This document shows, one piece after another, positions 1-64,000 of a DNA stretch of 64,000 nucleotides. Origin of the DNA: Acidobacteriota bacterium (GTDB taxonomy: Bacteria; Acidobacteriota; Thermoanaerobaculia; Gp7-AA8); NCBI GenBank assembly GCA_021325515.1, contig JAJPHC010000013.1, forward strand, positions 374,001-438,000, read 5' to 3'. Numbering within the stretch: the first letter of the stretch is position 1; each line of letters begins with the position of its first letter. The notes under the pieces were generated by a model that was not told the origin of the DNA, ran no database searches, and was given only the letters and a program-made list of their open reading frames with translations. The position numbers and the translations under genes are program-made.

Positions 1-403
1 TCTGCCCGCGCTGCAACTCGGAGGTGAAAGGAGTGTCGGTTTCTTCCGTGCGGAGGAAGACATCGCGGCTGAGGAATCGCAGGTGCTCATTGCGCATCAG
101 CGCGCCGGGGAGCAGGCCGACCTCGGTGAGAACCTGAAAGCCGTTGCAGATCCCGAACACGAGGCCGCCGTTTGCGGCGTGACGACGGATCGGCTCCATG
201 ATCGGCGCGAACTTCGCGAGCGCGCCGGCGCGGAGATAGTCGCCGTAAGCGAAGCCGCCGGGGATGATTACGCAGTCTGCGCCTTTGAGGTCCGTCTCCT
301 TGTGCCACAGCAGTTCGGCCTCGGCGCTGACGACGTTCTTCGCAACGTGCCACGCGTCGTGATCGCAGTTCGAGCCTGGAAGAATGACGATTCCGAATTT
401 CAT
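1..403 (-). CDS. purQ: Phosphoribosylformylglycinamidine synthase, glutaminase subunit PurQ (C-terminus off window)
   Basis: The reverse strand from the ATG at 403 reads without a stop to the window edge, giving the first 134 residues of PurQ. It starts MKFGIVILPGSNCDHDAW and carries the class I glutaminase nucleophile in GICNGFQ (Cys86) and the PGGFAYGDYLRAG loop. PurQ releases ammonia from glutamine for PurL in the fourth step of purine synthesis. Its start codon overlaps the stop of the upstream propeller gene as ATGA, so the two are translationally coupled. The catalytic His/Glu dyad lies beyond the window. Confidence 0.95.
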   Translation of the reverse strand, partial: MKFGIVILPGSNCDHDAWHVAKNVVSAEAELLWHKETDLKGADCVIIPGGFAYGDYLRAGALAKFAPIMEPIRRHAANGGLVFGICNGFQVLTEVGLLPGALMRNEHLRFLSRDVFLRTEETDTPFTSELQRGQ

Positions 404-1482
404 TTCGTGTTTGCTGTGCGGGGAACTTTGTAGATTGTAAGGTAGCCGGCGCGCTCCGTGACGGCCAGTGTGCTGCGGTCGCGATCATAGGCGATCGCGT
501 ACGCGTCGACGCCGTACAACGACACCGGGTTTACCCGCCGGCTAGATGCCGTGAACGTCCCGCTGGCGGAGCAGCGGCGCTCGGCGTAGAGCAGCGTCTC
601 GGGCGCCGCGAGCGCTGCGATCTGCGGCCCGCTCTTCTCCGGCAGGCAGATCTTCTGGCTGCTGACGAGATCGCCGAAGTCGATCGTGATCCGCATTTTT
701 CCGTCGCCGGCGGATGCCATCTGCTTCGCGGATCGCGTGGCGATCGGCTTCTCGAACAGCGTGTCGTTCGCGATGGCGATGAGTGCCCGGTCGTTTGCGG
801 CGAAGAGGGCAGCCTCGATCTTCTTGTCCGTCTGCAGCGGATCGCGCGCGATCTCGTTGAAGGTCTGCAGATCGTAGAAGACGACCGAAGTCGCCTTCGT
901 GTCACCGAAGAGCTCCGGCCCGATGACCGCGAGGGTCGTGCCGCTGGACGAGACTGCAATCGCCATCGGATCTTCGAAGGGCAGCGTCTTCAGTTCCTTC
1001 TCGCCCCGCGCGTCGAAGATGTGCACGTGCCTGCCGAGGAGGAAGACGAAGCGGTTCCGGGGATCGGGGACGGCATCGCGGATCTGTTCCCCTTCCGTCG
1101 TGATCTCGCGAACGATCCTGAAGCTCGGGATCTCGAGGATCGATGCGGATTCGTCGCTGCCGTTCGCGATGTAGAGGAGCTTGCCGTCCGCACTCGTGCG
1201 CAGCGTGACGAGCTCTTTGGTCGATGCGATGTCGGGCGAATCGAGCACGAGCCTGTTCCGGATCGTGCCGGTCTTCGGATCGACGGCGATCACCGCCTGC
1301 GGCTGCGCGAGCCCGACATAGATGGTGCCGTCGTGTCCGACAGCGACACCATGCGGATCGCCTTCGACCGACCAGCGGTGAATGATCTTCTGATCGTGAG
1401 TGGGAACCGAAGGGAGCGTCTGCGGCTGCGCGAACGCCGCGGAACAGGTGAGCAGAGCCAGCCCGGCGAGACTACTCCTCAA
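400..1482 (-). CDS. Secreted beta-propeller (YVTN/NHL-like) protein between purS and purQ
   Basis: About 360 residues made of repeated strands such as DPHGVAVGHDGTIYVG and DGKLLYIANGSDES, typical of a YVTN/NHL-type beta-propeller. The open frame extends upstream to 1620, but that part is antisense-free overlap with purS. The TTG at 1482 gives a proper signal peptide (MRSSLAGLALLTCSAAFA, then QP), overlaps purS by only 11 bases and is my preferred start. The protein is probably exported to the periplasm. It sits between two subunits of one purine enzyme and couples to purQ by ATGA. No catalytic motif is visible and the function is unknown. Confidence 0.75.
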   Translation of the reverse strand: MRSSLAGLALLTCSAAFAQPQTLPSVPTHDQKIIHRWSVEGDPHGVAVGHDGTIYVGLAQPQAVIAVDPKTGTIRNRLVLDSPDIASTKELVTLRTSADGKLLYIANGSDESASILEIPSFRIVREITTEGEQIRDAVPDPRNRFVFLLGRHVHIFDARGEKELKTLPFEDPMAIAVSSSGTTLAVIGPELFGDTKATSVVFYDLQTFNEIARDPLQTDKKIEAALFAANDRALIAIANDTLFEKPIATRSAKQMASAGDGKMRITIDFGDLVSSQKICLPEKSGPQIAALAAPETLLYAERRCSASGTFTASSRRVNPVSLYGVDAYAIAYDRDRSTLAVTERAGYLTIYKVPRTANTK

Positions 1483-1723
1483 TCGTGTAGGAGAAATGTT
1501 CAACGACGGTATTTGCGAGGAGCCTCTCACACATCTGACGAAGCTGCGATTCGACATGGTCTCGCGTCTGCCCACCAATGTCCGCAAGCGTAATTCGAAA
1601 CAGTTTGCCGACCCGCACATCTTCCACGCCTGCGAAACCCAGCGTGCTCAGCGAATGCTGAATGGCCTTCCCCTGCGGATCGAGAACGGATGGTTTGAGC
1701 TCGACGACGACCGTTGCCTTCAT
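1472..1723 (-). CDS. purS: Phosphoribosylformylglycinamidine synthase subunit PurS
   Basis: An 83-residue protein starting MKATVVVELKPSVLDPQGKA and containing the PurS signature of an HSLSTLGF segment followed by VRVGKLFRI. PurS is the small structural subunit of the three-part FGAM synthase (PurS-PurQ-PurL) and helps the glutaminase dock onto the synthetase. The length is normal for the family (about 80 residues). The gene leads a minus-strand group that continues through a propeller gene into purQ. Three hairpin repeats lie directly upstream. Confidence 0.95.
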   Translation of the reverse strand: MKATVVVELKPSVLDPQGKAIQHSLSTLGFAGVEDVRVGKLFRITLADIGGQTRDHVESQLRQMCERLLANTVVEHFSYTIEE

Positions 1724-1743
1724 GTGCGGGAATCATAGTGTAG

Positions 1744-1828
1744 GACAGGCGCCCTCGCCTGTCGGGTTCCACGGAGGGACAGGCGGGGGCGCCTGTCGTA
1801 CACGGAGGGACAGGCGGGGGCGCCTGTC
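1744..1828. repeat. Three successive GACAGGCG-N4-CGCCTGTC hairpins
   Basis: Perfect 8-bp inverted repeats with 4-nt loops occur at 1744-1763 (loop CCCT), 1778-1797 and 1809-1828 (loops GGGG). The last two belong to a direct 31-bp repeat. The array fills the gap between the walJ-like gene and purS, both on the minus strand. It resembles REP-type intergenic palindromes; no transposase is nearby. Confidence 0.85.
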
Positions 1829-1835
1829 GTACACG

Positions 1836-2651
1836 TCAGAACAGCGCCATCTGGCCGGGAGGTGGCGGTGCAGGCGTGCGCGAGAGGCTGAAGAGTCCGG
1901 TCGCCTCGTACTGCTTCGCGACGGCCAGCTCGATCGGAGCGCCTGTGCGGCGCAGCAGGCGCGTCGCCATATCGCGCACGATCGACTCGTGGTTGTTCTT
2001 CTGCGACAGATGAATCAGGCAGAGCGTTCGTGTCGCGGGACCGAGCATGCGCTCGATGGCGCTGATCGCATCATCGTTCGAGAGGTGTCCGTAGCGCGAC
2101 ATGATGCGGCGCTTGAGCGACCAGGGATAGCTGCCGGTGCGCAGCATGTCGAGATCGTGATTCGATTCGAAGAAGAGGCCGTCGCAGTCGCTCAGGTGTC
2201 TTCTGACGTCGTCATCGACGTATCCGAGATCGGATGCGATGCCTGCACGCGAGCCGTCACGCGACTCGATGACGAAGCACGCCGAATCGGCCGCGTCGTG
2301 AATCGTCCGTTTCGCATGCACGTTCAATTCGCCGATCTGGAAGGTCGTGTTGTTCTCGAAGAGGATGACCGGCGTTTCGTCCGTGTCGAATCCCGCCGCG
2401 CTCAACGTTCCTTCCGTGCAGTAGATCGGGATGTCGTGTCTGCGCGCGATGCGCTGCGCGCCGTGCACGTGATCGGAATGCTCGTGGGTGATGACGATCG
2501 CCGACACCTTTTCGATGTCGAGCCCCAGCGAGGCCAGCCGTTTCTTCGTTTCGCGAACCCCGAGTCCGGCGTCGACCAGGATGGCCGTGCCGTCGCTCTC
2601 GAAGTAAAAACAATTTCCGGCGCTTCCGGATCCGAGAGGGGCCACGAGCAT
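1836..2651 (-). CDS. WalJ/YycJ-family metallo-beta-lactamase-fold hydrolase
   Basis: The 271-residue protein begins MLVAPLGSGSAGNCFYFE and carries the metal motif THEHSDHVHG (HxHxDH) near residue 55. This is the architecture of the YycJ/WalJ branch of MBL-fold nucleases or phosphodiesterases. Further ligand candidates are the His of TIHDAADS and the Asp of IASDLGYVDDD. WalJ proteins in Firmicutes are tied to cell-wall and chromosome coordination, so the neighbouring murA operon is suggestive, but the gene points away from murA. The C-terminus ends in a proline-rich tail (TPAPPPPGQMALF). The substrate is unknown. Confidence 0.85.
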   Translation of the reverse strand: MLVAPLGSGSAGNCFYFESDGTAILVDAGLGVRETKKRLASLGLDIEKVSAIVITHEHSDHVHGAQRIARRHDIPIYCTEGTLSAAGFDTDETPVILFENNTTFQIGELNVHAKRTIHDAADSACFVIESRDGSRAGIASDLGYVDDDVRRHLSDCDGLFFESNHDLDMLRTGSYPWSLKRRIMSRYGHLSNDDAISAIERMLGPATRTLCLIHLSQKNNHESIVRDMATRLLRRTGAPIELAVAKQYEATGLFSLSRTPAPPPPGQMALF

Positions 2652-2670
2652 GGATCGAGTTTACATGACG

Positions 2671-2707
2671 AGGCAACAGGCAGCAGGCAGCAGGCTGCGG
2701 CCTGCGT
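2671..2707. repeat. Heptameric GGCARCA tandem repeat ending in a GCAGGC hairpin
   Basis: Three tandem heptamers of the form GGCARCA lead into GCAGGC-TGCG-GCCTGC, a short hairpin. The array lies in the divergent gap between the walJ-like gene and murA and ends just before the murA -10-like hexamer. Confidence 0.6.
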
Positions 2708-2708
2708 G

Positions 2709-2714
2709 TAGAAT
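2709..2714 (+). promoter_or_regulatory. Putative -10 element for murA (TAGAAT), short or no leader
   Basis: TAGAAT ends nine bases before the murA ATG at 2724, and there is no Shine-Dalgarno-like sequence between them. If used, the transcript would be almost leaderless. No convincing -35 is visible because the repeat array lies there. Confidence 0.35.
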
Positions 2715-2723
2715 CCGCCCGCG

Positions 2724-4016
2724 ATGCCAATGGAACGCTTCGTCGTCGAAGGTGGCCGCCGTCTCGAGGGATCGATCCGGCCGGGCGGGAACAAGAACGC
2801 AGCTCTGCCGATCCTCGCAGCATGTCTGCTCACCGACGAGCCGATCCTGTTGCGCAATCTGCCGGACATCGAAGACGTCCGTGTCATGCTGCAGATCCTC
2901 GAAGGGCTCGGCGCGAGCGTCGAGCGCATCGAGCGGAATGTGGTGCGGATTCACGCGAAGGGCGACTGCGGTTCCATGCCCGACGCCGCGCTTTCGAAGC
3001 GAATCCGCGCGTCGATTCTGCTCGCCGGTCCGCTGCTCGCACGCACCGGTTCCGCGTCGATCGCGAAGCCCGGCGGCGACGCGATCGGCCGCCGCCGCGT
3101 CGATACGCATCTCCTCGCACTCGAGGCCCTCGGTGCGCAGATCGAAGTCTCGGCGTACGAATACCGGATGAGCGCGCAGTCGCTGCGCGGCAAGAACATG
3201 TTCCTCGATGAAGCGTCGGTGACCGCCACCGAGAACGCGATCATGGCCGCGGTGCTGGCCGAGGGGGACACGCAGATCTACAACGCGGCGGCGGAGCCGC
3301 ACGTTCAGGACCTCTGCCGCTTTCTCAACAGCCTCGGCGCCAACATCGACGGCATTGCCTCGAACACGCTGAAGATTCGCGGCGTCGATTCGCTGCACGG
3401 CGGTGAGTTCACCATTCCCAGCGATCACATCGAAGTCGGTTCCTACATCGGCCTCGCGGCTGTGACGCGGAGCGAGCTCCTCATCGAGGACGCTGTGCCG
3501 CAGCACATGTACGCGGTGCGGCTCATGCTGGAGAAGCTCGGGATCGAGCTGCGCATCGAAGGCGACAACATCCGCGTGCCGCGCGATCAGGAGTTGCGCG
3601 TCCGATACGACATCGGTGCCGCGGTGCCGAAGATCGACGACGGGCCGTGGCCGCTGTTTCCCGCCGATCTCCTCTCGATCATGATCATCGTCGCCACGCA
3701 GGCGGAAGGGACGGTCATGATCTTCGAGAAGATGTTCGAGTCGCGCCTGTTCTTCACGGACAAGCTGATCTCGATGGGAGCGCGCATCATCCTCTGCGAC
3801 CCGCACCGCGCGATCATCGTCGGCGGAAACCGTCTGCAGGGAGCGGAGATCTCGAGCCCCGACATCCGTGCCGGCATGGCGCTGCTGCTCGCCGCGCTCT
3901 GTGCGAAGGGCGAGAGCGTGATTCACAACGTGCATCAGATCGATCGCGGCTACGAGCGGATCGAAGAGCGCCTGAATCCTCTCGGTGCGCGCATTCGCCG
4001 CGAGCGTGACGAGTAA
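2724..4016 (+). CDS. murA: UDP-N-acetylglucosamine 1-carboxyvinyltransferase MurA (Asp active-site variant)
   Basis: A 430-residue EPSP-synthase-fold enzyme with the GGNKNAALP signature at residues 21-29. MurA transfers enolpyruvate from PEP to UDP-GlcNAc, the first committed step of peptidoglycan synthesis in the cytoplasm. In the catalytic loop the usual GGCAIG is GGDAIG, so the fosfomycin-targeted cysteine is Asp119. Family knowledge says such C-to-D enzymes stay active and resist fosfomycin. The DDGPWPLFPADL segment resembles the MurA branch common in Bacteroidota rather than the E. coli type. A second in-frame ATG at 2730 is also possible. It heads an operon with folP, cdaA, ybbR and glmM; its stop codon lies inside a long inverted repeat. 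Confidence 0.95.
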   Translation: MPMERFVVEGGRRLEGSIRPGGNKNAALPILAACLLTDEPILLRNLPDIEDVRVMLQILEGLGASVERIERNVVRIHAKGDCGSMPDAALSKRIRASILLAGPLLARTGSASIAKPGGDAIGRRRVDTHLLALEALGAQIEVSAYEYRMSAQSLRGKNMFLDEASVTATENAIMAAVLAEGDTQIYNAAAEPHVQDLCRFLNSLGANIDGIASNTLKIRGVDSLHGGEFTIPSDHIEVGSYIGLAAVTRSELLIEDAVPQHMYAVRLMLEKLGIELRIEGDNIRVPRDQELRVRYDIGAAVPKIDDGPWPLFPADLLSIMIIVATQAEGTVMIFEKMFESRLFFTDKLISMGARIILCDPHRAIIVGGNRLQGAEISSPDIRAGMALLLAALCAKGESVIHNVHQIDRGYERIEERLNPLGARIRRERDE

Positions 4017-4120
4017 TGGACGAGTGACGAGTGACGAGTGTTGAGTGATGAGTACGCCGATCCGCCCCTTTCACTCATCACTCATCACTCGTCACTCGTC
4101 ACTCATCCATGACTCGTCAC
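4006..4120. repeat. 48-bp inverted repeat built of GAGTGACGA-type tandem units across the murA/folP junction
   Basis: Arms 4006-4053 and 4073-4120 are complementary at 45 of 48 positions, separated by 19 bases. Each arm is itself a tandem of GAGTGACGA/GAGTGATGA-like units. The left arm contains the last codons and TAA stop of murA. The right arm ends nine bases before the conserved start region of FolP and would be translated if folP began at 4045. Confidence 0.9.
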
Positions 4121-4128
4121 CTGCGATC

Positions 4129-4896
4129 ATGGGCATCCTGAACGTGACGCCCGACTCGTTTTCTGACGGCGGCGTCCACTTCGATCATTCGAAAGCGCTG
4201 CATGCCGCGCTGCAGATGATCGAGGACGGCGTTGCGATCATCGATGTGGGCGGCGAATCGACGCGGCCCGGATCATCCGCCGTGACGGTGGGAGAGGAGA
4301 TCGGGCGCGTGGTGCCGGTCATCGAAGAGATTCGCCGGCGCAGCGGCATTCCGATCTCGATCGACACGCGCAAGTCGCAGGTCGCGCGCGCCGCGATTGC
4401 CGCAGGCGCGACGATGATCAACGACGTCTCCGGGCTGCATTTCGATCCGGAGATGCGGACGATTCCCGACGTTCCGGTGATCATCATGCACATGCGGGGA
4501 GAGCCGGCGACGATGCAGCAGCTCACGCAATACGACGACGTCGTCCGCGATGTCGCGCGCGAGCTGCGCGAGCGCATCGCGCAGTCGGGCATCGAGGCGA
4601 GCCGCGTGCTCATCGATCCCGGAATCGGATTCGCGAAAACGGCGGAGCAGAATCTCGAGCTGCTGGCGCGATGTCACGAGCTGACGGAGATCGCGCCGCT
4701 CGTGATCGGTGCTTCGCGCAAGGCATTCATCGGAAAACTGACGGGGCGCGATGCCGGGCCGGCGCGCATGCCGGGATCGCTCGCCGCCGTGGCCGCGGCG
4801 AAGCGCGGCGGAGCCTCGATCGTTCGCGTTCATGACGTGCGTGAAACCGCCGACTTTCTCAAAGTGCTCGCAGCCATCGATGAGGCGCGCGCATGA
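4129..4896 (+). CDS. folP: Dihydropteroate synthase FolP
   Basis: FolP joins p-aminobenzoate to dihydropterin pyrophosphate in folate synthesis. The first conserved motif is MGILNVTPDSFSDGG, followed by DVGGESTRPGS, SIDTRKSQVA, NDVSG and the late IGASRKAFIG motif, giving a complete TIM barrel. The open frame extends up to 4045, but residues 1-28 of that version are encoded by the right arm of a tandem/inverted repeat and look non-native. I therefore give the ATG at 4129, with 4045 or 4048 as alternatives. A start at 4129 leaves no N-terminal strand before the motif, so the repeat-encoded start may really be used. The stop overlaps the cdaA start (ATGA). Confidence 0.9.
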   Translation: MGILNVTPDSFSDGGVHFDHSKALHAALQMIEDGVAIIDVGGESTRPGSSAVTVGEEIGRVVPVIEEIRRRSGIPISIDTRKSQVARAAIAAGATMINDVSGLHFDPEMRTIPDVPVIIMHMRGEPATMQQLTQYDDVVRDVARELRERIAQSGIEASRVLIDPGIGFAKTAEQNLELLARCHELTEIAPLVIGASRKAFIGKLTGRDAGPARMPGSLAAVAAAKRGGASIVRVHDVRETADFLKVLAAIDEARA

Positions 4897-5666
4897 GGAG
4901 CTGGTTCGACCGGCTTCTTTCTCTGCAGTTCACCTGGCGCGATCTCGTCGACGTGCTCGTCGTTGCCGTGATCATCTACAGCATCCTCGCGTTGATCCGC
5001 GGAACACGAGCGATGCAGATCACGATCGGCCTGATGGTGCTCGGCAGCTCGTTTTTCGTGGCGCGTGCGTTCGATCTCCCTGCGCTCGAGGCGATCTCGC
5101 GCGAGACCCTCTTCTATCTCCCCTTCGCCGTCATCGTGCTCTTTCAGCACGAGATCCGGCGAGGTCTCGCGCGCATGGGCAGCAATCCGGTCATCGCCTG
5201 GTTCCACCAGCGCCGCGATGCTCTCGACATCGCGGCCATTGTCAGTGCGTGCGAGATCCTCTCGTCGAAGCGCATAGGAGCGTTGATCGTCGTCGAGGGA
5301 GCGCAGACGCTCCGCGCCTTCGAGGAAGGGGCGAAAGTTGTCGATGCGGTGATGAGCACGGAATTGCTCGTCAGCATCTTCGTCCCCGGAGGACCGCTTC
5401 ACGATGGCGCGGTGATCGTCCGCTCGAACCGCATCGTCGCGGCGGGCGCGTTTCTTCCGCTTGCGACCACGCCTGTTCCGCGGCTCGCGCACGGCACGAG
5501 GCATCGGGCGGCGATCGGCGCGACGGAAGAGAGCGACGCGACGGTGGTCGTCGTGTCCGAAGAGAATGGATCGATCGGTCTCGCGCGGGAAGGCCGGCTG
5601 ATCGAGCAGCTGGACCGCGATGCGCTTACCCACGCACTGCAGAATCGCTTCGGAGACTTTCGATGA
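4893..5666 (+). CDS. cdaA: Diadenylate cyclase CdaA
   Basis: CdaA makes the second messenger c-di-AMP from two ATP at the membrane. The 257-residue protein has three N-terminal hydrophobic segments (about residues 18-90) and a DAC domain with the catalytic DGA at 171-173 (PLHDGAVIV) and RHR at 203-205 (GTRHRAAIG). It overlaps folP upstream and ybbR downstream by four bases each, so the three are translated as a unit. The cdaA-cdaR(ybbR)-glmM order matches the known c-di-AMP module of Gram-positive bacteria, where CdaR and GlmM modulate the cyclase. Confidence 0.96.
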   Translation: MRSWFDRLLSLQFTWRDLVDVLVVAVIIYSILALIRGTRAMQITIGLMVLGSSFFVARAFDLPALEAISRETLFYLPFAVIVLFQHEIRRGLARMGSNPVIAWFHQRRDALDIAAIVSACEILSSKRIGALIVVEGAQTLRAFEEGAKVVDAVMSTELLVSIFVPGGPLHDGAVIVRSNRIVAAGAFLPLATTPVPRLAHGTRHRAAIGATEESDATVVVVSEENGSIGLAREGRLIEQLDRDALTHALQNRFGDFR

Positions 5667-6385
5667 AGCCGTGGGTCTCCAACCTCGCGCTCAAGTTGCT
5701 GTCGTTGTTTCTCGCGTTCGTCGTCTGGTTCATCGTGTCGGCGCCGAGGCGCGAGAGCGTTTCGGAGCGCGCATTCGCCGCGCCGTTGTCGCTGATCGGT
5801 GTTCCGCGCGAGCTCGTGATCACGACTCCCGTGCCCGATACCGTCAGCGTCCGGCTCCGCGGCCGCAGCTCCGATCTGCGCGCGCTCAGCTCGCAGAATC
5901 TCGAAGTCACCGTCGAGATGCATTGGGTGCAGCCGGGCGAAGCGGAGATCACGCTGCGGCCGCAGGCGATCAATGTTCCGCCCAACGTCGAAGTCGTTTC
6001 GATCGATCCGACGAAGGTGCATTTCCGCGTCGAACAATTGCGCCAGCGCGCCGTCGCGATCCGCCCCTTTCTCGTCGGCCAGCCGCCGGCCGGCTTCACC
6101 GCCGGCGATGCGACCGTCTTCCCCGATCAGGTGTTGATTTCCGGTCCCGCGTCGAAAGTGCGAAACATCAATGAGGTCGCGACCGAACGCATTATCATGA
6201 CCGGCCGCACCGACACGTTCACGCAGAGCGTCGCCGTCGTTTCCGACACTCCGCTCGTTCGAGTCATCGAGCCACTCACTGTTCAGGTCACCGTGCCGGT
6301 CTTCGCGGAAGTCGGACCGAATCCGCCGCCGGATCTGACGACGACAACGAGCGGTACTCACTCCGAGAAACGGAAGAACCAATGA
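5663..6385 (+). CDS. YbbR/CdaR-type regulator of the diadenylate cyclase
   Basis: The start is the ATG at 5663, overlapping the cdaA stop. The 240-residue protein has one N-terminal membrane helix (residues about 8-28, NLALKLLSLFLAFVVWFIVS) and an extracytoplasmic region with two to three YbbR repeats, for example VPDTVSVRLRGRSSDLRAL and PDQVLISGPASKVRNI. In Firmicutes the orthologue CdaR binds and regulates CdaA. A larger upstream frame extends to 4751 but is a shadow over folP and cdaA. The gene overlaps glmM by four bases. Confidence 0.88.
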   Translation: MKPWVSNLALKLLSLFLAFVVWFIVSAPRRESVSERAFAAPLSLIGVPRELVITTPVPDTVSVRLRGRSSDLRALSSQNLEVTVEMHWVQPGEAEITLRPQAINVPPNVEVVSIDPTKVHFRVEQLRQRAVAIRPFLVGQPPAGFTAGDATVFPDQVLISGPASKVRNINEVATERIIMTGRTDTFTQSVAVVSDTPLVRVIEPLTVQVTVPVFAEVGPNPPPDLTTTTSGTHSEKRKNQ

Positions 6386-7707
6386 GAGTCCTCTTCGGCA
6401 CTGACGGCATCCGCGGCAAGGCGCACGAATATCCGCTCGATCCCAACACGATGTTCGCGCTCGGAGAGGCACTCGCCCACCGGCTCGAGGGCGGCACGAT
6501 CCTCATGGGGATGGACACGCGCGAGTCAGGGCCGGAGATCGCGCGCGCGCTTGCTGCCGGCATCGCTGCCGGCGGCGGGCAGTCGGTGCTGATCGGCGTC
6601 GTTCCCACACCGGCGGTTGCCTATCTCTGCCGCACGACGGACGCGGCCGCCGGGCTCTCGATCTCCGCATCGCACAATCCGTACGGCGACAACGGCGTGA
6701 AGATCTTCGGGCACGACGGAATGAAGCTCGCCGACGCGATCGAAGAAGAGATCGAGGACGAGATGCGTGCGATCCGCCGCGCGGAGGTTCGGATTTCCGA
6801 CGCGCCGCTCTTCGATTCGCCGGAACTGATCGAGAGCTACGAGTCCTTTCTGCTCTCCGCGGTGAAGCCGGACGCCTTGCGCGGCAGGAACGTCGTGCTC
6901 GACACCGGCAACGGCGCCGCGTATCGCATTGGTCCCGAGGCGTTCCGCCGGGCAGGCGCGAGCGTGACGGTGATCAATGATCAACCCAACGGCACGAACA
7001 TCAACGAGCAGTCTGGCGCGCTGCACCCGCAGCGTCTCGCGGAAATCGTGGTCGAGCGCGGCGCGGACTTCGGCGTGGCCTTCGACGGCGATGCCGATCG
7101 CGCGATCTTCGCCGACGACAAGGGGAAGATCCGCGACGGAGACGAGATCATCTATCTCTGGGCGCAGAAGTTCCGGCGCGAAGGCAAGCTGCGCGGCGAT
7201 TGCGTCGTCACGACCGTGATGTCGAACTTCGGATTCGAGAGGCAACTGACGGAGGACGGGATCGAGCTCTGCAGGGCGAACGTCGGCGATAAATATGTGC
7301 TGGAGTTGATGTTGGCGCGTGGTGCGATGCTCGGCGGCGAGCAATCCGGACACATCATCGACCTGACGGTGCACACCACGGGAGACGGCATCCACACGGC
7401 GCTCGTTTTCGGCGAGCTTCTCGCGGAAGAGAGCAAGCCCTTCTCGCAGCTCGCGACGTTCTCGCCGATGCCGCAAATCCTTCTGAACAGGAAAGTTAGT
7501 TCGAAGCCGCCGCTCGACTCGCTGCCTCGCTACCAGGAAGAGCTGGCGAAGGCGAGCAGGGAGCTGGACGGGCGCGGGCGCATCCTCGTCCGCTACTCGG
7601 GAACCGAGAATCTGGTCCGCGTGATGGTGGAAGGTGACGATGACGCTCTCATCCGTCGGATTGCGGAAGCCCTCGCCGCTGTTCTGGTATCGGAAATCGG
7701 CGCCTGA
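6382..7707 (+). CDS. glmM: Phosphoglucosamine mutase GlmM
   Basis: GlmM interconverts glucosamine-6-phosphate and glucosamine-1-phosphate on the way to UDP-GlcNAc, the substrate of MurA encoded in the same operon. The 441-residue protein has the N-terminal FGTDGIRG, the phosphoserine loop SISASHNPYGDNG (phosphorylated Ser97), the Mg-binding DGDADR and the C-terminal phosphate-binding RYSGTENLVRVMVEG. All catalytic elements are intact. It is the last gene of the operon; no clear terminator follows. Confidence 0.97.
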   Translation: MRVLFGTDGIRGKAHEYPLDPNTMFALGEALAHRLEGGTILMGMDTRESGPEIARALAAGIAAGGGQSVLIGVVPTPAVAYLCRTTDAAAGLSISASHNPYGDNGVKIFGHDGMKLADAIEEEIEDEMRAIRRAEVRISDAPLFDSPELIESYESFLLSAVKPDALRGRNVVLDTGNGAAYRIGPEAFRRAGASVTVINDQPNGTNINEQSGALHPQRLAEIVVERGADFGVAFDGDADRAIFADDKGKIRDGDEIIYLWAQKFRREGKLRGDCVVTTVMSNFGFERQLTEDGIELCRANVGDKYVLELMLARGAMLGGEQSGHIIDLTVHTTGDGIHTALVFGELLAEESKPFSQLATFSPMPQILLNRKVSSKPPLDSLPRYQEELAKASRELDGRGRILVRYSGTENLVRVMVEGDDDALIRRIAEALAAVLVSEIGA

Positions 7708-7761
7708 AGCGATTTCCGGTCCTTAAACAACCTGCCTCTAGCGGAAGGGTAAGGCCATCGC

Positions 7762-7767
7762 TATACT
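7762..7767 (+). promoter_or_regulatory. Possible -10 element (TATACT) upstream of the 7807 gene
   Basis: TATACT lies 39 bases before the start at 7807, which has a GGGAG ribosome-binding site at about 7794. The -35 region is weak, so this is tentative. Confidence 0.3.
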
Positions 7768-7806
7768 GCGCCATTCATTTTTTGACCCTAGGCGGGAGAG
7801 CGATCG

Positions 7807-8712
7807 ATGGCGAAGGTGCAGGGGAAGAAGGCCGTAGCGAAGAGCGGCGCGAGGCGCCCGGCGGCACGGCCTAAGGCCGCCGTTGCGAAAACAGCAAAGA
7901 AACCGGTCGCGCCCAAGGTGCGCGCGGCCAAAGCGGCCAAGGCTGCAGCGAAAGCAAAGCCCGCCGTCAAACCGAAAGTCGCAGCGAAGCCCGTGGCGAA
8001 AACGAACGGGAAGCCTGCGCTCAAAGTCGCGCCGAAGCCGGCACCGAAGCCTGTGAAGGCCGTCGCAGCTCCGAAGCCTGTGGAGAAAGCTGCAGCGCCG
8101 AAGCCTGCTCCTCGTCCGCTCGTCGTGGTTCCGCAGCGTGCGGCCGCGGGTGCCGACGACAAGAAGCGCGCTCGCCGTTCGCGCCCGCGCATCAGTTCCA
8201 CCGGCGGTCCGGTTGCGAACTGGCTGCAGACAGGCGAGAAGCCGCGCCCGTCGTCCTTCATGCCGGCGCCGCAGCGCGCGGAAGCGCCGTCGCTGGTTGC
8301 GGCACCGCCGGCGTCATCGGATCGCCTCATTCGCAATGAGGATCTGATCGCTCCGGCCGTGCGCACGGTTCCCGTTCGCGTCGACGTCGAGGCAGCGGGC
8401 GGCCGCGTGTTCATCTACCCGAATCCGTTCGAAGTCGCTCTCAAGCCTGGTGAAGGCATCGAGTGGGACTTCCGCTATCTCGGCGGCGCCGACGTGACCG
8501 TCGACGAGATCATCATCGAGTTCGAGAAACCGTCGCCGTTTCCGCAGGCCGTGTTCCACTGCCGCAAGCCGGGCATTGGCCGCCCTCAGCGCCAGCTCTC
8601 CGGCGGTGCGACTCAGGCCTCGGCGGGACGTCGCGTGCAGTACACGATTCGCGCGATGACGCCGTTCAAGACCGAGCTCGGCGCCGCGAAGCTTTTCGTG
8701 CAGATCGGCTGA
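7807..8712 (+). CDS. Protein with histone-H1-like Lys/Ala/Pro tail and C-terminal beta domain, function unknown
   Basis: Residues 1 to about 105 are almost only Lys, Ala, Pro, Val and Arg in KPAAKA-type repeats, like bacterial H1/AlgP-type DNA-binding tails. A disordered linker follows, then from about residue 195 a beta-rich domain with VFIYPNPFEVALKPGEGIEW, reminiscent of cupredoxin or Ig-like folds. There is no signal peptide, so it is probably cytoplasmic. The tail suggests nucleic-acid or polyanion binding; the C-terminal domain is not assigned to a family. The gene is convergent with the exosortase-associated gene and overlaps its end by 47 bases. Confidence 0.7.
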   Translation: MAKVQGKKAVAKSGARRPAARPKAAVAKTAKKPVAPKVRAAKAAKAAAKAKPAVKPKVAAKPVAKTNGKPALKVAPKPAPKPVKAVAAPKPVEKAAAPKPAPRPLVVVPQRAAAGADDKKRARRSRPRISSTGGPVANWLQTGEKPRPSSFMPAPQRAEAPSLVAAPPASSDRLIRNEDLIAPAVRTVPVRVDVEAAGGRVFIYPNPFEVALKPGEGIEWDFRYLGGADVTVDEIIIEFEKPSPFPQAVFHCRKPGIGRPQRQLSGGATQASAGRRVQYTIRAMTPFKTELGAAKLFVQIG

Positions 8713-9262
8713 TTTTCTTTTCGGGGGCCGTCGCCGGCCCCCGAAACACCCACCAGAGCGCGAACGCGATCGCGAACATGAGCACGAATCGGTAGGCGTG
8801 ATTCGTCGCCCCCCAGAAATTTCGCGCGAGCTCGCCGTAGTGCAGCCGGCTCCACATCCCCAGACGGAGCACGTAGATGCTCTGAATCTCGGCGGCGAGC
8901 GCGAGCATGTGCGTCACACACATGATCGCGGACGCAATGACGAAACCGATGATGTTGCGATCGGAGAATGGACGCGCGTTGATCGCAAAGAGCGCCGCGA
9001 GCAGCACCCAGTTGAACGTGAGGTCGATGACGGGCAGACCCGGCCGTGGAGAGCGCGGATCGAAGTCGGTGCGGTTGACCGTGACGTTCGTGTCGGACGC
9101 TTCGAGCCTCGTCACTTTCGGATTCTCGAACGTGCGCAACGCTGCTTCCGCGCCCGCGACGACGAGCTGATCGTACAGCGGCGAGAGCGCCGTCCAGATC
9201 ACGACCGCGGCGATGAAGCCGGCCAGCCCTCTAAGAATGGTCTGCCAGTCGAGGCGGGGCAA
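8666..9262 (-). CDS. Exosortase-H-associated membrane protein (probable)
   Basis: A 198-residue membrane protein: an N-terminal helix (about residues 10-30), a soluble loop, then three hydrophobic segments after about residue 80. The C-terminus is basic (RSARKASRRRARS). It overlaps the 3' end of the exosortase gene by 32 bases and starts at TTG, so the two are likely coupled. Position and topology match the accessory membrane protein often found beside XrtH, but I see no invariant motif that proves it. The 3' end overlaps the convergent H1-like gene by 47 bases. Confidence 0.6.
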   Translation of the reverse strand: MPRLDWQTILRGLAGFIAAVVIWTALSPLYDQLVVAGAEAALRTFENPKVTRLEASDTNVTVNRTDFDPRSPRPGLPVIDLTFNWVLLAALFAINARPFSDRNIIGFVIASAIMCVTHMLALAAEIQSIYVLRLGMWSRLHYGELARNFWGATNHAYRFVLMFAIAFALWWVFRGPATAPEKKISRSARKASRRRARS

Positions 9263-9734
9263 CGCGTGCGCTCCATTGAAGGAAGAAAACGATGGCGGCG
9301 AGGATGACGACCACCTGCCACACTGCAGTGTGGAAGATCTGGAACAGCGACGGCTTGTAGGCGCCGATCAGATACAGCGACACGATGCGGACTTCGTTGA
9401 GCAATTGCACGATCACCGCGCCGATGGCGAGACCGGCTCCGCGCGCGCGCATCGACGCCGGAAAGGAGCCGATGGCCGCGAGCAGGATGAGCATCGCTTC
9501 GATCCCGTTGCATCCGTTGTTGATGTTCACGGCGAAGCGGGCCGAGGAGATCGTCGTGCCGCTCACGATCACTCCCTGTCCCATGATGTGCAGAATGGCG
9601 CCGGCGACGGAGGCGATCACTTTCGTGATCGGCACGATTACGTGATCGTTCACAGGGTTCCAGGCGACGAGGCAATACATCGCAACGAGAGCGACGAAAA
9701 ATTTGATGAGGAAGAGAGTCTGGGTCCGTTTCAT
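9231..9734 (-). CDS. xrtH: Exosortase H (IPTL-CTERM-specific transpeptidase-like protease)
   Basis: A 167-residue polytopic membrane protein starting MKRTQTLFLIKFF at the ATG 9734; the frame extends 11 codons further but that portion lies over the promoter region. It carries the exosortase catalytic triad: Cys75 in NNGCNGIEA, Arg116 in NEVRIV and His135 in FHTAVW. Exosortases cleave and process C-terminal sorting signals of exported proteins. The short single-domain form fits XrtH, which acts on IPTL-type signals. A protein with exactly such a signal is encoded 2 kb away (11535-14561). Confidence 0.88.
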   Translation of the reverse strand: MKRTQTLFLIKFFVALVAMYCLVAWNPVNDHVIVPITKVIASVAGAILHIMGQGVIVSGTTISSARFAVNINNGCNGIEAMLILLAAIGSFPASMRARGAGLAIGAVIVQLLNEVRIVSLYLIGAYKPSLFQIFHTAVWQVVVILAAIVFFLQWSARVAPPRLADHS

Positions 9735-9747
9735 GGGCGGCGGTTGA

Positions 9748-11484
<1,737 letters not shown>

Positions 11485-11534
11485 CTTCTTTTTCTGGTAG
11501 TCTCCGCGGTGCTCAATCGTCCTCCGGAGGTCTT

Positions 11535-14500
11535 GTGAAGGTCACCAGCGAGAGTCGGCAGCAGCGGCGGGCGCGCGAACGCGCGCAGCGGAAGTCTTCG
11601 AAGCGGGCGCTGTTGTTGAGCGGCCTTGGCGTGCTGGCGATCTCGGCTCCGCTTTCCGCCAACACGATCACCGTTGACTCATCCGCCGATACAGCCATCG
11701 GCGACGGACGTTGCACGCTGCGCGAGGCGATCAACAACGCCAACGCGAATGCCGATACGACGGGTGCGAACGATTGCGCCACCGGTTCGGGTGCGGATGT
11801 CATCCGGTTCGCTCCCTCCATCACGACCATCACTCTCAGCGGAACCGAGCTCCCTGCCATCACCGAATCGTTGACGATCACAGGGCCGGGAGCCTCGAGC
11901 CTGACGATCAGCGGCAATAACCAGTCGCGGATTTTTCACGTCGAGGCGGGTGCGGCGGCTCCGATCACCGTCGAGATCGACAACCTCACGGTGACCGCCG
12001 GCTCGGATACGAACGGCGGCGCCATCCTCGACGTGAGCGAGAACCTGACGCTGGACCACGTCACCGTCAGCGGCAGTGTGGCGAGCGGCGGTGGCGGCGG
12101 AGTCGGATTCGTCGACCAGTACGGCGGCGCTCTGACCATCACCAACTCGACGATCTCCGGCAACCAGTGCCTGTACGGCGGCGGTGGCGTCAGCGTTCTC
12201 TATGGGATCGGCAACGTCACGATTTCGAACACGACGATCTCCGGCAACTCGGCGGCCTATGGCGGCGGGTTCGGCGCGTATGAATCGGACGCTCAGATCA
12301 CGATCTCAGGATCGACCATCAGCGGCAATTCCGCACTCTATGCCGGCGGCGGCGTCGAGCTCGACAGCGGATACCAGCCCGTCTCCATCACGAACACTCT
12401 GATCACCTCCAATACGTCAGGCATTTTCGGCGGAGGTGTGGATGTGTCGTATGCCTACGCTTCCGTCTATCTGGGGCACGACACGATCAACGGAAACTCC
12501 ACGTCGGGATTGTCCGGCGGCGGCGTGAACGCGGTGATTCTCAGCGGCTCGGTGCTCACCGTGCAGAATTGCGTCGTCTCGAGTAATTCGGCAGGAACCG
12601 CGACCGGCTATGACGGCGCCGGCGGCGGCCTTTCGATCCGCGGCTCGTCCGAGATCAGCAGCCAGGGAACGTTTGCCATTGCAGACTCGGTGATCTCCGG
12701 AAACACCGGCGATCCGAACGATGCAGCGGCGACGGACACCGGAGACACATCGAAAGGCTACGGCGGCGGCATCTACATTTCGTACATCAGCGGTGCGGTT
12801 CAACGCACGACGATCACCGGAAACACGGCCTTCCATGGCGGTGGCGCCTATCTGTACGACGGCGCGAATGTGAAGTTCGAGAACGATACGATTGCGAAGA
12901 ATGCGGCGAAGACCATCATCCCCACGGAGTCGGGAGCCGGTGGAGGCGTGCTCATTCAGGGCAGCACGTCAGTCGTCGCGTTCAACGAGACGACGATCGC
13001 CGGCGACACTGCGGCCAACGGCAACACGTCGCAGATCGACGGCGGCGGAATCGACGTCGATACCGGATCGACTCCCTCCGTGACGCTCTACAACTCCATC
13101 GTTGCGAACAACACAGCGGCCGCGGGAACGACGCCCGACATCAGCGGCACCGTCACCGCGACGTACACGCTGATCAAAACGCCGGGCACGGCGACGATCA
13201 ACGGCGGGAGCGGCAACGTCACAGGAGTGGATCCTGCGTTGCTGCCTCTCGCGAACAATCGAAGCACCGTCACCGCGGGAATCACCACCGCCTCGCAGAC
13301 GCCGCAGACGGGAATGCCGTTGTGCAGCAGTCCTGTCGTAAATGCGGGCGATCCCGCATTCGCGTCTCCTCCTGCGACCGATGAGCGCAGCATGCCGCGC
13401 GTCGTCGGCGGCCGCATCGACATGGGATCCGTCGAGTTGAATCCGGGGACGATTCAGTTCTCCTCGAATGCGCAGTCGGTGGGCGAGGGGAGCGGCACCA
13501 CGGTCACTGTGACGCGCACCGGCGGAACCGATGGTGCGATCACGGCGAACTATGCGACCGCAAACGGTACGGCGACTGCCGGCTCGGACTACACGGCCGC
13601 AAGCGGCGTGCTGAATTGGGCGGACGGAGATTCAACGAACAGATCGTTCAACATCTCGACGCTCAACGACTCCGTTTATGAAGGCAACGAGCAGTTCACC
13701 GCATCTCTCTCGGCGTGCGCGATCCTCGGATCCCCGTCGTCGCAGACCATCACCATCGTCGATGACGAAACGCAGCCGGTGATGTCGATCGGCGACATCT
13801 CGCTTCCGGAGGGCGACAGCGGTACGACTCTCTTCTCGTTCCCGGTCACGCTGTCGGGGCAGAGCGCACAAACCATCACGGCGACGTTCACGACGAACAA
13901 CGGAACGGCGGTCAGCGGATCCGACTACACGGCGAGCTCGGGAACAGTGACGTTCACTCCGGGCCAGACCACGCAGACGATCACGATTTCGGTGCTGGGC
14001 GACACGAACTGCGAGCCTGACGAGACATTCACGGTGACGCTGGGCTCACCGGTGAACGCGACGATTGCGAAAGGCACAGGCACCGGCACGATTCAGGGTG
14101 GGGACTGTGCAGATCTCTCGATCACGAAAGCCGTCACCACGCCGGGGCCCTACGTCCTCGGCAACAACGTCTCGTACGTGATCACGGCGAGCAATGCCGG
14201 GCCGGTCGCAGCAACGTCGGTGACGATCACCGATGTGATTCCGAGCGGCGAGCAGTATGTGTCGGCGGTTCCGTCGCAGGGTTCGTGCAGCGGAACATCG
14301 ACGGTCGTCTGCAGCATGGGCACGATCGCGAATGGAGCGAGTGCGACCGTGATGCTGACCGTGAAACTGAACGCGACCGGGACGGTGACGAACACGGCGA
14401 CCGCAGCGTCGGCGAACGATCCGAATGGTACGAACAATGCCGGAGCCGCGGGGCTCGCAGTCGGTTTGCCGGGCGCGCAGATTCCCACGCTGGATCCGTT

Positions 14501-14561
14501 CGCGCTTGCGCTGCTCGCAGCGATCCTGGCGTTCTTCGGGATCGCGGTGACGAAGAAATAG
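11535..14561 (+). CDS. IPTL-CTERM surface protein with CSLREA, beta-helix, Calx-beta and DUF11 domains
   Basis: A 1008-residue secreted protein. A basic N-terminus (SRQQRRARERAQRK) precedes a signal peptide ending near SANTI. A CSLREA-type segment (TVDSSADT, CTLREAINNAN) opens a right-handed beta-helix rich in NSTISGN repeats up to about residue 620. Two Calx-beta domains (about 635-740 and 745-855) and one DUF11 domain (860-970) follow. The C-terminus is IPTL (983-986), a hydrophobic helix and a final TKK: an IPTL-CTERM signal for exosortase H, although the usual WG after IPTL is replaced. Start GTG at 11535 with GGAGG four bases upstream. It probably ends up on the outer surface as an adhesin or matrix protein. 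Confidence 0.88.
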   Translation: MKVTSESRQQRRARERAQRKSSKRALLLSGLGVLAISAPLSANTITVDSSADTAIGDGRCTLREAINNANANADTTGANDCATGSGADVIRFAPSITTITLSGTELPAITESLTITGPGASSLTISGNNQSRIFHVEAGAAAPITVEIDNLTVTAGSDTNGGAILDVSENLTLDHVTVSGSVASGGGGGVGFVDQYGGALTITNSTISGNQCLYGGGGVSVLYGIGNVTISNTTISGNSAAYGGGFGAYESDAQITISGSTISGNSALYAGGGVELDSGYQPVSITNTLITSNTSGIFGGGVDVSYAYASVYLGHDTINGNSTSGLSGGGVNAVILSGSVLTVQNCVVSSNSAGTATGYDGAGGGLSIRGSSEISSQGTFAIADSVISGNTGDPNDAAATDTGDTSKGYGGGIYISYISGAVQRTTITGNTAFHGGGAYLYDGANVKFENDTIAKNAAKTIIPTESGAGGGVLIQGSTSVVAFNETTIAGDTAANGNTSQIDGGGIDVDTGSTPSVTLYNSIVANNTAAAGTTPDISGTVTATYTLIKTPGTATINGGSGNVTGVDPALLPLANNRSTVTAGITTASQTPQTGMPLCSSPVVNAGDPAFASPPATDERSMPRVVGGRIDMGSVELNPGTIQFSSNAQSVGEGSGTTVTVTRTGGTDGAITANYATANGTATAGSDYTAASGVLNWADGDSTNRSFNISTLNDSVYEGNEQFTASLSACAILGSPSSQTITIVDDETQPVMSIGDISLPEGDSGTTLFSFPVTLSGQSAQTITATFTTNNGTAVSGSDYTASSGTVTFTPGQTTQTITISVLGDTNCEPDETFTVTLGSPVNATIAKGTGTGTIQGGDCADLSITKAVTTPGPYVLGNNVSYVITASNAGPVAATSVTITDVIPSGEQYVSAVPSQGSCSGTSTVVCSMGTIANGASATVMLTVKLNATGTVTNTATAASANDPNGTNNAGAAGLAVGLPGAQIPTLDPFALALLAAILAFFGIAVTKK

Positions 14562-16262
14562 CTAGTGGGCGAACTGCGGGAGCAACTCGTCGGGCACGCT
14601 GTACGAGCTGGCGACAAGAGGCGCATCGAGCTCGAGCAGCTCGGGATAGTGCACGTTGTGCAGCACCTGCACATCGAAGATCTCGCGCACATCTCCCTCG
14701 AATCGCAGGAACGCCGCAATGCGGCCGTTGCGAAGATCGATCGCGTAGACTCCGCACTCGCGCTCTGCGACGCGCTCGGTCAGCGGAATGCCGCCGAAGA
14801 TGTTCGACTCGCGAACCTGCGAGAGACCGATGAAGGCGAACGGTCCTGCGAATGCGAGGCCTCGCGTGAATCCCGGGAGCTCGATGATCGTCTCGACGCG
14901 TCCCGTCTTGAGATCAGCAGTTGCCAGCGTCCCTTTGCCCGACTCCAGGATGTAGAAACGCCCGTCGTACAGCCGCGGCGAATGCGGCATCGAGAGCCCG
15001 CGAAGAACGAGCTCTCCCGAATCGACGTCGAGCATCAGGCCGCCGGTCGCCTTCTTCTCGCGCCATCCGCCTGCTTCGTTCGTCGCCCCGAGCGCCGTGA
15101 CGAACCGGACGCGATCGTCGATGATCGCCATGCCGTTGAGATGACACCGATCCTCGGCCGCGAGCTGCGTGATGAACATCGGGCGCCAGCGCGGTACGAA
15201 GCTGCTGTCGGCGTCGATCGAGCAGAGCGCAGAGAACTTCGTGTTGACGATCCACAGCTCTCCCGCGGCGTAGCCGATCTCGTGAATCCTGATGTCGCCG
15301 GTGACGTGGACCTTCCGCGGAATGAAGCAGGCGTCATGCTTTCCGGGCGGCTCCAGCCGTTCGCTGACGGCCGGCATGTTGCGGTAATCCCAGACTTCCC
15401 TCTCCGTCCCGATCGCCATGCGGCCGTTGCCGATGGCGACGCCCATCGGGCTCTTGAACATCCGGAAGTGCGTGTTGAGCTGCGACTGAGTTTCGGCGCG
15501 GATGAAGATGAGGCGTCCGCTCTGATACGTGGAGACGACGAGGGTGATGCCGAGGCTTTTCAGGATGGCCGGAAACGTCTGGGTCGAAACGCTGCGAAAT
15601 GGCGCCGGTTCGACAGCGCGCGGCGGCGTCATGGCAAAGAGATCCCGTGCGCGGTCCGCGACCGCTCTCGTCATCCGGTCGACATTCGCGAGCTTCCCGG
15701 TGACGGCAGGTTCCGGAGGCTCCTGCGGTGCGGGTGCTGGCGGCAGTGATCCGTCCCAGCGAAGGTGCAGAAACTCGGCGATGCGGGCGATCGCGATCTG
15801 CGGCTGCTCCGTGACTTCGCGGTATGCGGCGATCATCCAGCGATCGGGAGGCAGCTTCTGCAGATCGTCGAGCAGGAGCGAAGTCATCGCGTTCCACTGC
15901 TCCGCGAGCCGCTCGGGCTCGGTCTCGCCTGTATCGAGATCGAAGATCGCGCGCCGTGGCTCGCGATAGATGTAGACGAAGACGGCCTCAGGGAAGACGG
16001 CGTGAAGAAAGGGCACGCGGAGTGCGTGCAGCGGAGACGCGTCGATGAGTCTTTCGTTTCCGCCGGCGATCTCACGAAGTGCAGCGGATAGTTGGGGCGT
16101 TGCATCCTCCGCGGTGAGCCGCTGCCGGTTGCCGGCAGCCGCTGCGATCGCCGAGGCGATGGCGCCGGGTGCCATGCGCACCCCGGCCGCCTTGCCGAGG
16201 ACCCCGGCCAGAAGAAGGCTTCCGGAGCGCGGCGGCGCAACGAAGAAGATCGGGGCGTTCAT
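14562..16262 (-). CDS. Sulfotransferase domain fused to a TIGR03032-like (DUF4915) domain
   Basis: About 566 residues from the ATG at 16262 (MNAPIFFVAPPRSGS). The N-terminal 210 residues have PAPS-binding elements of sulfotransferases: the 5'-phosphosulfate loop PPRSGSLLL and the 3'-phosphate region YREPRRAIFD. After a proline-rich linker (PPAPAPQEPPEP) the C-terminal half matches the TIGR03032 pattern: LVVSTYQSGRLI, KSPMGVAIGNGRMAIGT, LWIVNTKFSALCS and HSPRLYDGRFYILESGKG, a propeller-like fold of unknown role. It starts eight bases after carB on the same strand and abuts the IPTL-CTERM gene tail to tail with no gap. It may sulfate a surface glycan or polymer using PAPS from the nearby synthetase; that is inference. 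Confidence 0.82.
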   Translation of the reverse strand: MNAPIFFVAPPRSGSLLLAGVLGKAAGVRMAPGAIASAIAAAAGNRQRLTAEDATPQLSAALREIAGGNERLIDASPLHALRVPFLHAVFPEAVFVYIYREPRRAIFDLDTGETEPERLAEQWNAMTSLLLDDLQKLPPDRWMIAAYREVTEQPQIAIARIAEFLHLRWDGSLPPAPAPQEPPEPAVTGKLANVDRMTRAVADRARDLFAMTPPRAVEPAPFRSVSTQTFPAILKSLGITLVVSTYQSGRLIFIRAETQSQLNTHFRMFKSPMGVAIGNGRMAIGTEREVWDYRNMPAVSERLEPPGKHDACFIPRKVHVTGDIRIHEIGYAAGELWIVNTKFSALCSIDADSSFVPRWRPMFITQLAAEDRCHLNGMAIIDDRVRFVTALGATNEAGGWREKKATGGLMLDVDSGELVLRGLSMPHSPRLYDGRFYILESGKGTLATADLKTGRVETIIELPGFTRGLAFAGPFAFIGLSQVRESNIFGGIPLTERVAERECGVYAIDLRNGRIAAFLRFEGDVREIFDVQVLHNVHYPELLELDAPLVASSYSVPDELLPQFAH

Positions 16263-16270
16263 TCGCGGTC

Positions 16271-19200
16271 CTACGACGCGTGCTGTTCCTGCAGCGCGGC
16301 GATCGTGCTCACGCCTTCGCGCAGGACGCGGATCGCCTCGACGCACGCAGTCGTCGCCGAGAGCGTCGTGAGGCAGGTGATGCCGAGCTGCAGCGCCGTC
16401 TTGCGAATGTACGTGTCGTCGTAGTGCGCCGAGCGTCCGAGCGGCGTGTTGATGATCAGCGACACTTCGCGATTGATCATCCGGTCGACGACGTTCGGCC
16501 GCGACTCGTGTACCTTCGCGACGAGGCCGACCTCGATGCCGTTGCCGGTGAGGAACTCGCGCGTACCGGCCGTGGCGATCAGGGAGAAGCCGAGATTCCT
16601 CAGCTCTCGCGCAAGGTCGATCACGACCTGGCGCTTGTCGTTGTCATTCACCGAGATGAACGCACAACCGCCGAGCGGCAGCTTGACCTGCGCGCCGAGG
16701 AGCGCTTTCGCATAGGCCTCGCCGAAGGTCGGCGAGGAGCCCATCACTTCGCCGGTCGATTTCATCTCCGGTCCGAGGATCGTGTCTTCCTTCGGGAAAC
16801 GATTGAAGGGGAAGACGGGCGCCTTGACGAAGTAGCCCTCGACGCGCGGCTCGCTGGTGATGCCCTGGCTCTGCAGCGACTCGCCGGCCATGACCCGCGC
16901 TGCCACTTTCGCGAACGGCACGCCTGTCGCCTTCGAGACATACGGAATCGTGCGCGAGGCGCGCGGATTCACTTCCAGCACGTAGAGCTCGTTCTTCAGA
17001 ATCGCGTACTGAACGTTCATCAGGCCGACGACTTTGAGCGCCTTCGCCAGCTCGACGGTGCGGCGGCGAATGCGATCCTGATCGCGCTGCGTGATGATGT
17101 ACGGCGGAATCACGCACGTCGAATCGCCGGAGTGAATGCCGGCTTCCTCGATGTGCTGCATCACGCCGGCGATCACCACGTCGTTGCCGTCGCTGATCGC
17201 GTCGACATCGAGCTCGATCGCATCTTCGAGGAAACGGTCGACGAGGATCGGATGTCCCGGTGCCGCTTCCACTGCGTAGCCGATGTACTCCCGCATCGCG
17301 GTCTCGTCGTAGACGACCGCCATCGCCCGGCCGCCGAGCACGTACGACGGACGTACGACCACCGGATACCCGATCTTCTGCGCAACGCGGAATGCTTCGG
17401 CTTCACTCGTCGCGATGCCGTGCTCCGGCACGAGAATGTCGTGTTTCTTCACCAGCGCACCGAAGCGCTCGCGATCTTCCGCGATGTCGATCGAGTCGAC
17501 GGACGTGCCCCACATCGGTACGCCCGCGGCGGCCAGCGCGTTCGCGAGCTTCAGCGGAGTCTGTCCGCCGAACTGCACGATCACACCCTCCGGCTTCTCG
17601 AGATCGACGATCTCCAGCACGTCTTCCAGCGTCAGCGGCTCGAAGTAGAGACGGTCGGAGGTGTCGTAGTCCGTCGACACCGTCTCCGGATTGCAATTGA
17701 CCATGATGGTCTCGAATCCGATTCCCCGCAGCGCGAACGATGCGTGCACGCAGCAGGTGTCGAACTCGATGCCCTGGCCGATCCGATTGGGACCGGAGCC
17801 GAGGATGATGACTTTGCGGCGGCTGGTGGGCTCGGCCTCGTTCTCCGTTTCGTAAGTCGAATAGAGATAGGGAGTCGTCGCTTCGAACTCGGCGGCGCAT
17901 GTGTCCACGCGCTTGTAGACGGGGCGAATGCCGAGCGAGTGCCGCGCATCGCGCACGTCGCGCTCGGTACGGCCGGTGAGATTCGCGATCTGCCGGTCGG
18001 AGAATCCGTTGCGCTTCCAATGCAGCAGCGCCTTCGCGTCGTTGATCCCGGCGATCGACTTCTCGATCGCGATGATCTCGCGCATCTGGCGCAGGAACCA
18101 CGGATCAACCGCGGTGAGCTCGTACACCTCGCTGACCGACATGCCGGCGCGGAACGCATCGCCGATTGCGAAGATCCGCTCCGGCGTCGGCGTGCGGAGC
18201 ATCTTCTCCATTCGCTCCGGCGGCGTGTGGCGCGTTTCCAGTCCGGCGACGCCGATCTCCAGCGAGCGGAGCCCCTTCTGCAATGCCTCATTGAAGGTGC
18301 GGCCGATGGCCATCGCCTCGCCGACGGACTGCATCGAGAAGCTGAGGAGCGGATCGGTATTGCGGAACTTCTCGAACGCGAACCGCGGAATCTTCACGAC
18401 GACATAGTCGAGTGTCGGCTCGAACGACGCCGGCGTCTTCTTCGTGATGTCGTTGGGAATCTCGTCGAGCGTGTAGCCGGCGGCGAGCTTCGCGGCGAAC
18501 TTCGCGATCGGGAAGCCGGTGGCTTTCGATGCGAGCGCGGAGGAGCGCGAGACGCGCGGATTCATCTCGATGACGAGACGACGTCCGGTCTTCGGATCGA
18601 CCGCGAACTGAATGTTCGAGCCGCCGGTCTCGACGCCGATCGCGCGGATGATGCGCTTCGCTTCGTCGCGCATCGCCTGGTACTCGGAATTCGTCAGCGT
18701 CTGCTGCGGCGCGACCGTGATCGAGTCGCCGGTGTGCACCCCCATCGGATCGAAATTCTCGATCGAGCAGACGATGATCACGTTGTCGGCTTTGTCGCGC
18801 ATCACCTCGAGCTCGAATTCCTTCCAGCCGATCACCGACTCTTCGACGAGGACGCGATGCACAGGCGAGAGATCGAGGCCGCGCGAGACGATCGCCCGCA
18901 GCTCTTCGATGTTGTATGCGATCCCGCCGCCCTGCCCTCCGAGTGTGAACGAGGGGCGGATGACGAGAGGGTAGCCGATCTCCGATGCGAACTGCTCCGC
19001 TTCCGCGAGGCTGCCCGCGTAACCGCTGCGCGCGCACTCGGAGCCGATCCGCGCCATGCACTCCTTGAAGAGCTGGCGGTCTTCCGCGGTCTTGATCGCC
19101 TCGTAGTTGGCGCCGATCAGTTCGACGTTGTGGCGCTGCAGCGCGCCATTCTCGTGCAGCGCCATCGCGAGGTTGATGCCCGTCTGGCCGCCGACCGTCG

Positions 19201-19462
19201 GCAGGATCGCGTCCGGCTTTTCGCGCTCGATGATCCGCTCGACCACCTCGGGTGTGAGCGGCTCGATGTACGTGCGATCCGCGAACTCGGGATCGGTCAT
19301 GATCGTCGCCGGGTTCGAGTTCACCAGGATGATCCGGTAACCCTCTTCCTTCAGCGCTTTGCAGGCCTGGGTGCCGGAGTAGTCGAACTCGCACGCCTGA
19401 CCGATGATGATCGGGCCGGAGCCGATGACGAGAATCGAGCGGAGGTCTGTGCGCTTGGGCAT
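16271..19462 (-). CDS. carB: Carbamoyl-phosphate synthase large subunit CarB
   Basis: A full-length 1063-residue CarB with two ATP-grasp halves. The first begins [22 protein letters not shown] and the second [17 protein letters not shown] at about residue 550. An MGS-like allosteric domain ends the protein. CarB uses ammonia, bicarbonate and two ATP to make carbamoyl phosphate for pyrimidines and arginine. carA is not in the window. The gene is divergent from the small gene at 19510 and runs into the sulfotransferase gene eight bases downstream. A TACTAT hexamer lies about 14 bases before its start. Confidence 0.98.
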
Positions 19463-19509
19463 CTGCGGCGGAGAGGATAGTACAAGCAGAGGCGATACAC
19501 TCGGACGAT

Positions 19510-19995
19510 ATGCCGGAGCATCTGGTCACCTGGGAAGGATTCACCGTTCGCGTCGACGGGGAGCGCGTAAACGAGATGGCCCGCGCTCAGGCGAAGGGCG
19601 CCGTCGACGAGCTACGGATCTCCTTCCGGCCGGGGCAGATTCAGATCTCCGGACGCAAGAAGGTGGCATTCGTCGCGGTACCGTTTTCCGCCGGCGTCAG
19701 CGGAATCTTCGTCGAAGGAAAGACCGTCGTCGTTCCCGTGTCGAACATCGTGCACATCCCGACTCCGTTTCTGAGCGGCCTGCTGCTGCCGGTGATCCGC
19801 AATCTCATCTCCGGCAGGGTCCCCGGCGATGCGGTCACGCTGAGGCCGCCGCTCACGATCGTGATTCGACTGGACCGCTTCTTGCCACCCTTTGTCGATG
19901 TGCAGATCGAGAAGATCGACATCATCGAGGGCGGGCTTGCAGTCAGAATGGGTCCGGGCGGTGCGACGCCGCCACCGCCCGGAGGGAAGCGATGA
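19510..19995 (+). CDS. Unknown 161-residue protein coupled to a DUF1232 gene
   Basis: I do not recognise this protein. It is beta-rich with hydrophobic stretches ([39 protein letters not shown]) and ends in a flexible Gly/Pro tail ([14 protein letters not shown]). There is no signal peptide, and the pattern of amphipathic strands loosely recalls lipid-binding barrel proteins of the DUF2993 kind, which I cannot confirm. Its stop overlaps the start of the next gene (ATGA), so the two are likely co-translated. TACACT stands eight bases before the ATG without a ribosome-binding site. Confidence 0.7.
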
Positions 19996-20453
19996 CAGAT
20001 CCTGTCGTCATGAGTCCGGTGCGCGCGCAACGCACATACGATCGCATTCGCGAGAAGATCCGCCGCTATCTCGACAAGCGTGGCGGCGTCGTGGAGAAGG
20101 GAGGCGAGTTTCTGCTGCTCGTCCCCGACTTCTTCATGCTCCTCTGGCGTCTCGCGAACGACTCGCGCGTCACCGGAAAGAACAAAGTGCTCCTCGTGAG
20201 CGGTCTCGCCTACTACATTCTTCCTTTCGATTTCATCCCGGAGGCGATCGTCGGGCCGATCGGATATCTCGATGATCTCGTCTTCGCCGTCTATGTCCTC
20301 AACAAGATGCTCGCCGATACGGATGTGTCGATTGTTCGCGAGCATTGGAGCGGGGAGAGCGATGTGCTCGATTCGATTCAGCGCGTTCTGAACGCGGCCG
20401 ATTCGCTCGTCGGCAGCGACCTGATCGCGCGCTTCAAGAAGATGGTGAAGTGA
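19992..20453 (+). CDS. DUF1232 (YkvA-like) membrane-associated protein
   Basis: A 153-residue protein starting at the ATG 19992 that overlaps the previous stop. It contains the DUF1232 core VLLVSGLAYYILPFDFIPEAIVGPIGYLDDLVFAVYVLN, a short conserved hydrophobic module of unknown function, in two halves around the LPFDFIPE motif. The preceding segment (RYLDKRGGVVEKGGEFLLL) is probably amphipathic. The larger open frame reaching back to 19404 is an overlap artefact. Confidence 0.85.
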   Translation: MTDPVVMSPVRAQRTYDRIREKIRRYLDKRGGVVEKGGEFLLLVPDFFMLLWRLANDSRVTGKNKVLLVSGLAYYILPFDFIPEAIVGPIGYLDDLVFAVYVLNKMLADTDVSIVREHWSGESDVLDSIQRVLNAADSLVGSDLIARFKKMVK

Positions 20454-20512
20454 TAACGTAGCTCCGGCGGATCTTTCGCACAGGGGAGCGAATCCCGCGG
20501 CATGGAGGCTCT

Positions 20513-22114
20513 GTGCATCTGCGTCGCGTGTTGTTGCTCCTCGCTCTCGCCCAGCCACTGATGGCTCAGGTGCCTGCTCCCTATCAGGACCTCTACTCAC
20601 TGCTGACGCGAGATGTCAGCGACTTTCAGGCGAGCATCGACGGAGTCTGGAATCGTTCCACATACCCCGTCGTGTTTGCGGGACAGTTGACGGACGCGAA
20701 CAGCAACAACGGTCCCGCGTTGCTGCAGCCGTCCAGCCTGACCCTGATCCAGAGCGAAGTGCATCTGCTGAAGGCTGTCGGCGTGAAAGCCATTTCCGTC
20801 GAGGTCTCGTTTCCCATGCTGAATCAGGATTTCTTCAACAGCATCGGGCATCCCGAGTACCAGTCGCAATTCGTGACGTTCTACGGCAATGTCGTATCGG
20901 CGATTCGAGCGGAGGGATTGCTCGTGATCGTCGAGAGTCAGTCGTTGATCCCGACCGGTCTGCAGTCGAAGTGGGGATCTGGACTGCAGAACTACTACGC
21001 CTCGGTGACTTCGTTCGACGCGTATGAGAATGCGCGCGCGGCGACTGCCGCGATCGTCGCCAGCACGATGCATCCCGATTACTTCGTGCTTCAGGAAGAG
21101 CCGGACACCGAGACAGGCCAGTCCGGACAAGCGCAGGCGGGAACGATCAACGGATCGACATCGATGTTGAGCAGGACGATCGCGGCCGTGCGTGCGACGA
21201 ATGTTCCGGGGATGAAGATCGGAGCCGGCTTCGGCACCTGGCTACAGCAGTATCAGTTGTTCGCGAACGGGTTCACTCGCCAGCATTGCGGCGAGATGGT
21301 CACGGGACAGATCCAGCCGTGCATTTCGCAGCCGCTCGATTTTCTGGATCTGCACGTGTTCCCCATCAATGAGCAGACGGTCTATTGTTCCGCGCCGCCG
21401 AATCCGAAGGTGTGCAGCGGACCGAACTTCTGGCAGAACACGATGGCAGTCGTGAACACCGCGATGACGGCAAATGTGCCGGTCACGATTTCCCAGACGT
21501 GGCTGCGGAAGGTTCGCGATGCGGAATGGATGCAGATCAACGGCGATATTCAGGAAGCGCGCGAGGCCTACAGCTTCTGGGAGCCTGCCGATCTTGCGTA
21601 TCTCCAGGCGATTGCGTCGCTGGCGAATTACGCCCACATGAGATTCGTCGTTCCCTTCAATACGCAGAGCTACTCCGCATATCTGACGTGGAGCAGTTCG
21701 ACGGCGCTGCAGAATGAAGGTGGCAGCAATACACCCTCGCAGGTTTTCGCCTCGGTGCAGTCGCTCGGCATCGGCAATGCGGCCGCGGCGAGTTACACGA
21801 ATGTGGCGATCGGATATCACGAGCTGATCGCCACCGACCGAACCGCTCCCTCGGATCCCTCTTCGGTCATCGTTACGCGATCCTCTCCCACGACAGCCAC
21901 GGTGACCTGGTTGGAATCAACAGACGATGTCGGCGTAGCGGGATATCACATCGACCGCAACGGCGTTCATCTGGCCGATGTGTTCCAGCCTCCCTTTGTG
22001 GATTCCAGCCTGACCTCCGGAATGAATGCCAGCTATAGCGTGCAGGCATTCGATCTCGCCGGTCGCGTCTCGGCGAAGGTGGGCGTCGTGAGGCGGCGTC
22101 CGGCCCGCCACTAA
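20513..22114 (+). CDS. Secreted TIM-barrel (glycosidase-like) protein with C-terminal fibronectin type III domain
   Basis: A 533-residue exported protein. The GTG start gives a signal peptide, MHLRRVLLLLALAQPLMAQ. The central region alternates strands and helices like a glycoside-hydrolase TIM barrel, with candidate acidic residues in DYFVLQEEPDTETGQ and DFLDLHVFP. Residues about 440-530 form a fibronectin type III domain (APSDPSSVIVTRSSPTTATVTW, VAGYHIDRNGV). No GH family can be named from the motifs, and a non-enzymatic role is possible. The gene stands alone between the DUF1232 gene and the dcw cluster. Confidence 0.7.
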   Translation: MHLRRVLLLLALAQPLMAQVPAPYQDLYSLLTRDVSDFQASIDGVWNRSTYPVVFAGQLTDANSNNGPALLQPSSLTLIQSEVHLLKAVGVKAISVEVSFPMLNQDFFNSIGHPEYQSQFVTFYGNVVSAIRAEGLLVIVESQSLIPTGLQSKWGSGLQNYYASVTSFDAYENARAATAAIVASTMHPDYFVLQEEPDTETGQSGQAQAGTINGSTSMLSRTIAAVRATNVPGMKIGAGFGTWLQQYQLFANGFTRQHCGEMVTGQIQPCISQPLDFLDLHVFPINEQTVYCSAPPNPKVCSGPNFWQNTMAVVNTAMTANVPVTISQTWLRKVRDAEWMQINGDIQEAREAYSFWEPADLAYLQAIASLANYAHMRFVVPFNTQSYSAYLTWSSSTALQNEGGSNTPSQVFASVQSLGIGNAAAASYTNVAIGYHELIATDRTAPSDPSSVIVTRSSPTTATVTWLESTDDVGVAGYHIDRNGVHLADVFQPPFVDSSLTSGMNASYSVQAFDLAGRVSAKVGVVRRRPARH

Positions 22115-22158
22115 AGGCGTGTAGCGCTCTCAGCCGTCGAGCCGTTGCAGATCATTTA

Positions 22159-22193
22159 GTGGAATTTTGTGGACAGTAGTGGACCAAAGTGGT
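22159..22193 (+). promoter_or_regulatory. MraZ operator: four GTGGW boxes at 10-bp spacing
   Basis: GTGGA at 22159, 22169 and 22179 and GTGGT at 22189 form four direct repeats with an exact 10-bp period, 37 bases before mraZ. Known MraZ sites are three to four tandem TGGGN or AAGTG-type boxes at 10-bp spacing in front of mraZ, bound by the octameric protein for autoregulation. These boxes are a GTGGA variant of that pattern. Confidence 0.8.
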
Positions 22194-22229
22194 AGAAGAT
22201 CCCTTTGAAAGCGACAAATAGGGACGATC

Positions 22230-22682
22230 GTGGAACTCACCGTACTCATGGGGCATGCCCCCGCCAAGGTGGACGAGAAGGGTCGTCTCAAGATCCCGGC
22301 GGGATTTCGCAAGCTCATTGAGGACAAATTCGGGACCGAGTGCTTCATCACATCGACGGACGGTCAGCGGGCGCTGATCTACCCGATGCCGGTCTGGGCC
22401 GATTTCCACGCGCGTCTCGCGAAAGTGCCGTCAACGTCGGTTGCGAAGGCGAAGCTGCTGGAGCGGATCAACTACTACGGCCAGGTCGGTTCGATCGATG
22501 CGCAGGGCCGCGTGCTCGTGCCCAACATTCTGCGCACCGTTGCAGGAATCGCAGAGGACGTGGTGGTGATCGGCAACACGGATCACCTGATCGTATGGAA
22601 CGAAGAAAAGATCCACCGCCGCATGGGTGAGACACCGATGACGGCCGAGGATTTCAAGGAGCTGGAGCTCCACGGAGTGTAG
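22230..22682 (+). CDS. mraZ: Transcriptional regulator MraZ
   Basis: A 150-residue protein with two AbrB-like repeats: VDEKGRLKIPAGFR and SIDAQGRVLVPNILR. MraZ binds tandem boxes upstream of its own gene and regulates the dcw cluster. Four such boxes lie directly upstream. I take the GTG at 22230; the ATG at 22248 (MGHAPAKVDEKGR) is also possible and closer to the usual short N-terminus. It is the first gene of the division and cell-wall cluster. Confidence 0.93.
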   Translation: MELTVLMGHAPAKVDEKGRLKIPAGFRKLIEDKFGTECFITSTDGQRALIYPMPVWADFHARLAKVPSTSVAKAKLLERINYYGQVGSIDAQGRVLVPNILRTVAGIAEDVVVIGNTDHLIVWNEEKIHRRMGETPMTAEDFKELELHGV

Positions 22683-22699
22683 AGGTGGGCCGCGCGCCC

Positions 22700-23644
22700 A
22701 TGGTTCACGAACCTGTTCTTTTACAAGAAACCATCGAGTACCTGCGGCCGAATCGCGAAGACGGAACGATCGTCGATGCGACGGTGGGGCTTGGTGGCCA
22801 TGCGGAGGCGCTTCTGGAGCGCTACTCGGGTGTGCGAATGGTCGCGATCGATCGCGATCCGGTGGCTCTCGAGCGCAGCCGTGAACGGTTGGCGAGGTTC
22901 GCCGGCCGCGTGACGTTCGCACAGGGACGCCACGAGCAGCTCATTGACATCCTGAAGCAGTCGAACGCCGGGCCGGTCAGCGGTCTTCTCGCAGATCTCG
23001 GCGTCTCCTCCATGCAGCTCGACGATGCCTCGCGCGGATTCTCATTTCGCTTCGATGCACCGCTCGACATGCGGATGGCGCCGGAGGGGCCGAGCGCTGC
23101 CGATCTCGTCAACGGTCTGGATGAACAGGAGCTGGCGCGCATTCTTCGCGAATATGGAGAAGAGCCGATGGCCCGGCGCATTGCCGGCGCGATCGTCGCA
23201 GCGCGCAGCGAAGCCCGCATCGAGACGACCGCGCAGCTCGCCGGAATCGTCCGCAGTGTGAAGAAGGCGAGACCTCATGACATCGACCCGGCAACGCTCA
23301 CGTTCCAGGCGCTGCGCATCGCGACGAACGAAGAACTGGTCGGGCTCGATCAGTTCATCGACGACGCGGTCAGCGTGCTGGAACGGGAGGCGAGGATCGG
23401 AATCATCTCCTTCCATTCGCTCGAAGACCGGATCGTGAAGCGCGCCTTCCGGAGACTGGAAGGCGAGTGCACATGTCCTCCGGGTCTGCCGGTGTGTGCA
23501 TGCGGCGCGGAGGAGATCGTCAAGGTGTTGACCAGCCGGCCGGTGACTGCCAGGGATGAGGAATTGGATCGCAATCCGCGATCGCGCAGCGCGAAGCTGC
23601 GCGTCGCAGAGAAGACCCGGCTCGGAGGTAAAGAGCAAGGGTGA
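22700..23644 (+). CDS. rsmH: 16S rRNA (cytosine1402-N4)-methyltransferase RsmH
   Basis: A SAM-dependent methyltransferase that modifies C1402 in the ribosomal P site. Motifs: MVHEPVLLQETIEYL start, VDATVGLGGHAEALL SAM loop, AIDRDP, LLADLGVSSMQLDDASRGFSF, and the late IISFHSLEDRIVKRAF. The ATG at 22700 gives the conserved start MVHEPVLL and has GAGGTGG upstream; a GTG at 22685 would add five residues. A Cys cluster near the C-terminus (CTCPPGLPVCACG) is typical of the family. It follows mraZ closely. Confidence 0.96.
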   Translation: MVHEPVLLQETIEYLRPNREDGTIVDATVGLGGHAEALLERYSGVRMVAIDRDPVALERSRERLARFAGRVTFAQGRHEQLIDILKQSNAGPVSGLLADLGVSSMQLDDASRGFSFRFDAPLDMRMAPEGPSAADLVNGLDEQELARILREYGEEPMARRIAGAIVAARSEARIETTAQLAGIVRSVKKARPHDIDPATLTFQALRIATNEELVGLDQFIDDAVSVLEREARIGIISFHSLEDRIVKRAFRRLEGECTCPPGLPVCACGAEEIVKVLTSRPVTARDEELDRNPRSRSAKLRVAEKTRLGGKEQG

Positions 23645-23778
23645 AGGTTGGGGAAGGGCGGGCGTGAGTGCGGTGAGGGGAGCTCGGGAGGGGTGGAGCG
23701 TGGAGCGTGGGCGTGTGTGGATGGCTCTCAGCGTCGTGCATGTAGGCAGATCTTCACCCTTGTTTTTTGGCTCCGCGC

Positions 23779-24165
23779 ATGTACTACACACAGAAAAAAC
23801 CGATCGAGAATGCTCACATCGTCCGGGAGCGCGACCGTCGCCGCTTCCGTGAGCTGCTGGCCGTCCTCTCGCTGGGCGCGCCGATCGGATTTTTTCTCCT
23901 TCTCTTCACCTGGCAGAACCTCGAAGTCATCCGCCTCGGCCATGAAGCGACGCGGCTGCAGAAGTCGCGCAAGGAGATCGAGGACGCTAACAAGGCGCTG
24001 CAGCTCGATCTCGATCGCCTGACCTCGCTCGAGGCGGTCCAGCAGAAAGCCTCCACGCTCGGCTTTGCGCCGACGGACGCGCGGGCGATCGTCACGGTTG
24101 CACCGCCGTCGAATCCAGACGCCGCCGCCGGTGCGCCGCCCCGTACCTCGCGGAGCATGCGATGA
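23779..24165 (+). CDS. ftsL: Cell-division protein FtsL-like
   Basis: A 128-residue bitopic membrane protein from the ATG at 23779 (MYYTQKKPIENAHIVRE). It has a single membrane helix (about residues 27-48, LLAVLSLGAPIGFFLLLFTW) followed by a leucine-rich coiled coil (EATRLQKSRKEIEDANKALQ) and a Pro/Ala tail. Sequence conservation in FtsL is low; the assignment rests on topology and its place between rsmH and ftsI. FtsL links FtsQ/FtsB to the FtsWI synthase. Its stop overlaps the ftsI start. The 134-base gap upstream is a GT-rich, purine-biased stretch with no gene that I can see. Confidence 0.82.
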   Translation: MYYTQKKPIENAHIVRERDRRRFRELLAVLSLGAPIGFFLLLFTWQNLEVIRLGHEATRLQKSRKEIEDANKALQLDLDRLTSLEAVQQKASTLGFAPTDARAIVTVAPPSNPDAAAGAPPRTSRSMR

Positions 24166-26093
24166 CCACGTCGAACAAGCGCATGCTGCAGCTCTTTGCC
24201 GGCCTCACGGTGTGGGCGCTGATCGTCATCGCGCGCCTCGTGCAGGTCCAGCTCGTCCGCCACAACTATTACATGCTGCGTGCGCAGCGCCAGCAGGAGC
24301 GGACGGTGACGCTGGCGCCGGTGCGCGGCTCGATCCTCGACGCACGCGGCCGCGTTCTCGGCGAGAGCGTCTCCGCCATCTCGCTCTATGCGGACCCGCA
24401 ACTCGTCACCGACCGGCACGCCGCGGCGAAGGCCCTGGCGGCGGTGCCCGGCATCGATCTGAGTGCGCGTGAGATCGAGGAGAAGCTGCACGACGATGGC
24501 GGTTTCGTCTGGATCGCGCGGCAGTTGCCGATGACCGCAGCGGCAGCCGTCAAGCAGTTGAAGATCGCCGGCGTCGCGACGATCGAGGAGCATCGCCGCT
24601 CCTATCCGCGCGGCACGCTCGCCGCGAACGTCATCGGCTATGTCGGTCTGGACGGCGAAGGCCTCGCCGGCATCGAGCACTCGTTCGACAACTACGTGAA
24701 GGGCCATGCGGGACGCGTCACGATTCTTCGCGACGCGCGCGCCGGGACGTACCTCGTCGGCGGCGACGGTCCGAATCGCACGATCGACGGGAACGACGTC
24801 GTTCTCACCATTGATTCGGTCGTGCAGTTCATCGCGGAGCAGGCGCTGGCGAAGGCGGTGGAGAAGTATCACGCGGCGGCCGGCTCCGCGCTCGTGATGG
24901 ATCCGCGCGACGGATCGATCCTCGCGATGGCCTCGGTCCCGACCTTCGATCCGAATCGCTTCGGCGATTTTCCTTCGGTCGCGTGGCGCAATCGCAACGT
25001 CCAGGACCTCTACGAGCCCGGCTCGACGTTCAAGATCGTCACGGCGTCCGCCGGCCTCGAAGAGGGAATGGTCACGCCGTCGCAGATCATCGACTGCGGC
25101 AATGGCTCCATCGAGATCGCCAACGTCGCGATCCACGAGCATGGTCACAACGCCTACGGAATGATTCCGTTCGAGGACGTGATGGTCCACTCCTCGAACG
25201 TCGGCGCGATCAAGGTCGGGCTCGCCGTCGGTCCGCGCCGCTTCTACGACTACATCCGCCGCTTTGGATTCGGCGAGCGCACCGGCGTGCAGCTTCCGGG
25301 CGAGGCCCAGGGGCTCGTGCGCCGCACCGAGAAGTGGTCGATGCTCTCGAACGCATCGATGTCCATCGGTCAGGAGATCGGTGTGACGCCGCTGCAGATC
25401 GCGCAGGCCACGGCGATCGTTGCGAACGGCGGCGTGCGCATCGCACCGCGCATCGTCGATCGCGTCGTCAACGCGAAGGGCGAGACCATTTATCAGCCGC
25501 AGCGCGTTCCACCCGTGCGCGTCATCTCCGAGAAGACGGCCGCGGTTCTGAACGAGATCCTCAAGGCCGTCGTCGCGCGCGGCACCGGCCTGCCTGCCGC
25601 GCTGCCGGAACATGTGGTCGCCGGCAAGACGGGGACCGCGCAGAAAGCGGGCCGGGGCGGTTACTCGCCCGACAAGTTCGTCGCGTCGTTCACCGGATAT
25701 GTGCCGGCCGATCGTCCGCGCCTCGTGATTCTCGTCGTCGTCGATGAGCCGAAGGGCTCGCAGTACGGAGGAACGATCGCCGCGCCCGTCTTCAGGGAGA
25801 TCGCCGAGGCGACGCTGCGATACCTCGGAGTGCCGCCGTCGATTCCGTCGCGCACGCTCGATCTTCATCCGCCGATGTTGGCGGAGTTCTCGCAACCACC
25901 GGCGCAGACGCAGCCCGGCGTCCCCGACCTGCGCGGCCTCGATGCACGAGCCGCGATCAGTCGTGCGGTCGCCGCCGGCTTGCAGGTGAGAGCGGTCGGG
26001 AGTGGCGTCGTCCAATCACAGACTCCGGAGCCGGGCCAGGCATTGCCTACGAATCGACTCATGACTCTCGCGTTCGCGGAGGTCGCGCGATGA
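24162..26093 (+). CDS. ftsI: Division-specific peptidoglycan transpeptidase FtsI (PBP3-type) with PASTA domain
   Basis: A 643-residue class B penicillin-binding protein that crosslinks septal peptidoglycan. One N-terminal membrane helix (about residues 8-30), a PBP dimer domain beginning APVRGSILDARGRVL, and a transpeptidase domain with active Ser288 (EPGSTFK), SSN at 344-346 and KTGT from Lys489. The C-terminal about 60 residues (PGVPDLRGLDARAAISRAV) form a single PASTA domain, common in Firmicutes, Actinobacteria and some other phyla but absent in E. coli FtsI. It overlaps ftsL by four bases and murE by four. Confidence 0.96.
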   Translation: MTTSNKRMLQLFAGLTVWALIVIARLVQVQLVRHNYYMLRAQRQQERTVTLAPVRGSILDARGRVLGESVSAISLYADPQLVTDRHAAAKALAAVPGIDLSAREIEEKLHDDGGFVWIARQLPMTAAAAVKQLKIAGVATIEEHRRSYPRGTLAANVIGYVGLDGEGLAGIEHSFDNYVKGHAGRVTILRDARAGTYLVGGDGPNRTIDGNDVVLTIDSVVQFIAEQALAKAVEKYHAAAGSALVMDPRDGSILAMASVPTFDPNRFGDFPSVAWRNRNVQDLYEPGSTFKIVTASAGLEEGMVTPSQIIDCGNGSIEIANVAIHEHGHNAYGMIPFEDVMVHSSNVGAIKVGLAVGPRRFYDYIRRFGFGERTGVQLPGEAQGLVRRTEKWSMLSNASMSIGQEIGVTPLQIAQATAIVANGGVRIAPRIVDRVVNAKGETIYQPQRVPPVRVISEKTAAVLNEILKAVVARGTGLPAALPEHVVAGKTGTAQKAGRGGYSPDKFVASFTGYVPADRPRLVILVVVDEPKGSQYGGTIAAPVFREIAEATLRYLGVPPSIPSRTLDLHPPMLAEFSQPPAQTQPGVPDLRGLDARAAISRAVAAGLQVRAVGSGVVQSQTPEPGQALPTNRLMTLAFAEVAR

Positions 26094-27556
26094 AGTTGCG
26101 CGATCTGCTGCGTGGTGTCCCCGTTCGGGCGCTGCACGGGAACGACGATGCCGATGTGTCGTCCGTGACGGCAGACTCGCGCCTCGTGAAGCCGGGCGCG
26201 CTCTTCGTCGCGATCCCCGGCACGGCGATGGACGGCGCGAAGTTCATCCCGCAGGCCGAGGAAAAAGGTGCAGTCGTGATCGTGACCTCGTCCCCCTCGC
26301 CGCGCGAAGCGGGGAGAGGGGCCAGGGGTGAGGGGCCGGTTGTAGAAGTCGACGACGCTCGCGAAGCTCTTGCCCTCATCGCCGCAAACTTCTACGGAAA
26401 CCCCGCCACGAAACTCGACATCGTCGGAGTCACCGGCACATCGGGAAAAACGACGACGACCAAGATGATCGAGTCGATCTTCGACGCGACGAACGAGCCG
26501 GTCGGTCTCATCGGAACGATTGAATATCGCGCAGGCGAAGAGCGGCTCAGCGCCGATCGAACGACGCCGGACGCCGTCGTGCTGCAGGAGTGGTTCGCCA
26601 AGATGGCCGGCGCTGGCGTCAGGCGTGCGGTCATGGAAGTCTCTTCGCACGCGCTTGCGCTGAAGCGGACGTACGGCGTGCGATTCAAGGCGGCCGTCTT
26701 CACCAACCTCTCGCAGGATCACTTCGATTTTCACAAGGACTTCGAAGACTACTTTCAGGCGAAGCGGATTCTCTTCACGCAGACGGATCGCTACGTCATC
26801 AACAACGATGACCCGTACGGCCGCCGGCTGATCAGCGAGTTCAGCGGCGCGATGACCTTCGGACGCGAGAACGCCGACATCACTCCGCAGGCGGACGTTT
26901 CCGTGCGAGGCCTTCACGGAATTCTGAAGACTCCCATCGGCGATGTCCGCCTCGAATCGCGGCTGATCGGCCTTCCGAATCTCTACAACTGGATGGGCGC
27001 AGTGGGGGCGGCGATTGCCGCCGGCTGTACGCGTGAGCAGATCGAAGAAGGGATTCGCAATCTCGCGGCGGTGCGCGGACGGTTCGAGAGCGTCGGCGAT
27101 GGTCCGACGGTCATCGTCGACTACGCGCACAAACCGGACGCGCTCGAGAAACTCCTGCATGCCGTCCGTGAGCTCGCGCAGGGGAAACGTCTGGTGCTGC
27201 TCTTCGGCTGCGGCGGTGATCGCGACAAGACGAAGCGGCCGCTCATGGGAGAGATCGGCGCGCGGCTGGCGGACGAGTTGATTCTGACCAGCGACAACCC
27301 GCGAAGTGAGAATCCGGAGCGGATCCTCGATGACATCGAGCGCGGAACGGGCGGCCGCCAGCACAGGCGGATTGCCGACCGCCGCGCTGCGATCGAAGGG
27401 GCGATTCTCGGTGCCGCGGAAGACGACGTCATCGTCATCGCCGGCAAGGGGCATGAGACGTATCAGGTGATCGGCGAGCGTGTCGTTCATTTCGATGACC
27501 GCGAAGAGGCGGAGCTCGCACTGAAAATGCGGCGTCAAAAGACACATGGAAAATGA
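26090..27556 (+). CDS. murE: UDP-MurNAc-L-Ala-D-Glu:meso-diaminopimelate ligase MurE, with repeat-encoded insert
   Basis: A 488-residue Mur ligase that adds the third peptide residue. It has the P-loop GVTGTSGKTTTTK, the SSHALAL segment and the DNPR motif (402-405), which selects meso-diaminopimelate over lysine. Residues 67-83 (SSPSPREAGRGARGEGP) interrupt the N-terminal UDP-binding domain between two strands and are encoded by a palindromic repeat also found between genes. The insert sits in a surface loop and the frame stays open, so the enzyme is probably functional. It overlaps ftsI by four bases. Confidence 0.96.
   Translation: MKLRDLLRGVPVRALHGNDDADVSSVTADSRLVKPGALFVAIPGTAMDGAKFIPQAEEKGAVVIVTSSPSPREAGRGARGEGPVVEVDDAREALALIAANFYGNPATKLDIVGVTGTSGKTTTTKMIESIFDATNEPVGLIGTIEYRAGEERLSADRTTPDAVVLQEWFAKMAGAGVRRAVMEVSSHALALKRTYGVRFKAAVFTNLSQDHFDFHKDFEDYFQAKRILFTQTDRYVINNDDPYGRRLISEFSGAMTFGRENADITPQADVSVRGLHGILKTPIGDVRLESRLIGLPNLYNWMGAVGAAIAAGCTREQIEEGIRNLAAVRGRFESVGDGPTVIVDYAHKPDALEKLLHAVRELAQGKRLVLLFGCGGDRDKTKRPLMGEIGARLADELILTSDNPRSENPERILDDIERGTGGRQHRRIADRRAAIEGAILGAAEDDVIVIAGKGHETYQVIGERVVHFDDREEAELALKMRRQKTHGK
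26289..26338. repeat. Palindromic 50-bp repeat inserted in-frame in murE
   Basis: The segment is identical at 47 of 50 positions to the reverse complement of 60771-60820, an intergenic copy, and at 40 of 50 to 10294-10343 in the PAPS synthetase gene. It contains a near-palindrome, CCGCGCGAAGCGGGG flanked by CCCCTC/GAGGGG. Confidence 0.9.
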
Positions 27557-27820
27557 ATTGAAATTAGTGATGAAATCGATTTACACTTTCCCGCGCAACC
27601 GCGGGTGTTCTCTTCCGGCCCCGCCGTTCCGCTTCTGTGAGCGTGGACGGTTGGGGATCGCCGGGCAGCTTCGGGGGAAGGGCGGCGATCGGAGCGAGGC
27701 GGGGTCGGAGGAGAATACCTGGGGTTTGCGGGCTCGCGATCACGCGGGCTCGCAGTCGAAACCCGCACCGGGCGCCCTCGCGCCCGTGAAACCGCGCAGC
27801 CGGAAGGATGGGGAGGCATC
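27557..27820. repeat. murE-murF gap with two GCGGGCTCGC repeats
   Basis: This 264-base gap interrupts an otherwise tight operon. It holds no convincing gene: the short frame at 27546-27833 lacks any recognisable features. GCGGGCTCGC occurs at 27728-27737 and 27744-27753 (16-base period), the same decamer found in both orientations in the murD-ftsW gap. A GATCGCCG/CGGCGATC inverted pair lies nearer murE. The murF ribosome-binding site GGGGAGG is at about 27809-27815. Confidence 0.6.
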
Positions 27821-29203
27821 ATGCCTTCTCTGACCTTCCGCGAAATCGCGTCGATGGTGGGCGGCACCGTCATTCAGGGCGGCGACGTCATGACGAAGTC
27901 CGTGGTCATCGACTCGCGCGAAGTGAAGCCCGACTCCGTCTTCTTTGCGATCAAAGGCGAGCGTCTCGACGGCCATCAGTTCGTCGCGCAGGCATTGCAG
28001 ACGGCCCAGGGTGCGGTCGTCGCGGAAGTTCCCGAGGCGTTGCCTCCGGGCAAAGGCATCGTGCGCGTCGGCGATACGACGGTCGCGCTGCAGATGCTGG
28101 CACGCGCAATCCGCCAGCGCTACGACTTCACGCTCATCGCGATCACCGGCTCGGCCGGCAAGACCACGACCAAGGAGATGATCGCGACGCTGATCGCCAC
28201 CGAGAAGAACACGTTCAAGTCGTGGGGCAACTTCAACAATCTGATCGGCTGCCCGCTCTGCATCGACAACACGCCCGATGACGCCGAAGTCGTCGTCAGC
28301 GAGATGGGGATGAATCACAAGGGGGAGATCGCGCAGCTCGCCGGCCTCTCGCGTCCCGACATCGGCGTGTACACGAACATCGGTCCTGTTCACATCGAGT
28401 TCTTCGGCACGGTGGAGAAGATCGCCGAGGCGAAGCGGGAGTTGCTGGAGAACGTGAAGAGCGGCGGAAAGATCGTCATCAACGTCGACAACGAGCACGT
28501 GATGCGCATCAGCCGCGAGTTTGCCGGCGAGAAGATCACCTACGGGATCGACAATCCCGCCGCTTATCGCGCCACCGCCGTGACCGAGCGCGGACTCCTC
28601 GGCACGCGCTTCACGATCCGTGCGGAGGGTGAGGACCGCGACTTCGACCTCGCGCTTCCCGGCCGCCACAATCTCTCGAATCTGCTCGCTGCGATCGCCA
28701 CCGCGCGATCGATCGGCATCACATGGGACGGCATCGCGAAAGGGATTCAGAACGTGAAGCCCGCGTCTCACCGCGGCGTCGTCCTGCCGTATCGCGGCGC
28801 GACGCTTTATGACGACACGTACAACTCGAATCCGTATGCACTGGCCAGCGCGCTCACGCTGTTGCGCCAGGCGGAGGTGACCGGGCGCCGCATCGCGGTC
28901 ATCGGCGACATGCTGGAGCTCGGCGAGCGGGAGCTCGAGTACCACGCGAAATCGGGCCGCGAGATTCCGAAGGAAGTCGACGTGGTGATCGGCGTCGGCC
29001 CGCGGGCGAAGTCACTGCTCGACGGTGCGCGCGAAGCGGGATTCTCTAACGACCGGCTGCACCACTTCGAGGATGCGAACGCCGCCGGCGGGTTTCTCGA
29101 GGGCTTCATCGGAGAAGGCGATCTCGTGCTGATCAAGGCCAGCCGCGGCATCGGCCTCGACCGCATCGTTACCATGCTGACCGGCGAGGGAGGAACGCAC
29201 TAG
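27821..29203 (+). CDS. murF: UDP-MurNAc-tripeptide:D-Ala-D-Ala ligase MurF
   Basis: A 460-residue Mur ligase that adds D-Ala-D-Ala to complete the pentapeptide. It has the ATP loop ITGSAGKTTTKEM at about residue 108, EMGMNHKGEIA, NVDNEHV and the YNSNPYAL motif. The strong GGGGAGG site upstream suggests independent translation after the 264-base gap from murE. The murF stop directly abuts the mraY ATG. Confidence 0.97.
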   Translation: MPSLTFREIASMVGGTVIQGGDVMTKSVVIDSREVKPDSVFFAIKGERLDGHQFVAQALQTAQGAVVAEVPEALPPGKGIVRVGDTTVALQMLARAIRQRYDFTLIAITGSAGKTTTKEMIATLIATEKNTFKSWGNFNNLIGCPLCIDNTPDDAEVVVSEMGMNHKGEIAQLAGLSRPDIGVYTNIGPVHIEFFGTVEKIAEAKRELLENVKSGGKIVINVDNEHVMRISREFAGEKITYGIDNPAAYRATAVTERGLLGTRFTIRAEGEDRDFDLALPGRHNLSNLLAAIATARSIGITWDGIAKGIQNVKPASHRGVVLPYRGATLYDDTYNSNPYALASALTLLRQAEVTGRRIAVIGDMLELGERELEYHAKSGREIPKEVDVVIGVGPRAKSLLDGAREAGFSNDRLHHFEDANAAGGFLEGFIGEGDLVLIKASRGIGLDRIVTMLTGEGGTH

Positions 29204-30301
29204 ATGTTGTACTACCTCCTCTACTACCTCTTTCACAACCGGATCGCCGGCTTCAATGTCTTCCGGTACATCACGTTCCGCACGGCCTTCGCCGCGCTGA
29301 CCGCGCTCGTCATCTCCTTCATCCTCGGTCCCTGGCTGATCGAGAAGATGCGCCGCATCAAGTTCGGCCAGTACATTCGCGAGGAAGGGCCGAAGTCGCA
29401 TCAGCAGAAGGCGGGGACGCCGACGATGGGCGGCATCCTCATCAACATCGCGATCCTCATTCCGACCATTCTCTGGGCAGACATCCTCAATCCCTATGTC
29501 TGGATCGTGCTGTTCGTGACGTTTGCGTACGCCGCGATCGGCTTCATCGACGACTATCGCAAGCTGGCGAAGAAGCGCAACCTCGGACTCACTGCGAGGC
29601 AGAAGTTCGGGATGCAGTTCGGCGTCGCGCTGATCGCCGGCATCGCGATCGCCACCCTGCCGTCGATTCACAACAACTACTCGACGGTGCTCACGTTCCC
29701 GTTCATCAAGCCGGAGCTCTTCAAGCTGAATCTGGGATGGTTCTACATCCCCTTCATCATGGTCGTGCTCGTCGGTGCCTCGAACGCCGTGAATCTCACC
29801 GACGGTCTCGACGGGCTGGCGATCGGCTCGACGCTGATCGTCGCCGTCACCTACACGATCCTCACCTATGCCGCCGGCAACTTCCGCGTTGCCGACTATC
29901 TCCGCATCGCGTGGGTGCCGCAGGCCGGTGAGCTCGCCGTTTTCTGCGGCGCGATGGTGGGCGCGTCGCTCGGGTTCCTATGGTTCAACGCGCATCCCGC
30001 GGAGATCTTCATGGGTGACGTCGGCTCGCTCGCGCTCGGCGGAGCGATCGGCTGTCTCGCCGTGATGATCAAGCAGGAGATTCTGCTCGTGCTCGTCGGC
30101 GGTCTGTTCGTGGCCGAGGCGCTGAGCGTGATCATTCAGGTGGCGTCGTTCAAGATCACAGGGCGGCGCGTCTTCAAGATGTCGCCGCTGCACCACCATT
30201 TCGAATTGTCGGGCTGGAAAGAGACGAAGGTCGTCGTCCGCTTCTGGATCATCGCGATCATGTTCGCGCTGCTCTCGCTGGCGACGCTCAAATTGAGATG
30301 A
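29204..30301 (+). CDS. mraY: Phospho-MurNAc-pentapeptide translocase MraY
   Basis: A 365-residue, ten-helix integral membrane enzyme that joins phospho-MurNAc-pentapeptide to undecaprenyl phosphate, giving lipid I. Conserved loops are present: [24 protein letters not shown] with the DD pair, [20 protein letters not shown] and the final [19 protein letters not shown]. It follows murF without a gap and overlaps murD by four bases. Confidence 0.98.
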
Positions 30302-31599
30302 GAACGCTGGTCGTCGGAGCAGCAAAGAGCGGCGTGGCCGCGGCGAATTTCCTCGCGCAGCGAGGCGAGGAGGTCGTGCTCGCCGATGCGAAAGCGGAGC
30401 CGTCGTTGCCGTATCCGCTCGACGCCCGCGCAGAAAAGGCCTTCGGCCGCGAAGATTCCGCGCTGCTGGACGGCGTCCACGAAGTGATCGTGAGCCCCGG
30501 TGTTCCTCTGTCGATTCCTCTGCTCGAGGAGGCGCGCAATCGGGGCATCAGCGTGATCGGCGAGATCGAGCTCGCCTCCCGCTATCTCGACGGAAGTGTG
30601 ATCGCGGTGACGGGCTCCAACGGAAAATCGACGACGACGTCGCTGATCGGCGAGATCCTGCGCGTCGCCGGTCATGAGCCGATCGTCGCCGGCAATATCG
30701 GAGAGCCGCTCATCGCGTCGCTCGACTTTCAGCGGCGGCGCACATATGTGCTCGAGCTCTCGTCGTTCCAGCTCGAGGCCGTCGACCGTTTCCGCGCCAA
30801 CGTTGCGTTGCTGCTGAACATCACGCCCGATCACATGGACCGCTATGCGAGCTTCGAAGACTACGCGGCGGCGAAGCACCGGATCTTTCGGAACCAGCAG
30901 GCGAGCGACGTCGCAATCGTGAATACCTCGGTCTCTGGCGTGTCGACGGCCGCGCGCATTCTTCGCTTCTCGACGACGGAGAGCGTCGAGCAGGGCGCAT
31001 GTCTCGACAACGACGCGCTCGTGCTTCGCATCGATGGCGATGAGCGCCGCATCCCGCGCAGCGCGCTGAAACTTCAGGGAACGCCCAATGTGGAGAATGC
31101 GCTCGCGGCCTGGATCGCGGCGCGCGTTGCCGGAGTGAACGATCTCGATACGCAGGTCGCCTTCGGCACGTTCCGCGGCCTGCCGCATCGCATGGTGCTC
31201 GTGCGCGAGCGCAACGGCGTGCAATGGATCAACGACTCGAAGGGGACGAATGTCGATGCGACGATCGGCGCCCTGCAGAGCTTTCCGCCGTCGAGCGTCT
31301 GGCTGATCCTCGGCGGCTACGACAAGCATGGGGAGTTCGAGCGGATGCGCGGCCTCGTCGCGGAGCGGACCAGGGGAATCCTGACGATCGGGAAAGCGGC
31401 GGAAGTCATCGCCGAAAAACTCGAAGGTGCCGCGCCGATCATGCCGCTGGGAGACATGCAGCATGCAGTGCAGTGGGCCGCGGAGAACGCGAAGAGCGGC
31501 GAGATCGTCCTGCTTTCTCCGGCCTGCGCAAGCTTCGATCAGTACCGCAACTTCGAACATCGCGGCGAGCACTTCGAAGAGCTGGTGAGAGGACTATGA
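30298..31599 (+). CDS. murD: UDP-MurNAc-L-alanine:D-glutamate ligase MurD
   Basis: A 433-residue Mur ligase adding D-Glu to UDP-MurNAc-L-Ala in the cytoplasm. It has an N-terminal Rossmann start ([15 protein letters not shown]), the ATP loop [14 protein letters not shown], the LSSFQLE segment, [10 protein letters not shown] and the C-terminal [18 protein letters not shown]. The start overlaps the mraY stop. A tandem-repeat hairpin lies between it and ftsW. Confidence 0.97.
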
Positions 31600-31603
31600 G
31601 TGA

Positions 31604-31682
31604 GGTCGCGCGGTTGCGCGGTTGCGCGGGCTCGCAGGGTGGCAGGGACCGCGAGCCCGCGAGCCCGCGTATCCGCGTGACC
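31604..31682. repeat. Imperfect inverted repeat of 8-bp units (GCGCGGTT/GCGGGCTC) between murD and ftsW
   Basis: Arms 31604-31637 and 31649-31682 match at about 27 of 34 positions. Each arm is a run of octamers such as GCGCGGTT and GCGGGCTC. The decamer GCGGGCTCGC occurs at 31626, and its complement at 31651 and 31659. It begins four bases after the murD stop. Confidence 0.8.
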
Positions 31683-31696
31683 AAAGGTCTTAAATC

Positions 31697-32794
31697 ATGA
31701 GCAGAAAGCTGACATACGACACCTGGCTCTTCGGCGCCGCGATGCTGATCGTCGTCATCGGCCTGGTCATGATTTACAGCGCATCGGCGATCATCACGCT
31801 GCAGAAGGTGGGGTCCGACAATCCCTACTACTTCATGACGCGGCAGTGCGTCTTTCTGATCGCCGGCGGTGCGTTGATGCTGCTGCTCATGCACCTCGAC
31901 ACACGCTACCTGCAGCATCCGCGCGTCATCGCAGCAGTGCTGGGCGGTGTCGTTTGCGGGCTGGTTCTCGCGCTCTTCTCGCCGCAGATCAACGGCACGC
32001 ATCGCTGGATCGTCTTTCCGCACGTCGGCCAGTTGCAGCCGTCGGAGCTGGCCAAGCCTGCGGTCATTCTCTTTCTCGCCTGGTATCTGGCGCGCAAGGA
32101 AGAGAAGGTCAACGAGTTGATGACGCTCCTGCCTCTGGCCGGGATCGTCGGCATGGTTGCCGTGCTGATTCTGCGCGAGCCGGACTTCGGTACCTCGGCA
32201 ACGATCGTGGTCGTGGCCGCCGGAATGATTTTCGCGGCGGGCATCGCCTGGCGGTACATCGCGATTTTCGCGCTGACGCTCATCCCTGCGGCCGGCGCGC
32301 TGGCCTGGAGTGCGGCGTATCGCCGCGATCGTCTCTTCACGTTCCTCAATCCGGAGGCGGATCCGCTGGGCAAAGGCTTCCAGGCGATGCAGTCGCTGAT
32401 CGCCCTCGGCACGGGCGGCTTCCGCGGCCTCGGGATCGGCAACGGCCGGCAGAAGCTCTTCTTCCTGCCCGAGCCGCACACCGATTTCATCTTCTCGATC
32501 ATCGGCGAAGAGCTCGGATTCGCCGGCGCGTTCGCGCTGGTCGGACTCTTCGCGTTCATCGTCTGGCGCGGATACCGGATCGCGCGATTCAGCCAGCACC
32601 GGTTCGAGTTCTACGCGGCGCTCGGATTCACGCTGCTGATCGCGGTGCAGGCGCTGGTTAACGTGAGCGTCGCGCTCTGCCTGCTGCCGACCAAGGGTTT
32701 GCCGCTGCCGCTCGTCAGTTACGGCGGCTCTTCGTTGATTACCAGTCTGATCGCAGTCGGTGTGCTGCTGAATCTTTCACAACAGTCGGGATGA
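31697..32794 (+). CDS. ftsW: Septal peptidoglycan glycosyltransferase FtsW
   Basis: A 365-residue SEDS protein with about ten membrane helices, the division-specific glycan polymerase partner of FtsI. Family motifs include the start YDTWLFGAAMLIVVIGLVMIYSAS, NGTHRWIVF, the QPSELAKPAVILF segment, REPDFGTS and the end KGLPLPLVSYGGSS. It lacks a clear ribosome-binding site (AAAGGT at best) and follows the repeat hairpin after murD. Confidence 0.96.
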   Translation: MSRKLTYDTWLFGAAMLIVVIGLVMIYSASAIITLQKVGSDNPYYFMTRQCVFLIAGGALMLLLMHLDTRYLQHPRVIAAVLGGVVCGLVLALFSPQINGTHRWIVFPHVGQLQPSELAKPAVILFLAWYLARKEEKVNELMTLLPLAGIVGMVAVLILREPDFGTSATIVVVAAGMIFAAGIAWRYIAIFALTLIPAAGALAWSAAYRRDRLFTFLNPEADPLGKGFQAMQSLIALGTGGFRGLGIGNGRQKLFFLPEPHTDFIFSIIGEELGFAGAFALVGLFAFIVWRGYRIARFSQHRFEFYAALGFTLLIAVQALVNVSVALCLLPTKGLPLPLVSYGGSSLITSLIAVGVLLNLSQQSG

Positions 32795-32809
32795 CACAGG
32801 GTGGGTGAG

Positions 32810-33874
32810 ATGGGTGTGACGACATTGATGATCGCAGGAGGTGGAACGGGGGGACACATCTACCCCGCCATCGCGATCGCACGCGAGTTCATCGCTCGCG
32901 ATGCCGCGCGCCGCGTCATCTTCGTCGGTACCGAGTACGGTCTGGAGAAGACGATCGTGCCGGCCAACGGTTTCCCGATCGAGTTCATCTCCGTCGGCGG
33001 TCTGAAGGGCAAGGGACCGGTCGATCTCGCGAAGAATCTCTTCAAGCTTCCGCTCGGATTCCTGCAGGCCTGGAGTGCGGTCGGCCGCAACAAGCCGCAG
33101 GCGGTGCTCGGAGTCGGCGGCTATTCATCCGGTCCGGTGCTGCTCGCGGCTTGGCTGCGCGGAGTCCCGACGATCCTTCACGAACAGAACGCGTTCCCGG
33201 GATTGACCAACAGGATGGCGGCGAAGTTCGTGAGGGCGGTGGCCGTCGCATTCGAGGATGCTGCGCCGCGGCTGAACCGCAGGGACGCGGTCGTCACGGG
33301 CAATCCGGTCCGAAAGGAATTCTTCGAAGTCGTTCGGAGCGCGGAAGCGAAGCGCATCCTCGTCTTCGGCGGCAGCCAGGGGAGCAAGGTCCTGAACGAC
33401 GCGATGACCGCCGCGCTCGCGCATCTTCCCCGCGATCTCGAGATCGTGCATCAGACGGGGCCGCGCATGCTGGACGAAGTCCGCAAGGCCTATCGCGATT
33501 CTCCATTTCCCGAAGCGCGAGTCGTCGCCTACATCGATCCGATGGTCGACGAGATTCTCGCCGCCGAGCTGGTGATCTGCCGCGCCGGTGCGATGACGAT
33601 CGCGGAGCTTGCGGCGGCGGGGCGGGGCGCGGTGCTCATTCCGTTTGCGGCGGCGACGAACAACCATCAGGAAGCGAATGCCCGTGTGATGGAGCGCGCT
33701 CATGCCGCGGTCGTGATCACGGAGAGCGAGTTGACGCCGGAGAGGCTGGCCGGCGCGGTGCGCGAGATCGTGGAAACACCCGGCAGAAGCGCGCAAATGG
33801 CGGCGGCGGCGAAGTCGCTCGCCACCGTGGAAGCAACAAAAAGAATCGTCGATACGATCGAGAAAATCATTTAA
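32810..33874 (+). CDS. murG: UDP-GlcNAc:undecaprenyl-PP-MurNAc-pentapeptide transferase MurG
   Basis: A 354-residue GT-B glycosyltransferase making lipid II on the inner membrane face. It has the GGGTGGHIYPA loop at residue 10, HEQNAFPGLTNR, GGSQGSKVLN in the C-domain, and the donor-binding RAGAMTIAELAAAGRG and FAAATNNHQ. I choose the ATG at 32810 (MGVTTLMIAGG); a GTG at 32801 would add three residues. It is followed after 21 bases by murC. Confidence 0.96.
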   Translation: MGVTTLMIAGGGTGGHIYPAIAIAREFIARDAARRVIFVGTEYGLEKTIVPANGFPIEFISVGGLKGKGPVDLAKNLFKLPLGFLQAWSAVGRNKPQAVLGVGGYSSGPVLLAAWLRGVPTILHEQNAFPGLTNRMAAKFVRAVAVAFEDAAPRLNRRDAVVTGNPVRKEFFEVVRSAEAKRILVFGGSQGSKVLNDAMTAALAHLPRDLEIVHQTGPRMLDEVRKAYRDSPFPEARVVAYIDPMVDEILAAELVICRAGAMTIAELAAAGRGAVLIPFAAATNNHQEANARVMERAHAAVVITESELTPERLAGAVREIVETPGRSAQMAAAAKSLATVEATKRIVDTIEKII

Positions 33875-33895
33875 GATTCACGAGATAAGATCAGA

Positions 33896-35248
33896 ATGAA
33901 TTTTGATCAAATTAGGACCATTCATTTCGTCGGCATCGGCGGAATCGGAATGAGTGGCATCGCCGAGATCCTGGCGGATTCAGGAGTCTCGGTCAGCGGC
34001 TGTGACCTCAAACATTCATCGGCCACGGATCTCCTGGAGCGTCGCGGCGTCTCCGTGGCCATCGGACACGATCCCGCTCATCTGGAAGGAGTCGATCTCG
34101 TCGTGGTGACTGCTGCCGTCAAGGGCGAGAACCCCGAGCTCGACGCCGCTCGGCGCCGCGGCGTGCCCGTGATGCGCCGCGCGGAGATGCTGGGCGAGAT
34201 CGTGGCGCATAAGCGCGCCGTCGGTGTCTCCGGAACCCATGGCAAGACGACGACGTCGGCGATGATCGCCACGATCCTCGAGAGCGCCGGACTCGATCCG
34301 ACGCTGCTCGTCGGCGGCATCGTCCGGAACTTCTCCACGAACGCGAAGCGCGGCGGTGGCGAGATGCTCGTCGTCGAGGCCGATGAATACGACCGCACGT
34401 TCCATCATCTCCATCCGGAGATCGCCGTGGTCACGAACATCGAGGCCGACCATCTCGAGTACTACGGCAGCTTCGAGCGAATCGTCGAGGCGTTCCGGAT
34501 CTTCGCCGACGGCGTGCAGCCGCACGGTGTGGTGATCGGCTGCGCCGATGAGCAGCCGGTCGCGGAACTGCTCGACCGCGTCGATCGCCGCGTCGTCCGC
34601 TACGGTCTCGGCGAGCGCGCGGAGTTGACGGCGACGAACCTCCAGTTCGAAGAGCGCGGCGCGACGTTCGAAGTGCCGGGCCTCGGCTTTTTCAAACTGT
34701 TCGTGCCGGGCGAGCACAACGTGCGCAATGCGCTCGCGGCGATTGCGGTCGCGCGCGAGCTCGGGCTCTCCGGCGACGTGATCGCCGCCGGCCTGGCGAA
34801 GTTTCTCGGCGTCGACCGGCGCTTCCAGGTCCTCGGCGACTATGGCGGTGCGATCGTCGTCGACGACTACGCGCATCATCCGACGGAAATTCGCGCGACC
34901 CTGGCGGCCGCGCGACGCGGCTATCCGAATCGCCGCGTCGTGGCGCTGTTTCAGCCGCATCTCTACTCGCGCACGCGCGACTTCGCCGCGGAGTTTGCCG
35001 CTGCCCTCGCGAGCGCGGACGTCGCCATCGTGGCGCCGATCTATGCCGCGCGCGAGAAGCCGATCGAAGGAGTGTCAGCGCGGATGATCGCCGATGCGGA
35101 GCGCGGAATCGAGTTTCTCGACCGCAGCAACGGCCAGATCTTCAACGAGCTTCGCCGGCGTCTGGGACCGAACGACATCTTCATCGCCATGGGTGCCGGC
35201 GACGTGCACGAGATCGCGGAGATGCTCGTGCGGGGAGCGGAAGCATGA
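33896..35248 (+). CDS. murC: UDP-MurNAc:L-alanine ligase MurC
   Basis: A 450-residue Mur ligase adding the first residue, L-Ala, to UDP-MurNAc. It begins with HFVGIGGIGMSGIAEIL, has the ATP loop VSGTHGKTTTSAMI, EADEYDRTF, and the DDYAHHPTEI motif. In most bacteria murB follows or is fused; here ftsQ follows directly with a four-base overlap, so murB must be elsewhere. Confidence 0.97.
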   Translation: MNFDQIRTIHFVGIGGIGMSGIAEILADSGVSVSGCDLKHSSATDLLERRGVSVAIGHDPAHLEGVDLVVVTAAVKGENPELDAARRRGVPVMRRAEMLGEIVAHKRAVGVSGTHGKTTTSAMIATILESAGLDPTLLVGGIVRNFSTNAKRGGGEMLVVEADEYDRTFHHLHPEIAVVTNIEADHLEYYGSFERIVEAFRIFADGVQPHGVVIGCADEQPVAELLDRVDRRVVRYGLGERAELTATNLQFEERGATFEVPGLGFFKLFVPGEHNVRNALAAIAVARELGLSGDVIAAGLAKFLGVDRRFQVLGDYGGAIVVDDYAHHPTEIRATLAAARRGYPNRRVVALFQPHLYSRTRDFAAEFAAALASADVAIVAPIYAAREKPIEGVSARMIADAERGIEFLDRSNGQIFNELRRRLGPNDIFIAMGAGDVHEIAEMLVRGAEA

Positions 35249-36108
35249 GTGCCGGCTTCGAGACCACGGATCGCTTCCTGCGGCCGATCGATGCCGGGCG
35301 CGTGCGGCGCAATCATCGCCGCATTCAGGCGCAGCGAGTCCTCGGCTTTGCCTCGCGCATCGTGCTTGCCGCGTCCGTGGTGACGCTCGGTTTCTGGCTC
35401 TGGCGGCACACGCAGTCGGACACGAGATTCGCCGTCAGGCAGATCGAGATCGCCGGCGCCGTGCATACGTCGCGGGCGGAGTTGAATGCGGTCACCGCGG
35501 CCTACGCCGGCACGAATCTGTTCAAGATGGACATCGGGCGTGTGCAGCACGATCTGCGCAACCTGCCGTGGGTCAGCCGCATCGACATCGAGAAGAAGCT
35601 TCCCGACACGCTGCGCATCAACATCATCGAGCGAACGCCGGTCGCGCTGGTGCGGACTCGGGAGAAAATCGCGTACGTCGACGAACAGGGCGTCGCGTTT
35701 GCCGATCTCTCGCCTGCGGTCGGCGACAACGACCTTCCCTTGATCGTCATCGACGATCCCGCTGCCTCTCCCGCGGAGCTGCAGCGAAGTGTTAGCTTCA
35801 TCCGGACGCTGCGCGCCGGCGACCCGCTGCTCTATTCGCACATCTCCGAGGTGCAGCCGATTGCGCCGGACGGCTTCGCGCTGTTCGACCGCGAGCTCGG
35901 AGCCCGGATTTATGCGAATGCCGGCGACGTCTCGCCCAAGTGGCGCAGCCTCTACGCGCTTGCCGCCGCCGACAACCTGCGGCGCGGCGCGATCGAGTAT
36001 GCGGATCTGCGCTTCGCCGGCCGCGTGGTCATCAAACCCGTTCATCCGATTACGACTGCCGCACCGGTCACCGCGCACGCGGTCCCCTCTGCGGTCATCA
36101 CCAATTAG
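35245..36108 (+). CDS. ftsQ: Cell-division protein FtsQ
   Basis: A 287-residue bitopic protein: a basic cytoplasmic tail, one membrane helix (about residues 37-55, RIVLAASVVTLGFWLW), a POTRA domain (FAVRQIEIAGAVHTSRAELN, then LPWVSRIDIEKKLPDTLRINIIERTPVA) and a beta domain. FtsQ scaffolds FtsL/FtsB and controls septal synthesis. The C-terminus is longer than the beta domain and ends in a Pro/Ala/Val stretch. It lies between murC and ftsA as in most dcw clusters. Confidence 0.95.
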   Translation: MSAGFETTDRFLRPIDAGRVRRNHRRIQAQRVLGFASRIVLAASVVTLGFWLWRHTQSDTRFAVRQIEIAGAVHTSRAELNAVTAAYAGTNLFKMDIGRVQHDLRNLPWVSRIDIEKKLPDTLRINIIERTPVALVRTREKIAYVDEQGVAFADLSPAVGDNDLPLIVIDDPAASPAELQRSVSFIRTLRAGDPLLYSHISEVQPIAPDGFALFDRELGARIYANAGDVSPKWRSLYALAAADNLRRGAIEYADLRFAGRVVIKPVHPITTAAPVTAHAVPSAVITN

Positions 36109-36125
36109 GCGTAGGAGAAAAAGAC

Positions 36126-37355
36126 ATGCCTCGCACTGAAGACAAGTACATCGTCGCGCTCGACATCGGCACCTCGAAGGTCTGCGTCCTGGTCGGAGAG
36201 ATCGGCGACCGCGGACAGCTGGAGATCATCGGCAAGGGAACCGCGCCGATGAAGGGGACGCGCCGCGGCAACATCATCAACCTCGATCAGGGAATCGACG
36301 CCGTCAAGAAGGCGGTCGACGAGGCCGAGGTGATGGCGGGGCTGCAGATCGACTCGGTGTATGTGGGAGTGGCCGGAGATCACATCCGCTCCGTCAACTC
36401 GCGAGGCGTCGTCTCCGTCATGGGCAAGCACAAGGAGGTCTCGCGCGAAGACATCGATCGCGTGATCGAGGCTTCCAAGTCGATCAACATTCCCGGCGAG
36501 CTCGAGCTGCTGCACGTGATTCCGCGCGAGTTCGTCGTCGACGGGCAGGACGGAATTCACGATCCCCTCGGCATGACGGCGACGCGGCTCGAGGCCAACG
36601 TCCATATCGTCACCGGCGCCCGCACGCACAACCAGAACATTCTCACCTGCGTGAACCGCGCCGGTATCGCCGTGCAGGAGCTCGTGCTCGAGCAGCTCGC
36701 CGCTGCGGAGTGCACGCTCACGCAGGATGAGCGCGAGATGGGCGTGCTGCTGATGGACATCGGCGGCGGCACGACCGACTACGCCGTGTTCCTCGAGGGC
36801 AACGTGGTCCATACCAACGTGCTGCCGGTTGGCGCGGGGCACTTCACGAGCGATATCTCGGTCGTGCTGCGCACGCCGATGGAAGATGCAGAGCGCATCA
36901 AGAAGCGTTACGGCTGCGCGCTCGGATCACTGGTGACGGAAGACGATCCGATCGAGGTGCCGACGGTGGGCGGCCGTGCGCCGAAGATTCTCTCGAAGCA
37001 CGAGCTGACGAACATTCTCGAGCCGCGCGCGGCGGAGATCGCGAAGCTCGTCTATCGCGATCTGGAGAAAGTCGGTCTGGACAAGGAGATCCGCTCCGGC
37101 GTCGTGCTGGTCGGCGGAGGTGCAGAGATGGACGGCATGATCGAGATCGTCGAGCAGGTCTTCGATCAGTCGGCGCGCAAGGGCACGCCGCGCGGTCTCG
37201 GCGGATTGTCGGACACGGTGAACGGTCCGGAGTGGACGGCAGCCGCAGGTCTGCTGCTGTGGGGCTACCGCGCGCAGTCGAAAGTGAAGAAGCAGCCGGT
37301 GCGCGGGCTGGCGAAAGTGGCGCAGTCCTTCCGGTCGCTTTTCGCCGGTGGGTAA
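36126..37355 (+). CDS. ftsA: Cell-division actin homologue FtsA
   Basis: A 409-residue actin-fold ATPase that tethers FtsZ to the membrane. It starts MPRTEDKYIVALDIGTSKV at the ATG 36126 with AGGAG nine bases upstream; the longer frame to 35940 overlaps ftsQ. Phosphate loops are ALDIGTSKV and [13 protein letters not shown], and the adenosine motif is VVLVGGGAEMDGM. The C-terminal amphipathic helix (LAKVAQSFRSLFAGG) is the membrane-targeting sequence. Confidence 0.97.
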   Translation: MPRTEDKYIVALDIGTSKVCVLVGEIGDRGQLEIIGKGTAPMKGTRRGNIINLDQGIDAVKKAVDEAEVMAGLQIDSVYVGVAGDHIRSVNSRGVVSVMGKHKEVSREDIDRVIEASKSINIPGELELLHVIPREFVVDGQDGIHDPLGMTATRLEANVHIVTGARTHNQNILTCVNRAGIAVQELVLEQLAAAECTLTQDEREMGVLLMDIGGGTTDYAVFLEGNVVHTNVLPVGAGHFTSDISVVLRTPMEDAERIKKRYGCALGSLVTEDDPIEVPTVGGRAPKILSKHELTNILEPRAAEIAKLVYRDLEKVGLDKEIRSGVVLVGGGAEMDGMIEIVEQVFDQSARKGTPRGLGGLSDTVNGPEWTAAAGLLLWGYRAQSKVKKQPVRGLAKVAQSFRSLFAGG

Positions 37356-37364
37356 AAAATATTC

Positions 37365-37392
37365 TTGAATTCGTGTAGCAAATTGGTACTCT
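37365..37392 (+). promoter_or_regulatory. Possible promoter between ftsA and ftsZ
   Basis: TTGAAT (37365-37370) and TACTCT (37387-37392) are 16 bases apart in a short AT-rich gap. However, the implied start would fall inside the ftsZ ribosome-binding site GGGAG (37396-37400), which weakens the call. Confidence 0.25.
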
Positions 37393-37407
37393 TCTGGGAG
37401 ACGGTAA

Positions 37408-38694
37408 ATGATCACATTTGATGATGCACCCGGCGCCGGCAGTCTGAAGGTCACGCTGGACGAAGAACAGCTCGGGGCGAAGATCAAAGTCGTCGGGGTC
37501 GGTGGGGGTGGTGGGAACGCCGTCAACCGGATGATCCAGGCCGGCATTCGTGGCGTCGAGTTTCTCGTCGCCAATACCGATGTGCAGGCGATGCGCAACT
37601 CACTCGCGCCGGTCAAGCTTCAGATCGGCGGGAAGCTGACCAAAGGCCTCGGCGCCGGCGCGAATCCTGAGATCGGCAAGCAGGCTGCGCTCGAAGACAC
37701 CGACCGCATTCTCGAGGCGCTCTCCGGCGCCGACATGATTTTCATCACCACCGGCATGGGCGGTGGAACGGGAACGGGAGCGGCGCCGATCATCGCGTCG
37801 CTCGCCGCGGAGCTGGGAGCGCTGACGGTCGCCGTGGTCACGAAGCCTTTCAACTTCGAAGGCAAGCGCCGCCGCGTGCAGGCGGAGCAGGGCATCCGCG
37901 GACTGCGCGAGACCGTCGACACGCTCATCACGATTCCCAACGAGCGGCTGCTCAACTTCGTCGAGCGCGGTACATCGCTCGGCGATGCATTCAAGATCGC
38001 GGATGACATCCTGCGCCAGGCCGTGCAGGGCATCTCGGATCTCATCACGGTGCCGGGCGAGATCAATCTCGACTTCGCCGACGTGAAGACGATCATGCAC
38101 GGCATGGGGATGGCGCTCATGGGCACCGGCATTTCAGCGGGCGAGCATCGCGCCGTCGAAGCCGCGCAGCGCGCGATCTCTTCGCCGTTGCTCGAAGAAG
38201 CATCGATCGAAGGGGCCAAGGGTGTGCTGATCAACGTGACCGGCGGCCCGGACATGACGCTCTTCGAAGTGCACGAGGCGGCGTCGATCATTCAGGAAGC
38301 GGCGGACGAAGAAGCGAACATCATCTTCGGTACGGTCATTGATCCGAAGATGGGTGACGAAGTGAAGGTGACGGTCATCGCCACCGGATTCGACGCCGCG
38401 ACGAAGGGCTTCCTGAACGCGCGCGGCGAGCAGCTCTCGACTCCGCCGCCGGCGCGCACTGGTGTGCCGATGAGACCGGCAGTCGCGGCGGCTACACCCG
38501 CACAGATCGCAGCACAGCATGAAGAACCGGCTGCTCCACCCCAGATCGGAGCGGATGGTGAGATCTACGATCCTCCATTTTTCAGGAAGGGGTTCTCGCG
38601 GCCGGATGGCAGTGGCGGTTTCGGACCGATGGCGTCAAACGAGTTTGGCACCGATCTCGATATTCCGACGGTGATCAGGAACTTGAGCGACTAA
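37408..38694 (+). CDS. ftsZ: Cell-division tubulin homologue FtsZ
   Basis: A 428-residue GTPase forming the division ring. It has the [14 protein letters not shown] start, the tubulin signature GGGTGTG at 118-124, the T7-loop segment [17 protein letters not shown], a variable linker rich in Pro/Ala after about residue 345, and a C-terminal peptide [13 protein letters not shown] corresponding to the conserved tail that binds FtsA. It closes the dcw cluster and is followed by three hairpins. Confidence 0.98.
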
Positions 38695-38706
38695 GTCAAA
38701 AGAAAA

Positions 38707-38809
38707 GAGCACGCCCCTCCTGCGTGCTCTCGGGGGCCTGGGGGAGAGGGACCCCAGGCCACTGCTCCACAAAGGGGCACGGTTCTTCCGCCGTGCCCCT
38801 TATTTTTTT
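38707..38809 (+). terminator. Three consecutive hairpins ending the dcw cluster; last is a rho-independent terminator
   Basis: Perfect stems occur at 38707-38729 (GAGCACGC, 8 bp), 38735-38760 (GGCCTGGGG, 9 bp) and 38772-38801 (AAGGGGCACGG, 11 bp). The last is followed by ATTTTTTT. The gene on the other side (38817) points toward it, and the reverse strand ends in only three T residues, so the signal mainly serves ftsZ. Confidence 0.92.
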
Positions 38810-38816
38810 CGGAGCG

Positions 38817-40482
38817 TTATTTCTTCGCGAGCGCCTGCTCGATCGCCGCGAGACGTTCGCGGAGCATCTGATTCTCGTTCTTCAGCTCGTTGATCTGATC
38901 GTGCTGCGTCGCGGTGTAGAGCGTCAGCTCTTCCACTTTCTCGAGCAGCGACATCTGCAGCTTGCTGAGGTTGATCCCCTCTTCCTTGAAGCGCGATGCG
39001 CTCGGGACATTCGGGAGGTGTTTGTTCACCTTCACGAAGCTCGCGACATCCTCGATGGGCATCAGCTTGTATCCCGGCTCGAAGACGTAATCGGGTGCGT
39101 TGAGCGTTACGCCGTCATCGATGAAGCTTCCACCGCTGACACGCACATCGCCGTTGACCTGCAGCTTCGACGCCGGGCTCGTGGTACCGATACCGACGTT
39201 GCCCGCGCTCGTCACGGTCATCAGGGAAGCGGTAGGTGCCGCGCCGCCGACTCCGAGGAGTAGTTCCAGCAGGTTCGCCCCATTGTAGTCATTCGCCCAT
39301 CGCCATCTCGTTCCGCTGCTCTTCCCCACTTCCAGGAATCCGGAGTTGCTGGACTCGACGCGGACGCCGTCCACGTTGCCCACGAGCACGTGCGCTTTGG
39401 AGGAAGGGCTCGCCGTGCCGACGCCGACGTTTCCGCTCGCGGCGATGTCGATGGAGCTCGTCGGCGCGCCGGGACGGATGCGGAGCGGCAGGCGCGAGCC
39501 TCCGGTGAGATCGCGTACGAACCAGTTGGCTTCGTTCGCACCGATGTCCCACGTCTGCGCCGTGAATCCGCCGCCGTTCGTCTGTTCCTGACGGATGGCG
39601 GGAGTGTCGGTTGCGGTGATGTGAAGATGCAATCCCGGCGAGCTGTTGCCGAATCCGACCTTGCCCGTGCTGGCGACGAAGAGAGAATTCGTCGGTGCGT
39701 TACCCGTCACCGTGAACGGCACCTTGCTGTTCGTGATGTCCTCGACGGAGAACTTGTTCGCGCCGCCGCTGGCCGAGTCATTCGCGGTGATCTGCCAGTC
39801 GGTGTTGGGAAATCCGGTCGATGACGACGTGTCATCGAACTTGATGCGCGTGTTGTTCTCTTTCAGACGGATGGTGTCGAAGCCAAACGACTCGTTGACC
39901 ACGCAATCCAGGCCGACACAAAGGCTTCCCTGAATGATCTCGTCATCCGCCGTGACGACATCGTTCGGCGCTGCGTGAAGCGAGTCGGAGCCTGCACGCA
40001 GTGCGGAAGACGTCGAACCGCTGCGTTTCTTGTTCGTTGGCTCGTCGTTGCTCGGCGTGATGAACGTGCCGTTCAACAGGGTGAGGACGCCGGAATCGTT
40101 GAGCAGCTTATTGAGGCCGTTGGCCCGCATGAGCCGCTTGATCGCCGCTTCATCGTTGCGCCCGCGCGCATCGATCAGCGACTTCTTGACCTCGAGCGAC
40201 ACCTTCGGCACGTAGCGCAGTTCGAATGAGTACACTCCGTCGATGGCGTCATCGCTCGAGAAGTCTTTCAACGTAAACTGCGGGGCCTGCCCGCTCGCGA
40301 AATCCCTGCTGTACGTGGTTCCCGTCGGAGTCTGGATCACGAGCTGAATGTGATCGAATTCCGGTGCTGCACTCCATTGCACGGAGTTTCCGCTGACCAC
40401 CGGCTGGTTTGGATTCGCGGCGAACAACGCGATGGGGAAAAGAAGTACAAACAATGGAACCCATCTCTGGACTCTGGACATG
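38817..40482 (-). CDS. Secreted fibre-like protein with tail-fibre repeats and C-terminal coiled coil
   Basis: A 555-residue protein starting at the ATG 40482 (MSRVQRWVPLFVLLFPIALFA signal peptide) with a strong GGGAGGAATC upstream. The middle has repeats of the form GNVGIGTTSPASKLQVNGDV, known from phage tail fibres and bacterial trimeric surface proteins. The C-terminal region (YKLMPIEDVASFVKVNKHLPNVPSA, then a coiled coil EKVEELTLYTATQHDQINEL) resembles the stalk end common in Bacteroidota and Acidobacteriota fibre proteins. There is no peptidase S74 chaperone motif. No phage genes surround it. Likely a trimeric extracellular protein of unknown role. Confidence 0.75.
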
Positions 40483-40544
40483 ATTCCTCCCTCTGGTTCG
40501 AAGATGAGTAGTGTAGCGTTCGTTTGTACCAACTGCCATTTCTC

Positions 40545-41291
40545 ATGCTCGATTTAGCGCGCCGTTCGTTTCGGAAGCTGTTTCCCCGGATTGCCGATCC
40601 GATTCTCGACGCATCTCCTCTGACGCTGCCGGATGATGCAGCGACGGAGGAGTCATATCGGGGGCTGATCGACCAGCGCGACTCATTTCGCGAAGCGCGC
40701 TACCGCGAAGGAATCCGCTGGCGTGGCGTGCTGCGGCATTTTCAGCCTCCTCCTGCACGCGTGCTCGATCTCGGCGCCGGAGATGGAGCGATCGAGCTCG
40801 CACTGAACAAGGGCGGATACGAAACGACGAGCGTCGACCGTGAGTGGAATCACGTTGCGCAGAAACTCGGAGTCAGGCGCGTGATTGCAGACGCGACCGC
40901 GCTGCCGTTTCGCGATGGAACGTTCGACGCCGAGATCTGCCTGGAGACGATCGAGCACTTCGCCGATGCGCGCGCGGCGTGCGCTGAAGGCTCACGCGTC
41001 CTGCGGCGCGGCGGAAAGGTCGTGCTGATCACCCCTCCGCGTCTGGCATGGCTCTTCCGGCGCGACCCTCACTTCGGCATCCGATTCCTGCTGCTGCTGC
41101 CGTCTTCCTGGCAGCGGCGGGTCGCCGCGCGCCGCGGATTCGATCAGCGGTATCACTTCGTCGATCGCATCTATACGAGCGCCGCGTCGATCGCGAAGTT
41201 GTTTCCGCGATGCCGTATCGAGCACCTCATGAGCCGTTCGCGCCTGCCGCGCCGCTGGTTCTGGGAAGCGATCGTGCTGCGGAAGGAGTGA
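40545..41291 (+). CDS. SAM-dependent methyltransferase (class I, type 11)
   Basis: About 248 residues from the ATG at 40545 (MLDLARRSFRK); a TTG at 40524 is possible but lies in the divergent promoter gap. SAM motif I is RVLDLGAGDGAIEL, motif II SVDREW, motif III DATALPFRDGTFDAEICLETIEH, and a post-motif RRGGKVVLITPPR. The C-terminal part (LFRRDPHFGIRFLLLLPSSWQRR, RYHFVDRIY) is like methyltransferases that act on lipids or glycan intermediates. The substrate is unknown. It is convergent with guaA with a one-base gap. Confidence 0.8.
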   Translation: MLDLARRSFRKLFPRIADPILDASPLTLPDDAATEESYRGLIDQRDSFREARYREGIRWRGVLRHFQPPPARVLDLGAGDGAIELALNKGGYETTSVDREWNHVAQKLGVRRVIADATALPFRDGTFDAEICLETIEHFADARAACAEGSRVLRRGGKVVLITPPRLAWLFRRDPHFGIRFLLLLPSSWQRRVAARRGFDQRYHFVDRIYTSAASIAKLFPRCRIEHLMSRSRLPRRWFWEAIVLRKE

Positions 41292-41292
41292 C

Positions 41293-42834
41293 TCACTCCC
41301 ACTCGATCGTGCTCGGCGGTTTGCTCGAGATGTCGTAAACGACGCGATTCACGCCGCGCACCTCGTTCACGACGCGGCGCGCGATGCGATCCATCAGGTC
41401 GTGCGGCATGCGATACCAGTCCGCCGTCATGAAGTCGCTCGTCGAAACCGCGCGAACCGCGAGCACGTTTTCATACGTCCGTTCGTCGCCCATGACACCG
41501 ACGCTGCGGATCGGAAGAAGAACGGCGAAGGCCTGTGCGATGTCTCGATAGAGCCCGGCGCGGCGGATCTCGTCGATCACGATCTCGTCCGCGTTCTGCA
41601 GGATCTCCACGCGCGACGCGTTCACCTCACCGAGGATGCGAACGGCGAGTCCCGGGCCGGGGAAGGGATGTCGCCAGACGAACTCTTCTTCCAGGCCGAG
41701 CTCGATGCCGAGCATGCGGACTTCATCCTTGAAGAGCTCGCGAACCGGCTCGATGAGGCCGAGTCCCATCTTCTCCGGAAGCCCGCCGACGTTGTGATGC
41801 GTCTTGATGACGGCGGAAGGACCTTTGATCGACACCGACTCGATCACATCGGGATAGAGCGTCCCCTGCACGAGCAGTTCGACTCCGGGAAGTTTCTTGG
41901 CTTCTTCTTCGAAGACGGCGATGAATTCGTTGCCGATGCGCTTGCGCTTCATCTCGGGATCTTCGATGCCGGCGAGACGGTCGTAGAACCGCTGGCGCGC
42001 ATCGATCTCGATGAAGTGCAGGCCGAGGCGGTCGGAGAGCCTCGACGCAACCATGGTCGACTCGTTCTTGCGCAGCACTCCGTTATCGACGAACACCGCC
42101 GTGAGCTGATCACCGATCGCTTCGGCGACGAGCAGCGCTGCCACGGTCGAGTCGACGCCGCCGCTCACTGCGGCGATCGCCTTCCGCTTCCCGACCTTCT
42201 GCCGGATCTCTTCGACTTTGCGGCGGCGAAAATCGCCGATGTCCCACGCCGGCTTGCAGCCGGCGATGTCGAAGAGGAAATTCCTCAGGATCTGTCCGCC
42301 CGCTTCGCTGTGCGTCACCTCGGGATGGAATTGAATGCCATAGCACCGCCGCTCGGCACTCTCGAAACCGGTGATCGGAGCGTTGCTGGAAGAAGCGATG
42401 ACGCGGAAGCCGGAAGGTGCCTCCAGGATCCGATCGCCGTGGCTCGCCCAGACGCGCTGATGTTTCGGCGTGTTGGCGAAGAGCGGCGAATCCGCGATGA
42501 CGTCGATTTCCGCGCGGCCGTATTCACGCTCGGATGCAGCTTCGACTTTTCCATCCAGCAGATACGACGTGAGCTGCATGCCGTAACAGATGCCGAGAAT
42601 CGGAACGCCGAGCGAGAAGATCTCGCGCGAGCAGATCGGAGCCGCATCGCCGTACACCGACTGCGGCCCGCCGGAGAGGATGATCGCGCTGGGCGCCATC
42701 TCTCGAATCTTCGCGACGGGGTAATCGAAGGGGTGGACGACGGAGAAGACGCTGTTCTCGCGGACACGGCGTGCGATGAGCTGCGTGTACTGCGAGCCGA
42801 AATCGAGAACGAGGACAGTCTGATCGGGAGTCAC
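41293..42834 (-). CDS. guaA: GMP synthase (glutamine-hydrolysing) GuaA
   Basis: A 513-residue protein from the GTG at 42834; an in-frame ATG at 42894 would add an atypical 20-residue extension. The N-terminal glutaminase has Cys83 in GICYGMQL and HPEVTHSE; the PP-loop is AVSGGVDSTVAAL; the C-terminal dimerisation domain ends DISSKPPSTIEWE. GuaA converts XMP to GMP using glutamine and ATP. It stands alone, head to tail with the small lipoprotein gene. Confidence 0.97.
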   Translation of the reverse strand: MTPDQTVLVLDFGSQYTQLIARRVRENSVFSVVHPFDYPVAKIREMAPSAIILSGGPQSVYGDAAPICSREIFSLGVPILGICYGMQLTSYLLDGKVEAASEREYGRAEIDVIADSPLFANTPKHQRVWASHGDRILEAPSGFRVIASSSNAPITGFESAERRCYGIQFHPEVTHSEAGGQILRNFLFDIAGCKPAWDIGDFRRRKVEEIRQKVGKRKAIAAVSGGVDSTVAALLVAEAIGDQLTAVFVDNGVLRKNESTMVASRLSDRLGLHFIEIDARQRFYDRLAGIEDPEMKRKRIGNEFIAVFEEEAKKLPGVELLVQGTLYPDVIESVSIKGPSAVIKTHHNVGGLPEKMGLGLIEPVRELFKDEVRMLGIELGLEEEFVWRHPFPGPGLAVRILGEVNASRVEILQNADEIVIDEIRRAGLYRDIAQAFAVLLPIRSVGVMGDERTYENVLAVRAVSTSDFMTADWYRMPHDLMDRIARRVVNEVRGVNRVVYDISSKPPSTIEWE

Positions 42835-42851
42835 GCCGCGGATTGTATGGG

Positions 42852-42892
42852 AAAAAGGGACGGCCGCCGGGGCTCGCAGACCGGCGGCCGTC
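42852..42892 (-). terminator. Rho-independent terminator of the lipoprotein gene
   Basis: A perfect 12-bp stem (GACGGCCGCCGG / CCGGCGGCCGTC at 42859-42870 and 42881-42892) with a 10-base loop is followed on the minus strand by CCTTTTTCCC. It lies right after the lipoprotein stop at 42913 and before the guaA start at 42834. Confidence 0.85.
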
Positions 42893-42912
42893 AAGGAGAG
42901 AAAAGCGGCGGT

Positions 42913-43338
42913 CTACTGGACCACCACGGCGTCGCGCGAGGCAGGCTGGAAGCCGCTCGCAACGGCACACCCGAGGACGTAGGAACCGGCCGGCGTCTTG
43001 CCGTCCGAAGCTTTGTGCACCGTCAGATCGTTGAGGCTGAACCAGTCTTTTCCATCGGCGCAGAAGCTGCCGTGGCCTTCGATCTTGCCAGCGGGATAGA
43101 AGCCTTTGCTGGTCATGGTGCCTTTGATGTTGAGGCCGTAGATCGAGCTGCTCCAGTCGATCGTGCGAACGGCCTTCGGATCGCTGAAGAGGATGTAGCT
43201 CGATGCGTCAGTCGACTTCGTGGCGATGCCTGCCGGAGCGAGGGAGGCGCCGGCGGAGTCCTTGCTCGACGAGTTCATCGGCATCGTGGCGCAGGCGGCG
43301 GTGAGGAGGAGGGAGAGGGCGATCGTGAGTTTCTTCAT
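42913..43338 (-). CDS. Small predicted lipoprotein, unknown function
   Basis: About 141 residues from the ATG at 43338: MKKLTIALSLLLTAAC is a lipoprotein-like signal with Cys16 (LTAAC, a weak lipobox). An alternative ATG at 43347 is nearer to the GGAG site. The mature part has two further cysteines (GSFCADGK, YVLGCAVA) that could pair, and beta-rich segments (RTIDWSSSIYGLNIKGTM). I do not recognise the family. A structured element lies in its 5' region at 43392-43462, and a strong terminator follows it. Confidence 0.7.
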   Translation of the reverse strand: MKKLTIALSLLLTAACATMPMNSSSKDSAGASLAPAGIATKSTDASSYILFSDPKAVRTIDWSSSIYGLNIKGTMTSKGFYPAGKIEGHGSFCADGKDWFSLNDLTVHKASDGKTPAGSYVLGCAVASGFQPASRDAVVVQ

Positions 43339-43391
43339 GGTGAACATTTCTCCTTTACACAAATGACTACTTTATGAGTTCGAGTAAATTC

Positions 43392-43462
43392 GCGCGCCGG
43401 CGCCACGTTGAGGCCTCGGGTCGCAGCTCCCGGGGTGAAGGAGGTGCCGCCGGCGCGCTTTT
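43392..43462 (-). promoter_or_regulatory. Structured element upstream of the lipoprotein gene (candidate 5'-leader RNA)
   Basis: An 11-bp perfect stem (GCGCGCCGGCG at 43392-43402 with CGCCGGCGCGC at 43448-43458), extended by three pairs after one mismatch, encloses a 45-base GC-rich interior with smaller hairpins. Read on the minus strand it would lie in the leader of the lipoprotein gene 50 bases from its start. Read on the plus strand it ends in TTTT but has no gene to terminate. I could not match it to a known riboswitch. Confidence 0.5.
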
Positions 43463-43563
43463 GAAACCTTTGTTCGTTACGTCCTTCGACGCAGTGATTC
43501 GAAAAAGGTTGGGGAAGGTTTCAGCAGCGGCGGGGCTGTTTGCGGAACGTTCACGTTGTAAAC

Positions 43564-43588
43564 AAAAAACGCCGGCGGTGTGCCGGCG
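43564..43588 (-). terminator. Rho-independent terminator of the HU gene
   Basis: On the minus strand CGCCGGC-ACACC-GCCGGCG (43588-43570) is followed by TTTTTTG, 25 bases after the HU stop codon. Confidence 0.9.
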
Positions 43589-43612
43589 TGTGACCGTCGA
43601 TGTGCGAACCGA

Positions 43613-43882
43613 TCAGAGGAGATTGCGCAGCTCTTTTCCAGGCTTGAAGCGAATGGTGTTTCCGGGCGGGATCTTCACTTCGACGCCGGTCTTCGGATTG
43701 CGCCCGATCCCTTTCTTGCGCTGTTTCACCTGAAAGACGCCGAAGCCACGGAGCTCGATACGCTGTCCGCGCGCGAGCGCATTACGCAGACCTTCGATGA
43801 CCGTATCGACGGCCTGTGCCGCTTTGACGCGCGAAATTTCCGACATCTCCGCGACCTTGTTGACGATGTCCGCCTTGATCAT
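43613..43882 (-). CDS. hup: HU/IHF-family DNA-binding protein
   Basis: An 89-residue nucleoid protein: MIKADIVNKVAEMSEISRV start, helical dimer core, and the arm signature GFGVFQVKQRKKGIGRNPKTGVEVKIPPGN. HU dimers bend DNA and structure the chromosome. A perfect TATAAT on the minus strand (43908-43903) and GGAGG five bases before the start suggest a normal strong promoter. It is divergent from hslR with 35 bases between starts. Confidence 0.95.
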   Translation of the reverse strand: MIKADIVNKVAEMSEISRVKAAQAVDTVIEGLRNALARGQRIELRGFGVFQVKQRKKGIGRNPKTGVEVKIPPGNTIRFKPGKELRNLL

Positions 43883-43902
43883 GGAACCTCCGTGACGGCG
43901 AA

Positions 43903-43908
43903 TTATAT
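43903..43908 (-). promoter_or_regulatory. -10 element TATAAT for HU
   Basis: A consensus TATAAT on the minus strand lies 20 bases before the HU start. The opposite strand reads ATTATA about nine bases before the hslR start, so both divergent genes may share the AT-rich core. No good -35 is seen. Confidence 0.5.
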
Positions 43909-43917
43909 CTCCTTCAT

Positions 43918-44271
43918 ATGGAACGACATCGGATCGACCATTGGCTCAAGCACGTCTGCCTGTTCAAACACCGCGGCGACGCGGCCGAGGCGTGCCGCGG
44001 AGGCAAGGTGAAGATCAACGGCCAGCGCGTCAAGCCTGCCGCCGCGCTGAAGGAAGGCGACGTCGTCGAGTTTCTTGCGGGCACGCACTTCCGCCGCGTC
44101 GTCGTAGTCGCGCTGCCCGAAGGGCAGGCATCGAAAGAGGCCGCCCGCACGATGTACATCGACGAGACGCCGAAGCAGGAAGCCGTGCCGCAGATCGTCG
44201 TGTTGCGCGACCGCGGTGCCGGGCGGCCGACGAAGAAGGAGCGGCGCGAGATCGAGAAGCTGCGCCGGTAG
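43918..44271 (+). CDS. S4-domain RNA-binding protein, Hsp15 (HslR) family
   Basis: A 117-residue basic protein with an N-terminal S4 domain: RIDHWLKHVCLFKHRGDAAEACRGGKVKINGQRVKPA. HslR-type proteins bind 50S subunits carrying stalled nascent chains. The C-terminus is basic (GRPTKKERREIEKLRR) as in the family. It is convergent with the kinase/propeller gene. Confidence 0.9.
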   Translation: MERHRIDHWLKHVCLFKHRGDAAEACRGGKVKINGQRVKPAAALKEGDVVEFLAGTHFRRVVVVALPEGQASKEAARTMYIDETPKQEAVPQIVVLRDRGAGRPTKKERREIEKLRR

Positions 44272-44292
44272 TGGTGCAGCTTCTTGTTAGAC

Positions 44293-46902
44293 CTAGTGGG
44301 CGAGCAGCCTCGCCGCCTCTTCCTTCCAGCCCGTGATCACGCGCATCGGGGAAGTCTGCGGAGTGATCTGCGGAGCGTCGACGAGAATGCGGCCGTCGGG
44401 TGCGACGTCGAAGGCTTCGATGCCCGCCGGCGACGTGAAGAACTTCTGCGGCGCCTCGGTGTCGATCGTGTCGCCCTGGATCTTTACTTTCGCCGCCCAC
44501 AGCTCCTTCTGATGCTGGAAGTAGATCTCCTTCCCATCCGCACTCCACGCCGCGTGAACGCCGCCGTTGGTCGACACGCCGCTGCGCGGCGCGCGGTGAT
44601 CCAGCGAGGTCACGTAGATCTCGGCGCGGTCGGTGTCGCGCGATGTGTAGACGACCCACTTTCCATCGGGCGACACGCGGGCATCGCCTTCGCTCGCCGG
44701 CGTCTGCAGCCAGACTTCGCTGGTTCGCGTTGCGGGGTTGGCGATCAGAATGTCCTCGCTCGTTTGCGGCGAATCATCTCCGTAGAGGATCCTGCCGTCG
44801 CTCAGCCAGTCGCTCGGTGATTGCAGGTCGCCCGGTTTCGTGACGGGAGTCTGTGGCCCGCCTCCCGCCGGCATCATGAAGACGTACGGCGCGGCATTCG
44901 GATCGGACGAGAATGCGATCGAGCGCCCGTCGCGCGACCACAGCGGATCGTCGTAGTCATGGTCGCCGTACGTCATCCGATTCAGGGTTTGCCGCTGAAG
45001 ATCTGCGGTCCAGATGTCTCCGATGATCGTCTTGGAATCGTCGATCGCGAGGACGGCGTAACGTCCGTCGCGGGAGATGCGGACGCGGTTGCGATAACGG
45101 CCGGGGGGCAACGCTTCTCCGAGGTCTTTGCCCGTGCGATCGATCCAATGCAGCGAGCGGACAAAGGTCGCCGTGGTGTACGCAATCGTGTCGCCGCCGG
45201 CGCCATGCAGCGACTGGCCGAGTGGCTTATAGAACCAGACGTTGTCTGCGAGTGGCGTTGCATTGCCTTCCAGCGAGAGCGAGCGCTCGTTGAAGCGCTG
45301 CGCGAAGAGCGTGCCGTCGCGAACATAGGTCACATAGGGGGCATCGTAGAAGGCGCGGCCGGCGTCGTCGAGGAGCTTTGCCGGCGCGCGGCCGTCGGTG
45401 CTTCCGATCCAGAGTGCGGTCTTGTTTACGTCGAGTGTGTTGAAGAAGAAGTGCTTCGTCGTTCCGATCGCCGACGGAGAAGTGATGCCGAAGGATCCGG
45501 CCGGAACGCCGAAAAGCTTCCGCGGCGCTGCGCTTCCGATCGTGATCGCATTCATCGCCGCGGAAAGAAACTGATTGAAGACGATCGTGCCGTCGGCAAG
45601 CCACGTTGCCGAGAACGCGTCGGCGCGTACGTCACAGATGTTCTGCACCCGGCTGTCTTCAATGGAGATGGTCTTGAGTTTTCCGCTGGCGCCGAATCCG
45701 AGCTGCTTTCCATCCGGTGACCAGAAAGGAGACGTCGCATGCTCGGTTCCGTCGAGCGGTTTCGCCACGCCGGTGGCGAGAGTGAGGATGTAGATCCGGC
45801 GATCCGTGTCGCGTGCGACGAACGCGATCGACTTTCCATCGGGCGCGACGGCGACGTTGTGAAACGTAGGATTCGTATCGAACCGCGCGTTCGGCGGCGG
45901 CTGCACGTCGAAGCGGATCGTCTTCGGTGCCGGTAGCGGTCTCCGGAATGCGAAGGCCGCGATGATGGCCAGTGCCGCGGCGAGGATCCAGGGGAGCGCA
46001 CGCAGCCAGGTGCGCTCTGGTTTCTCGGTGGCGGCTTCCGTTCCTTCGCCGACCCAGCGCAATTCCGCCGCGACGTCCGCTGCAGATTGCCACCGATCCT
46101 CCGGATCTTTCGCGAGGCACTTCATCACGATGCGGTTGAGCGTGGCCGGTGCGATGGGCTGCGCTTCGCTGATGGGTGGGGGCTGCACGCTCATGATCCT
46201 GGTGATGAGGCTGGCCTGGCTCTCCGCGATGAATGCGCGCCGGCCGGTGACCATTTCGTACAGCACTGCGCCGAGCGCGAAGAGGTCGGTGCGCGCGTCT
46301 GCCGGTTTGCCTTCGAGTTGTTCCGGCGCCATGTAGGGCAGCGTGCCGAGGATCATACCGTCCGTGGTGATCGGCTTGTTCGCGATCGCGGTCGGAGCGT
46401 CGTGCCCGATGAGTGCCGTTTCCTCGACGGACTTTCGCGCCAGTCCGAAATCGAGAAGCTTCGGGCCGCTCTTCGTCAGCATGATGTTGCCCGGCTTCAG
46501 ATCGCGGTGAATGATGCCGATGCGATGTGCCTTCGCCAGCGCGTCGGCGATTGCCGCTCCGATGCGCAGGACCTCGTCGACCGGCAGCGCGCCCCTCGCG
46601 ATGCGCTCGGCGAGCGACTCCCCTTCGATGAGCTCCATCACGAGATACTCGTTGCCGTCCGCGCTCCCGACGTCGAACAGCGTGCAGATATTCGGGTGAT
46701 TGAGCGCGGAGATGGCGCGCGCCTCGCGCTCGAAGCGATCGCGAGCCTGCGTCGTATTCGTGATGCGTTGCGGAAGAACCTTGAGAGCGACCGTGCGATC
46801 GAGACGCGTATCACGAGCGCGATAAACCTCTCCCATCCCGCCCGCGCCGAGGAGATCGATGACTTCGTAAGGACCGAGGCGCTTCCCAGGAGTCAGAGGC
46901 AC
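44293..46902 (-). CDS. Membrane Ser/Thr protein kinase with extracytoplasmic TolB/PD40-like propeller
   Basis: An 869-residue receptor-like kinase. The N-terminal Hanks-type kinase (about 12-280) has the G-loop LLGAGGMGEVY, Lys41, HRDLKPGN (132-139), DFG (151-153) and the activation-segment GTLPYMAPEQL. One membrane helix follows (about 302-325, WLRALPWILAAALAIIAAFAF). The outer part carries repeated WSPDGKQLGF, WSRDGRSIAFSSD and VSPDGKWVVYTSRD blades of a WD40-like/TolB propeller. This fusion is typical of Acidobacteriota. The kinase starts 45 bases after rodA on the same strand, so a role in wall growth control is possible but unproven. Confidence 0.92.
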   Translation of the reverse strand: MPLTPGKRLGPYEVIDLLGAGGMGEVYRARDTRLDRTVALKVLPQRITNTTQARDRFEREARAISALNHPNICTLFDVGSADGNEYLVMELIEGESLAERIARGALPVDEVLRIGAAIADALAKAHRIGIIHRDLKPGNIMLTKSGPKLLDFGLARKSVEETALIGHDAPTAIANKPITTDGMILGTLPYMAPEQLEGKPADARTDLFALGAVLYEMVTGRRAFIAESQASLITRIMSVQPPPISEAQPIAPATLNRIVMKCLAKDPEDRWQSAADVAAELRWVGEGTEAATEKPERTWLRALPWILAAALAIIAAFAFRRPLPAPKTIRFDVQPPPNARFDTNPTFHNVAVAPDGKSIAFVARDTDRRIYILTLATGVAKPLDGTEHATSPFWSPDGKQLGFGASGKLKTISIEDSRVQNICDVRADAFSATWLADGTIVFNQFLSAAMNAITIGSAAPRKLFGVPAGSFGITSPSAIGTTKHFFFNTLDVNKTALWIGSTDGRAPAKLLDDAGRAFYDAPYVTYVRDGTLFAQRFNERSLSLEGNATPLADNVWFYKPLGQSLHGAGGDTIAYTTATFVRSLHWIDRTGKDLGEALPPGRYRNRVRISRDGRYAVLAIDDSKTIIGDIWTADLQRQTLNRMTYGDHDYDDPLWSRDGRSIAFSSDPNAAPYVFMMPAGGGPQTPVTKPGDLQSPSDWLSDGRILYGDDSPQTSEDILIANPATRTSEVWLQTPASEGDARVSPDGKWVVYTSRDTDRAEIYVTSLDHRAPRSGVSTNGGVHAAWSADGKEIYFQHQKELWAAKVKIQGDTIDTEAPQKFFTSPAGIEAFDVAPDGRILVDAPQITPQTSPMRVITGWKEEAARLLAH

Positions 46903-46947
46903 CTGGAGATTCTATTCGACGGGCGCTCGGCGCGAGGCTCGCTCCTG

Positions 46948-48054
46948 TTACGCGTTCACGAATCGCCGCATGTCGACATTCGCCATCAGTCCGATGGCCA
47001 TGAAGAACATCATCGTCGACGAACCGCCGTACGAGATCAGCGGCAGCGGAATTCCGGTCGTCGGCAGAACGCCGATCTGCATCGACACGTTGATCAGCAC
47101 GTGAAAGATGAAGAACGCGATGAGGCAGATCGAGAGGAATGTGCCTCCTCGATCGCGTGCGTTCTTGGCGAACGTCATCGCCTGGATCACGAGAAAGAGA
47201 TAGAGCCCGAGCACGATGATGACGCCGATGAAGCCCCACTCCTCGCCGAGCACTGCGAAGATGAAGTCGGTGTGGCGCGCGGGGAGAAACGCGAGCTTCG
47301 CCTGCGTTCCCTGCTTGAAACCCTTCCCGTGAATGCCGCCGGAACCGATCGCGATCTTTGCCTGCGTCACCTGATAGCCCGACTTGAGCGGATCGCGCTC
47401 GGGGTTGAGGAAGATCATCACGCGCTCGCGCTGATAGCCCCGCAGCACCTTGAAATAGCCGATCGGCAGAACCACGATCGCAGTCAGGATCATGATGGCC
47501 CAGACGCGCCAGCGGATCCCGCCGAAGAACATCGCCACACCGACCAGCGGCGCGAACGACGCAGCGGTTCCGAAGTCGGGCTGCACGAAGATGAGAAATA
47601 CGGGGAGCCCGATGATGCCGAGCGCAATCGCGAATGAGCGCAGGTTCAGATAGGCGCGGTCATTCGAGTCGAAAAACCGCGCGAGCATCAGCGCGGTGAA
47701 CACCTTCATGAACTCCGCCGGCTGGAACTGAAACGAGCCGATGTGAATCCACGACTTCACGTGCGCCGTCACTTTTCCCCACAGCAGGAGATAGAGAAGC
47801 ATCGCGTTGCCGATGCCGTAGAGGATCGGCGCGACGTCGAAGAAGACGTGATAGTCGATGACCATGAAGACGACCATCAACGCGATGCCGATGGCCATCC
47901 AGACGAGCTGGCGATGAAAGATCTTGAGCCCGGGGTCGGTGAAGTAGGTTGCGCTGTTGATCAGGAGGCAGCCGATGGCCGCGATCAGCAGCGCAGTGCC
48001 GATGAAGTTGAAGTCGACGGAAGCAAATCCGCGGTCGCGGATGACGCGTGACAT
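46948..48054 (-). CDS. rodA: Elongasome peptidoglycan glycosyltransferase RodA
   Basis: A 368-residue SEDS glycosyltransferase from the ATG at 48054, which overlaps the mrdA stop as TGATG; the longer frame to 48327 is an artefact. Motifs: SWIHIGSFQFQPAEFMKV, QPDFGTA, ARHTDFIFAVLGEEWGFIG and the end GIPLPLISYGGSSTM, with about ten membrane helices. RodA polymerises glycan strands for cell elongation together with PBP2, encoded just upstream. Confidence 0.96.
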   Translation of the reverse strand: MSRVIRDRGFASVDFNFIGTALLIAAIGCLLINSATYFTDPGLKIFHRQLVWMAIGIALMVVFMVIDYHVFFDVAPILYGIGNAMLLYLLLWGKVTAHVKSWIHIGSFQFQPAEFMKVFTALMLARFFDSNDRAYLNLRSFAIALGIIGLPVFLIFVQPDFGTAASFAPLVGVAMFFGGIRWRVWAIMILTAIVVLPIGYFKVLRGYQRERVMIFLNPERDPLKSGYQVTQAKIAIGSGGIHGKGFKQGTQAKLAFLPARHTDFIFAVLGEEWGFIGVIIVLGLYLFLVIQAMTFAKNARDRGGTFLSICLIAFFIFHVLINVSMQIGVLPTTGIPLPLISYGGSSTMMFFMAIGLMANVDMRRFVNA

Positions 48055-50063
48055 CAGTGGCCGATCTCCGCTCCAGCCGGCGCAGGCGGCGCCTTCGGCA
48101 TCTGTCCTGGCTGCGGAAGGTCGCCTTCCCTGATCGCCTGCAGCGTCTCCGGGTTCGAGAGGTCGAGGTTCGCGTTCTCGAGCTGGCGCGAGAACTTCGC
48201 CTCGTACAGAAGTTTTGCAAGAGGGGCCGCGTCGGTGCCGCCGTGCGCGCCGGCGTGTTCGACGAACACGACGACGACCATCTGCGGCGTGTCGCCCGGC
48301 GCGCCCGGCGCGTAGGAAGCGAACCACGCGTGGTCGCGCGACATGAAGGGGAGTCCCGCCGTGCTGAACCAGCCCTTCTGCGCGATGACCTGGACGGTGC
48401 CGGTCTTCCCCGCGATGTTGAGGCCGGCCACGCGGGCGTTGGAGCCGGTGCCGCCTTCTTCGTTGACCACCTTCCAGAGGCCGTTCTGCGCATGTTCGAC
48501 GTCGTCATGCGACAGCTTGAGGTGACGCAACGCCTGGTTAGCCACCTTGTAGCGCTCGATGCGCCCGTCGGGGTTCGTATGTTCGATGAAACGCACGACG
48601 TGCGGGCGGAAGACCGTGCCGCCGTTCGCGATCGCCGCCATCATCGTCGCCACCTGCAGCGGCGTCACGATCAGCGGGCCCTGTCCGATGGCGACGGAGA
48701 TCGTTTCCGACGGATACCACTTCCGATGCTGTTTCTTTTCCGCCCATTCGCTGGATGGAACGACGCCCGCCTTCTCGCCGTCGAGATCGATCTGCGTGAT
48801 CTCGCCAAAGCCGAGATCGTGCGCCCACTTCGAGATCTTGTCGACGCCGAGGCGCGCGCCGGTGTTGTAGAAGAAGATGTCGCAGGAGACTTTCAGCGCG
48901 CGCTCGACGGAAACGGCGCCATGCCCGTTCTTCTGCCAGCAGCGGAACCGCCGTCCGTAGAACACGCCGCTGCCGCCGCAGTCGAACGTCGTACCCGGAC
49001 CGATCGCCCCTTCGGCAAGACCGGCCACTGCCATCACCGTCTTGAAGACGGAGCCGGGCGAGTAGAGACCCTGAATCGCCCGATTGAGCTCGATCTTGAA
49101 TGGATTCGACGTGATCGTCTTGTAGACCTGCGGTGTAAACCGTTTCGAATAAACGTTCGGATTGAATTCTGGCGACGACACCATCGCCAGCACTTCGCCA
49201 TTGCGCGGATCGAGTGCGACGGCCGAGCCGACGAACTCGTTTTCGGTGAAGTACTGCTCTGCGCGGCGCTGCAGCTCGAAGTCGATCGTGAGATAGACGT
49301 TGTCGCCCGGCACCGCCTCTTTGCGCGCCTGCTTCACTTCCTCGAGGCGGCGGCCGTGACTGTCATACTCCCAGTACTGCGCGCCGTCTTTTCCGCGCAG
49401 GCCGAGCTGCGTGCCGCCCATCGTGATGTTGTCGTACATCAGCTCGACGCCGCGCTTGCCGATGAGATCACCCTGCTTGAGGTCCTTGTGCTGCGCGAGC
49501 TCCTTTTCGCCGACTTCACCGATGAAGCCGAGGATGTGCGATGCCATCGTGCCGTAGGGGTAATTGCGGCGCTGCACCGGATTGACGGAGAGCTCGGGGA
49601 AGGCGAGGTTGTGGGCCTGAATCGCGGCGACCTGGGCCATCGACAGATCTTCCGCCAGGTCGAACGGATGCGATGCGGGCAACTGATTGCCCTTGTCGAA
49701 TCGCGCCTCGAGCTCCTGCGGCGTGATCTGCAGAACGTCGGCAAGGAACTCCATCAGCTTCGGCTTGTGTGTGGGATCGCTCTTCACGAGCGGATTCATC
49801 ACGATCCGGTCGAGCGAGAGCGAGTAGGCCGGCTGATTGTCGGCGAGGATCTTTCCGTTGCGATCCATGATGAGACCGCGTTTCGCGGGAGAGACGATCT
49901 CGCGCAGCGCGTTCGATTCTGATAGACCGCGATACTTCTCCGCCTGCACGCCCTGTACGAACCAGAACGAGCCGGCCAGAAACACGAAGGCCGCAACGAC
50001 GCCCCAGGTGACGACGTTGATGCGGAAATTGATGAACTTCTGATCGTCCCGATAGACACGCAT
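48054..50063 (-). CDS. mrdA: Elongasome transpeptidase PBP2 (MrdA)
   Basis: A 669-residue class B penicillin-binding protein. An N-terminal membrane helix (about 17-37) precedes the dimerisation domain starting SPAKRGLIMDRNGKIL. The transpeptidase has the active Ser in YSPGSVFKT, an SCD motif (VSCDIFF) in the SxN position, and KTGT (AGKTGTVQV). A Cys pair (DCGGSG, RCWQKNGHG) matches the PBP2 family. The C-terminal tail is Pro/Ala rich. It lies between mreD and rodA. Confidence 0.96.
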   Translation of the reverse strand: MRVYRDDQKFINFRINVVTWGVVAAFVFLAGSFWFVQGVQAEKYRGLSESNALREIVSPAKRGLIMDRNGKILADNQPAYSLSLDRIVMNPLVKSDPTHKPKLMEFLADVLQITPQELEARFDKGNQLPASHPFDLAEDLSMAQVAAIQAHNLAFPELSVNPVQRRNYPYGTMASHILGFIGEVGEKELAQHKDLKQGDLIGKRGVELMYDNITMGGTQLGLRGKDGAQYWEYDSHGRRLEEVKQARKEAVPGDNVYLTIDFELQRRAEQYFTENEFVGSAVALDPRNGEVLAMVSSPEFNPNVYSKRFTPQVYKTITSNPFKIELNRAIQGLYSPGSVFKTVMAVAGLAEGAIGPGTTFDCGGSGVFYGRRFRCWQKNGHGAVSVERALKVSCDIFFYNTGARLGVDKISKWAHDLGFGEITQIDLDGEKAGVVPSSEWAEKKQHRKWYPSETISVAIGQGPLIVTPLQVATMMAAIANGGTVFRPHVVRFIEHTNPDGRIERYKVANQALRHLKLSHDDVEHAQNGLWKVVNEEGGTGSNARVAGLNIAGKTGTVQVIAQKGWFSTAGLPFMSRDHAWFASYAPGAPGDTPQMVVVVFVEHAGAHGGTDAAPLAKLLYEAKFSRQLENANLDLSNPETLQAIREGDLPQPGQMPKAPPAPAGAEIGH

Positions 50064-50071
50064 TTAGAGGA

Positions 50072-50581
50072 TCACCACCCTCCGATCGCCCTGCGGCTCG
50101 CTTCGATCGGTTCCTCTCGCAGAAACAGAGTGAGCAACTGGTAGACCAGCATTCCGAACAGCAGTGTGAAGATCGTCTTCACCAGCAGCCCCTGCTCGAA
50201 CATCTCGATCTTCTGCTTCACGAGGATGTTGACGAGGATGTAGATCACCATCTCGTTCACGATGACCGCGCCGGCGAGGCATGCGCCGAACGCCAGCGTG
50301 CCGCGCAGCACCAGGCGCGCGTTGATCGAGGCGACGGTATAGGCGCAGACGGTCAGCGCGAATGCGTGCAGGCCGAACATCGAAGCGGAGAACGCATCCT
50401 GTACGAGTCCCGCCGCGACGCCGGCGATGATCGCGCCGAAGATGTTGCCCCCCATCGCGTAGTAGACGATGAGGATGATGTACGGATTGAAGAACGCGAG
50501 TGCGTTGGGGAAGAAGCTGTCGAGCAGAGAGTGCAGCGTCAGCGCGATCAGCAGGCCGATGATGAACCGCAGCCATCTCAA
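50072..50581 (-). CDS. mreD: Rod shape-determining protein MreD
   Basis: A 169-residue protein with five to six hydrophobic helices (for example PYIILIVYYAMGGNIFGAIIAG and GLLVKTIFTLLFGMLVYQLL), typical of MreD. Its start overlaps the mreC stop by four bases and mrdA follows nine bases after its stop. MreD is a membrane partner of MreC in the elongation complex. Confidence 0.9.
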   Translation of the reverse strand: MRWLRFIIGLLIALTLHSLLDSFFPNALAFFNPYIILIVYYAMGGNIFGAIIAGVAAGLVQDAFSASMFGLHAFALTVCAYTVASINARLVLRGTLAFGACLAGAVIVNEMVIYILVNILVKQKIEMFEQGLLVKTIFTLLFGMLVYQLLTLFLREEPIEASRRAIGGW

Positions 50582-51429
50582 GGTGCGTACCTCGCAACCT
50601 GGGGCGGAATCTTGCGCGTGTGAATCACGATGACTTCCTCGATCGCTCCGAAATCCACCGCCGGCTTTACGGCGATGCCTTTGAAGAGATCCGTTCCTTT
50701 CGCGACCTTGATGACCGTGCCGACCGGGATTCCTTTCGGAAAGATGCCGTCGATGCCGGCGGTCGTCGCCGTATCGCCGGGGACGACGTCGGCCAGGGAA
50801 GGCACTTCGTACATCTGCGCGCCGCCGCGTCCATCGCCGCGCACGACGCCCTGCCGCCGCGTCCGATCGATCAGCGTTCCGACCGCGCAGGTGCTGTCGG
50901 TGATCAACTGAACCTTCGAGAGGTCCTTCGTCGTCAGCACGACGCGTCCGATCAGACCGTTGGCATTCACGACCGCGTCGTTGACCTCGACGCCGGCATC
51001 GGAACCGCGGTCGATGATCAGCGATTTGAAGCGGCCGGACGTGTCGAGCATGATCGCGGTCGCCAGCGTTGTCGGCATGTCGACCTGCTCCGAGTAGCCG
51101 AGGAGCGTTCGCAACCGCCGGAGATCGCCCTCGGACTGCTGCAGGCGGAGATTCTTGGCCGTCAGCTCGGCGACTTTGCGATGCAGCTCGTTGTTCTCGT
51201 TGACCGAGCGCCGCATGTCGAGATACCCGTGGTACATGTCGGACGCCGAGCGGCCGGCCCAGTTCACCGCTTTCGGCACGGGCGAGAAAATCGTCATGAC
51301 CGTCCGCTCGAACATCGTGCGTGTTTCGCCGACGTAGCGCGTCTGGCTGCTACGGCTCATGACGAGAAAGAGGAGCGCCAGCACGATCAGAAAAAACAAC
51401 GTCGGCCGGCTGCGAATGACGTCTTCCAT
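50578..51429 (-). CDS. mreC: Rod shape-determining protein MreC
   Basis: A 283-residue bitopic protein: an N-terminal helix (about 10-25, TLFFLIVLALLFLVM), a coiled coil (NENNELHRKVAELTAKNLRLQQ) and the MreC beta-barrel domain with GLIGRVVLTTKDLSKVQLITD and GIFPKGIPVGTV. MreC links MreB to PBP2 and activates it. A 130-base gap with a tandem-repeat hairpin separates it from mreB. Confidence 0.95.
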   Translation of the reverse strand: MEDVIRSRPTLFFLIVLALLFLVMSRSSQTRYVGETRTMFERTVMTIFSPVPKAVNWAGRSASDMYHGYLDMRRSVNENNELHRKVAELTAKNLRLQQSEGDLRRLRTLLGYSEQVDMPTTLATAIMLDTSGRFKSLIIDRGSDAGVEVNDAVVNANGLIGRVVLTTKDLSKVQLITDSTCAVGTLIDRTRRQGVVRGDGRGGAQMYEVPSLADVVPGDTATTAGIDGIFPKGIPVGTVIKVAKGTDLFKGIAVKPAVDFGAIEEVIVIHTRKIPPQVARYAP

Positions 51430-51453
51430 GGTTACGCCGCGGAACTCAGCAAG

Positions 51454-51557
51454 GATGGGACCATGAGACGGATAGGACGGATGGGACGGATGGGTAGAAC
51501 CGTTATTTCGTCGGTCCCATCGGTCCTATCCGTCCTATCCGTCCTATTCGTCCCATC
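51454..51557. repeat. Inverted repeat of 9-bp units (GGACGGATR) between mreB and mreC
   Basis: A left arm of GACGGATRG nonamers (51454-51494) and a right arm of their complement, CCTATCCGT nonamers (51513-51557), can pair over about 40 bases with several mismatches. The array fills most of the mreB-mreC gap and stops three bases before the mreB stop codon region at 51560. Confidence 0.8.
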
Positions 51558-51559
51558 TT

Positions 51560-52603
<1,044 letters not shown>

Positions 52604-52684
52604 TTAATGAGGTTCCTACGAGGTCGAGCTTGCCGCGGTGCAAAAGACTTGCCCCGGGTGTGTGGGTGCTTCTACTGCGGATGA

Positions 52685-54130
52685 CTATTCTTCGCTAACG
52701 ATGATCGTCTGGGATTTTACAGTGGGGTTGCCGGAAGGATCGACTGCTTTGACGATCACGTCGTTGCGGCCGACTTTCCCGAGAGTGATGAGCTTCTTGA
52801 AGTGGCCGCTGGATTCCACCTCGACCTCTTCTCCATTGATGAACACGCTGGCGCCCGGCTCCGTCGTTCCCTCGATGAAGTAGTTCGCCGAGCCGATCGA
52901 GAACGGCGGATTCAGATTGAGAGGCGGCGGCGTCGTATCGCCTCCGGGGAGCGGCCCCTTCGGACCTTTGTCGCCTCCGCTGGCGCGGAAACGGCGGAAG
53001 GATGAGAAGGGTCCCACCTCTCCGTCCGCTCCGATCGAAGCGACGCGCCAGTAGAACATTCCTTCCTGTGTCACGCGTGCAACCGCCTGCGGTTTCGTCC
53101 GCCGCGCGTTGATCTCCAGCGTCGAGAAGAGCCGCGAGCGCGAGACCTGCAGCTGGTAGGAGGCCGCGCCCGGCACCGGTTCCCATCCGAAATCGATCCG
53201 CGCGTCGTTCGCCATCTGGAAGACCTGGCTGTCGCCCGGGCCGAGGAGCGCCGGAGGAGCCAGCGTCTTCTTCACGGGCGAGATGGTTCCCTGCGAGCTC
53301 GCAGTCACCTTTTCTCCGCCGGCGAGCTTGATCGCATCGCCGCCCGCGGTCGATGTGACTGCCGCGGTGCCCTTCATCGTCAGGATGTTCGTCGCGCTTT
53401 GTTTGTCGACGCCGACCTGCGTCGTCGACGCGGAGTCGACCACGACCTGGCTGCCCGGCGTGCGGATCGTCGATTGATCGTCGGTCGTCGCAACTTCGAC
53501 GGGACCGACTTTGAGCTCGACGCCGTTCGTCTTCTTCGACTGGCCGGGAGCAACCTGCGCGTAGATTTCGAGGAGTGCGCTCGGCCCCATCGTGTAGACC
53601 GAGTTGTTCGTGAAGATGAGCTCGGCCGACGCGCCATCGGCCGTCTTCACCCAGTCGCCGTTCATCAGCGGAGTGCGAAGGTCGGCGGCCTTCCAGTCGC
53701 TCGTAGAGCTCTTCTGCACCTGCACGTCGCCTTCGACCGTGAGGAATCGTGCGTCGTTCTCATCGGTGACGACGCCGATGCGGCTGATCGTCTGCGACTC
53801 GACGGCCGCGCTCTGCGCCTCGGGATATTTCCCGCTATTGAATAAGGTGTTGGCTTCGTCGAGCTTCTTCTGCGCGCGGTCGAACTCTGTCTTGTGAGTA
53901 GCGAAATCCTTCGAGGAAGCAAGACCGTTGAGCGCCTGCCGCGCATCGGTGATGGCGGCCTCGGCCAGCGTCTTCGGATTGCCGCTCTGATTCTTCCAGA
54001 ACCAGTAGGCTCCGCCGCCGATCAGCAGAAGAAGAACGATGAGACCGATCTGTTTGAGCCGGTCGATCGAAATCAGATACCAGTCGATGCTCTCGGTGCT
54101 GGCAGCCGCGGGAGTCTTCTTTTTGGCCAT
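52685..54130 (-). CDS. Membrane-anchored FecR-domain protein with C-terminal Ig-like repeats
   Basis: A 481-residue protein with a cytoplasmic N-terminus, one membrane helix (about 27-46, QIGLIVLLLLIGGGAYWFW), a helical region (residues 60-110), a FecR-type beta domain (NGDWVKTADGASAELIFTNNSVYTMGPSALLEI), a Fn3-like segment (GAASYQLQVSRSRLFSTLE) and a final Ig-like domain (GTTEPGASVFINGEEVEVESSGHFKKLI). FecR proteins in other bacteria pass signals to ECF sigma factors, but none is nearby. The N-terminus is Lys/Ala rich. It is divergent from ppiD. Confidence 0.8.
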   Translation of the reverse strand: MAKKKTPAAASTESIDWYLISIDRLKQIGLIVLLLLIGGGAYWFWKNQSGNPKTLAEAAITDARQALNGLASSKDFATHKTEFDRAQKKLDEANTLFNSGKYPEAQSAAVESQTISRIGVVTDENDARFLTVEGDVQVQKSSTSDWKAADLRTPLMNGDWVKTADGASAELIFTNNSVYTMGPSALLEIYAQVAPGQSKKTNGVELKVGPVEVATTDDQSTIRTPGSQVVVDSASTTQVGVDKQSATNILTMKGTAAVTSTAGGDAIKLAGGEKVTASSQGTISPVKKTLAPPALLGPGDSQVFQMANDARIDFGWEPVPGAASYQLQVSRSRLFSTLEINARRTKPQAVARVTQEGMFYWRVASIGADGEVGPFSSFRRFRASGGDKGPKGPLPGGDTTPPPLNLNPPFSIGSANYFIEGTTEPGASVFINGEEVEVESSGHFKKLITLGKVGRNDVIVKAVDPSGNPTVKSQTIIVSEE

Positions 54131-54165
54131 CTTCTAAAGAACAAAGCTGTTATAGCACAGGAAGA

Positions 54166-54268
54166 GGAGAGCGGACGCCTAGTCCGCAGCGATTGGGCAT
54201 CCGCGCCCGATTCGCGATCCAGCCGCCGGGCGTGGCGCCCGCCGGCTGCGGACGAGTGTCCGCTCTCC
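54166..54268. repeat. Inverted repeat in the fecR-like/ppiD divergent gap
   Basis: Arms 54166-54190 and 54245-54268 pair over 11 plus 9 bases (GGAGAGCGGAC and TCCGCAGC blocks) around a 4-5-base internal loop. The interior holds a smaller GGGCG-TGG-CGCCC hairpin. The whole element occupies half of a 223-base divergent gap. Confidence 0.8.
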
Positions 54269-54353
54269 ACCGTTTGCAAGATGCTGGAAGTAACGAGTAC
54301 ACTGCCGCGTTTTTTCGGAATACCTCGAACTTCCTCGAAAGGTCGTCTTCTTC

Positions 54354-56294
54354 ATGCTCAAAGTAATGCGCGACAGCTTCCACCAGTTGAAGTGGATTCT
54401 CCTCGCGGTGGTCGCCGCGTTCATCATCGGCTTCGTTTTCATCGACATGGGTCTTGGCGGCGCACGCAGCGGCCAGGAGAGCGAGCGCGCCTATGCGGCA
54501 CGCGTGAACGGCTCGACGATTTCGTATCGCGAGTACCAGCGCGCGCTCTACAACATGACCGAGTACTACAAGCGGATGTACGGTCAGCAGTTCAATGAAG
54601 ACATGCTCGAGCAGATGGGACTGCAGAAGCAGGTTCTCGACATGCTCGTCGATCAGCGCCTCCTGCTGCAGGAAGCCGATCGTCTTCACCTGACTGCATC
54701 GCAGGAAGAGCTCCGCAAGAAGATTCTCGAGAATCCGACGCTGAACCCGGATGGCAAGTTCGTCGGGAACGAACTCTATGCGCGCTACGTGCGCATGATG
54801 AACTACAACGATCCGGCCGAGTTCGAAGAGGATCTCTCGCGCGAGATCACGCTCACCAAGATGCAGTCGGCGATGACCGACTCCGTCGTCGTTTCGCCGA
54901 AGGCTGCCGAGGCGGAGTATCGCCGTATCAGCGAGAACGCGAAGATCCGTTATGTGCTCTATCCCGCGATGCGCGAGATGGGCGGCGTCGCGGTCAGCGA
55001 TGCGGAGCTCACCGCTTACTACAACGCGAACAGCAAGAAGTACGTTCACTCGGAGCAGCGTGAGCTGCGCTACCTCATCGCCGATTACACGAAGCTCCGC
55101 TCGATGATTCAGCCGACCGAGCAGCAGCTTCGTGCGAAGTACGAATCGCAGAAGGCCGATTTCACGAATCCGCCGTCGGCGCACGTGCTGCACATCCTCA
55201 TCAAGGTCGATCCGAATGCGACGCCGGAGCAGGACGCCGCGGCGAAAGCGAAGGCCGAAGGGCTCGTCGCGCAGTTGAAAGCCGGCGGCGACTGGGCCGC
55301 TCTCGCGAAGGCGAACTCGCAGGATCCGTCGTCCAGCTCCAACGGCGGCGACATGGGGTGGTTCAACCAGGGACAGATGGTCGACGCATTCGACCAGAAG
55401 GTTTTCTCCGCGCCGATCAACTCGGTCGAGCTGGTGCGCACGCCGGAGTACGGCTATCACATCATCAAGGTTCTCGACCGCAAGCCGGCCGGCGTGAAGC
55501 CGTTCGAAGAAGTGCGCATGCAGCTCGCGCAGCAGCTTGTCGAGCAGCTCTCCAAAGATCAGGCGCGCGACGCGATCGCCAAAGTCGCGCAGCAGATTCG
55601 CGACGCGAAGCCGAAGACCGCCGACGAGTTCTCGAAGCTCGCGAATGACAAGGTCGTCTCCAACGACACGAAGTGGTTCCAGAAGGCCGACGCCGTCCCC
55701 GGCCTCGGCTACAACACGGTCGTCAGCCAGTGGGCGTTCCAGGCGAAGCCCAACGAGACGAGTGACGTCATCGGTACCTCGCGCGGTCCGGCGATCTTCT
55801 TCGTCGAAGCCGTTCGTCCCGGCGCAGTCAGTGCGCTCGATGAAGTGAAAGAGAAAGTCATGATGGACGCGCGCACCGACAAGGCCGTCGAGGTCGCGAA
55901 GCAGAAGCTTCAGAACGCGATGGCCGGTGCTCCGAACATCGATGCGGTGGGAGCGAAGATCGGCATTCCTGCGACGGAGACGACCGTGCAGCGCCAGGGC
56001 GTTGCGGCGGGAATCCAGGGTGACACCACCGCGCTGCTCGAAGCGGCGATGGCGGCGAACGTCGGCGAGTTGAAGGGACCGATCGTCACCGGCAACGGCG
56101 TGATCGCCTTCCAGGTCACCGAGCAGAAGAAGGTGACGCCGCAGGAGCTCGATGCGAATCGCCAGGCGTACGCCGATCAGCTTCGCCAGCAGGAGGCGCG
56201 CAGCCTGCGCCAGTCGCTGCTGCAGCGTCTGAAGAAGACCGCGAAAATCGACGTCAACGACAAGCTGCTCGCGACTCCGCAGAAGGGCGCGTAG
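54354..56294 (+). CDS. ppiD: Periplasmic folding chaperone / peptidyl-prolyl isomerase PpiD-like
   Basis: A 646-residue protein anchored by one N-terminal helix (about 14-33, WILLAVVAAFIIGFVFIDMG). A SurA_N-like helical region (ARVNGSTISYREYQRALYN) precedes a parvulin PPIase domain around residues 280-380 (HVLHILIKVD, GGDMGWFNQGQMVDAFDQKVFS, GYHIIKVLD), followed by a second, degenerate parvulin-like part. It assists outer-membrane and periplasmic protein folding. The stop overlaps the thioesterase GTG start by one base. Confidence 0.92.
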   Translation: MLKVMRDSFHQLKWILLAVVAAFIIGFVFIDMGLGGARSGQESERAYAARVNGSTISYREYQRALYNMTEYYKRMYGQQFNEDMLEQMGLQKQVLDMLVDQRLLLQEADRLHLTASQEELRKKILENPTLNPDGKFVGNELYARYVRMMNYNDPAEFEEDLSREITLTKMQSAMTDSVVVSPKAAEAEYRRISENAKIRYVLYPAMREMGGVAVSDAELTAYYNANSKKYVHSEQRELRYLIADYTKLRSMIQPTEQQLRAKYESQKADFTNPPSAHVLHILIKVDPNATPEQDAAAKAKAEGLVAQLKAGGDWAALAKANSQDPSSSSNGGDMGWFNQGQMVDAFDQKVFSAPINSVELVRTPEYGYHIIKVLDRKPAGVKPFEEVRMQLAQQLVEQLSKDQARDAIAKVAQQIRDAKPKTADEFSKLANDKVVSNDTKWFQKADAVPGLGYNTVVSQWAFQAKPNETSDVIGTSRGPAIFFVEAVRPGAVSALDEVKEKVMMDARTDKAVEVAKQKLQNAMAGAPNIDAVGAKIGIPATETTVQRQGVAAGIQGDTTALLEAAMAANVGELKGPIVTGNGVIAFQVTEQKKVTPQELDANRQAYADQLRQQEARSLRQSLLQRLKKTAKIDVNDKLLATPQKGA

Positions 56295-56674
56295 TGTCCG
56301 GGATCGCGCCGAAGTGGAACGAGCCGGCGATCCGCGTGCTGATGATGCCGCGGGATACGAATGCGCACGGCACGATCTTCGGCGGCGTGATCCTTTCCTA
56401 CATCGACCAGGCTGGCGCGATCGAAGCGCGCCGGCAGGGCCTGCAGTTCATGGTCACCGTCTCGATGGACAAGGTCGTGTTTCACGAGCCGGTCTTCGTC
56501 GGTGACCTCGTCAGCTTCTGGACCGAGACTCTCCGCATCGGCAATACCTCGATTACGACGAAGGTCGTGGTCGAGGTCATTCGCGGCGGCAGCGAGCGCA
56601 AGACCGTCACCGAAGCTCAGGTCGTCTACGTCAACATCGGCGACGACCGGAAGCCGAAGGCGATTCGGAACTGA
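56294..56674 (+). CDS. Acyl-CoA thioesterase (YciA/hot-dog fold)
   Basis: A 126-residue single hot-dog domain: MMPRDTNAHGTIFGGVILSYIDQAG is the catalytic N/D-H-G region of YciA/BFIT-type thioesterases, followed by VSMDKVVFHEPVFVGDLVSF. It hydrolyses acyl-CoA esters in the cytoplasm; chain-length preference cannot be read from the sequence. The GTG start shares a base with the ppiD stop, so the genes are coupled. Its own stop codon touches a long AAAATTG inverted repeat. Confidence 0.92.
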   Translation: MSGIAPKWNEPAIRVLMMPRDTNAHGTIFGGVILSYIDQAGAIEARRQGLQFMVTVSMDKVVFHEPVFVGDLVSFWTETLRIGNTSITTKVVVEVIRGGSERKTVTEAQVVYVNIGDDRKPKAIRN

Positions 56675-56757
56675 AAATTGAAAATTGAAAATTGAAAATT
56701 GAAAATGAATTCGGGCGTGCCGTTCATTTTCAATTTTCAATTTTCAATTTTCAATTT
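56675..56757. repeat. Perfect 35-bp inverted repeat of AAAATTG heptamers between thioesterase and rarA
   Basis: Arms 56675-56709 and 56723-56757 are perfectly complementary with a 13-base GC-rich loop. Each arm is a run of AAAATTG/GAAAATT heptamers. The left arm starts right after the thioesterase stop, and the rarA stop codon lies inside the right arm. The AT-rich element contrasts with the GC-rich surroundings and could terminate both convergent genes. Confidence 0.95.
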
Positions 56758-58064
56758 CGTTTCTCCCTCATCTTTTCCAGCCGTTCGCGGATTTCCTTTT
56801 CGAAGCCCACTTCCTTTGGTTCGTAGAATCTGCGGCCGATGAGCGGCTCCGGCAGGCACTCCATCTTTGCCGTCTGCTCTTCGAAATCGTGCGCGTACTG
56901 ATAGTCGCGGCCGTAGCCGAGGTCCTTCATCAGTTTCGTCGGCGCGTTGCGGATGTGGAGAGGAACGGGCGGGTTGTCGCCCTGCCGCACTTCGCGCACC
57001 GCTTCGCCGTAGCCGATGTATGCCGCATTCGACTTGGGTGCAGCGGATAGATAGGCGACGAGCTGAGCGAGGGCCACGCCCGCCTCGGGCATGCCGAGGA
57101 AGTGGACGGTCTGCTGGACGGCGATGGCGAAGACGAGCGCCTGAGGGTCGGCGTTGCCGATGTCTTCCGACGCCGCGCGCACGAGGCGCCGCGCGAGATA
57201 CATGGGATCCTCGCCGCCTTCCAGCATCCGCACCAGCCAGTAGATCGCTGCGTCCGCGTCGCCGTTGCGCAGCGATTTGTGCAGCGCGGAGATGATGTTG
57301 TAGTGCTCGTCGCCCGACTTGTCGTACATGAGCGAGCGCCGCTGCAGAATCGTCTTCGCCGTATCGATCGTGATCGGCGAATCGCTCTTCGATGCCGTCT
57401 CAACGATCAATTGCAGCGAGTTCAGAGCCTGCCGCGCGTCGCCCGCGCTCGTCGCCGCGATGAAGTCCAGCGCCGGTTCCGTGAGCTCGATGCCGTAGCG
57501 TCCCACCGTCCGGTCGCGCGTCGCGCGCTTGAGGATCGTCATCACCTCCGAGCGGTCGAGCGGCGGAATGACGACGACCTTGCTGCGCGAGAGCAGCGCC
57601 GAGTTCACCTCGAATGACGGGTTCTCCGTCGTCGCCCCGATGAGAATGATGTCGCCCGCTTCCACGTAAGGCAGAAACGCATCCTGCTGTGCCTTGTTGA
57701 AGCGATGGATCTCATCGATGAAGACGATCGTTTTCGTTCCGCGCCCGTGACGCATGCGGCGCGCGTCTTCCATCAGCGCCTTGATGTCCTTGATCGAGCT
57801 CGACGTCGCGGAGAAGGTGACGAATTGCGCGCGCGTCGTCTTGGCGATGATCCGCGCGAGCGTCGTCTTCCCTGATCCCGGCGGGCCCCAGAAGATCATC
57901 GACGGGATGCGGTCCGTCTCGATCGCGTTGCGGAGAAAACGTCCCGGCGCGAGCAGGTCGGTGAGGCCGACGACTTCTTCCAGTGTTTTCGGCCGCACAC
58001 GCTCGGGCAGCGGCGCGTCTTTCGGCGTCGATGGCTCGGGAGGCGTCGTGTCGAAGAGAGTCAT
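56751..58064 (-). CDS. rarA: Replication-associated recombination AAA ATPase RarA (MgsA)
   Basis: A 437-residue clamp-loader-like ATPase from the ATG at 58064 (MTLFDTTPPEPST); the 49-codon extension upstream overlaps the dehydratase gene. It has PLPERVRPKTLEEVVG, Walker A WGPPGSGKTTLARI, Walker B IVFIDEIHRFNKAQQD, sensor GATTENPSFEVN and the C-terminal MgsA domain (YGRDYQYAHDFEEQ). RarA acts at stalled replication forks. It begins two bases after the dehydratase stop. Confidence 0.95.
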   Translation of the reverse strand: MTLFDTTPPEPSTPKDAPLPERVRPKTLEEVVGLTDLLAPGRFLRNAIETDRIPSMIFWGPPGSGKTTLARIIAKTTRAQFVTFSATSSSIKDIKALMEDARRMRHGRGTKTIVFIDEIHRFNKAQQDAFLPYVEAGDIILIGATTENPSFEVNSALLSRSKVVVIPPLDRSEVMTILKRATRDRTVGRYGIELTEPALDFIAATSAGDARQALNSLQLIVETASKSDSPITIDTAKTILQRRSLMYDKSGDEHYNIISALHKSLRNGDADAAIYWLVRMLEGGEDPMYLARRLVRAASEDIGNADPQALVFAIAVQQTVHFLGMPEAGVALAQLVAYLSAAPKSNAAYIGYGEAVREVRQGDNPPVPLHIRNAPTKLMKDLGYGRDYQYAHDFEEQTAKMECLPEPLIGRRFYEPKEVGFEKEIRERLEKMREKRN

Positions 58065-58066
58065 TT

Positions 58067-59038
58067 TCAGCAGAGTAGACTGAAATCCAGATTTCCACCG
58101 CTGATTACTACTGCCACCGGCCCCTTCGGCCGGATTTTTCCCGCGAACAGCGCGGCGAGGCCGAGTGCGCCGGTCGGCTCGATGACGAGCTTCGTGCGGT
58201 ACATCGACCACTTCACGGTTTCGAGGAGAATCTCGTCGTTCACGCTGACGACATCGCGCACCCGCTCGCGGATGATCGCGAAGTTTCGCTGGCCGATCGC
58301 GAGCGTGCGCGCGCCATCCGCGATCGTCTTCGGCGGATCGATCGTCACGATCTTGCCGCTCTTGAACGATCGCTCGCCGTCATTTCCCGCTTCAGGCTCG
58401 ACGCCGTAGACATCGATCCCCGGTTTCAGCGAGGTCGAGGAGAGCGCGGTGCCGGAGAGGAGGCCGCCTCCGCCGAGCGGCGTGACGATCGTGTTGACCT
58501 CATGCCATTCCTCGACGATCTCCAGCGCGGCGGTGGCCGCGCCGCAGATGATGCGCGTGTCATCGAAGGGAGGAATCACCGCGGCGCCGTTTTTCTCGGC
58601 GATCTCGCGCGCAATGGTGTCGCGTGTCGCCGAGGTCACTCCGGCGGTCACGACCTTCGCACCGTAGCTCTCGGTCGCCTGGACTTTCATCGCCACCGAG
58701 CTTTCGGGCATCACGATCGTCGCCGGGATACCGAGGAGGCGGGCGGCGAGGGCGACCCCCTGCGCATGGTTGCCGGAGGAGAAGGCGACGACGCCGCGGC
58801 GGCGCTGATCGTCGTCCAGTTGGAGCAGCGCGTTCATCGCGCCGCGGATCTTGAACGAGCCGGCGCGCTGCAGATTTTCACACTTGATCCTCACTTCCAC
58901 TCCGGCTCTCTCCGAGAGAGAACGGCTTGGGAGGAGCGGAGTCCGGTGTATAAAAGAGGAGATGCGGGAGGCCGCTGCCCGGACGTCGTCGAGGCTGGGG
59001 GTGACGTCCCGGGGGACCGTGATATTTGAAGAGGTCAC
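58067..59038 (-). CDS. Threonine ammonia-lyase / serine racemase-like PLP enzyme
   Basis: A fold-type II PLP enzyme of about 323 residues with the lysine in GSFKIRGAMN, the asparagine loop SSGNHAQGVA and the phosphate-binding GGGGLLSG. It lacks a C-terminal ACT domain, like catabolic TdcB or serine racemase, and makes 2-oxobutyrate from threonine or acts on serine. I place the start at the GTG 59038: TATACT lies seven bases before it, implying a leaderless message. The frame extends to 59113 across that promoter. Confidence 0.88.
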   Translation of the reverse strand: MTSSNITVPRDVTPSLDDVRAAASRISSFIHRTPLLPSRSLSERAGVEVRIKCENLQRAGSFKIRGAMNALLQLDDDQRRRGVVAFSSGNHAQGVALAARLLGIPATIVMPESSVAMKVQATESYGAKVVTAGVTSATRDTIAREIAEKNGAAVIPPFDDTRIICGAATAALEIVEEWHEVNTIVTPLGGGGLLSGTALSSTSLKPGIDVYGVEPEAGNDGERSFKSGKIVTIDPPKTIADGARTLAIGQRNFAIIRERVRDVVSVNDEILLETVKWSMYRTKLVIEPTGALGLAALFAGKIRPKGPVAVVISGGNLDFSLLC

Positions 59039-59045
59039 CCGCGAT

Positions 59046-59051
59046 AGTATA
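59046..59051 (-). promoter_or_regulatory. -10 element TATACT before the dehydratase
   Basis: TATACT on the minus strand is seven bases from the GTG at 59038. There is no ribosome-binding site between, so the message is probably leaderless. The overlapping plus-strand sequence TATAAA could serve the divergent Ig-protein gene. Confidence 0.4.
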
Positions 59052-59059
59052 AACTCGCA

Positions 59060-59127
59060 CAAACCAAAGCGGACGGGCGCTTTGCGTCGTCCGGCGACGA
59101 CTGGAAAAGCCACGTACCAAGGTCATC
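59060..59127 (+). promoter_or_regulatory. Structured leader of the Ig-repeat protein gene (candidate RNA element)
   Basis: The leader holds two clean hairpins: AAAGCG-GACGGG-CGCTTT and GTCGTC-CGGC-GACGAC, then GGAAAAGCCACG and a distal GGGGTTGG that can pair with the early AAACC. The order of AAACC, hairpin, AAAGCC, hairpin, GGTT loosely recalls c-di-GMP-I riboswitches, but the conserved GNRA tetraloop and GGGACGCAAAGCC are missing. Confidence 0.35.
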
Positions 59128-59148
59128 ATGGGGTTGGAGGTTGGGGTT

Positions 59149-60759
59149 ATGTGGAGATGGGTTACCACCCGCGGCCTGGTTCTCACTGCAGTCCTTTCGC
59201 TGTTTGCGCCGGGGCTTACCGCGCAGTCTACGGATGTGATTGCATCCGTCGATAGCCCTGATCCGGCAGTCGTGCAGTCGGGAGAGGTGCTCGTCAGGGG
59301 TTGGGCGATTCCGCCGACGAACTCGAACATCACGAAGATCGAGCTCTACGTCGACGATCAGTACCAATACCAGACCAATCGCAACCTCCCGCGAATCGAC
59401 ATCGTCGAGGCGTTTCCGAACTATCCCGGTATTCAGCAGATCGCGCCGGGGTTCCAGAGCGGGTTCAATTCGGCCCGCTTCACGAACGGAGCGCACACCG
59501 TCTACGTGCTGATCACGACCGCGGACAATCGCGTGTTCGAAGTCGGCCGGCGGACGATCACGATCGACAACACGCTGAATCAGCAGCCGTTCGGCTCCGT
59601 CGACATTCCGGGCATCGGTGCGGCGTACAACGCCAGCAGCTCGTTCCCGGTCCTCGGCTGGGCGCTCGACACGGACGGCATTCAGCGCGTCGACGTGCAG
59701 ATCGATGACGGCAGCATGCAGCCGGTGCAGTATGGCGATGCGCGACCTGATGTCGCTGTTGCATTCCCCGATCTGCCGATCGCGCTCTACAGCGGATTCA
59801 TCGCGAACATCGACACGACGCGCATTCCTGACGGAGTGCACCAGCTCGTGGTGTACGCAACGGATCGCCAGGGACTGCGCCGCCAGCTCGGCCGCCGCAC
59901 GATTCAGGTTCTCAACAGCGAGAACACGACGAAGCCGTTCGGCTACATCGACGAACCGAAGCGCGACGCCGTGCTGTTCGGCAGCCGCTGCGGAACGACG
60001 CCGATCATTTCGCCGATTCCTCTGAATCCGCAGGCGCACATCACGCCGGTTCGCGGCTGGGCGCTCGACGTTGCCCCGCGCAGCGATGTCGGCCGCGTGT
60101 CGTACGTCGAGCTTCTGGTCGACGGCGTCCGCTGGATCTCCACCGACGACTGCTTCTACTACGCACAATTCGGCGCCTATGCGAACTGCTACGGCCTGCC
60201 GCGTTATGACGTCGAGCGTTTCTATCCGAACTATCCGGATGCTCCGCGCTCCGGCTTCATGTTCACGCTCGATGTCGGCGCGCTCCTCGCCCTCGGCGTC
60301 CCGCCGGGACATCACGTCCTGAAAGTCCGCGTCGGCGATCAACAGGGCAACGTCTCCGAAATCCCGAGCCGCGATGGACTGCCGGTCTTCTTCCAGTGCG
60401 CCGGCGATAAGAGTCCTGCCGCCGCATTCGGCTTCATCGACATCCCTGCTCCGTATGACTACATGAAGGGGACCGTAACGTTCTCCGGCTGGGCACTCAC
60501 CGACGTCGTGAACGTCAATGCGGTCGTCATCATGATCGACGGCGATCGTTACGGCACCGCGCAGTACGGATTCCCGCGTCCCGACGTCGCGCAGCAGTAT
60601 CCGCAGATTTTCGCGAGCGCTCTCTCCGGATGGCGCTTCACGATGGATACGACGAAGCTGACGAACGGACGCCACCGTCTCACGGTCATCGTGCAGGACG
60701 GCGTCGGCGGCAACTACGAAATCGGCTCGGAAGACTTCTTCACGAACAACATCCAGTAG
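59149..60759 (+). CDS. Secreted protein with four Ig-like repeats
   Basis: A 536-residue exported protein from the ATG at 59149 (MWRWVTTRGLVLTAVLSLFAPGLTAQ signal peptide) with GGAGG eight bases upstream; the ATG at 59128 is less likely. Four repeats of about 100-160 residues share a GWA-D core, a paired VDIDG strand, RPDV-FP-P and SGF blocks, and a GxHxL strand, as in Ig-like surface domains common in Acidobacteriota. The third repeat is longer and contains four Cys. No sorting signal or enzyme motif is seen. Probable cell-surface or periplasmic binding protein. Confidence 0.78.
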   Translation: MWRWVTTRGLVLTAVLSLFAPGLTAQSTDVIASVDSPDPAVVQSGEVLVRGWAIPPTNSNITKIELYVDDQYQYQTNRNLPRIDIVEAFPNYPGIQQIAPGFQSGFNSARFTNGAHTVYVLITTADNRVFEVGRRTITIDNTLNQQPFGSVDIPGIGAAYNASSSFPVLGWALDTDGIQRVDVQIDDGSMQPVQYGDARPDVAVAFPDLPIALYSGFIANIDTTRIPDGVHQLVVYATDRQGLRRQLGRRTIQVLNSENTTKPFGYIDEPKRDAVLFGSRCGTTPIISPIPLNPQAHITPVRGWALDVAPRSDVGRVSYVELLVDGVRWISTDDCFYYAQFGAYANCYGLPRYDVERFYPNYPDAPRSGFMFTLDVGALLALGVPPGHHVLKVRVGDQQGNVSEIPSRDGLPVFFQCAGDKSPAAAFGFIDIPAPYDYMKGTVTFSGWALTDVVNVNAVVIMIDGDRYGTAQYGFPRPDVAQQYPQIFASALSGWRFTMDTTKLTNGRHRLTVIVQDGVGGNYEIGSEDFFTNNIQ

Positions 60760-60770
60760 CTTTTCAATTA

Positions 60771-60834
60771 CGGCCCCTCACTCCTGGCCCCTCTCCCCGC
60801 TTTGCGGGGCGAGGGGGACGGTGATGAGGGGCCG
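60771..60834. repeat. Palindromic repeat (intergenic copy of the murE/PAPS-synthetase element)
   Basis: A 64-base element between two convergent genes. Outer arms CGGCCCCTCA (60771-60780) and TGAGGGGCCG (60825-60834) pair perfectly; the centre is CCCCGC-TTT-GCGGGG. Its first 50 bases, reverse-complemented, match the murE insert at 47 of 50 positions. It may act as a bidirectional terminator here. Confidence 0.9.
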
Positions 60835-60842
60835 AGCTGCGT

Positions 60843-61727
60843 TTAGCGAGGGACTCTCACGAGCAGCGACTGCGGCACGATGGTGATCACGATCTGCTCC
60901 GGCATCACGAACAGCTCACCATCCATCCCCACTCGCAAGGTCTTGCGCGACTGCACGCGCATGCGCATCGTGCGGAACGATCGGAATCCCGGCGCTTCGC
61001 GCACGCGGCCGGCGAGATAGTGACCGGCGAATCGCATCAGCGCGAACCTGCCGATGTGCGGCAGCCAGTAGACCGACAGCCGTCCCTCCGTCATCCGCGT
61101 TCGCGGCGCTTCGACGCCGAGGCGGGAGAGATCGTATGTGTTGTTCGAGACCATGAAGACATGCGTCCGGACGACTTCCTGATGATGTTCCGTTTCGATG
61201 GTCAGCGTGACGTGGGGATACTTGCGGAACGTCGCGTACATGCCCCAGAGCCGGGCCTTCCACCGCGGATAGTCGCGGCCCCGCTCTTCGCGGCGCGCGA
61301 CGAGCTCGGGATAGAGGCCCATCGACAAGTTGTTGACGAAGTAGCGATCGTTCGCGCGCGCGGTGTCGATCTGCTGCGTCGTGCCGGTCAACGCGGCCTC
61401 CAGCGCTGATCGCCAGTCGAGAGGAATCCCGAGGTCGCGCGCGAAGTGGTTGTAGGTGCCGAGGGGGAGAACGCCGAGTGTTGCCTCCGTGTTGACCAGC
61501 GGCTGCACCACATGGTTGATCGTGCCGTCGCCGCCCGCTGCGATGAACAGTCGCTGCCCTGCGTCGAGTCGTTCGCGTGTGAGGGACCGGATGTCGGTGC
61601 TGCCGTCGATGCGGATCACGTCGAGGCCGGCAGCCTCCGCCTCGGCGATGAGCGCAGTCACCTCCGCGGCCGGCATCCGTATGCCGGACGACTTGTTGAA
61701 GAACAGCAACCCTTTCTGTTTCGGCAA
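60843..61727 (-). CDS. Diacylglycerol-kinase-family lipid kinase (DagK/YegS-like)
   Basis: A 294-residue protein with the catalytic domain motif AAGGDGTINHVVQPL, LGVLPLGTYNHFARDLGIP and the C-terminal LRVGMDGELFVMPE of DAGK-like lipid kinases. These enzymes phosphorylate diacylglycerol or related lipids, recycling lipid at the membrane. The start appears to be TTG at 61727 with GGAG upstream; an ATG at 61734 is out of frame. It is divergent from the truncated gene at 61762. Confidence 0.88.
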   Translation of the reverse strand: MPKQKGLLFFNKSSGIRMPAAEVTALIAEAEAAGLDVIRIDGSTDIRSLTRERLDAGQRLFIAAGGDGTINHVVQPLVNTEATLGVLPLGTYNHFARDLGIPLDWRSALEAALTGTTQQIDTARANDRYFVNNLSMGLYPELVARREERGRDYPRWKARLWGMYATFRKYPHVTLTIETEHHQEVVRTHVFMVSNNTYDLSRLGVEAPRTRMTEGRLSVYWLPHIGRFALMRFAGHYLAGRVREAPGFRSFRTMRMRVQSRKTLRVGMDGELFVMPEQIVITIVPQSLLVRVPR

Positions 61728-61761
61728 TTTTCATCTCCGCGAACGGCGTTCGGGGGTTTTG

Positions 61762-64000
61762 ATGAAACGACTGGCGTTGTCTCTCCTCATCCTGCCGCTC
61801 CTGGCCCTTTCTGCCACTGCGGCCGATGCCCCTAAAGAATGTTCGCTCTGCACCGGTGCAGTCAGTGATCTCGCACTCGTACCAGCAACGCCGGTGCCGC
61901 TGCTGGTCCGTGTGGACGAAAACGATCTGGCGAAGGCCGGTGCGGCACTCGACGCACTCTCGCCCGAACAGCGGCGAAAGACGACGGTCATCGTGTCGTA
62001 CTCGCTCGACCGCACGGCGGATCCGCTGCAGGAAGTCGAGCGCCACACGAAGCTCATCGTCGACTGGGCGCGCACGCGCGGGCCGTTGCAGTCATTCGGC
62101 GTGACGCTCGATGCGCCGAACGCGGACGTCGCGGCATATGCGATCAAGCGCCTCGCGGTGAGCGCCCAGGGGCTGAACGTCGCCGACCGCATCGTGGTCA
62201 GCGGAGAGCCGCTGGAGGCAGCATCCGCATATTTCGACGAGATCCTCACCGATGCGCCGAACGTCGCCGCCACGATGAAGTGGATCGCGGAAAAGGATCC
62301 CTCCAAGAAGATCATCGCGACCGTGACGCCGCAGTCGCCGAATGCGTTCTTCGATGCCGCGCAGGCATTCGCGGCAGGCGCCACGCGCGTCTTTCTCGCG
62401 GGTGCAGCAGATCCGGCGGCGCTCGCGAATTTCAATCGCATGTTCGCCGGGGACTGGGCCTATGACTCGACTTCGCAGACGACGGTGCTCGATGCGAAAG
62501 GCAACGCGTTCGCGATGCCGGTGCTGACGTTCGTGCGCGGCGAGGATCTGCGCACGATCGCCGTTCCGCGCGGCGACGCCGCGGCCGCGACGATCGTCTC
62601 GCTTCCGACGGACCGGTACGAGCATCCGCATCGCGTGGACGCCGCGGGCGAGCGCGACATCACCGACACGGGCCGCAAGGGGGGGCATCTGCTCATCGGT
62701 GTGCAGCCGGTGCGCGCTCCGTTCGCCATCACGGCGGAACATGCGGAGAAACCGCAGGGCAGCGTGACCAAAGAGTCGCTGGAGATCGCCACGCAGCGCG
62801 GCATGACCGTCGAGGAGATCATCCGCAATCACCAGGCGTATCGCACGTATCTGGAGACGATTCAGCCGCGCTACATCGCGCGCAACACCACCCGGCTCCG
62901 CTTCGAGATGACAGGCGGCGAAGCCATCGAGGCGACGATCGCGGGCGAGTACTTCTCCGAGCCGAAAGGCAGCAGCGACTGGGTGTGGCAGGACTTCTTC
63001 ATCAACGGAGTCCGCTGGAAGTACGGGCGCATTCCCGAGCTCCCGATCATTCAGCCGGAGAAGGTGACGCAGCTTCCCCTCGATATTCACCTGACCAACG
63101 AGTACCGCTATCAGCTCGTGCGCGAGGCGGATGTCGACGGCTATCACACGTACGAAGTCCGCTTCGAGCCTCCGCCGAACGCGCCGGAGTCGCTGCCTCT
63201 CTATCGCGGCACGGTGTGGATCGATGCGAAGAGCTGGGCGCGCGTCCGCCTCTCGATGGTGCAGCTCAACCTCACGGGTGAGGTGCTCTCGAACGAAGAG
63301 CAGGTCATCTTCCAGCCGTTCGACAAGGATTCGAACGCGCCGCTCACCGCGGCCGAAGTGGCGAAGCGCGATCCGCATTCGATCTTCTGGCTTGCCCGCG
63401 AGGTGAATGCGGAGCAGGTCGTATCCGCCGCCGGCCGTGCGACGCCGGTTCTGCGCTCGACGACCTTCACGGACTTCCGCATCAACACGCCGGAGTTCGA
63501 TCGTCTGCACGCGCAGGCCTCGGCGTCGGATGCGCGCATGATCCGCGAGACCACCGCCGGCATGAAGTATCTCGAGAAGACCGGCAGCGGCGAGCGCGTC
63601 GTGAAGGAAGGCTTCGACACCTCGCGCACCTTTCTCCTCGGCGGCATTCATCACGATTCGGGACTCGAGTTTCCCGTGGTGCCGCTCGGCGGCATCGACT
63701 ACTTCAACTTCAACCTCGCGCATCGTGGCATTCAGACGAACGTCTTCTTCGCCGGCATTCTCGTCGCGGCGAATGCGACCAATCCGAATGTCGCGAACAC
63801 GCGGACGAATGCCGGCGTCGATTTCTTCGGCATCGTGCTGCCGACGACCAACTCGATCTATCGCAACGGAATCGAGCAGAAAGGAGAGGCCGTGCGGACT
63901 CTCCCGACGAATCTGACGCTGCGCGCCGGACATCCGTTTCTCGACTTCGGCAAGGTGGACGTGTCGTTCGGCATCTCGCACCGCTACTTCCGGAAGGCCG
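61762..64000 (+). CDS. Large secreted protein, TIM-barrel-like N-terminus, C-terminus off window
   Basis: From the ATG at 61762 the frame is open to the window edge (746 residues). A signal peptide (MKRLALSLLILPLLALSATA) precedes a Cys pair (ECSLC). Residues 40-300 alternate strands and helices (TVIVSYSLDRTADP, SFGVTLDAPNADVAAYAI, ATRVFLAGAAD) like a TIM barrel. From about residue 340 a region with YRYQLVREADVDGYHTYEVRFE and GTVWIDAKSWARVRLSMVQ resembles LolA/outer-membrane-lipoprotein-sorting folds. The last visible part (RHTT-free, RAGHPFLDFGKVDVSFGIS) looks like outer-membrane barrel strands. I do not recognise a named family. Confidence 0.7.
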   Translation, partial: MKRLALSLLILPLLALSATAADAPKECSLCTGAVSDLALVPATPVPLLVRVDENDLAKAGAALDALSPEQRRKTTVIVSYSLDRTADPLQEVERHTKLIVDWARTRGPLQSFGVTLDAPNADVAAYAIKRLAVSAQGLNVADRIVVSGEPLEAASAYFDEILTDAPNVAATMKWIAEKDPSKKIIATVTPQSPNAFFDAAQAFAAGATRVFLAGAADPAALANFNRMFAGDWAYDSTSQTTVLDAKGNAFAMPVLTFVRGEDLRTIAVPRGDAAAATIVSLPTDRYEHPHRVDAAGERDITDTGRKGGHLLIGVQPVRAPFAITAEHAEKPQGSVTKESLEIATQRGMTVEEIIRNHQAYRTYLETIQPRYIARNTTRLRFEMTGGEAIEATIAGEYFSEPKGSSDWVWQDFFINGVRWKYGRIPELPIIQPEKVTQLPLDIHLTNEYRYQLVREADVDGYHTYEVRFEPPPNAPESLPLYRGTVWIDAKSWARVRLSMVQLNLTGEVLSNEEQVIFQPFDKDSNAPLTAAEVAKRDPHSIFWLAREVNAEQVVSAAGRATPVLRSTTFTDFRINTPEFDRLHAQASASDARMIRETTAGMKYLEKTGSGERVVKEGFDTSRTFLLGGIHHDSGLEFPVVPLGGIDYFNFNLAHRGIQTNVFFAGILVAANATNPNVANTRTNAGVDFFGIVLPTTNSIYRNGIEQKGEAVRTLPTNLTLRAGHPFLDFGKVDVSFGISHRYFRKA

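Follow-up and report, generated by a model that had tools for sequence, protein, structure and literature searches.

A 48-nt palindromic repeat resembling Escherichia coli BoxC occurs within protein genes of an Acidobacteriota-related genome

A palindromic sequence within murE belongs to a family of short repeats that lies in frame in at least 12 protein genes of one genome, in several reading frames and in both orientations. The family is in all likelihood a lineage-expanded, non-autonomous repeat of the REP class with BoxC/PIT/TM anatomy, which spreads as selfish DNA and is tolerated in gene loops.

The window, the whole 64,000-nt stretch of DNA that was analysed, is part of contig C51 of a 5.38 Mb genome assembled in 63 contigs. 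Its copies of the element and their host genes are as follows.

9748..11484, + strand: sat-cysC, host gene, bifunctional ATP sulfurylase/APS kinase (NCBIfam PRK05537, 789 bits)
10294..10341, + strand: diverged element copy in sat-cysC (covariance model, 53.6 bits); encodes most of a 17-letter peptide, +17 aa relative to orthologues
26090..27556, + strand: murE, host gene, UDP-MurNAc-tripeptide synthetase (NCBIfam PRK00139, 543 bits)
26289..26336, + strand: 48-nt element copy in murE (covariance model, 71.0 bits); encodes most of SSPSPREAGRGARGEGP, MurE residues ~67-83
60773..60820, - strand: intergenic element copy (79.7 bits), directly past the stop codon of a + strand ORF that ends at 60759
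60821..60834, + strand: candidate tail-like extra segment GGTGATGAGGGGCC, read from the sequence, adjoining the intergenic copy

The original prediction had described copies in murE (26289-26338, + strand), in sat-cysC (10294-10343, + strand) and, as the reverse complement, between genes (60771-60820). Direct reading of the sequence finds all three at these places and reproduces the identities proposed relative to the murE copy (47/50 for the intergenic copy and 40/50 for sat-cysC); the two encoded peptides, read one base apart, were also given correctly. A 46-nt core, searched with three or fewer mismatches, matches the window twice, at the intergenic copy and at its own site in murE, and has no match in 100 shuffles. 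The segment GGTGATGAGGGGCC at 60821..60834 may be what is left of another element in the opposite orientation.

The window also holds three inverted pairs of simple repeats. At 4006-4120, imperfect heptamer arrays (GACGAGT and TCACTCA) face each other, with a 48-nt inverted pair that is 94% complementary and 19 nt apart. Five perfect TGAAAAT heptamers at 56672-56757 are followed, about 20 nt on, by inverted copies (ATTTTCA), and include a perfect 35-nt inverted pair. The third pair (51453-51557) consists of nonamer repeats GGATGGGAC opposite an inverted array GTCCTATCC.

A genome-wide search with blastn and a covariance model, the check that had been proposed for the repeat, located about 66 distinct sites. 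Some copies are 100% identical to the consensus and others only about 67%, and the family therefore holds both fresh and old copies. The repeat unit is 48 nt long (16 codons) and sharply bounded, with consensus CGTCCCCCTCGCCCCGCAAAGCGGGGAGAGGGGCCAGGGGTGAGGGGC. In the alignment of 66 copies, per-column conservation is 83-100% over the tag, stems and tail, and lower in the loop and at columns 4, 11 and 34; it drops from 85% at base 48 to 36-42% just outside the unit. About 15 of the 66 copies are internal to genes, an approximate figure since copies without an orthologue alignment were classed by codon scores, and on inspection C2:297653 seems to be one more coding copy. In three places (C36:67404/68087, C39:49784/50557 and C2:296939/297653), two elements of opposite orientation lie 683-773 bp from each other, compared with 0.64 such pairs expected by chance (P ~0.03). 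Two of the three pairs are within one gene, and C39:50557 is a weak match.

The unit consists of a hairpin and, behind it, a conserved purine tail whose sequence mirrors that of the 3′ arm. The consensus order is CCCCTCGCCCC-GCAAAGC-GGGGAGAGGGG-CCA-GGGGTGAGGGG, or Y11-loop-R11-CCA-R11. Folding as single-stranded DNA gives a hairpin (z -2.4) with an imperfect 6+1+6 stem of 13 positions, which contains a G/A mismatch, and a loop of about 3 nt; the CGTC tag, as well as CCA and the GGGGTGAGGGGC tail, are unpaired. The tag reads CGTC in 42 and CGTT in 14 of the 66 copies, and the 3-nt CCA-like segment directly after the stem is conserved at 71% (C), 86% (C) and 92% (A). The purine tail, which mirrors the GGGGAGAGGGG arm, is 83-92% conserved despite having no Watson-Crick partner. 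Compensatory covariation among the copies was limited to one double change, which is not above shuffles, and structural selection is not demonstrated. From the sequence, we infer that the unit may fold as a triplex.

The length of the unit bears directly on its fate in genes. As 48 nt are divisible by three, precise insertion of the unit leaves the frame of the host gene intact, and the gains seen in protein-level comparison, 48 and 51 bp, fit such insertion. On the + strand of the consensus, one frame encodes a 16-letter peptide and another SPSPRKAGRGARGEGP, while the third runs into a TGA in GGGGTGAGGGG, except where the loop has a different length. None of the three reverse frames is interrupted, such that five of the six frames have no stop codon. 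A copy that falls in a surface loop can thus survive as a flexible peptide of 16-17 residues. The host genes use phases 0, 1 and 2 on the + strand as well as reverse orientations, and the proposal that reading frames stay open around the intragenic copies extends to many unrelated protein genes. At four gene ends, the TGA of the unit supplies the stop codon of the upstream gene.

The original prediction placed the insertions at positions where relatives are shorter, which is clearly confirmed for Sat-CysC. The interval between LLEA and NVVAF contains 25 residues here, compared to 8 in 102 of 105 orthologues, a clean gain of 17 aa. These orthologues range from the same family to other phyla, including Chloroflexi, Acidobacteria and Planctomycetes, and the closest named relatives are Thermoanaerobaculia/Acidobacteria. 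The insert is also a gap relative to PDB 2gks. In the AlphaFold model of the protein, which is of low confidence (mean pLDDT 69), it is placed between a helix (173-181) and a strand (205-208).

For MurE, the same proposal is less well borne out. The insert lies in an N-terminal domain loop that varies widely in length from one relative to another, and at this position two relatives of the same family carry unrelated sequence that is about as long or longer. Taken alone, the MurE site is therefore a weak example of insertion. AlphaFold places the insert between two strands, 63-66 and 84-87, with very low confidence (pLDDT <50 at residues 74-78). The nearest relatives belong to other genera, with MurE identities of 64-71%, which limits the comparison of occupied and empty sites to the protein level.

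Additional host genes extend these observations. HisC is longer by 16 aa than all aligned orthologues of the same family, and its insert is also a gap relative to PDB 3euc. An ABC-F protein has gained 17 aa from an element in reversed orientation, and another copy lies in the same gene, in the linker that precedes the C-terminal domain. At the level of protein sequence, empty sites show insertion for three proteins. In CtaA and in a TldD-like protein, where the element sits in a variable linker, the net gain is small, about one residue and a few residues, respectively; the element therefore either replaced loop sequence there or the loops were later trimmed. Further coding copies are found in ApbE, an RlmD/TrmA-like enzyme, a PxpB-PxpC fusion, a PAP2 protein, an FG-GAP protein and an ArsA-type ATPase, where the copy lies between the two ATPase units. 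In a relative (G006, L300), a different palindromic unit, with peptide PLTPALSPGEGG, appears to enter the same ABC-F gene near its 3′ part.

Outside this genome, the full-length degenerate pattern had no exact match in the GTDB contig collection of 84,980 species, from which the source genome itself may be left out; the exact version of the repeat thus appears to be lineage-specific. Related units are found on Sinorhizobium, Rhizobium and Cupriavidus plasmids, with the same Y-R-R order on those of Sinorhizobium and Cupriavidus. Two relatives, G009 and G129, have related units within longer composites. In G009 (L333 and others), the hairpin-plus-tail unit sits inside a longer conserved repeat with AAACGTTCGATCG... 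upstream, and in G129 (L332 and others) inside one with ...CTAGGCTGGATCTTGAAGCTC downstream, which suggests that these may be composite repeat units.

The favoured explanation is selfish spread. A non-autonomous unit, consisting of the imperfect 13-position hairpin (Y11/R11), CCA and the second purine tract, would be copied when it folds as a single-stranded hairpin or triplex during replication, either by an HUH transposase acting in trans or by replication template switching. Intragenic copies would then be the few tolerated survivors rather than domesticated parts. Since genomes of this kind are mostly coding, the small fraction of copies that lie within genes suggests that most insertions into genes were purged, with those in loops and linkers left. 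A further-reaching version of this account is possible but less likely: the element may be a triplex-forming, BoxC-type repeat turned protein-insertion element, whose 48 nt and five open frames would permit repeated invasion of genes without frameshift, with copying that is structure-driven and independent of a transposase. In that case, some host proteins would gain flexible segments from a single DNA unit in different frames and on both strands.

A transposase of the host is another candidate route, in which the repeat would be a REPIN mobilised by a dedicated RAYT (Y1 HUH transposase) of the source genome. The genome has seven Y1_Tnp matches, one of them in a RAYT-sized frame of 177 aa (C61:122123), and GTAG REPs elsewhere are associated with RAYTs (PMC3733652). 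However, the GTAG tag is absent, and the six listed Y1_Tnp genes have no element closer to them than about 8 kb, which makes this route unlikely; since no listed gene is near a copy, non-autonomous spread through single-stranded hairpin or triplex intermediates is favoured.

It is less probable still that a true Rickettsia-type palindromic element of the CGTC-REP family reached this lineage. The CGTC/CGTT start and CCA-like tail after the stem, found together in 56 of the 66 copies, agree with the description of CGTC repeats (PMC3733652), as do in-frame intragenic copies and the absence of an adjacent transposase. The stem of 13 C/G-rich positions, the loop of about 3 nt and the extra purine tail do not, and the full unit fits BoxC better.

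It is highly improbable that the intragenic copies are domesticated and serve their proteins as a useful loop or tail, a role that has been the subject of speculation for REPs in repair genes. Copies inside genes have, on average, decayed no further than those elsewhere (mean 91.4% of consensus, compared to 89.1%), but the host functions are unrelated, the positions are loops and linkers, and the low confidence of the MurE insert is as expected of a disordered loop. Convergence of Ser/Pro/Arg/Gly-rich loops of low complexity, without insertion, is scarcely credible as the reason for the similarity in genes: weak matches, such as those at C30:45825 and C2:255152, may be due to chance, as the coding sequence there is conserved or of low complexity, but in the family the nucleotides are conserved while the peptide changes with frame and strand. 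As the source of the repeat itself, chance or low complexity is ruled out by the shuffles and by this frame-independent nucleotide identity.

Rickettsia palindromic elements (RPEs) are often treated as an oddity of that genus, and BoxC/PIT triplex repeats as a curiosity found between genes in Proteobacteria. The unit described here is of BoxC type and acts like an RPE in another phylum. The conserved enzymes that carry it serve wall, histidine, sulfate and haem metabolism, and one of the genes is the essential murE. With about 66 fresh and diverged copies, the family is a tractable set for the study of repeat movement and of the tolerance of proteins to the sudden insertion of a peptide.

No Rfam family was detected in the window at the gathering threshold, and the element was compared with published repeats. 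It resembles GTAG-REPs and REPINs as a short dispersed palindrome that is mostly intergenic, sometimes intragenic (as, for example, in O. terrae) and sometimes a source of stop codons, but differs in lacking both the GTAG tag and a flanking RAYT.

The proposed RPE-like behaviour outside the phylum of Rickettsia is supported, with in-frame copies in unrelated genes, more than one frame in use, and nearest named orthologues in Thermoanaerobaculia/Acidobacteria. RPE-4, RPE-6 and other RPEs are likewise palindromes in frame in many unrelated protein genes, in different frames, with CGTC at one end. Sequence was compared at this terminus; stem length, loop and, apparently, overall sequence differ, the purine tail is extra, and the host is a large genome of an unrelated phylum rather than a reduced, intracellular one. 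RPE-4 and RPE-6 belong to the CGTC repeats, which have a CGTC tag and a CCA-like tail and are found without an adjacent transposase; their published families have stems of 8-9 bp, almost invariably starting with AT, and loops of 4-5 nt (PMC3733652). The element shares the unpaired terminal CGTC tag, the unpaired 3-nt CCA-like tail, intragenic units and the lack of an associated transposase, but its 6+1+6 stem begins with CC and its loop is about 3 nt. Because stem length and composition differ, it is not a member of the published CGTC families, and a place among RPE-type sequences as such is not supported: its anatomy is that of BoxC/PIT/TM (PMC4666352), with a stem of 13 positions compared to 8-9 bp (PMC3733652). 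Acidobacteriota are not among the five phyla listed for CGTC-REPs, and intragenic GTAG and CGTC repeats were described from several phyla in 2013 (PMC3733652); palindromes in genes outside Rickettsia are therefore not new.

Judged by its order of tracts, the closest known relative of the element is the E. coli BoxC/PIT/TM intrastrand-triplex repeat. The TM_ECO intrastrand triplex motif, identical with BoxC and the PIT element, has Y-R-R order (PMC4666352). An E. coli copy reads CGGTCCCCTCGCCCCTTTGGGGAGAGGGTTAGGGTGAGGGGC (PMC4666352, Table 1), and its order, tail and G/A stem mismatch match those of the element, which runs CGxxCCCCTCGCCCC - loop - GGGGAGAGGG - 3 nt - GGGTGAGGGGC. Both have mirrored second and third tracts and a 3-nt second loop, and both are dispersed short repeats without mobile-element association and with some close inverted pairs. 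The element differs in its longer first loop (GCAAAGC), its 11-nt rather than 9-nt tracts, its CCA linker (TTA/CCG in TM_ECO) and a host outside Proteobacteria. The strict TM_ECO pattern (CCCTCNCCCN3-6GGGNGAGGGN3GGGNGAGGG) matches none of the 66 copies because the first loop is longer, which marks the repeat as a distinct family of the BoxC/TM type; with longer loops allowed, 21 copies match exactly. TM_ECO is reported to be always intergenic in E. coli MG1655 (PMC4666352), in contrast to the roughly 15 of 66 copies within genes here. In the open papers searched, and to our knowledge, a BoxC-type unit inside genes of an Acidobacteriota-related genome is a new variant.
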